Shown in pieces: positions 1-35,551 of a DNA stretch of 35,551 nucleotides. The DNA comes from Bryobacteraceae bacterium (GTDB taxonomy: Bacteria; Acidobacteriota; Terriglobia; Bryobacterales; Bryobacteraceae), in contig JASHOO010000640.1 of the NCBI GenBank assembly GCA_030041035.1, positions 1 to 35,551 on the forward strand, given 5' to 3'. Position 1 is the stretch's first letter; each line of letters starts with the position of its first letter. The position numbers were made by a program, and so were the translations under genes. Below the pieces are notes generated by a model. It was not told the origin of the DNA, ran no database searches, and worked only from the letters and a program-made list of their open reading frames with translations.

Positions 1-825
1 GAAGACCTGCGGGTACGTGCCCCAGTGGTCGCTGTTGGGCCAGTCGCTGCCATAAAGCAGGCGGTCTTCGCCGAAGATGTCGCAGAGTTCGTCGAGTCGC
101 GAGCGGTAGAAATTCAGATCGAGCGGCACGCGGCCGTCGACGCGGCGAAGAACTTCGGAGATTTTCACGTAAACCTGAGGGCGCCGGGCGAGCTCGCGCA
201 GATCGGACTGGTACGCGCGAAGACTCGCCGGCTCAACCGGCGGATCGAGTTGCGGGAGGTGATCAATGATCACACGCAGGTTTGGGACACGGTCGGTCAC
301 GCGTACGGCCGCCGCAATCAGGGCGGGATCCTGATTCGCGGTGTCCAGTGACAGACGGGCATCCGCCAGGGCTTTCAAGTCGGAGATGAATGCGGGTTTG
401 GACAACTCGGCCGCGAGGTTCCGCCCCCAGAGATTGCCGTAGCGGATGCCGCGAAACAGCGGGTTACGATGGAAGCGCTCGAGGTGCTTGCCGAATTCCG
501 GCTTTCCGGGCTCGAGGTTGCCGACGGTTCCGACGATGATCGTGTCCTGGGCCGCGATATCGAGCACCCACTGGTTATCCTCCAGCCACGGGCTGGCCTC
601 GACTTCGATGGCGCCTCTGATGCCGAGCGGAACGGCGAGCTTACGGTAGCGCTCGGGAAGCGCAGGCCGGTAGAGGACGGCATCCTCTTTCTCCGGCCAG
701 GGCACCCCTTGAGGGCGCGTGGGATCGAAGAGATGGATGTGGGTATCGATGATAGGCACGAGCGCGGGTTGCCTAGCATCGGCTAGAGTAATCGCTGACG
801 CGGCCAGAAACCTCCTCCGGCTCAC
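1..825 (-). CDS. Amidohydrolase_2-family metal-dependent hydrolase (TIM-barrel), truncated by the window start
   Basis: Minus-strand frame open from a GTG at 825 to base 1: MSRRRFLAASAITLADARQPALVPIIDTHIHLFDPTRPQGVPWP...EASPWLEDNQWVLDIAAQD...FRGIRYGN...DHLPQLDPP...LLYGSDWPNSDHWGTYPQVF. DTHIHLFDP and GSDWPN are typical of COG3618. Absent from the ORF track because it has no stop inside the window. Confidence 0.87.
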   Translation of the reverse strand, partial: MSRRRFLAASAITLADARQPALVPIIDTHIHLFDPTRPQGVPWPEKEDAVLYRPALPERYRKLAVPLGIRGAIEVEASPWLEDNQWVLDIAAQDTIIVGTVGNLEPGKPEFGKHLERFHRNPLFRGIRYGNLWGRNLAAELSKPAFISDLKALADARLSLDTANQDPALIAAAVRVTDRVPNLRVIIDHLPQLDPPVEPASLRAYQSDLRELARRPQVYVKISEVLRRVDGRVPLDLNFYRSRLDELCDIFGEDRLLYGSDWPNSDHWGTYPQVF

Positions 826-826
826 G

Positions 827-1672
827 ATGGTATTGTATCTTGAGGGGAGCCGCGCAAACGGCAATCTAAAATTCTCGACACCTCAGGCGCGGCAACGCAT
901 CTATAAGAGAGATGGGGGGCTTCTGAAGCGGGGTAAAGCTATCATCGTTGTTGTCAGCTGTGGTGTGTGGTTGTGCGGTGTAGCGGAAGGGCAAGAAGCA
1001 CAGGCACTTGCGGGCGCACAGTCGCAGTACGCGAGCGAGAGCCCGGATCCGTCACCAGAGGCTTCTCAGCCGGCGGGGGCGGCGGCAGTGCCTTCGGCGG
1101 ACGCGACGCCGGCGGCCGCGCTGACGCCTGCGTCCTTCGACGAAAAGTGGGACCACTTCATCCAGGAGACGGTGGCCTGGTTCACGCTGGGCGCGGGCGG
1201 ATTTAACGCCGCGGTGTCGCAGGAGACTCACTCGGCTCCGCTTTACGGGCGCCATTGGAGGAACTACCCGAAACGGTTCGGCGCATCGGTCGCCGACATC
1301 GTGGGCCAGAATTTCTTTGGCGACTTCCTGCTTGCGTCGGCCTTTCATGAGGACACGCGATACGTGCGCCGGGGGCCGAGTCACCGGCTGTTGCCGCGCG
1401 TCGCCTACGCGATCAGCCGGGCAGTCATCACGCGCACCGATGATGGCGGCGAGACGTTCAATTTCGCAAACGTGCTGGGAACCGCAATGAGCGCGGGCCT
1501 TTCCAACGCCTACTACCCGGCGCGAAGCCGCACGCTGGATGAAACCGCGGTGAACTGGAGTACGAGCATCGGAGCCTCAGGACTGGTGAACCTGATGCCG
1601 GAATTGTGGCCGGATTTCCGCGGCTGGGTGAACCGGCACAATCCGTTCCGTCAGAAAGGGAATTTGAGGTAG
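827..1672 (+). CDS. Hypothetical secreted/outer-membrane-associated protein
   Basis: ORF 719..1672. An in-frame ATG at 827 is a plausible start, though the true start is uncertain. Hydrophobic N-terminal segment (KAIIVVVSCGVWLCGVAEG), then a Pro/Ala-rich linker and a globular C-terminal part. Confidence 0.6.
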   Translation: MVLYLEGSRANGNLKFSTPQARQRIYKRDGGLLKRGKAIIVVVSCGVWLCGVAEGQEAQALAGAQSQYASESPDPSPEASQPAGAAAVPSADATPAAALTPASFDEKWDHFIQETVAWFTLGAGGFNAAVSQETHSAPLYGRHWRNYPKRFGASVADIVGQNFFGDFLLASAFHEDTRYVRRGPSHRLLPRVAYAISRAVITRTDDGGETFNFANVLGTAMSAGLSNAYYPARSRTLDETAVNWSTSIGASGLVNLMPELWPDFRGWVNRHNPFRQKGNLR

Positions 1673-1724
1673 CGCGGCAGGTCGTTGAGCCGGCGCCGCG
1701 CGAGTGGCACCATGAAAAGGATCC

Positions 1725-2759
1725 ATGCCCAAAATTCCGGTGCTCATGCTGCTTTTGATCCCTCTGGCCTTGCCTTGCCGGTCCGCAGACGTAATATTTG
1801 GGCGGCGCCTGTACGCCGTGCATGGTCATTCCTATCAACAGATCTGGACGCTCGACTCGCGTACGCGCAAGGTCGCGCCGCTCGCTCATAGCGATCGGCG
1901 GCACGATCAGGCGGTATGCTCGCCGGACGGCAGGCGCATCTGGTTTCTGTCGGGACCCTTTGGAGATATTGACGAGAACGAACTCTGGTGGTTCGATCGG
2001 CTCACCCGCTCGGAGACGCTGGCTGCAAAACTCAAGGTCCGGCCGATCACGCTTGTGGGCGCGACGGAAAAAAGCGCGTTTTTCACCGCGCTCGAAAACG
2101 ATAAGGGCGGCCTCTATCGCTGGGATGGACGGCTTGAAAAAATCAGCGCGCTGGACGATACCGTCGCAACAGCGGCGCTCTCGCCGGACGGGCGCACGCT
2201 CGCGGTGCAACGCGGCAAGGCTGCTTCGGTGACCATGTTCGCAGCCTCGGGCGCGCAAGGGCGGGAGATCGCCGGATGCTCAGGTCCGGTCTGGTCATCC
2301 GACGGGCGGCGGCTCGTGTGCTTTGCCGGCGCGAAAATTCGCGTGATGGACGTGGCGAGCGGGGCGGAGACGGCGCATGCGGAGTTCACGCTCCGTCCCA
2401 CGCCTCCCCTGTACGCGGATTTCTCATCCGACGGGAAACGATTGCTGGTGGGAACGATCGGCGCCAATCACACCAGCACGTCTCCGCAGTTGGATTACTG
2501 GACCCTGGAGATCGCGGCGGGTAAGTGGGAGTTTATCGGGCCGGGGCAAGCAGCGATCTTTGCGTCGGGCGGCGTGCTGCTGGTGACGCCGCGCGAACTG
2601 GCGCCGGTCGGCAAGGCGCACGAGTGGGTTTCACAGATTCTGTTGGTGGATCCGGCCACACACAAGCAGACGCCCTTAGCCGCAGGCACAGCGAGCAATG
2701 TGGAACCGCGGCGGTGCCTGGAGCCGACATCGAAGCCCGGTGAGCTCAAGCGAAAGTAA
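1725..2759 (+). CDS. WD40-like/PD40 (TolB-type) beta-propeller protein, secreted
   Basis: 344 aa; signal peptide MPKIPVLMLLLIPLALPCRS; repeated 'SPDGRxI/L' and 'SSDGRRLVCF' propeller motifs. Confidence 0.72.
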   Translation: MPKIPVLMLLLIPLALPCRSADVIFGRRLYAVHGHSYQQIWTLDSRTRKVAPLAHSDRRHDQAVCSPDGRRIWFLSGPFGDIDENELWWFDRLTRSETLAAKLKVRPITLVGATEKSAFFTALENDKGGLYRWDGRLEKISALDDTVATAALSPDGRTLAVQRGKAASVTMFAASGAQGREIAGCSGPVWSSDGRRLVCFAGAKIRVMDVASGAETAHAEFTLRPTPPLYADFSSDGKRLLVGTIGANHTSTSPQLDYWTLEIAAGKWEFIGPGQAAIFASGGVLLVTPRELAPVGKAHEWVSQILLVDPATHKQTPLAAGTASNVEPRRCLEPTSKPGELKRK

Positions 2760-2786
2760 GCGGCGGAAGTCTGCCCTTCGCGTACT

Positions 2787-4847
2787 CTACTTTGCCCGGT
2801 GCTTCTCGAACCAGTCGAGCACGCAGAGCGTTTTGGCGATTTGGTGGCTGGGGCGGTTTTGTACACCGTGCGGCTCGCCGGGAACACGCACGAGCACGGC
2901 CTCGATTTTGAGCAGCTTCAGCGCGGTGTAATACTGCTCGGCTTCCGAGATCGGGCAGCGCCAATCTTCTTCGCCCGTCATAAGCATGGTGGGCGTTTTG
3001 ACTTTGTTGACATACGAGATTGGGGAGCGCTTCATGTACTGTTCGGCGTTGTCCCAGGGCAAGCCGGGGAACCAGTATAGGGTGGAGAAGGCGGGCAGAT
3101 CGGAGGTGAGCGTCCAACTGTACCAGTTGATGACGGGATAGAGGCTGGCAGCGGCGCGAAAGCGCGTGGTGTGCTCGATGGTCCAGCATGTAAGCACGCC
3201 GCCGCCCGAACCGCCGGTGACGAACAGATTGTTGGGATCGATGTAGCCCTTCGCCAGGACGGCGTCCACACCGGAGTTGAGATCGGCGAAATCGTCACCG
3301 GGGTAAGCGTGGTGGATGAGGTTGGCGAACTCCTCCCCGTAGCTGGTGCTGCCGCGCGGATTGACATACACGATGACGTAATCACGCGCCGCCCAGATCT
3401 GCTTAATGGTATCGAAGCGATCACCATAATTGGCGAACGGGCCGCCGTGGATCTCGAGAATCAGCGGGTACTTCTTCGCTGGATCGAAATCCGGCGGCTT
3501 CACAATCCAGCCCTGGATCTTGCGCTGGTCGAACGAAGAGTTAAACCAGAACTCTTCGACCTCGCCCGGTTTTTTTTGCGTAAAGAGTTCGTGATTGAGC
3601 GCGGTCATCACGCGGGGCGTGGGATCGGACGGCGCGGTGGCTGCAATATCTCCAGGGTCGCCGGGCGTTCCATAGGTGATGGCGAGATTTCCGTTGCGTG
3701 CCTGGGAGAACGAAGCACCCGCGCCGTAGCTCGAAGTACTGGAGGCGACGTGAGCGGCGATCTGCTTGATGCTGCCATCGAGGGTCGTGTAGGCGAGCTT
3801 GGTGTCGCCCTCCGAATCGTAAAGAAAATAGATGCCCTTCCCGCCGGGCGCCCAACGGGGATGAGCGACATCGCGGTCGAGCTGCGGCGCGAGCACGTGC
3901 GAGTGGCTGCCGTCGCGATCCATCAGGTAGAGGTGAGTGGTTTGGTGGCCCTGATGGCGGTCGTCAAATCCGGTGTAGGCGATCTGCGTCCCGTCGGGTG
4001 AGATCTGGGGATCGTTATCGGGGCCTTGCCGATGCGTCAGCGGTTTGGTGGCGCCATCGGCGGCGGCGATTTCGTAAACCTCGGTGTTGAGCGGGTCGTA
4101 GTCGAAGTCGGGCCGGAGGTTGGCGGAGATCACCAGCGAGTTTCCCTCGGGGGTCCAGACGGGCTCCGTTCCCCCGAAGACCGAGCCGAGGTGTGGAAAG
4201 TCGCCTGTGGTGAGCTGACGCGGCGCGCCACCGTCGGATGCGACGATGAACAACTGCGTGAAGCCAGGTTTCAGATAGCCGCGGCCGTTGAAGCGGTAGG
4301 TGAGGCGATCGTAGATCTGGGGAGGGTCGGCCCATTTGGCCCCTTCGGGAGCCGTGGGCATTCCGGTGATCTTGGGTTTTTCGGCGAGGACAAGGCTGGC
4401 AAACGCCAGGCGCTTGCCGTCGGGGGACCACGAGATGTCGGAGACGCCGGAGTCGAGATTGGTGAGCTTCGCCGTCTGTGCGCTGTCCATCCAGCGAACG
4501 TAGAGCTGCGATTTGCCGTCGCGATCCGAGATATACGCGATGCGCGTGCCATCGGGCGACCAACGGGGCGATGAATCGCTGAAATTACCTGTAGTGAGTG
4601 CGCGGTTGTCGGTGCCGTCGAAGTCGATGATCCAGAGATTCGACAATCGCTTGTCGCTCATGATGTCGGCAAAGCCGCGAACATAGACAATGTGCCGGCC
4701 ATCGGGAGAGATTTGCGGGTCCGAGGCTATTTGCAGGTTGAAGATGTCCGCGGCGGTGAGACGATTCGGCTTCTGCTCAGCGGTTGCGAACGCAGAGAGC
4801 AGAGAAAATGTGGAGATAGCCAAAACAACACGGCGACAGAGATGCAT
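2787..4847 (-). CDS. S9-family prolyl oligopeptidase / acylaminoacyl-peptidase-like serine peptidase
   Basis: 686 aa; signal peptide; N-terminal PD40 repeats (DPQISPDGRHIVYVRG); C-terminal alpha/beta hydrolase with EIHGGPFANYG, nucleophile elbow VTGGSGGG and GEPHGV. Confidence 0.95.
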   Translation of the reverse strand: MHLCRRVVLAISTFSLLSAFATAEQKPNRLTAADIFNLQIASDPQISPDGRHIVYVRGFADIMSDKRLSNLWIIDFDGTDNRALTTGNFSDSSPRWSPDGTRIAYISDRDGKSQLYVRWMDSAQTAKLTNLDSGVSDISWSPDGKRLAFASLVLAEKPKITGMPTAPEGAKWADPPQIYDRLTYRFNGRGYLKPGFTQLFIVASDGGAPRQLTTGDFPHLGSVFGGTEPVWTPEGNSLVISANLRPDFDYDPLNTEVYEIAAADGATKPLTHRQGPDNDPQISPDGTQIAYTGFDDRHQGHQTTHLYLMDRDGSHSHVLAPQLDRDVAHPRWAPGGKGIYFLYDSEGDTKLAYTTLDGSIKQIAAHVASSTSSYGAGASFSQARNGNLAITYGTPGDPGDIAATAPSDPTPRVMTALNHELFTQKKPGEVEEFWFNSSFDQRKIQGWIVKPPDFDPAKKYPLILEIHGGPFANYGDRFDTIKQIWAARDYVIVYVNPRGSTSYGEEFANLIHHAYPGDDFADLNSGVDAVLAKGYIDPNNLFVTGGSGGGVLTCWTIEHTTRFRAAASLYPVINWYSWTLTSDLPAFSTLYWFPGLPWDNAEQYMKRSPISYVNKVKTPTMLMTGEEDWRCPISEAEQYYTALKLLKIEAVLVRVPGEPHGVQNRPSHQIAKTLCVLDWFEKHRAK

Positions 4848-4926
4848 GGGAGCTCCATTCAGTTGGATTAAAGATGGAGTAGTACCACGGCGATTGCGGC
4901 GTTGACAAGCGCGGACGCACCGGCTG

Positions 4927-4955
4927 TTGACAGCCTCTGCACCTCGTAGTCTAAT
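4927..4955 (+). promoter_or_regulatory. Sigma70-like promoter for the fdn operon
   Basis: TTGACA (4927-4932), 17-nt spacer, TCTAAT (4950-4955); strong SD AAGGAGG (4971-4977) before ATG 4983. Confidence 0.6.
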
Positions 4956-4982
4956 GACTGCATCGTCAAAAAGGAGGCTCCG

Positions 4983-7900
4983 ATGGCCGACACGCGCAGA
5001 GCCTTTTTAAGAATCGGCGCCGGGGGCGCCATCGCTTCGGTTCTTGGCTTCGATCTCCAGCCCGCCTACGCGCAATCAAAGGAATTGAAAATCGCGCGCA
5101 CCACCGAGACGCGGTCGACTTGCCCGTATTGTTCGGTGAGCTGCGGTGTGATCATTCATACACTCGGCGACAAAGCCAAGAACGTCACCCCACAGGTGGT
5201 GCACGTGGAGGGCGATCCGGATCACCCCATCAACCGTGGCACGCTCTGCCCCAAGGGATCGTCGCTGATGCAGGACATCCTGAACGAGCGCCGCCTGCTC
5301 AAACCGCAGGTGCGCCGGCCGGGATCGGATCATTGGGAAGACATCGGCTGGGATCAGGCCATCGATGAGATTGCCCGTCGCATCAAGAAAACCCGCGACG
5401 AGACGTTCATCGAGAGGGATGCACAGGGCCGCACGGTGAACCGCTGCGAAGGCATCGCCTGGAACGGTGGTTGCACGGATACCAACGAATTCAATTATCT
5501 GGTTGTCAAGAGCATGCGCAGCCTGGGGGTCTGCTACCTGGAAAACCAGGCCCGCGTTTGACACGGCCCCACGGTCTCCAGTTTGGGGCCCACATTCGGA
5601 CGCGGTGCGATGACCAACGGCTGGATCGACATCAAGAACACCGACATGATGTTGATCATGGGTGGGAATCCGGCCGAGAACCACCCTTGCGGCTTCAAGT
5701 GGCCGATCGAGGCCAAGCGCAATCGCAACGCCAAGATGATCGTGGTGGATCCGCGGTTCACGCGCACCGCGGCGACAGCGGATCTGTTTGTGCAGTTGCG
5801 CACCGGTACGGACATTGCGTTCTTGGGCGGCCTCATCCGCTACGTGATGGAGAACAACCGCATTGCGAAGGATTATCTCGTTCAATACACCAATGCCGCG
5901 TTCATTGTGCGAAAAGGTTTCAAGCTGCCGGAAGACGGCCTCTATTCCGGTTTCGATGCGGCCACCCACACCTACGACAAAGCCACCTGGAATTACGAAG
6001 AGGGCGGTGATCTCAAAGGCAAGCCGGATACGCCGGGTGATGGCGCGCCATCGGCGAATCCGCCGGCGCTGCCCGCGGATGTGGCTTACGATCTCACGCT
6101 CGAGCATCCACGTACGGTGTTCCAGTTGCTGCGGAAACATTTTTCCCGTTACACACCCGAGATGGTCGAGCGCATCACCGGCGTTCCCAAGGATCAATTT
6201 CTGAAAGCCGCGGATCTGTTCACTTCCATCCGCAAAGACGGCGACACCAAAAAAGTCGGGACGATCATCTATGCCGTCGGCTGGACGCAGCACAGTTCCG
6301 GCACACAGACGATTCGCACCGCAGCGATGCTGCAACTGCTGCTCGGCAACGTCGGCCGCGCCGGCGGCGGAGTCAACGCGTTGCGCGGGCACTCAAATAT
6401 TCAAGGCGCTACCGACATGGCCGGCGTTTTCGATCTGCTGCCGGGTTATTTGAAAGTCCCCACAATGGCGGATGTCGATCTCAAAACCTACCTGACCCGC
6501 ATCACGCCGAAAGCCGCCAAACCCGGTCCGTGGAATTCCTTCAATTACTGGTCGAACACGCCGAAATTCGCCGTGTCTCTATTGAAAGCATTATATGGCG
6601 AACACGCCAGAAAAGAGAACGACTGGGCGTTTCATTACCTCCCCAAGATCGACCGCCGCTATTCCTGGGCCGAAATCTGGGACGACATGTATCGCGGTCA
6701 CGTCAAAGGCCTGCTCGCCTTCGGCATGAACGGCGTGGCCATTGGCCCGAACTCGTCCAAAAACATCGACGCGCTGAAGAAGGCCGACTGGCTCGTAGTG
6801 TGCGAGATCTATCCCGACGAAACCAGCGAGTTCTGGAAATCTCCCGGCATCACGACGGACGAAATGAAGCAGATCCAGACGACGGTTTATCGCCTGCCCG
6901 GCGCGGGTTTCGCCGAAAAAGACGGTACATTTGTGAACTCGGCACGCTGGCTGCAATGGAAGAACGCCGCACTACCGCCGCCCGGATTGGCCAGACTCGA
7001 TCAGGAAATCCTGGCGCGCATTTTCCTGAAAGTCCGCGAGCTCTACCAGAAAGAAGGCGGCAAGTTCCCCGACCCGGTTCTGCACGCCACGTGGAACTAC
7101 ACCGATCCACACAACCCGTCGCTCGCCGAGATCGCGAAGGAGATCAACGGCCGCGCGCTCGCCGACGTCACCGATCCCAAGCTGAATCAGACCATCAAGG
7201 CCGGACAACAACTGCCTGGATTCGCATGGCTCCGCGACGACGGCTCGACCTCCAGCGGCAACTGGATTTTTTGCGGCTCCTGGACCGAAGCCGGCGCGCA
7301 GATCCAACGGCGCGGCACTGAAGATCCGTCCGGTCTCGGCATTTATCCGAACTGGGCGTGGTCGTGGCCCGCCAATCGGCGCGTGTTGTACAACCGGGCG
7401 TCGTGCGATCTCTCCGGAAAGCCCTGGGATCCTGACCGCGCGCAGGTCTGGTGGAACGAAGCGCAGCAGAAGTGGGTCGGCAACGACGTGCCCGATTTCA
7501 AACCGGATTCGCCGCCCAAGGATCACATGGGACCGTTCATCATGAATCCCGAGGGCATCGGACGTCTCTTCGTACCGCTCGCCGGCATGGCGGACGGGCC
7601 GTTCCCCGAGCACTACGAGCCGACCGAGAGTCCCATCGACAATCCGCTCCATCCGCAGCAGACGCACAATCCGCTGGCGAAGCGATTTTCGACGCCGCTC
7701 GATAAGTTCGGCTCACCAGCCGAAGGCTACAACATCATTTGCACCACGTACCGGCTGACCGAGCATTACCACTACTGGACCAAGAACAATCCTATGAATG
7801 TGCAGTTGGTGCCCGAGCCATTTGTGGAAATTCCCGCGGAGTTGGCCGACGAAATGGGACTGCGCGGCGGTGAAAAGATCAAAGTAACCAGCGCCCGTGG

Positions 7901-8129
7901 CCACTATCTCGCCAAGGCTATGGTCACGCGCCGCATCAAATCGATGATAGTGGACGGGAAGAAGACATATCAGATCGGCATTCCGATTCACTGGGGCTAT
8001 CGCGGCATCGCCGAGGACGCAGGCAAAACCGGATTGACCACCGCCAACCAGCTCTCGCCGGCCGTCACCGACCCCAACGCCTACACGCCCGAATTCAAGG
8101 GCTTTCTGGTGAAGATCGAGAGGGCGTGA
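4983..8129 (+). CDS. fdnG: Formate dehydrogenase-N major subunit, selenocysteine-containing (UGA at 5559-5561 read as Sec, codon 193)
   Basis: Track ORFs 4983..5561 and 5583..8129 are in one frame across a single TGA: ...YLENQARV-U-HGPTVSSLGPTFGRGAMTNGWIDIKN..., matching the FdnG motif NQARVUHGPTVASLAPTFGRGAMTN. Tat signal TRRAFLRIG; 4Fe-4S motif CPYCSVSCGV. Confidence 0.95.
5559..5605 (+). promoter_or_regulatory. Bacterial SECIS element in fdnG
   Basis: Directly 3' of the UGA: GGTCTC (5573-5578), loop CAGTTT, GGGGCC (5585-5590). An alternative 7-bp stem GGCCCCA (5565-5571)/TGGGGCC (5584-5590) is also possible. Position matches the E. coli fdnG/fdhF SECIS. Confidence 0.72.
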
Positions 8130-8130
8130 G

Positions 8131-9015
8131 ATGAGCAACGGACCGCTCGAAATCAAAGCCATCTCCGGTCACGCCGGACCCGTTCCCGGCCGCGACACCT
8201 CACGCGATTACGACGTCTGCAAACTGGTTGATGTCACTACCTGTATCGGCTGCAAGGCCTGTGAAGTCGCCTGCCTCGAGTGGAACGGTTACCCGTTTCG
8301 CGAAACGGTTTTCGATAACACCTATCAAACCATGCCCGATCTGGCATGGAATTACTACAACCTGATCCGCTTTAACGAACACACCGCTAGTGACGGAACT
8401 TTCAGCTGGCTCATGCGCAAGGACCAATGCATGCACTGCGCCGACCCGGGTTGCCTGCGCGCCTGCCCGGCCGATGGCGCTATTGTGCAATACGCCAACG
8501 GCATCGTCGATTTTCAGCAGGAGAACTGCATCGGTTGCCAGTATTGCGTCACCGGCTGCCCGTTCAACATTCCCAAATTCAATCCGGAAACCAAGAAAGT
8601 TCACAAGTGCACATTGTGTTCGGATCGCGTGGGCGTAGGCCTGGAACCGGCGTGCATCAAGGCGTGTCCTACCGGCTGCCTCCATTTCGGCAGCAAGGAC
8701 GACATGAAAGACCTCGCCGGGCGCCGTGCCCAGCAGTTGCGCGAACACACCGCGCACACCAATGCGGGAGTTTACGACCCTCCGGGCGTCGGAGGCACGC
8801 ACGTCATCTACGTCCTGCACGACATCAGCAATCCCGAAGCCTATGGCGGTCTGCCCGCCAATCCGCGCGTGCCATGGACGGTGAAGCTGTGGAAGGGACC
8901 ACTGAAGTGGCTCGGGAATCTCGCGATGTTTGGCGGCTTGCTTGGTGTGACCTTGCATTACCTCCGTTTCGGCCCGAAACAAGTCAAAGAAGACCATGCG
9001 GAGGGCAAGTCATGA
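8131..9015 (+). CDS. fdnH: Formate dehydrogenase-N iron-sulfur (beta) subunit
   Basis: Multiple 4Fe-4S clusters (CIGCKACEVACLEWN, CMHCADPGCLRACPADGA, CIGCQYCVTGCPFNIPKF, CTLCSDRVGVGLEPACIKACPTGCL) and a C-terminal TM helix. Confidence 0.95.
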   Translation: MSNGPLEIKAISGHAGPVPGRDTSRDYDVCKLVDVTTCIGCKACEVACLEWNGYPFRETVFDNTYQTMPDLAWNYYNLIRFNEHTASDGTFSWLMRKDQCMHCADPGCLRACPADGAIVQYANGIVDFQQENCIGCQYCVTGCPFNIPKFNPETKKVHKCTLCSDRVGVGLEPACIKACPTGCLHFGSKDDMKDLAGRRAQQLREHTAHTNAGVYDPPGVGGTHVIYVLHDISNPEAYGGLPANPRVPWTVKLWKGPLKWLGNLAMFGGLLGVTLHYLRFGPKQVKEDHAEGKS

Positions 9016-9656
9016 GTGCGACAATCAGCCGAATTCTGCGTTACACACTCAACGAACGTATCCTTCATTGGGTCGCGGGCCTGACGTACGTTTACCAGTT
9101 GCTCACCGGCCTCGCGTTCTATTCGCCGCACCTGTTCTGGATCGCCGTTTTGCTCGGGGGCGGTCCGACTTCGCGCTTCTGGCATCCCTGGGCCGGGCTG
9201 CTCTTCACCGTGGCGCTTTTTTGGATGCTGGAGGTCTGGCGCAATGATATGCGCATCACCGATGCGGATCGCGCCTGGGCAAAGGCCATGCCGCACTACA
9301 TCCGCAACGAGGACGAAGATCTTCCGCCAATCGACCGCTTTAATTACGGACAAAAGTATTTCTTCTGGGTGATGCTCTGGGCCGGCATCATCATGCTGAT
9401 TTCGGGTTTGGCGCTTTGGTTTCCCGAGAGAATTCCGTGGAATCTCCGATACCTTCGATACCTCGCCATACTGCTTCACGTCAGTGCTGCGTTAATCAGC
9501 ATCGGAGCGTTCATCATTCACGTCTATATGGGAACGGCCATGGTGCGCGGCGGATTCACTTCTATCATTCGCGGAGAGGTAACCCCGGCGTGGGCGAAGA
9601 TGCATCACCGGCTCTGGTACAACCGGATTATGGGAGCTGCCCCGACGCGAAGATGA
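9012..9656 (+). CDS. fdnI: Formate dehydrogenase-N cytochrome b556 (gamma) subunit
   Basis: ATG 9012 overlaps the fdnH stop (ATGA). MSATISRILRYTLNERILHWVAGLTYVYQLLTGLAFY... FNYGQKYFFWVMLWAGIIMLISGL ... LHVSAALISIGAFIIHVYMG. The track ORF begins upstream in an unrelated overlapping frame. Confidence 0.92.
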   Translation: MSATISRILRYTLNERILHWVAGLTYVYQLLTGLAFYSPHLFWIAVLLGGGPTSRFWHPWAGLLFTVALFWMLEVWRNDMRITDADRAWAKAMPHYIRNEDEDLPPIDRFNYGQKYFFWVMLWAGIIMLISGLALWFPERIPWNLRYLRYLAILLHVSAALISIGAFIIHVYMGTAMVRGGFTSIIRGEVTPAWAKMHHRLWYNRIMGAAPTRR

Positions 9657-10393
9657 TCGCGTCTCCGTGGGACCAGCGCATCGATCGCGCTCGGCAGTTG
9701 GTGCAAGCGCACGCAGCAGCCCGCGAGATTCTGCGGTTCTACGTTGACATCGCCGGACTTCAGAAATCCATCTACGAACGTCTCGATCCCACAATACCCC
9801 GGGGGACCGAGGTCCTCCTGCCGTATTTCCCTTCCCTGCTCTCGCTGGTCGCGCATACGGGGCCGGCACCGGTTGCACGCACTGCTGGGGAACTAGCAAA
9901 GAATCCCGCACAGTGGCCGACCCTGTTAGCCGATCCGCATGCAGACGAGCACCGGGGGTTTTTCACGCGAGTGCTGTTGCAGCCTTATTTCGAGTATCAG
10001 GCCCGCGGAAGCGGCGTCGTGAAAAGCGCCGTGCAGCCGGTTTGTCCGTTCTGCGGCGAGCGACCGCAGGTCGCCGTCTTGCGTGGCGAGGGTGAAGGCG
10101 GCAAGCGTTCTCTCGTCTGTTCGCTCTGTGCAACCGAATGGGAGTTCCGCCGACTCCTATGCCCCAATTGCGGCGAAGAGGCCGAGCGTAAGCTGCCGGT
10201 TTTTGTGGCCGAGGAGTTTCCGCATGTCCGCATCGAAGCCTGCGACACCTGCCGCACTTACATTAAAGCGGTGGATCTCACCCGGAATGGATTGGCTGTG
10301 CCGATAGTGGACGAGCTTGCCAGTGTGGCTCTGAACGTTTGGGCGGACGAGCGCGGATATGCGAAACGGCAACTGAATCTGTTGGGAATGTAG
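9653..10393 (+). CDS. fdhE: Formate dehydrogenase accessory protein FdhE
   Basis: ATG 9653 overlaps the fdnI stop (ATGA). MIASPWDQRIDRARQL...; CxxC pairs CPFCGERP, CSLCATEW, CPNCGEE, CDTCRTYIKAVDLTRNG typical of FdhE. Confidence 0.9.
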   Translation: MIASPWDQRIDRARQLVQAHAAAREILRFYVDIAGLQKSIYERLDPTIPRGTEVLLPYFPSLLSLVAHTGPAPVARTAGELAKNPAQWPTLLADPHADEHRGFFTRVLLQPYFEYQARGSGVVKSAVQPVCPFCGERPQVAVLRGEGEGGKRSLVCSLCATEWEFRRLLCPNCGEEAERKLPVFVAEEFPHVRIEACDTCRTYIKAVDLTRNGLAVPIVDELASVALNVWADERGYAKRQLNLLGM

Positions 10394-10399
10394 CGCTGC

Positions 10400-11488
10400 T
10401 TAGAGTTTCACCGCGGTAGCAACCGTTGTGGCGCGCAGCCGGCTCAAAACGCCCAGGAATTCGTCCAGTACCGCGGCCCGCTGGTTTTGCGCCTCGCACA
10501 AAGCGTGGAGCACCTCTCCCTGCCTGTCAAGACGCTCGCACCACGCATTCACTTTGGATGAGAGATCCGCCACCGTGGCGTGCAAAGGCTCCAGACTATC
10601 GACTTTCGCCTGCAACCCCGTAACCTGGTGGCGGTGCTCGCCCAGTTGACCGGACAATTCCTCGACGCGGCCCGCCAGCGTATCCATCCGTTCGCGCACA
10701 CCCTCGCGCAGCGACCGCATATCGGACTCGTGGCTGGCGTGAGCTTCCCGGCTGGCAGCCACTGCCTGGCAGAGCTCTTCGTATCGCTCCTGCGCTACGC
10801 CATTAACTACCTGCTGCCCGAAAACCACCTCGGCCAACTGCTCGAAGCGCACCGTCAGACTGTCAAGCTGCTGGCCGGCCGAATTCCGCCAGCTGACGCC
10901 CTGTTGCGCGAGGTCCTGAATGGCGGCGAGAAAGACGCCGGCGCTCTCCGCAATCCGCGTCAGGATGGCTGCTGCGGTCTGCTCCCCCTCGTTCCGCTGC
11001 AGGGCTGCCGCAGCCTCGTGAACCCGGCCCTCGATCGAAGCGCGAACACTATCATCGGTCGGCTGCGCCGCGCGAGGCTCCTCCGCGATGAATCCCTCCG
11101 TGTCCCGCACCAACTCTTCGTTCATACACTCCTCCAGCGGCGCAGCGGGCTTGATACGATGCGTATCGCACGGCAGTTTCCAATAGCAATCCAGCACTCC
11201 ACACAGCTTCTCTCTCGGAATCTTTGGCGGAGCCAGGGCCCCCTCAGGTAACGGAATCAACGGAGATTCCCAGCCGAAGCAGGGCGTGCAACGCTCTTTA
11301 TGCTGCAGGAAACGGACTGCGTCGATGAGGGCCAGATTGGAAATCGCGTCTGCGCAGCCCAAGGCCCTGGCCTTTTCTTCGACCGCCACGCGCAGACTAA
11401 AGTACTGAGAAGTACAAGCCAAAGCTTCACCAGTTTCGGGGACGTTGGTAGTATACAGCATCACGCCGCAGTGCTCGCAGCGAAGCAC
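10400..11488 (-). CDS. Hypothetical protein: N-terminal zinc-ribbon-like Cys-rich region plus long C-terminal coiled coil
   Basis: 362 aa, GTG start; CEHCGVM, CTPC, CGVLDCYWKLPC clusters, then a Glu/Gln/Ala/Leu-rich heptad-like region. Confidence 0.75.
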   Translation of the reverse strand: MLRCEHCGVMLYTTNVPETGEALACTSQYFSLRVAVEEKARALGCADAISNLALIDAVRFLQHKERCTPCFGWESPLIPLPEGALAPPKIPREKLCGVLDCYWKLPCDTHRIKPAAPLEECMNEELVRDTEGFIAEEPRAAQPTDDSVRASIEGRVHEAAAALQRNEGEQTAAAILTRIAESAGVFLAAIQDLAQQGVSWRNSAGQQLDSLTVRFEQLAEVVFGQQVVNGVAQERYEELCQAVAASREAHASHESDMRSLREGVRERMDTLAGRVEELSGQLGEHRHQVTGLQAKVDSLEPLHATVADLSSKVNAWCERLDRQGEVLHALCEAQNQRAAVLDEFLGVLSRLRATTVATAVKL

Positions 11489-11512
11489 ATGAAGATTTGA
11501 TTAATTTCGGCG

Positions 11513-12016
11513 TTACCGGCGCCGCGCCGGCGTTTCGTCTTCGAACATTCCCGTTTGCCGGTTCTTGCGGACGCGGTCAGCCGGGAAGTAGCGGCCGTTC
11601 ATGGCCACGTAGACGCCCGCGGGCAAGGTCTGCGCGAATGCCAGCGCACTGCCCAGATTGAACAGGCCGTCGGAACTGCCGAACTTGTACGGCACCATCG
11701 CGCCGGTAAGCACAATCGTTTTGTCGCGGATGTTCGCCGCGAGAACGCGCGCCGTATCGACCATGGTGTCGGTTCCGTGCGTGATCACAATGCGGCTCTC
11801 AGGCGCGTTCCGGCACTGCTCCAGGATGATCTCGCGGTCGGCGTCGGTCATCTCCAGACTGTCGATCATCATGAGCGTGCGGATGTCCAGCTTGAGATTC
11901 GACCGGCCTAGGCGGAGCATCTCAGGAACATGCGAGTCCTTGAAGTACAGCTTGCCGGTAAGCTCGTCGTATTCCTTGTCGAACGTGCCACCGGTGACAA
12001 AAATGCGAATGGTCAC
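11513..12016 (-). CDS. Short (single-domain) L-asparaginase-like protein
   Basis: 167 aa; IFVTGGTFDKEYDE, VITHGTDTMVDTA, KTIVLTGAMVP; only the N-terminal asparaginase domain. Confidence 0.85.
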   Translation of the reverse strand: MTIRIFVTGGTFDKEYDELTGKLYFKDSHVPEMLRLGRSNLKLDIRTLMMIDSLEMTDADREIILEQCRNAPESRIVITHGTDTMVDTARVLAANIRDKTIVLTGAMVPYKFGSSDGLFNLGSALAFAQTLPAGVYVAMNGRYFPADRVRKNRQTGMFEDETPARRR

Positions 12017-12087
12017 AGGTTTCAGGTTTCAGGTGTCAGGTTCCAGCGCGCAGAATCCGGTTTGCGGGCACCTGACACCTGGCACCT
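12016..12087. repeat. Intergenic palindromic element with tandem 7-mer arms (REP-like)
   Basis: CAGGTGTCAGGT (12031-12042) and ACCTGACACCTG (12070-12081) form a perfect 12-bp inverted repeat. Arms extend as degenerate heptamers TTCAGGT/TTCAGGT/GTCAGGT and CACCTGA/CACCTGG/CACCTAG. Confidence 0.75.
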
Positions 12088-13429
12088 AGCAACTGAGATC
12101 TTCTCTCCCGATCTTGAACCCGTTGAGATTTCCCAGCACCGTCACGCCGATGTGCTTCTGGTCGAAGAAGGTTCGCGCGATGCGCTGCACATCGTCGGCG
12201 GTAACCTGTTCGATCGATTCCGCCAGTTCATCCAGCGTGAAGAAGCGGTGGAAGTACATCTCCTGGCGCGCCAGGTTGGACATGCGGCTCGAGGTCGATT
12301 CGAGACTCAGCATCAGCGAACCCTTCAAGTGATCCTTGGCGCGGCGTAGTTCTTCCTCGGTGATCCGCTCGTGCTTGAGCTGCAGGAATTCCTTCAGGAT
12401 CGATTCGATCACCTTGCGCACGCTTTCGACCGAAGTGCCGGCGTAGATCGAGAGACATCCGGTGTCGCGGTACGGATTGAGCTCCGAGAAAACCGCATAC
12501 GCCAGCCCCTGGCGCTCGCGAATATTCTGGAAAAGACGCGAGCTCATACCGCCGCCGAGCAGTGTGTTCAGTACGTAGCAGCCGAACCTGTCTTCGTGCG
12601 GGACCGGATAAGAGGGTACGCCCACACACAAGTGCACCTGCTCGAGCGACTTCTTATTGCGCAGCGTGATGCGCGCGTGCGTGACCGGTGGCCGCTCGGC
12701 CGGCAGCGGGTCGTATGGCTTCATGTCGGCGAAATGCTGGCCGGCTAGGTTCGCTAAATCCTTGTGCGTCAGATTACCCGCGGCCGTGATCACCAGATTC
12801 GTAGGCGAGTAGGCCTGATGGTAATACGACTCGATCATGGGGCGGTCGAAGCGCTTAACCGTCTCACGCGTTCCCAGAATCGGCTTGCCCAGCGGGTGAT
12901 CCTTCCAGAAATTGGAAGAGAAAATCTCGTGGACCAGGTAATCGGGGCTGTCCTCGTCCATTTTCAGTTCTTCCAGGATCACGCCCTTTTCCTTGTCCAT
13001 ATCTTCTTCACGGAAAAGAGGATTCAGCACCAGATCGGCCAGCACATCAAAGGCGAGCGGCAGATGCTGATCGAGCACCTTGGTGTTGAAGCAGACCATT
13101 TCCTTCGAAGTGAAGGCGTCGAGGTTGCCGCCGATGGAATCGACCGAACGGGCGATGTCTTCCGCCGACCGCTCGGTCGTCCCCTTAAACACCATGTGCT
13201 CAATGAAATGCGAAAGGCCATTCTGCTCCGGCGTTTCCCGCCGCGACCCGATCCCCACCCAGATGCCCACCGAAACCGAGCGTACATGCGGCATGGTTTC
13301 GCTGATCACACGCAGACCGTTGGGTAACGTAGTGGTTTCGATATCGCGCGCTGGGGACGGCGTATTTTCCATGGAAAGCTGGCGGAGGGCCTGCATCCTT
13401 TTTACCATTTTTGGGCCTTTTTCCGCCAC
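12086..13429 (-). CDS. M16-family zinc metallopeptidase (pitrilysin/processing peptidase-like)
   Basis: [10 protein letters not shown] (HxxEH) and downstream Glu; M16 C-terminal domain. Start uncertain; MENTPSP at ~13372 is also plausible. Confidence 0.92.
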
Positions 13430-13458
13430 CGGAAGGGACCGTGTTAGACTGGAGAAAA

Positions 13459-14487
13459 ATGCCGCAAGCTCTTCTAGGCATGGAGGTTAGCGAAATCCAG
13501 GAGATCCTTGGTCCGGAGCAGCCGGAGTATCGCGCCCGCCAGCTTTACGAAGCCCTTTACCACTCCCAAGCCACTGATTTAATTCAGATTACTACCCTCC
13601 CGGGGACCCTCCGCGACCGCCTTGCCTCAAACCACACCGTGGGGCAGCCGACGGCCGAGCGCCGGTACGAATCGAGTGACGGCACGCGGCGATATTTGCT
13701 GCTCCTCGACGACGGCCGGACGGTCGAAACCGTTTGGATGCCGGAACAGACCCGCGACACGCTGTGCGTTTCGAGCCAAGTCGGATGCCCGGTGGATTGC
13801 AAGTTCTGCATGACCGCGCTGATGGGTCTTGAGCGCAACCTCACGGCGGGCGAGATTGTGGGCCAGGTGCTCTACGTGGCGCGCGACAACGGGCTGCTGG
13901 GCGAGGGCTCGCGCCTGAATATCGTCATGATGGGGATGGGCGAGCCGCTGTTGAACCTGGCCAACGTGGTGAAAGCCACGCGCATCCTCGTGGACCCGCA
14001 GGGCGTCGGGCTTTCGGAAAAGCGCATCACGCTCTCGACAGCAGGCATCGTGCCCAAGATTGCCGAGCTGGGCGCGGAGCCGGTGCGCCCGAAGCTCGCG
14101 GTTTCGCTCAATGCGTCAACGGAAGAAATGCGGCAGGAGCTGATGCCCATCACGCGCAAGTACCATCTCAAGGACCTGCTGGAGGCTTGCCGTGCGTTCC
14201 CACTGCGGCCGTGGGAGAAGCTGACCTTCGAATACGTGCTGCTCAAGGGCGTCAACGATACGGATGCCGATGCGCGCCGGGTGGTGAAGCTGCTGGCAAA
14301 TCTCAACTGCAAAGTGAACCTGATCGCGCTCAATCCAGGGCCGGGGATTCCGTTCGAGACGCCGGAACCGGAGCGCGTGCAGTCGTTTCAGGCGCTAGTG
14401 CGCCGTGCGATGCCGTGCTTCATCCGGAAACCGCGCGGTCTGGACATTTTCGCGGCTTGCGGGCAGTTGAAGAGAAACCAGGGGTAG
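13459..14487 (+). CDS. rlmN: 23S rRNA (adenine2503-C2)/tRNA methyltransferase RlmN, radical SAM
   Basis: [70 protein letters not shown], conserved C-terminal FAACGQL. Confidence 0.96.
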
Positions 14488-14611
14488 GGAGCGGCGGACT
14501 AGCATCACAGTAGCGCAGCAATCTGCCGTCGCAACCCATTTGTGACCTGTTCGTAAACAAGAATTCACCTGCCTCTTATATGCTCTCTGGTCAGCAATAT
14601 CAAGGAGACCT

Positions 14612-16228
14612 ATGGCTTCTGCCGCGGCAATACCCTCACCAGCTAAACCTTCCTCTCTACTGGATCAGAAGATGGCCAAAGGCCACGGGCGAGCCCCGTT
14701 GCTTATATTTGGCGTTGTGCTGCTAATCGGAGTGCTCTACACGGGGTGGAGTCTGGTGAACGACCTGTCTCAGGTGAAGTCGACGTCGATATTCCCCTAT
14801 CTGCTCCTGGGCATCGCGCTGCTGGTGGCGCTTGGATTCGAGTTCGTCAACGGGTTTCACGATACGGCAAACGCCGTGGCCACCGTCATTTACACCCACT
14901 CGCTGGAGCCCCACATGGCGGTGATGTGGTCGGGCGCGTGGAACTTCCTGGGGGTGATGGTGTCGAGCGGTGCGGTGGCGTTTAGCATCATCTCATTGTT
15001 GCCGGTCGAGTTGATCCTGCAAGTCGGCAGCTCGGCGGGTTTTGCCATGGTGTTCGCTCTGCTGGTGGCGGCCATCATCTGGAATCTCGGGACCTGGTCG
15101 TTCGGCCTGCCGGCCTCGAGCTCTCACACACTCATCGGATCGGTCATTGGGGTTGGTCTCGCGAACCAAGTCATGGCGGTGAAGACCGGGACGAGCGGCG
15201 TAGATTGGGGCCAGGCGGCCAACATCGGGAAATCGCTAATACTCTCTCCGCTAGTCGGATTTGCGGTCGCGTATCTGTTGCTTCTGGGAGTCAAGGCCCT
15301 GATCCCGGACAAGCGCTTGTATCAGGCGCCCGAAGGGGAAGCGCCGCCACCGTTCTGGATTCGCGGCTTGCTGCTCCTGACCTGCACCGGCGTGAGTTTC
15401 TTCCATGGCTCCAACGACGGTCAGAAAGGCATGGGGCTCATCATGCTCATCCTGATCGGTACGTGGCCCACGGCGTACGCGCTCAACCACGCCGTCACCG
15501 CGAAACAGTCGCAGGATTTTATCGCGGTCTCCAGGCAGGCCGTGGATACGCTGAATCACTATGTCACTGCCTCCACGGTCATGGGTGATCCGCGAGAGGA
15601 TGTGACTGAGTACGTGCGCACGCGCGACTTCAAGCCGAGCACTGTGCTTGGGTTGCGTGAGCTGGTCAACGACATGGCCAATGAGATGTCGATTTTCAAG
15701 CTGTTGTCGAAGGTTCCGCCCGAGCGGACGCGCAACTTCCGCAACGATATGTACCTAGTCAGTGAGGCTCTTCGGCTGATGCAGAAATCCGGGCAGCCGC
15801 AACTCGCGGCGGCGGATGCGGACGTGCTGAAGAACTACAAGGGGCACATCGACAAGGCTACGCGGTTCATCCCGGTCTGGGTAAAAGTAGCGGTGGCGCT
15901 GGCACTGGGCCTGGGCACGATGGTGGGATGGAAGCGCATTGTCGTGACGGTGGGCGAGAAGATCGGCAAGAATCACCTGACGTACGCACAGGGAGCAGCC
16001 GCTGAAATCACGGCCATGGCTACGATCGGCGCTGCGGACGGCTTCGGGTTGCCGGTGAGCACGACGCACGTGCTCTCTTCAGGCATCGCAGGCACAATGG
16101 CGGCCAATCACTCGGGCCTCCAGTGGGCCACCGTGCGAAACCTCCTGATGGCGTGGGTGCTCACATTGCCAGCCTCGATCGTGCTCGCAGGTTTCCTGTT
16201 CTGGGCATTCCGCAGCATGGCGGCGTGA
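14612..16228 (+). CDS. pit: Inorganic phosphate transporter, PiT family
   Basis: 538 aa polytopic; FVNGFHDTANAVATVIYTHSLEP and repeated LPVSTTHVLSSGIAGTMAA / LPASSSHTLIGSVIGVG signatures. Confidence 0.95.
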   Translation: MASAAAIPSPAKPSSLLDQKMAKGHGRAPLLIFGVVLLIGVLYTGWSLVNDLSQVKSTSIFPYLLLGIALLVALGFEFVNGFHDTANAVATVIYTHSLEPHMAVMWSGAWNFLGVMVSSGAVAFSIISLLPVELILQVGSSAGFAMVFALLVAAIIWNLGTWSFGLPASSSHTLIGSVIGVGLANQVMAVKTGTSGVDWGQAANIGKSLILSPLVGFAVAYLLLLGVKALIPDKRLYQAPEGEAPPPFWIRGLLLLTCTGVSFFHGSNDGQKGMGLIMLILIGTWPTAYALNHAVTAKQSQDFIAVSRQAVDTLNHYVTASTVMGDPREDVTEYVRTRDFKPSTVLGLRELVNDMANEMSIFKLLSKVPPERTRNFRNDMYLVSEALRLMQKSGQPQLAAADADVLKNYKGHIDKATRFIPVWVKVAVALALGLGTMVGWKRIVVTVGEKIGKNHLTYAQGAAAEITAMATIGAADGFGLPVSTTHVLSSGIAGTMAANHSGLQWATVRNLLMAWVLTLPASIVLAGFLFWAFRSMAA

Positions 16229-16256
16229 GGCCAGCGGCCGGCGCGGCGGAAGCCAT

Positions 16257-17183
16257 CTAGGCCGCGCGGCGCGCGTTGGCGTCGCGGCTGCCCTGCGACA
16301 CGCGGCGAAAAGCCTCCAACTGATACGCTGGACCGAGAGCGTAAGCGGCTCCCGCCAGGAACCACGCGCACCAGCTGAGTGCCTGCGCGATTTGGGACGT
16401 GCTGCCCTGCGATGCAGCCAGGAGTAAGATATCGCCCAGAGCGTGAAGCACGATGCCGGCGGCGAAGGCTCCCCAGCATTTTGCGATGAGGCCCCAACCG
16501 GTGCCCAGCACGGGGCGCAGGATGCACATGGCCTCAAACAGAAGCACAATGAGAAGCGGATCGCTAGGCCATCCCAGAATCTGAAACCCGCCGCTGATTT
16601 TGCCGGTGCTAAGGAGCTGCTGCACCAGCCGGGCTTCGTGCACCGTATACAGCATCATGGCGCCGGCCAGCAGCCAGGCCCAGCGCGCCAAGTGGGGAAA
16701 CAGGCCGGAGCGGCGATACGCGCGCAATACGAACGAGAGGCCGCAGGCAAGCAGAGTCATCTGAAACGGGCCGCCCAGGAGCAATCCTACCCGCCCAAAC
16801 AATTTGATGGCAGGAGCCGGCCAGCCGGTGGCCGTGTGCATCAGGGGATTTAACGGGGTGTAGGCGCCCAGCACGTGTGAGAATAGACTTCCGGCCACGT
16901 TGACAGCGGCGGCCAGCATGATCAGCAACCATGCCTGACGGAGCAGATCGTTTTTCGAGAACTGGCGCCAGCAGTGCATACTGAACCAAAATCCGGTCGT
17001 ACTCACTGCCACCAGGAACAGTGCGCCGGGATAGCGGAAGAAGTCCCCAAGCAGCGCCGGCCTTCCCGCCACCCAGGCCGCCACAGCCATGGTCACGCCA
17101 ACGGCCAGGTGGGCGGCAGTAGCCGCGCCAATCAGCCACACAACCGGCGGCGCCGGCGTCCAAAGATCTCGCAGTGCCTTCAT
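16257..17183 (-). CDS. Hypothetical polytopic membrane protein in a sigma/anti-sigma operon
   Basis: 308 aa, several hydrophobic helices; start codon overlaps the stop of the anti-sigma-like gene by 3 nt (17181-17183 vs 17180-17182). Confidence 0.75.
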   Translation of the reverse strand: MKALRDLWTPAPPVVWLIGAATAAHLAVGVTMAVAAWVAGRPALLGDFFRYPGALFLVAVSTTGFWFSMHCWRQFSKNDLLRQAWLLIMLAAAVNVAGSLFSHVLGAYTPLNPLMHTATGWPAPAIKLFGRVGLLLGGPFQMTLLACGLSFVLRAYRRSGLFPHLARWAWLLAGAMMLYTVHEARLVQQLLSTGKISGGFQILGWPSDPLLIVLLFEAMCILRPVLGTGWGLIAKCWGAFAAGIVLHALGDILLLAASQGSTSQIAQALSWCAWFLAGAAYALGPAYQLEAFRRVSQGSRDANARRAA

Positions 17184-17635
17184 TTCGGCTGTCCCGCGGA
17201 GACCGCACCATCGAATTCAATACCCTCGATGGCACGGCTCGCCAGCACGGCGGCGGCTCTCTCGCCCAGGAATGCCGCAAACATGGGAAGAACGTTGGGA
17301 TGTCGGCGTTCGGCGCCCAACTCCCGGGTCATTGACTCCGCGGCGCGCGAACCGAAGAACATCCGCAATTGCGCGGCCACCCGCTCCCGGACCTCTGGCT
17401 TGACTGCACGACCCTGCGTGAGCTGCCACTCACGCAGCCCCGCGAGCAGCGTTTCGAGACCCTGCTCCAACCTCGGCTTCTCCACAGGAGTTGCAGATTC
17501 GAGGGAAACCAGTTGCTCGAATTCCTTTTCGAGCCGTTCCAACTCGCGGCGGCATTCCGCGCAGCGCTCCAGATGCGCCGCCAGTTTGCCAGCGCGGCGG
17601 CGGGCCAGCTCCCCGTCCCGGTAAGCCAGCAGCAT
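17180..17635 (-). CDS. Anti-sigma factor-like protein with putative zinc finger (zf-HC2)
   Basis: MLLAYRDGELARRRAGKLAAHLERCAECRRELERLEKEF (HxxxCxxC). A few in-frame residues upstream (IHPDIE) suggest the true start may lie 5' at a non-ATG codon. Confidence 0.78.
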   Translation of the reverse strand: MLLAYRDGELARRRAGKLAAHLERCAECRRELERLEKEFEQLVSLESATPVEKPRLEQGLETLLAGLREWQLTQGRAVKPEVRERVAAQLRMFFGSRAAESMTRELGAERRHPNVLPMFAAFLGERAAAVLASRAIEGIEFDGAVSAGQPK

Positions 17636-17642
17636 TTCAATA

Positions 17643-18248
17643 TCAGGATGAATAGGAGTTCTCCTCTCGCGGCGCCGTCACAGCGCCCGATAGTGTCCGT
17701 TCTTTGTTCTCCTGGGCATAACCGAGGGCGCGGCGGACTTTCTTATGAGCGCGCGCCAGCGTTGCTCCCACAGTGCCTTGGCGCAGATCGAGCACCTCGG
17801 CGATCTCGTCATAACTCAAACCTTCGGCCCGCAGCCGCACGCATTCAAGTTCGCGCGGCGCAAGCGACCGTGCCAGGTCGCGGGCCATCTCGGCGCGATG
17901 ATAACGGCGCTCAGGGTCGTTACAGCCATCGGCCGGATCCTCAATTTTGTCGATGGCGATTTCGTTCTTCACGCTCGATGACTTCAGAGTGTCCAACAGA
18001 TGATTGCGCAAAACGCGATACAGCCAGGCTTTGGGGTCGGCGAACTGCTGGCCTTCGCTGCGCGCCATGAAATAGCGCAGGAAGATCTCCTGAAGCGCGT
18101 CCTGTGCACCGCCGGTATCGTTAATCATGTTGAATGCGTATCGCAGGAGCCCCGGAGCGTGCAGCTTATAGAGCGCCGACATCTCCTGCTCCATAGGGTT
18201 CAGCGGAGCGGTGCAGTTACACGAATCGCGATGGCCGGCCGGAGGCAC
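17643..18248 (-). CDS. ECF-type RNA polymerase sigma factor
   Basis: Region 2: GAQDALQEIFLRYFMARSEGQQFADPKAWLYRVLRNHLLDTLKS; region 4: LAPRELECVRLRAEGLSYDEIAEVLDLRQGTVGATLARAHKKVRRALG. Confidence 0.93.
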   Translation of the reverse strand: MPPAGHRDSCNCTAPLNPMEQEMSALYKLHAPGLLRYAFNMINDTGGAQDALQEIFLRYFMARSEGQQFADPKAWLYRVLRNHLLDTLKSSSVKNEIAIDKIEDPADGCNDPERRYHRAEMARDLARSLAPRELECVRLRAEGLSYDEIAEVLDLRQGTVGATLARAHKKVRRALGYAQENKERTLSGAVTAPREENSYSS

Positions 18249-18408
18249 CCCAGTTCGATCTTCGGGTTAAGGCGCGGCGAAAGCAATATTGCCTTCGGTT
18301 AACTCTATTTGTTTGCAGGAAGTTATAGGTCATGACCCGGAGTCAAAAATCCTCGCCAAGGTGTAAAGAGGCGGGCCTGTTCACTCGTCTCAGAACGCGA
18401 GAGGAACC

Positions 18409-18900
18409 GTGGAGTTCGGTAAACATCCTGGCGGCGTAGAAATGGAGAAGACCCTGATGCTCGGCATCTCGACAGGAACCGAGACTATAGTGCTGCTGGC
18501 GAGCGAGCCGGAAACCCGGCGGCTGATCAGCCAGATGCTGTCGCTGGCGGGGTACACAGTGCGGGAAGCAAGCGACGGCGCCGAAGCCCTCCGCCAGATC
18601 GAGGCCGGCATCCACACCGCGGACCTGCTGCTGGCCGATATAGCCGCGCCAGCCATGAGTGGTGGAGATCTGGCCGAGCGCCTCAAACAACAGTATCCGA
18701 ACCTGCGAGTCTTGCTGACTGCCGAATTACGCGACGATCAGGCGATCCAGAACGCGCTGCCTGGGGGTGCGCAGATACTGGCCAAGCCCTTCTCGCCGGG
18801 GGCACTGATGTCGAAGGTGCGGGAGGTGCTCGACGGGCCATTCGCGTGCGCGGCAGCTCGCCAAGCCGCTGCGAGCGGCGGCTACCCGACGGCCGGCTGA
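18409..18900 (+). CDS. Stand-alone response-regulator receiver (CheY-like) domain protein
   Basis: TIVLLASEPETRRLISQMLSLAGYTVREASDGAEALRQIE...DLLLADIAAPAMSGGDLAERL...LRVLLTAEL...ILAKPFSPGALMSKVREVL; phospho-Asp and conserved Lys present. Confidence 0.87.
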   Translation: MEFGKHPGGVEMEKTLMLGISTGTETIVLLASEPETRRLISQMLSLAGYTVREASDGAEALRQIEAGIHTADLLLADIAAPAMSGGDLAERLKQQYPNLRVLLTAELRDDQAIQNALPGGAQILAKPFSPGALMSKVREVLDGPFACAAARQAAASGGYPTAG

Positions 18901-18933
18901 TCAGCGGCGCGCAGTTCGGTATACTGCTCTCGA

Positions 18934-19227
18934 ATGGCAAACCCGAAATACAAGGTATCCGATAAGGCGATTCCGGTCTCCGAGCTGGTCGAGACGCTGA
19001 GCGACGGTACTAAAGTGAAGCGGCGGATTCCGCGCATGCGCGCTTGCAGCGAAAAGGACGACAAGGGCAAACTATGCGCCGGGCATCTGAAACGCTGGTA
19101 TTTCTTCGGGGATGAAGTGAAGCGAAAGTACGGCGCCGACGCCGAGATTTACCGTTGTGAGCACTGCAAGACGCTGTACCTGCCGAATTTGGAGGAGGAG
19201 CCGCGCACCCGAACCCTGGCCTGGTAG
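18934..19227 (+). CDS. Small hypothetical protein with possible zinc-binding Cys residues
   Basis: 97 aa; RACSEKDDKGKLCAGHLKRWYFFGDEVKRKYG...YRCEHCKTLYLPN. Confidence 0.75.
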   Translation: MANPKYKVSDKAIPVSELVETLSDGTKVKRRIPRMRACSEKDDKGKLCAGHLKRWYFFGDEVKRKYGADAEIYRCEHCKTLYLPNLEEEPRTRTLAW

Positions 19228-19242
19228 ACAAGGCCCGAAAAT

Positions 19243-19296
19243 AGAAAAACCGCACCAGAGTCGCTCCAGACCTTCTTGAGCTGGCCCCAGTGCGGT
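19243..19296 (-). terminator. Rho-independent terminator on the minus strand
   Basis: Minus strand ACCGCAC (19296-19290)...GTGCGGT (19255-19249) with a nested CCA-GCUC/GAGC-UGG helix, then TTTTCTATTTTC. No T-run on the other side, so orientation is minus. Confidence 0.6.
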
Positions 19297-19312
19297 CCGC
19301 CCATGTTGAGCT

Positions 19313-19427
19313 GGGATCCGGCAGCGGGTCAACTGGATTTACCCGCTTTTCCCTTCCATTCCTGGCGAGGTCCGCGTCCGATTTTCCTACACCAGCAACG
19401 CCAGCCAACTACCGCAACCCAGATCCC
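19313..19427 (-). ncRNA. Second candidate structured RNA segment, upstream of the intrinsic terminator
   Basis: Long-range 9-bp helix GGGAUCUGG (19427-19419)/CCGGAUCCC (19321-19313) with an internal hairpin GCGGGT/ACCCGC (19346-19341/19329-19324). No clear own promoter seen. Confidence 0.28.
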
Positions 19428-19449
19428 GGGAGAGAAGTTAAAAAAGCTG

Positions 19450-19612
19450 AGAAAAAAACCCCTCTGTTGCAACCAGCAAACGACTTCATCGCGAGCGTCC
19501 TACTACTACAAAACATCGAGCTCCCGCAAGCACGTTGTTCTCTCTCGCCCGCTTTGGCCTCGCCTGCCTGTTGCAGCAGAGGGCAGGTTTACAAGTTACT
19601 TCGCCAATTCAA
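19450..19612 (-). ncRNA. Candidate structured small RNA, possibly 6S-like
   Basis: Minus-strand arms 19560-19583 (5' arm) and 19460-19483 (3' arm) pair over ~22 bp with one mismatch and one small internal loop, enclosing ~76 nt. Followed by T7 (19458-19452). Preceded by TTGACA-N17-TATTTC. Confidence 0.5.
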
Positions 19613-19616
19613 CAAA

Positions 19617-19645
19617 GAAATAGCAACCTCGCAGCCAACTGTCAA
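19617..19645 (-). promoter_or_regulatory. Sigma70-like promoter reading toward lower coordinates
   Basis: Minus strand: TTGACA (19645-19640), 17-nt spacer, TATTTC (19622-19617). Confidence 0.5.
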
Positions 19646-19747
19646 TGGCTGTAAGACATTGATTTTGCGAGGTGCAAGTTGCGGCGCAGCTTGGTCAAGG
19701 TGCGGCGTGTGGTCCCGGGCTGTGGCGCTATGACACAATCGGAATTC

Positions 19748-21175
19748 ATGTTCCGATGGGTATCCCTGGTGTTGATTGTCCTTTTTCTACCGATTCTGGC
19801 AGCGCAGACCGAGGAGGAGAGTTTCCGGGTGTACGCCGACCATCCCCGGCTGCTGTTAATCCCGCACCGCCTGCAACTGCTGCGCAAGGAACGCGACCGG
19901 CACTCGGTTCGCTGGCAGCAATTCGAGCTGTTGATGGCGGGCCATGCACCCATGCCGGAGCCGGGCTTCGCCGGAGCCCTGTATTACAAAGTAGCCGGCA
20001 ATGAGGCCGCTGGACGGGCGGCTGTCAGCTGGGCGCTTGGGGCGGCATCCGACCTGCGCCAGCTTGCACTGGTGTTCGACTGGTGCCAGGAACTGCTGTC
20101 GCCGGCGCAATCCCACGCGCTCGCCGGAAAACTGGCCCGAGGCATCGAGCAGCCTCTGCGCAACAGCTCCGTGACCTTGATGCGCGGGCGAGTGCTGGCC
20201 GCGGTCGCGCTTGCCGATCACCAGCAGGATCTCTCTGAGCGCGAGCTGAGACGCGTGGTCCAGGGTTGGTGGAGGGGTGAGATCGCGCCCGCGCTCCAAG
20301 GTGGACGCAATGTGATCTCGCGCGACGATCTCTATGCGCTCTATGAGATGCTGCACGCCATTCGTGACAATCTGGATATCGACCTGCGTGAATCCGCCGT
20401 GCCATATTTCAAGGCGCTACCGATCTACGACCTGGTGAGCTATTACCCGGCCGCATATCCGGCACCTGAAAACGAATATCGGATTCCGTGCACCAAGGGC
20501 GCCGGAGAACCAGACGTCAACCGCGCGGCTATGGCGCGGGCAGCCGAGTTGGCGATGGTGCCCTATGACGCCAATGCTCCCGAAAGCCAGCTCCTGCAAG
20601 GCTGGCTGATGCACGACAATTTCATCCTGCGCAGCACGCTTGGCGCGCCATACGAGTTTCTGTGGGCCAATCCGTATCATCCCGGCCTCGCCTACTACCT
20701 GGCGCCGCTGGTGTTCCATGATGATCTATTTGGACGGCTGTTCGTGCGGTCGAGCTGGGACGACGCCGCGCGATGGCTGGGATATTTCGACGGAGAGCTG
20801 CAATTATTTGAAAACGGGAGCGTCACCGTACTGAACCCCGCGCTCGCCAGCGAGCCGATGTCGCTCGACACAGCCGTAGTGCTCTTTGGCAAAAAAGCGG
20901 AGAAGTTCCAGACCATCCTTAATGAGGACGAGGAAGTGTTCGTTCTGGGCCTGAAGCCGCACCACACCTACCAGATCGAGGTAGACGATGAGGAGATGAC
21001 CGAGGCCAAGACCGACACTGGCGGCATTCTCGAGCTGAAGCTGCCGCACAAGGTGCAAATCGGGGTCCGGCTGCGCGAGGCGCAGCCCATAGCGCCGGAT
21101 CCAGCCAAGCTTCCTCCACGAGCGAGCCGTGCTCACCCGGCGTCAATTTTAAATCAAGTTGTCATCGGCTCGTGA
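19748..21175 (+). CDS. Secreted heparinase II/III-like (alpha/alpha toroid) protein of unknown substrate
   Basis: MFRWVSLVLIVLFLPILAAQTEEE signal peptide; FRVYADHPRLLLIP N-terminus and a helical toroid-like region, then a beta-rich C-terminus. Start could also be ATG 19730. Confidence 0.6.
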   Translation: MFRWVSLVLIVLFLPILAAQTEEESFRVYADHPRLLLIPHRLQLLRKERDRHSVRWQQFELLMAGHAPMPEPGFAGALYYKVAGNEAAGRAAVSWALGAASDLRQLALVFDWCQELLSPAQSHALAGKLARGIEQPLRNSSVTLMRGRVLAAVALADHQQDLSERELRRVVQGWWRGEIAPALQGGRNVISRDDLYALYEMLHAIRDNLDIDLRESAVPYFKALPIYDLVSYYPAAYPAPENEYRIPCTKGAGEPDVNRAAMARAAELAMVPYDANAPESQLLQGWLMHDNFILRSTLGAPYEFLWANPYHPGLAYYLAPLVFHDDLFGRLFVRSSWDDAARWLGYFDGELQLFENGSVTVLNPALASEPMSLDTAVVLFGKKAEKFQTILNEDEEVFVLGLKPHHTYQIEVDDEEMTEAKTDTGGILELKLPHKVQIGVRLREAQPIAPDPAKLPPRASRAHPASILNQVVIGS

Positions 21176-21251
21176 TTCTGGCGATATACACTCTGTCGAG
21201 GTGCCTCATGTCAGGCGCCTGTTCCACGCCAATGACAGGGAGTAGCAAAGC

Positions 21252-21482
21252 ATGACTGAAAACCACAAAGCCGCTGAACACCACAACGCTGCGGCCGAGC
21301 ATCATGAAAACGCGGCGAAACACCATCGCGAAGCAGCCCGGCACTACGGGGAAGGTGACCACGTGCAAGCGGGACACCATGCCCACGTGGCCCATGGCCA
21401 CAGTTTACATGCGATTCATCACGCCGAGGAGGCGGGCAAACATCACGCGGTAGAGCACAGCCACCAGGCCGCATCCGCATGA
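21252..21482 (+). CDS. Small histidine-rich protein
   Basis: 76 aa with 21 His (HHNAAAEHHENAAKHHREAARHYGEGDHVQAGHHAHVAHGHSLHAIHHAEEAGKHH); no opposing ORF of similar quality. Confidence 0.8.
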   Translation: MTENHKAAEHHNAAAEHHENAAKHHREAARHYGEGDHVQAGHHAHVAHGHSLHAIHHAEEAGKHHAVEHSHQAASA

Positions 21483-21612
21483 ACCCACAGGGCGCCGGGC
21501 TTGCGTTCGCCCGGCGCCCGCCCCCGCGCGTGGTCATGTTACGCTACAGAACTGGGTGCCAGAGCAAGCTTCGCCGATCGTTTGTGCGCGATCGAAGGAA
21601 TCCTGATTTACC

Positions 21613-23802
21613 GTGTCTAAACGAGCCCGCCTGCGAGTTGACCCCGTAATGAATGCGGCCGCCGAATCCGAGAAAGCGGGAACCTCCGAGCTGTCTGCCA
21701 TTCCCCTCCAGGCGCCTGATCTCTCGGCGCGGGAATTGTACCTGAATCGCGAGCTGAGCCTGCTGGCGTTCCAGCGGCGTGTGCTAGAAGAGGCGGAAGA
21801 CGAAACCAATCCACTGCTCGACCGCGTAAAGTTCCTTTCCATTCTGGGCTCGAATATTGACGAATTCTTCATGGTCCGTGTCTCCGGGCTGCTGGAGCAG
21901 GTGGAGGCGGGCATCGTAGAGGTGGGGGCCGACGGTATGGGTCCGCCCGCGCAACTGGTGACTATCCGGCGCGAGGTCAAGAAGCTGCTAGCCGACGCGC
22001 ACAAGTGTCTTTCGGGAAGCCTGCTGCCGGCACTCGAAGCCGCCGGTGTTCAAATTCTCGACTATCCCGCACTCAATTCGGCGCAACTGGCTTTGGTGAA
22101 TGCGTATTTTGCCGAGAGCATGTTTCCGGTGTTGACGCCGCTGGCGTTCGATCCCGGCCGGCCGTTTCCTCATATTTCGAACTTGAGCCTCAATTTAGCG
22201 GTGCTGATCCGCGACAACAAGGGCGTCGAACACTTTGCGCGCGTCAAAGTTCCAGATTCACTGCCGCCGTTTATTTCCCTCCGCGCCAAGAAGAAGAGCC
22301 TCAAGCGGCACCGGCTTCAGCAAACTGAGGAGTTCGTCTGGATTGAGCAGGTAATCGCGGCCAATCTTTCGGCGCTTTTCCGGGGCATGGAGATCATCGA
22401 GGCGCACGCCTTTCATGTGACGCGCGACGCCGACATCGAGATCCAGGAACTGGAAGCCGAGGACCTGCTGGAAACCATCGAAGAGAGTATCCGGCAGCGG
22501 CGCTTCGGCCGAGTAATCCGGCTGGAGGTCGGCGACGATATGCCGGCGCACATCCTCGAGATTCTGATGAACAATCTCGAAATCGATTCCAGCCAGGTGT
22601 ATCGCGTAAAGGGTCCGCTTTCCCTGAGCCGCCTCATGCACCTGTATTCTCTGGAGCGTCCCGATTTGAAAGACCCGCCCTTCGTACCCGCCATTCCGGC
22701 GGCGCTTACCGACTCCGACGAAGAAGATCTGTTTGCGCTGATGCGCCGGCAGAATGTTCTGCTGCACCATCCGTTCGATTCCTTTCAGCCGGTAGTGGAC
22801 TTTATTTCAAAGGCAGCCCGTGATCCGAACGTGCTGGCCATTAAGATGGTGCTCTACCGCATTGGACGAAACTCTCCCATCCTCGAATCGCTCATGGAGG
22901 CTTTGGAAAACGGCAAGCAGGTTGCCGTGTTAGTAGAGCTGAAGGCGCGCTTCGACGAGGAGAGCAATATCGAATGGGCGCGAGCTTTGGAGAAACAGGG
23001 CGTGCACGTGGTCTACGGACTGGTGGGGCTGAAGACGCACTGCAAAGTGACCATGGTCGTCCGGCGGGAGGAGGGTGCCATCCGGCGATACCTGCATTTA
23101 GCTACAGGAAACTACAACGTAGTGACCGCACGCCTCTATACGGATATCGGCATGCTGACCTGCGACGAAACACTGGGCGCCGATGTGACAGACCTATTCA
23201 ACTATCTAACGGGTTACTCGGCGAAGCGAAACTACGCTAAGTTGCTCGTGTCTCCAGTCAACCTCCGGGAGCGGTTTGAATCTTTGATCCAGCGCGAGAT
23301 CGAGCATCAAGTGCAGGGGAAGCACGGGCATCTGATCCTAAAGATGAATGCGCTGGTCGACCACAAGATTATCCGTCTCCTGTATCAGGCCTCGCAGGCA
23401 GGCGTTAAGATCGACTTACTGGTGCGCGGCATCTGCTGTCTCCGCCCGGGTGTTCCCGGAGTCAGTGATCACATTCGCGTGACTAGTGTTGTGGGACGAT
23501 TTTTAGAACATAGCCGTATTTATTATTTCCACAATGGTGGTGAGGAGGAGATTTATCTGGGCAGCGCCGACCTGATGCCGCGCAATCTTGACCGGCGAGT
23601 GGAGGTGCTGTTTCCATTGGAAGATCCGGACCTGATCCAGCAAGTAAAAGACCAGATTCTCGCCGCCTACCTAGCTGACAACGTGAAGGGGCGCGAGATG
23701 CGCAGTGACGGAACGTACGTTCGGAAGCAAACCGGCCGGCGGAGCAGTCCCGCAAACGTGCAGAGCCTGCTGATTGAGCGAGTGAAATCAGGCAGCCGCT
23801 GA
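21613..23802 (+). CDS. ppk1: Polyphosphate kinase 1
   Basis: 729 aa; YLNRELSLLAFQRRVLEEA, NIDEFFMVRVSGL, AIKMVLYRIGRNSPI, VHVVYGLVGLKTHCKVTMVVRRE, HLATGNYN, GICCLRPGVPG, DLMPRNLDRRVEVLFPL. Confidence 0.97.
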   Translation: MSKRARLRVDPVMNAAAESEKAGTSELSAIPLQAPDLSARELYLNRELSLLAFQRRVLEEAEDETNPLLDRVKFLSILGSNIDEFFMVRVSGLLEQVEAGIVEVGADGMGPPAQLVTIRREVKKLLADAHKCLSGSLLPALEAAGVQILDYPALNSAQLALVNAYFAESMFPVLTPLAFDPGRPFPHISNLSLNLAVLIRDNKGVEHFARVKVPDSLPPFISLRAKKKSLKRHRLQQTEEFVWIEQVIAANLSALFRGMEIIEAHAFHVTRDADIEIQELEAEDLLETIEESIRQRRFGRVIRLEVGDDMPAHILEILMNNLEIDSSQVYRVKGPLSLSRLMHLYSLERPDLKDPPFVPAIPAALTDSDEEDLFALMRRQNVLLHHPFDSFQPVVDFISKAARDPNVLAIKMVLYRIGRNSPILESLMEALENGKQVAVLVELKARFDEESNIEWARALEKQGVHVVYGLVGLKTHCKVTMVVRREEGAIRRYLHLATGNYNVVTARLYTDIGMLTCDETLGADVTDLFNYLTGYSAKRNYAKLLVSPVNLRERFESLIQREIEHQVQGKHGHLILKMNALVDHKIIRLLYQASQAGVKIDLLVRGICCLRPGVPGVSDHIRVTSVVGRFLEHSRIYYFHNGGEEEIYLGSADLMPRNLDRRVEVLFPLEDPDLIQQVKDQILAAYLADNVKGREMRSDGTYVRKQTGRRSSPANVQSLLIERVKSGSR

Positions 23803-24246
23803 AGCGCCTACAACCTGCGCGAGGTGATGGCGCAGATGGCTGAGATACTCCTCGACCAGAACCTCCAGAGTGTACTCTTTCCCCGGCGCCTTCCAGACGT
23901 GTTCGGCCGCGTTCGGATCCATGTGCCGGAGTATATGGCCCAGGTGGCGATTATAAGCGATCCAGAACTCCACCAGGTCGTGCCATCTACATCCGCCGTA
24001 ATTCTGTGCGCGTACCCAGTCGTTTTGCTGGTAGGCAGGCATGACGAGAAGCTTATCGAGCTGAAGCCGCACAAAGCGCTGATGGTTGTTTGACGCGGAA
24101 TCAATCAGATGGCCCAGGATTTCCTTTTTTGACCAGCTCTCAGAACGAGCGCGCCTGCCGGCGGACTCCTCACTGATGGCAAGCAGTGGGGTACGTGCTT
24201 CATCGAGCGTCTGATCTAACGCCGAGGCCACCTCAGAAATGGTCAT
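23788..24246 (-). CDS. DinB-superfamily (DinB_2) protein
   Basis: 152 aa; WSKKEILGHLIDSASNNHQRFVRLQ, YNRHLGHILRHM, YLSHLRHHLAQV. Converges on and overlaps the ppk1 3' end by 15 bp. Confidence 0.87.
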   Translation of the reverse strand: MTISEVASALDQTLDEARTPLLAISEESAGRRARSESWSKKEILGHLIDSASNNHQRFVRLQLDKLLVMPAYQQNDWVRAQNYGGCRWHDLVEFWIAYNRHLGHILRHMDPNAAEHVWKAPGKEYTLEVLVEEYLSHLRHHLAQVVGASAAA

Positions 24247-24303
24247 GGAACGATGGTAGCACCGGCTGCCACGGTTCCTACCTGCGTTACGGTTAGGAGA
24301 GCC

Positions 24304-27300
24304 TTATTTCGGGCTGAAGCTGAAGTTGGAGAGGTAAACTTCGTCGTTACCGGGAAGGTAGAAGCCGAACTTGCCATTGGCGGGGTTGAGGCCCGAGGCG
24401 GTCCAGGAGTCCACCTTATCCCAGGTGTTATTCTCCTGCACATAGGTAGTGATGCCTGCTGCCGAGACATCAACCCGCACCGTGAACTCAAGTTCCTTCG
24501 CCGGTGATTGCAGAGGCACGGATTCCTCTTTCTGTTTCTTACCGCCCGTCACCTCGGCGCGATGGACGCTCTTCTTATCGATTCCAAAACGGATGTAATC
24601 GCTCTTGTCGTCCACACACCCAACCACCCATTCAATCCGGTGATTGAGAAATCCGCTGCGCCGAACACTGAATACAAACGTGCCGGAGCTCGGTTGCACC
24701 GGATAGAGCACCAATCCACCGCCACGATGTTCATACCAGCCGTTTTCCAGCTTCCATCCAGACTCGGACGCCCAATGTTCCATGGTGACGACGCCAACCC
24801 CGGTGGCGGCAGCCTTGGCCGGCGGCAGGTTCAGCGTGACGAGGTTTGGTCTCCCGGAACCGACGACGATGTTTTGCGTTTCCGCGGTGTGGGCAGGAGC
24901 AGTCGCTGTGAAGGTGTACATCCCTTCCTCCAACTCCACTGACGGAGGGTGCACTTCGTGCGTCTTACCGTCCGGTCCGCGGTAGGTCATGGCGGCGTTC
25001 GGCGGCGTGACGACCACCTTCACTGCGAACTTGGTCACCTGGGGAACCAGATCGGATTGCGCAATCGTCACGGTGTCACCAGCTTTAAATCCCCTGGTGA
25101 TGGGCTTGAATCCTGCAACCTCGATGGTGTGACTGCCCGGAGGGATGTCGGGTAGAGAAAGGTTTCCATCAGCTCCAATCGTGCCCGCCGGCTTCTGGTC
25201 CAACTTAACCTGCGCACCCGCCGCAGCCCCCTGGATGGCCAGAGCCGCGACTGTCGGATTCGGGCGGAGATGGAATTCCAAGCGGGCTTCCTCGCCCTTC
25301 TTGATGTCCACGGTCTGCGGCGCTTCTTCCTGGAAGCCGTCCTTATGAACGCGAATGCTGTGCTGCTTCACCGCCAGATTGGGAATGGGGATTCGTCCGT
25401 TCTTGCTCTTTCTCCGGAGCTTGTAAGGCTTTCCATCGATATCGACCTGCACATCGTCCAACCCAGGCGTAAGCACTAGCAGCGAGCCGACGTTACGGTC
25501 GGAATCGAGCCGGACTTCAATGGTCGGAGCGGCGCCGTTGGTCAGACTTATCTTGTGCGTGGTGTTACCTTCTGCCAGCACGACATCGTGAGTGCCGAGT
25601 GCAAGATTCGAAATGTCAATGCCGTTAGGACCCGCTTCTCCGTAATCCTGATTGTCCACCGTCACTGTTACGGGCGCATAGCTGGCCTGGATGTGCACCT
25701 GATTCTGGAAGCTCGTCAGGACGACGACCTTGACTTCCTTCGCCGTAGGTGGCTCCGTGAGAACCGGCAAGCGGCCTTGTGCGGCTTCGAAACCGATACT
25801 AGTCTTCACGCTCCCCGAGGTGATCTCGATGGTGTGCTTGCCCAAGCCGAGGTCTTCATTGGCGAACTGCCCGTCCTGCAAATCGGTGGGAGTCCCGTCG
25901 TCGAACTTAACCTTGCCGGTCTGCAGGTCACTCGTTACGTGCAGAACCTGCGGCAGGGGCGGGGCAGGAATGGCCGGCGCCGACGGCTGTAACGTCAGAT
26001 CCAACGCCGCAGGCGAACCGCGCTTGACCACCAACGCCGCCGTTGCGGGTTGAAAGCCGTCCTTCTGGGCGGCTACCTGGTAAGTGCCGGCGCTCAACTT
26101 GAGCTGGAGTTCGCTGGACCCTTTCACCTCGCCATTCAAGGTGATCATCGCGCCCGCAGGTTGTGTGCGGATCACTACGAGTACCGGCCGGAACGAGCGA
26201 GCCACGAACCAGGCAATTACCAAAACGACGATGGCGGCGATACCAATCCAGATCAGTCTTCGATCAATGGGCGGCGCCGGCCCTTTGGCCGTGTCCTTGG
26301 CAGCCGGCGCAGGTACGCTGGACGGCTGACTCACCGGTGGAACCGGCGACGGTGCCGCCGGCGGCGCTGCTCCAGTCGCCTGCGACTGCAACAACACCGT
26401 CGCGCCGTACTCACCTCCGGCCGGGGCCGCGGGTTTTTCTTCCGGGGGGCCGGGCGGCAGCGGAGGTGGTACAGCAGGCGTGGCGGATAACGGAGCTTGG
26501 AATCCGGTTGGTACTTCGGGCGCAGGCTCCGGGGCCGGTGCCTGCTCGCGCAGGCGCTTCTCGAACATCTCCCAGCCTTCCGGTGCGCTGGACTCAGGCG
26601 CAGCCTGCTCCGGCGTAGCTGGCTGCTTTTTCGTGGCAGCCGGCATCGCCACCGTTTCCGACTGTGCCGCGGCAGCCTTCGACGATTGGCTGCGCGTCTG
26701 ATAGTCTGGAAAGGCCTTGCTCAGGGTAGAGTGGAGCTGCACCAGCCGCGAATCGCGCGGGTATACACTGAGCACCTGCTCGATCTGCTCCAGTGAACCC
26801 TGCAAGTTTCCCGCGGCTTGCATGCGGCGGGCTTCGGCCACGGCCTGCCCGACTTCCTCTTCGCGCTTGTGATCGAGCGCCATGCCGCGCACGCCCTTGG
26901 CCAACGCATGCCCGGGGTCCAGGTCGAGCGCCTGCTGGCTGAGAGCCTCCGCCGTGCGCCAATCCGTATCGATGACCGCGCGGGCCTGGTCGAGCAGCGT
27001 CTCGAGCAAGAAGGTGCGGATGACCTGATTGCTCTCGTCCATGGCATAAGCGCGCCGCAGCACGTCAATGGCCTCGGCAAACTGGCGCTGGGTGCTGAGA
27101 TCCTGTCCTTGCTGAAAAAGTTGTTGCGCTTCGGCGGCACGGGCCTGGTTCTGGCGCGCCAGTTCGCCCAGTGCGGCCAGCTCGGCATCATCGGGATATT
27201 CCGCCGAGGCGTTTTTCAGCAGCTCGAGCGCACGCTCGAAGGCTCCGGCTTCGATTTGCCGGTCAATCTGCTCCACCCAGCGCGCCTTAGCTTCCGCGCG

Positions 27301-29274
27301 CGACTGCTGTTCCCGGCGCTTCATCACCCGCTCGATTTCGAAATCCAGCCCCGGATATTGCTTATGAATGGTTTGCAGCGTCTCCCATTGGCCCAGCGCC
27401 TCGTTAAACTGGCCGCGCTCCTCGTACGAGCGGGCTTTGCCGACGATCGAATTGACCAGGTCCCGTTTGTCGCGCACCAGGCGTAGTGCGCGTTCGAAGT
27501 GCGGCTCACCGGGATGAGCCTCGAGCGCTCCTTTGAGGATGGCGACACGACGTTCCAGGTCCGGCTCCGCCTCGACCGCCTTATCGATGGCTGCCACCTG
27601 CGATGACAGATCCTGGCGCTGTCGCTCTTCCACATCGAACTTGAGCGCCTGAAACAGCGCATGGCCGGGGTACTTGCTCAAATATTGCTGGCAAATGCTG
27701 AGCGCTTGAGAAAAATTCCCGTCGACCAAATACTTTCGCGCTTCCTGGTAGGAATTTTTGAGCACGTCGTGCTCGGACCGCACCTGGTTGTAGAAATTCT
27801 GATAAGAAATGCCGCGTTCGGGCGCGGAAGTATCGGGCACGCGGCGATCCAGATCCACGAGCCGGTCGAGTTTGGTGAGCGCGGAGCTCATCTCGCCGTT
27901 TTGCCAAGCCTCCATCGCCTGCTTGTAAAGCTCTTCCTTCTCCTTGCGCGCCCGCACGTATTGCTCTTCGCGGCGATCCACTTCGGCCAGAAGCTGAAGG
28001 GCTGTGGTATCCTTGGGCCGCAATTGCAGCAAGCTTTTCAGCGCGTCGCGCGCATGGCTGAACGCGTTGTTCTCCAGGTGCTGACGCGCCAGCTTGGTCC
28101 ACTCTTCCACTTTGGCTTCGCTGCGTCGCGTCTCAATGGTAGCGCGCAGCGTGACCGCGGCTGAGTTGGTGGGGTCGAGCTGCAACACTTCCTGTATTTT
28201 TTGCAGTGCGAGCAGGTACTCTTCCTCCTGCATGCAGGTGCGTGCGCTCTCCAATAGTTGGGCAATGTTCTTCTGCCGCACTGCCTGGTCGAGCTGGCGC
28301 CGCAACAGAGTCATGCCGGTCTCGACGTGGCCTTCGGCCTCCAGCTCGTTGAGAAGTTCGCTGGCAAACTGAAAATTGCCTTGCTCGTAAGCTTTAGTGG
28401 CCTTTTGAATGCGCGGCTGCAAGCGGGCGGCGTCGAAAATCTCGATAGCTTCGTTGCGCTGCGCCTTCAGCAACGTCTCTGCAAATTCCTTGGCAGTGGA
28501 GAAGCGGTTCCAAGGCTGCTTCGCCATAGCCTTGTGGATCACGCGGCTCACCAGTTGGCTCACCGCCGGATTCAGTTCCGAAGCAGCCGGTGGAATGTGG
28601 TGCAAAATGGCCTGTGCGGTTTCCTGCTCGGTCGGGAAATCAAAGGGGCGCCGGCGCGTCAGCGTTTCGTAGAAGACAACTCCCAGAGAAAAAATGTCAG
28701 AAAGCGGCGACGCCGGCTTCATCTCGATCTGCTCGGGCGCCATGTAGGGCAACGTGCCCCCGGCAACGGTCATGGTGGCCGTGGTGTCTGCCATATGGGC
28801 CACGCCGAAATCGATGATCTTGACGGTGTCGTCCGGCATGACGAAAATGTTGCTGGGCTTGAGGTCGCGATGCACCAGGCCGCGTTCGTGTGCAGCGTGC
28901 AACCCGCGGCAGGTCTGCACAATGATCTCGACCGAGCGCTCGACTGTGAGACGCTGGCTGGAAGTCTTAATCAGTTGATCGAGTGTCACACCGGGCAGCA
29001 GCGGCATGACGAAATAAGGTTTGGTAGCTCTGTCCTCCGTGAACTCACCGATATCAAAGATCTCGACGATATTCGGATGGCTCATCGAAGCCAGTACGCC
29101 GCACTCTTTGCGGAACAGATCAAGCGCTAGTTTGCTAGGGCTATCGCGTAGGGTCTTGATCGCAACTTCGCGCTGCACCACGGTGTCATAGGCCTTATAC
29201 ACCAGCCCCATTCCGCCCTTGCCCAGGACGTCAATGGTCTCATACCGATCCTTGATTTTTTTGCGGGTCGCCAT
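24304..29274 (-). CDS. Giant membrane Ser/Thr protein kinase with TPR region, TM helix, PEGA domains and C-terminal LamG/DUF1080-like domain
   Basis: 1656 aa; YETIDVLGKGGMGLVYKAYD, VAIKTL, HRDLKPSNIFV, IIDFGVAHM, GTLPYMAPEQ; long TPR-like helical region; TM WIGIAAIVVLVIAWFVA (~26195-26262); repeated PEGA-type segments (PAGAMITLNGEVKGSSELQLKLSAGTYQVAAQKDGF). Confidence 0.94.
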   Translation of the reverse strand: MATRKKIKDRYETIDVLGKGGMGLVYKAYDTVVQREVAIKTLRDSPSKLALDLFRKECGVLASMSHPNIVEIFDIGEFTEDRATKPYFVMPLLPGVTLDQLIKTSSQRLTVERSVEIIVQTCRGLHAAHERGLVHRDLKPSNIFVMPDDTVKIIDFGVAHMADTTATMTVAGGTLPYMAPEQIEMKPASPLSDIFSLGVVFYETLTRRRPFDFPTEQETAQAILHHIPPAASELNPAVSQLVSRVIHKAMAKQPWNRFSTAKEFAETLLKAQRNEAIEIFDAARLQPRIQKATKAYEQGNFQFASELLNELEAEGHVETGMTLLRRQLDQAVRQKNIAQLLESARTCMQEEEYLLALQKIQEVLQLDPTNSAAVTLRATIETRRSEAKVEEWTKLARQHLENNAFSHARDALKSLLQLRPKDTTALQLLAEVDRREEQYVRARKEKEELYKQAMEAWQNGEMSSALTKLDRLVDLDRRVPDTSAPERGISYQNFYNQVRSEHDVLKNSYQEARKYLVDGNFSQALSICQQYLSKYPGHALFQALKFDVEERQRQDLSSQVAAIDKAVEAEPDLERRVAILKGALEAHPGEPHFERALRLVRDKRDLVNSIVGKARSYEERGQFNEALGQWETLQTIHKQYPGLDFEIERVMKRREQQSRAEAKARWVEQIDRQIEAGAFERALELLKNASAEYPDDAELAALGELARQNQARAAEAQQLFQQGQDLSTQRQFAEAIDVLRRAYAMDESNQVIRTFLLETLLDQARAVIDTDWRTAEALSQQALDLDPGHALAKGVRGMALDHKREEEVGQAVAEARRMQAAGNLQGSLEQIEQVLSVYPRDSRLVQLHSTLSKAFPDYQTRSQSSKAAAAQSETVAMPAATKKQPATPEQAAPESSAPEGWEMFEKRLREQAPAPEPAPEVPTGFQAPLSATPAVPPPLPPGPPEEKPAAPAGGEYGATVLLQSQATGAAPPAAPSPVPPVSQPSSVPAPAAKDTAKGPAPPIDRRLIWIGIAAIVVLVIAWFVARSFRPVLVVIRTQPAGAMITLNGEVKGSSELQLKLSAGTYQVAAQKDGFQPATAALVVKRGSPAALDLTLQPSAPAIPAPPLPQVLHVTSDLQTGKVKFDDGTPTDLQDGQFANEDLGLGKHTIEITSGSVKTSIGFEAAQGRLPVLTEPPTAKEVKVVVLTSFQNQVHIQASYAPVTVTVDNQDYGEAGPNGIDISNLALGTHDVVLAEGNTTHKISLTNGAAPTIEVRLDSDRNVGSLLVLTPGLDDVQVDIDGKPYKLRRKSKNGRIPIPNLAVKQHSIRVHKDGFQEEAPQTVDIKKGEEARLEFHLRPNPTVAALAIQGAAAGAQVKLDQKPAGTIGADGNLSLPDIPPGSHTIEVAGFKPITRGFKAGDTVTIAQSDLVPQVTKFAVKVVVTPPNAAMTYRGPDGKTHEVHPPSVELEEGMYTFTATAPAHTAETQNIVVGSGRPNLVTLNLPPAKAAATGVGVVTMEHWASESGWKLENGWYEHRGGGLVLYPVQPSSGTFVFSVRRSGFLNHRIEWVVGCVDDKSDYIRFGIDKKSVHRAEVTGGKKQKEESVPLQSPAKELEFTVRVDVSAAGITTYVQENNTWDKVDSWTASGLNPANGKFGFYLPGNDEVYLSNFSFSPK

Positions 29275-29440
29275 GCAAAGTCGGACTTGTTCTTTATCAT
29301 ACAGCCGTTTTTCCAGCGCTGTGTTAGGTGTTAACCCAAGTTACTACCATTACTCAGGTACAGGCCCGCAATCCGTGTCACGCAATCAATGCCATCTGGT
29401 ATGACAATCGGTTGCAGACGTGCCGGCTGACATCCGCTGT

Positions 29441-30394
29441 CTATACCACCCGGTTCCGCAACACGCCAAGCTTCTCGATCTCCAGATCGAGGACGTCGCC
29501 GCGCTTCACCCAACGGTCGAGCTCCAGGCCGCATCCGGTGCCGATGGTGCCGGAGCCGATCACGTCACCGGGGTAGATCGTGTCGCCGCGCGATAAAAAT
29601 TCGATCATCTGCTCGAATTTCCAGTAAATGCTGCCGGAGTTTCCTTCCGACCACAGTTCGCCGTTGATGCGCGCGGTCATGCGCAGGTTATAGGGATCGC
29701 CGATTTCATCGGCGGTCACCAGATACGGGCCAAGGGCGGTGCACCAATCCTTCCCCTTCGCCGGGCCGAGGCGAACTCTCATCTCCTGCCGCTGGATATC
29801 GCGCGCGCTGAAATCGTTCATCACAGTGAAGCCGGCGATGTACTCCGCCGCATGCTCGGCCGGAATGTCGCTCCCCCGCCTTCCGATGATCGCGGCCAAT
29901 TCCAGCTCATAGTCGAACTTTTGCGTGAAGGAGGGCCAGGGCACATCTTCATCGGTGCCGATAATGTTGTGATGTCCGCTCTTGTAATACACAGGAATCT
30001 GGTACCACTCTGGCGGCATGGGCTCCCCTCGCTTCTCGAACCCCTTCTTGACGTGGGCTTCGAAGGCATAAAAATCGCGCAGCGACGCTGGTTTGGGCAG
30101 CGGTGCAAGCAGTTTAATTTCGGCCGGCGGATACAGCAGGGTCTCCTCATTCCGACCAACGCGGATCCCGGTTTGCTCAAAGAACGCGACGGCCTCGCGC
30201 GCCGCGGCCATCGACACCGCCTCGCCTTCGAGAAACTCTCGCATGGCGGCCGGCACCAGTACATCGGCGAGCTTCTGCGATTTCAGCCGCGCAGCGCAGG
30301 CAAAGTTGAGATCGAGAACCCCCGCTTGTAGCACAGCACCCAGGCGCCGGTGCCGGCCGAGGTGTGTGCGGACTTCGAACGTGCAAAGCTTCAA
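29441..30394 (-). CDS. Fumarylacetoacetate hydrolase family protein
   Basis: 317 aa; WPSFTQKFDYELELAAIIGRRGSDIPAEHAAEYIAGFTVMNDFSARDIQRQEM...GPAKGKDWCTALGPYLVTADEI...IYPGDVIGSGTIGTGCGLELD. Confidence 0.94.
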   Translation of the reverse strand: MKLCTFEVRTHLGRHRRLGAVLQAGVLDLNFACAARLKSQKLADVLVPAAMREFLEGEAVSMAAAREAVAFFEQTGIRVGRNEETLLYPPAEIKLLAPLPKPASLRDFYAFEAHVKKGFEKRGEPMPPEWYQIPVYYKSGHHNIIGTDEDVPWPSFTQKFDYELELAAIIGRRGSDIPAEHAAEYIAGFTVMNDFSARDIQRQEMRVRLGPAKGKDWCTALGPYLVTADEIGDPYNLRMTARINGELWSEGNSGSIYWKFEQMIEFLSRGDTIYPGDVIGSGTIGTGCGLELDRWVKRGDVLDLEIEKLGVLRNRVV

Positions 30395-30397
30395 TCG

Positions 30398-31525
30398 CTA
30401 CAGGTTACCGCGCAGGGCCTGCTCGCGCTCAATCGCCTCAAACAGCGCCTTGAAATTGCCCTTGCCGAAGCTGCGGCTGCCTTTACGCTGGATGATCTCG
30501 TAGAACAGCGTAGGCCGGTCCTCGACCGGCCGGGTGAAGATTTGCAGCATATAGCCTTCGTCGTCACGATCCACCAGAATGCCCAGGTCCTGCAGCGTGC
30601 CGAGAGGTTCGTCGATTTTTCCCACTCGCCGCTCGAGATCCGCGTAGTACGTCGCCGGCACGCGCAGAAACTCCACACCTTGCCGGCTCAGTTTTGCAAC
30701 CGTCGCCACGATGTCGTCGGTTGCCATGGCAATATGCTGCACGCCTGGCCCTTTGTAATATTCCAGGTACTCTTCGATCTGCGATTTCTTCCGTCCCTCG
30801 GCCGGCTCGTTGATGGGAAACTTCACGCGCCCGTTTCCATTGGCCATCACTTTCGACATCAACGCCGAGTATTCCGTGCTGATGTCCTTGTCGTCGAAGT
30901 GCTGGTAGAGGCGGAACCCCATCACCTTTTCGTAAAACTCCACCCATTGGTTCATCTCGCCCCAGCCGACATTGCCCACCATGTGGTCGATGTATTTCAG
31001 CCCGACAGGCCGCGCCACACGATCCGGCTCCGTAACCGCGACATAACCCGGCAGGAATGAGCCGCGATAACTCCGCCGTTCGATAAACGAGTGAATCGTG
31101 TCGCCATAAGTCGCGATCGCGGACACAAGCACCTCGCCCGAATCATCTTGTAACAGCTCCGGCTTCCGCACGCCTCGCGCACCACGGGCCGTGGTCTCCC
31201 GATATGCGGCTTCGGCATCGTCCACCCACAATGCGATGTCGCGGACACCGTCTCCGTGACGAAGGATGTGCTGGGCGATGGCGTTGTCCGGCTGCAAGGG
31301 CGTCGTGAGCACGAACCGGATTTTATTCTGCTGGATGACATACGATGCGCACTCATGATTGCCGGTCTCCGGCCCGCTGTACGCCGCTAGTTGCATGCCG
31401 AACGCAGCTCGGTAGTAATACGCTGCCTGCCGGGCGTTGGCGACATAGAACTCAACATGGTCGGTTCCGTTCAGCGGAAGAAAATCAGCAGTTGCTTGCG
31501 AAGTTTTCTCGGCTAGTTCCTGCAT
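30398..31525 (-). CDS. hppD: 4-hydroxyphenylpyruvate dioxygenase
   Basis: 375 aa; GTDHVEFYVANARQAAYYYRAAFGM, YIDHMVGNVGWGEMNQWVEFYEKVMGF, GPGVQHIAMATDDI, LFYEIIQRKGSRSFGKGNFKALFEAIEREQALRG. Confidence 0.96.
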   Translation of the reverse strand: MQELAEKTSQATADFLPLNGTDHVEFYVANARQAAYYYRAAFGMQLAAYSGPETGNHECASYVIQQNKIRFVLTTPLQPDNAIAQHILRHGDGVRDIALWVDDAEAAYRETTARGARGVRKPELLQDDSGEVLVSAIATYGDTIHSFIERRSYRGSFLPGYVAVTEPDRVARPVGLKYIDHMVGNVGWGEMNQWVEFYEKVMGFRLYQHFDDKDISTEYSALMSKVMANGNGRVKFPINEPAEGRKKSQIEEYLEYYKGPGVQHIAMATDDIVATVAKLSRQGVEFLRVPATYYADLERRVGKIDEPLGTLQDLGILVDRDDEGYMLQIFTRPVEDRPTLFYEIIQRKGSRSFGKGNFKALFEAIEREQALRGNL

Positions 31526-31527
31526 AG

Positions 31528-32643
31528 CTATTTCACAACCGTCTCGGCAGCCCTCTGCAGCGCACTTATGCAGCGTTGATTGTCCTCATCGGTTCCGGTT
31601 GAAATGCGGATGCAGTGCGGTAGCCCGAACGCGTTCAGCGGGCGCACGATGACACCCCGTATCAGGAGCTGTTCCACCATGTATCCCGCCTGCGCCGCAC
31701 TCCCCAGCACCACCATCACGAAATTGGCTTCCGACGCAACCACTTCCAGACCCGTTGCCCGCAGTCCCTGCGTCAGCGTCCGCAAACCGCGCGCGTTCAA
31801 TTCGAGCGAACGGTGAAGGAACGCTTTATCGGCCAGCGCTCCAATGCCCGCCGCCTGCGCCAACGTGCTTGGCTCAAACGGCAGTTTCACCTTGAGCAGA
31901 TTGTCGATCAGGTCTTCGTGCGCGAACCCGTACCCGATGCGCGCTCCCGCCAGGCCGTAGATCTTGGAAAATGTCCGGAGCGTAATGACGTTGTCGTAGC
32001 GGTAATGCATCGAATCGGGATAGCGCGGGTTATCTTTTGCGTATTCGAAGTACGCTTCGTCCAGGATGATGAGGACCCGCTCCGGCACGTGCCGGTAAAA
32101 CTCGTCAAACTCGTGGCGCGTGAAAATCGTTCCCGTCGGGTTGTTGGGGTTCGCCAGGTAGATGATCTTGGTGTGCTCATTGATCTGTGAGGCGAGCCCC
32201 GCGAGGTCGTAGTGCCAGTCCTTGTACGGCACGGTGCGGTATTTCACACCACGCGATTGCGCTAGCACCTGAAATCCAATGAACGCCGCTTCGGTGGTGA
32301 GCACTTCGTCTTCATCGCACAGGAACGCGCGAATGATGTTGGACATGATGCCCTCTGATCCGCTACCCGCGATGACGTTCTCCACTTTGACGTCGTACTC
32401 GCGCGCCAGCACCTGCCGCAATTCCAGGCCACCCGTGGGATAAAGATGCAGGCGCTCCGCGCACTGCCGCATGACCTCGAGCGCCACCGGCGAAGGCCCG
32501 AGCGGGTTTTCATTCGACGCCAGCTTCACCGCGTGCGCCACGCCATATGCGCGCTCCACTTCTTCCGCGCTGCGCCCCGCCTCGTAAGGTCGCAGCGACG
32601 CGATATATGGCGGTACCAACGGCACGAGGTTGTTCCCATTCAC
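31528..32643 (-). CDS. hisC: Histidinol-phosphate/aromatic aminotransferase family, PLP-dependent
   Basis: GTG start 32643 (MNGNNLVPLVPPYIASLRPYEAG); VKLASNENPLGPSP, NPNNPTGTIF, LDEAYFEYA, RTFSKIYGLAGARIGYG. The track ORF start at 32739 overlaps the divergent gene. Confidence 0.9.
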   Translation of the reverse strand: MNGNNLVPLVPPYIASLRPYEAGRSAEEVERAYGVAHAVKLASNENPLGPSPVALEVMRQCAERLHLYPTGGLELRQVLAREYDVKVENVIAGSGSEGIMSNIIRAFLCDEDEVLTTEAAFIGFQVLAQSRGVKYRTVPYKDWHYDLAGLASQINEHTKIIYLANPNNPTGTIFTRHEFDEFYRHVPERVLIILDEAYFEYAKDNPRYPDSMHYRYDNVITLRTFSKIYGLAGARIGYGFAHEDLIDNLLKVKLPFEPSTLAQAAGIGALADKAFLHRSLELNARGLRTLTQGLRATGLEVVASEANFVMVVLGSAAQAGYMVEQLLIRGVIVRPLNAFGLPHCIRISTGTDEDNQRCISALQRAAETVVK

Positions 32644-32698
32644 TATGTTAATCTGCCGCGATTGACGGCGGCGTGCTGTGTTTGAAAAGCTGTAGAGC

Positions 32699-33724
32699 GT
32701 GCTCACTCGATTTCTGCTTACCGCTTGCTTGTTCGCCACACCGTTATTCGCTCAGGAGCTGCAATTTGCCGCCCTCCGCGATTTCCCCTTAGAGAGTGGC
32801 GCAACTGTCCGCAACTGCCGCATCGGTTACCGGACTTTCGGCAAACTGAACGCGGAGAAATCCAATGCCATCCTGTTTCCCACCTGGTTTGGCGGGACAA
32901 CCGAGAATCTGATCTCCTTCATCGGGCCCGGTAAGCTGATCGATTCTTCTAGATACTTCGTCATCGCGGTGGATGCGCTGGGCGATGGCGTGTCCACATC
33001 GCCCTCCAATTACGCGAGCCAGCCGCGCATGCAGTTTCCCTCCTTGGCCATCCTCGACATGGTCCATTCGCAGCACCAGTTGGCGGAGGCTGTGCTGCAT
33101 CTTCCACACCTCCGCGCGGTCATGGGGATTTCCATGGGCGGCATGCAAACCTTCCAGTGGATGGTGGCGTACCCGGATTATATGGACTGTGCCATTCCCA
33201 TCGTCGGCTCACCCAAGCTCACCTCCTACGACCTGCTGTTGTGGGAGTCGGGCATCCATGCGATTGAGGGGGACGCGAACTGGAAGGGGGGCGACTATAC
33301 TTCGCCTCCTGAAGCCGGTTTGCGGACGCGGGCGGACATCGAAGCGTTGGCCATCCAAACACCCGCCTACCGCGTGGCGCACACCAGGCCCGAAGACTTG
33401 CAGAAGTTTCTTGAAGCCGAAGAGACTGCCTCCATTCACGGCTTTGACGCCAACAACTGGATTCGCCAAGCGCAAGCCATGATCGCCCATGACATCTCGC
33501 GCCCATTCGGCGGCGACATGGCCAAAGCCACCGCGGCGGTAAAGGCGCGCGTTCTGATTGTGGTCGGCTTGCAGGACCACATGGTGAATCCCACCCCGGC
33601 CTTGGCCTTCGCGCGTCTGCTCCATGCCCCTACCGTGGAGCTGGACAGCGACTGTGGGCATGTGGTGACCAGTTGCGAAGAGGCGAAGATCGGCGCCGCG
33701 ATCACAGACTTTCTCAGCAAATAG
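32699..33724 (+). CDS. Secreted MetX-like (homoserine acetyltransferase-family) alpha/beta hydrolase
   Basis: Signal peptide LTRFLLTACLFATPLFAQE; ILFPTWFGGT, MGISMGGMQTFQWMVAYPD (nucleophile), GLQDHMVNP, DSDCGHVV. Confidence 0.87.
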   Translation: MLTRFLLTACLFATPLFAQELQFAALRDFPLESGATVRNCRIGYRTFGKLNAEKSNAILFPTWFGGTTENLISFIGPGKLIDSSRYFVIAVDALGDGVSTSPSNYASQPRMQFPSLAILDMVHSQHQLAEAVLHLPHLRAVMGISMGGMQTFQWMVAYPDYMDCAIPIVGSPKLTSYDLLLWESGIHAIEGDANWKGGDYTSPPEAGLRTRADIEALAIQTPAYRVAHTRPEDLQKFLEAEETASIHGFDANNWIRQAQAMIAHDISRPFGGDMAKATAAVKARVLIVVGLQDHMVNPTPALAFARLLHAPTVELDSDCGHVVTSCEEAKIGAAITDFLSK

Positions 33725-33841
33725 CCGCCTGAGTGGTTCACGAGTTGTGGGCAGCGTGTGGTTCGCCCACTCCTGTGCGTTTGGGTACGCGCCCTGCATG
33801 AACCACTGCAACGCGCAAGCGCCCGTCCGCGTACAAACCCG

Positions 33842-34102
33842 ATGACAGATGACCGGATCAAGGCCGCTCAGAGCCACATCCAGCAACTGCTCAAAGCTCA
33901 GCCTGAGTATGTAATCGACACGTCGGAATTTCAGAACGTGAAGACACGGCTAGCCATGCAGGAGAACGTTCACCGGTTAAATAAAAGAGACGACAAACGG
34001 CCGACATTGATTCGCAGGGAATCCGGCAAGATCGACGACAATGGCTCTCAGCAGTCAGACGACAGCGACGACGACCGGCCGACCCTGAAGCGCAGCGACT
34101 GA
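33842..34102 (+). CDS. Small hypothetical protein with RPTL motifs
   Basis: ATG 33842: MTDDRIKAAQSHIQQLLKAQPEYVIDTSEFQNVKTRLAMQENVHRLNKRDDKRPTLIRRESGKIDDNGSQQSDDSDDDRPTLKRSD. Charged tail with two RPTLxR motifs. Confidence 0.55.
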   Translation: MTDDRIKAAQSHIQQLLKAQPEYVIDTSEFQNVKTRLAMQENVHRLNKRDDKRPTLIRRESGKIDDNGSQQSDDSDDDRPTLKRSD

Positions 34103-34385
34103 GCGGGGCCGCGCGGCCAATTGAGCAAAAATACTGTGTCGGTGGTATGGCGCGGCGCGCCGCAGATTTCTCATTCTGGAAGTGGGGGTGGATGGTGGTG
34201 CCGGCAGGTTGACTCTCTTGGCGTCAGCTTATCGTGCATCGTGGGAGCCTCCACCCTTACCGGCGTCAAACGCAACGAGTCGAGCCGGCTGCGGGTTGTG
34301 TTGAACCGGAAAGCCCCGGGTGTCCCGTACAGAGTGGATGATTCCAGTCCCGGGGGCCCGATTGATGGAGTGTGAGAGGCGTGCC

Positions 34386-35551
<1,166 letters not shown>

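Follow-up and report, generated by a model that had tools for sequence, protein, structure and literature searches.

The minus strand of the window, the whole 35,551-nucleotide stretch of Bryobacteraceae DNA analysed here, carries what, on comparison with its homologues, is a real and previously uncatalogued small RNA gene. It is probable that its product, of ~160 nt, is a trans-acting regulatory sRNA and the main output of a dedicated Bryobacteraceae two-component system. The RNA gene and its neighbours are laid out as follows.

19452 to 19612, minus strand: the RNA, as matched by covariance model R1 (133.9 bits), from family conservation and covariation
19584 to 19610, minus strand: conserved 5' leader GAAUUGGCGAAGUAAC...AAACCUG, with near-invariant GAAUUG and AACCUG
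19577 to 19583, minus strand: closing helix P1, 5' strand CCCUCUG, invariant in 94 primary copies
19460 to 19466, minus strand: closing helix P1, 3' strand CAGAGGG, from fold and covariation
19513 to 19538, minus strand: apical hairpin ACAACGUGCUUGCGGGAGCUCGAUGU with near-invariant CGUGCUUGCGGGAG, from fold and conservation
19452 to 19466, minus strand: intrinsic terminator made of the end of the closing helix and seven T, from letters and conservation
18934 to 19227, plus strand: convergent 97-aa gene downstream of the RNA, homologue in 49/100 loci, no Pfam match
19748 to 21175, plus strand: divergent gene for a secreted-looking protein of ~475 aa, start beside the putative enhancer, divergent homologue in 86/100 loci, no Pfam match

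The RNA is predicted to start at about 19611-19610 and to end within the T-run 19458-19452 of the minus strand. One G and then these seven T stand directly 3' of CAGAGGG (19466-19460), in agreement with the 3' U-tract noticed in the original prediction. The proposal that a structured RNA of ~160 nt stands here on its own is likewise supported by conservation, covariation, the terminator and a promoter at fixed distance. A cis-acting leader was rejected since the next downstream gene (18934-19227) is convergent to the RNA, and a conserved open reading frame in place of the RNA was set aside because the homologues carry indels of varied length while their base pairs covary.

Folded alone, the minus strand from 19610 to 19450 reaches -62.3 kcal/mol (z = -3.42), an energy matched by one of 200 dinucleotide shuffles, and the median fold z over 99 homologues is -4.1. 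The predicted fold is a single rod composed of a closing helix, a middle helix and the apical hairpin ACAACGUGCUUGCGGGAGCUCGAUGU, with G and the seven T directly 3' of the rod. The closing helix counts 7 + 6 + 9 base pairs with two 1x1 mismatches; the pairing of CCCTCTG (from 19583) with CAGAGGG (19466-19460) was therefore rightly described at the outset, whereas the single mismatch and 2x2 loop described with it were not recovered. In the same way, an open centre of ~76 nt had been supposed, where the fold gives a second helix and the conserved apical hairpin instead.

In the alignment of 99 homologues, 90.5% of the cells in the named helices are paired, as opposed to 36-45% when the helices are slid, and 73 two-sided changes were counted in them against 25.4 +- 5.5 in shuffles, values that lean towards the modelled structure as the alignment was fitted to the covariance model; so read, the homologues support the closing helix. 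The middle helix is too variable for alignment. It is backed by an alignment-free test in which its arms were swapped: the modelled energy was -20.1 kcal/mol with the own partner and -15.9 +- 0.3 kcal/mol with the 3' arm of another sequence. Letter by letter, conservation is strongest in the 5' GAAUUG, in AACCUGCCCUCUG, in the tip CGUGCUUGCGGGAG and in CAGAGGG with the T-run. By parts, the tip and closing helix are conserved best, and the middle helix is free to vary.

A blastn search with the region gave matches in 28 of 61 relatives, and covariance model R1 was built from 28 homologues with the promoter sequence left out. R1 matched 136 of 151 Bryobacteraceae genomes, which represent 69 of 73 genera. 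Of the second and third families in the order, the second gave a single matching genome and the third none; 396 genomes sampled from all over Acidobacteriota yielded no further match. In two genomes counted as negative, G151 and G157, fragments of the RNA are nonetheless present at its regular position, the one in G157 being broken by an assembly gap. When Rfam 15 was compared with 19220-19760 of the window (E <= 10), nothing was found beyond three implausible matches, and no match was obtained for 15 homologue loci (E <= 1). By this measure the RNA is a new family of conserved RNAs. The candidates Acido-1 and Acido-Lenti-1 (RF01686, RF01687) were described as non-coding RNAs from Acidobacteria (PMC2864571); their Rfam models are matched neither by the window copy nor by the 15 homologue loci.

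Five genomes (L084, L088, L092, L117, L125) contain a second RNA copy that keeps the sigma-54 box and lacks the palindrome discussed below, two of these copies being shortened to 120 and 137 nt. Contigs assigned to Planctomycetota (L238) and to Methanomicrobiales (L267) also carry full R1 matches, and a contig assigned to Arcobacter (L222) matches the search pattern; all three are probably misbinned Bryobacteraceae. As L238 and L267 look misbinned, members outside the Bryobacterales were rejected. Pattern matches in Ruminiclostridium, Halioglobus, Clostridia and Desulfovibrio were rejected too, since they do not fit the covariance model.

The RNA had first been taken for a 6S-like candidate, and a 6S-type RNA or 6S paralogue that binds RNA polymerase by mimicry of an open promoter would share with it the length class, the long closing helix, the 3' T-run and the standalone gene. 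On the contrary, the 6S model (RF00013) was matched neither in 19220-19760 of the window (E <= 10) nor in the 15 homologue loci (E <= 1). The search for another 6S locus was fruitful: the same genome has its own, separate 6S gene at G000:C364:3329-3529 (L001), which scores 48.5 bits with an Rfam cut-off of 46.4. Moreover, where 6S RNA has a large open bubble at its centre, flanked by two long helices, the centre here is paired, being made of a co-varying helix and the conserved hairpin. The promoter is also of another kind; enhancer control through sigma-54 is not known for 6S RNA. This identity is thus extremely unlikely, and judged from its letters and fold the window RNA is not 6S RNA.

Upstream of the RNA, four control elements were recognized.

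19622 to 19638, minus strand: sigma-54 -24/-12 promoter TTGG-N10-GCT (GG 19636-19635, GC 19624-19623), present in 99/99 homologues
19617 to 19645, minus strand: overlapping sigma-70-like TTGACA-17-TATTTC, lineage-restricted
19652 to 19664, minus strand: IHF-like site AATCAATGTCTTA (WATCAANNNNTTR), from enrichment over shuffles
19721 to 19737, minus strand: putative enhancer (UAS) palindrome TGTGTC-ATAGC-GCCACA, one mismatch to TGTGTC-N5-GACACA

In all 99 homologues GG-N10-GC lies at a fixed offset: it begins 22-26 nt ahead of the first position of the model, and in 96 of them 24 or 25 nt ahead. The T preceding GC is invariant (100/100 loci), though the search pattern left this position free, and in the same 100 loci a T is found before GG in 87% and after GC in 80%. 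These letters identify the element as a sigma-54 -24/-12 promoter universal to the RNA homologues; the box was found with a model that excluded promoter sequence. The original prediction had given the RNA its own promoter, which is of sigma-70 type by its letters. Its minus-strand coordinates were correct (TTGACA 19645-19640, a 17-nt spacer and TATTTC 19622-19617), and these letters, present in the window and its lineage, would suit a constitutive small RNA in which the sigma-54-like letters are incidental. Nevertheless, TTGACA occurs in 24/99 homologues against 99/99 for GG-N10-GC, and a helically phased UAS is present; we regard a constitutive RNA of this kind as very unlikely. In the TTGACA lineage, a dual promoter in which the sigma-70-like element overlaps the sigma-54 one is the more likely arrangement. 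Upstream of the promoter, an IHF-like site (at least 8/9 match) was seen in 41/100 loci and in 3.8% of shuffles, which kept base composition only.

The palindrome TGTGTC-N5-GACACA was detected with at most two mismatches in 95/100 loci, and all five loci without it are second copies. Its 6-N5-6 dyad resembles NtrC sites. Measured from its centre to GG, the spacing is 90-95 in 75 loci, 81-85 in 13, 71-72 in 3 and other in 4; the distance from UAS to -24 box thus peaks at ~93, 83 and 72 bp, that is, at whole helical turns. Because these steps amount to about one helical turn, the phased palindrome is read as a putative enhancer site, as expected for an activator that faces the polymerase. In four genomes the perfect TGTGTCANNNNGACACA occurs once each, at the RNA locus, while a fifth genome (G089) has one elsewhere.

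The palindrome could instead be the operator of the divergent secreted-protein gene and have nothing to do with activation of the RNA. It abuts or overlaps the likely start codon of that gene in most loci, and in G125, G174 and G119 similar palindromes precede further genes for secreted-looking proteins. Yet the palindrome stands off from the RNA's -24 box in steps of whole helical turns, and 9 loci with no detected divergent gene still have it, so that this alternative appears improbable. With the palindrome taken as an enhancer of the RNA, the regulator may also control the divergent gene, because this gene begins next to the enhancer and adjoins the RNA in 86/100 loci. As to the sites in G125, G174 and G119 (L418, L419, L420), they lie away from the RNA, with the TGTGTC-N5-GACACA-type palindrome directly upstream of the protein gene, which is divergent to a second gene; they are possibly a second target of the same regulator.

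The genome encodes rpoN (PF04552 match). Strong sigma-54 activators were compared between three RNA-positive genomes (G120, G160, G089) and three RNA-negative ones (G162, G075, G010), and reciprocal best matches among the former left exactly one activator missing from all of the latter. This candidate is a 437-450-aa REC-AAA-HTH_8 protein, an NtrC-type response regulator, and all of the 34 additional RNA-positive genomes tested have it. In the window's own genome the match is partial (residues 2-262 only), the gene being probably cut by a contig end. The activator is absent from g9, g62 and g80, genera without the RNA, although genomes negative for both belong to three genera only, so that independent losses are few. 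Conversely, in six genomes of the family, two of which are 97% complete, the activator is there without a detected RNA; it is also found in one genome of family f3, and two genomes with RNA fragments gave no full activator match. Directly upstream of the activator gene, 27 of 30 loci carry a gene for a CHASE2-HisKA-HATPase histidine kinase. Gene content and order thus argue strongly for a regulator pair made of the CHASE2 kinase and the NtrC-type activator. Several features that characterize a sigma-54-dependent sRNA gene are found here: a -24/-12 promoter, a phased palindrome, and rpoN with a candidate activator (partial in the window's assembly).

From these elements a course of events can be proposed. 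The CHASE2 histidine kinase would phosphorylate the NtrC-type activator, which would then bind TGTGTC-N5-GACACA; IHF-type bending would loop it onto sigma-54 RNA polymerase and transcription of the RNA would start, steps for which we infer a good likelihood. Further downstream, the RNA might act post-transcriptionally with Hfq, which is encoded in 7 of 7 genomes tested. It could do so through its leader AAACCUG, complementary to AGGU-type ribosome-binding sites, or else through the conserved tip or through protein sequestration in the manner of GlmY. Pairing with mRNA via the leader and sequestration of a protein via the tip have similar odds. A bolder reading, to which we give not quite even confidence, holds that a private pair of CHASE2 kinase and NtrC-type activator has the new RNA family as its only or principal target, the whole output of the pathway passing via one RNA that acts by protein- or mRNA-binding through tip and leader.

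GlmY sequesters a protein (GlmY/RapZ) and CsrB/CsrA exemplifies the decoy style. An RNA that is mainly such a protein decoy, with the tip CGUGCUUGCGGGAG as protein site and without mRNA pairing, would agree with a tip and closing helix that are the most conserved parts above a freely varying middle helix. However, the 5' leader outside the rod is conserved too, which a pure decoy would not need; we see here a sizeable possibility, if a minority one. Returning to a trans-acting RNA with leader and tip, pairing with the start region of the divergent gene was rejected, the energies being near those of swapped pairs: the leader did no better (-15.60 versus -15.63 +- 0.23) and the tip barely better, with no clear signal (-22.62 versus -22.17 +- 0.21).

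Qrr sRNAs (LuxO) and CrcZ (CbrB) are sigma-54-dependent sRNAs. They share with the window RNA the control of a regulatory RNA by response regulator and sigma-54, whereas their sequences and structures are unrelated to it as far as Rfam scans show. The nearest working parallel is GlmY under QseE/QseF (GlrK/GlrR) in Enterobacteriaceae, whose promoter layout is alike: a sigma-54 promoter, an NtrC-type response regulator on a palindromic upstream site and help from IHF (PMC6075780, PMC8745638). An overlapping sigma-70 promoter was also reported for glmY of Proteus mirabilis (PMC8745638). Nevertheless, no sequence relation of the window RNA to GlmY or GlmZ was detected (no Rfam match for the window copy and 15 loci), and the UAS here, TGTGTC-N5-GACACA, differs from the QseF consensus site TGTC-N10-GACA (PMC8745638). 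The present system is further distinguished by one long rod, a CHASE2-type kinase, a regulator gene elsewhere in the genome and its place in the Acidobacteriota.

In another part of the window, Rfam SECIS_3 was matched at 5556-5614 (71.4 bits) within the plus-strand frame 4983-8129, its start coinciding with a TGA in frame at 5559-5561. With this codon translated as selenocysteine, the frame gives a molybdopterin oxidoreductase of ~1049 aa. It is adjoined by 8131-9015, a 4Fe-4S subunit with a formate-dehydrogenase transmembrane domain, and together they likely form a selenocysteine formate dehydrogenase.

Acidobacteriota are one of the most abundant soil phyla, and no functionally studied regulatory RNA of this phylum was found in the open literature searched. 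The RNA would be a family-wide regulator with a named promoter class, an enhancer and a candidate regulator pair, each link of which is directly testable. Moreover, an unrelated RNA appears to have been placed under the same sigma-54, two-component and IHF control as enterobacterial GlmY, an apparent convergence in wiring which hints that this promoter logic suits RNA outputs.
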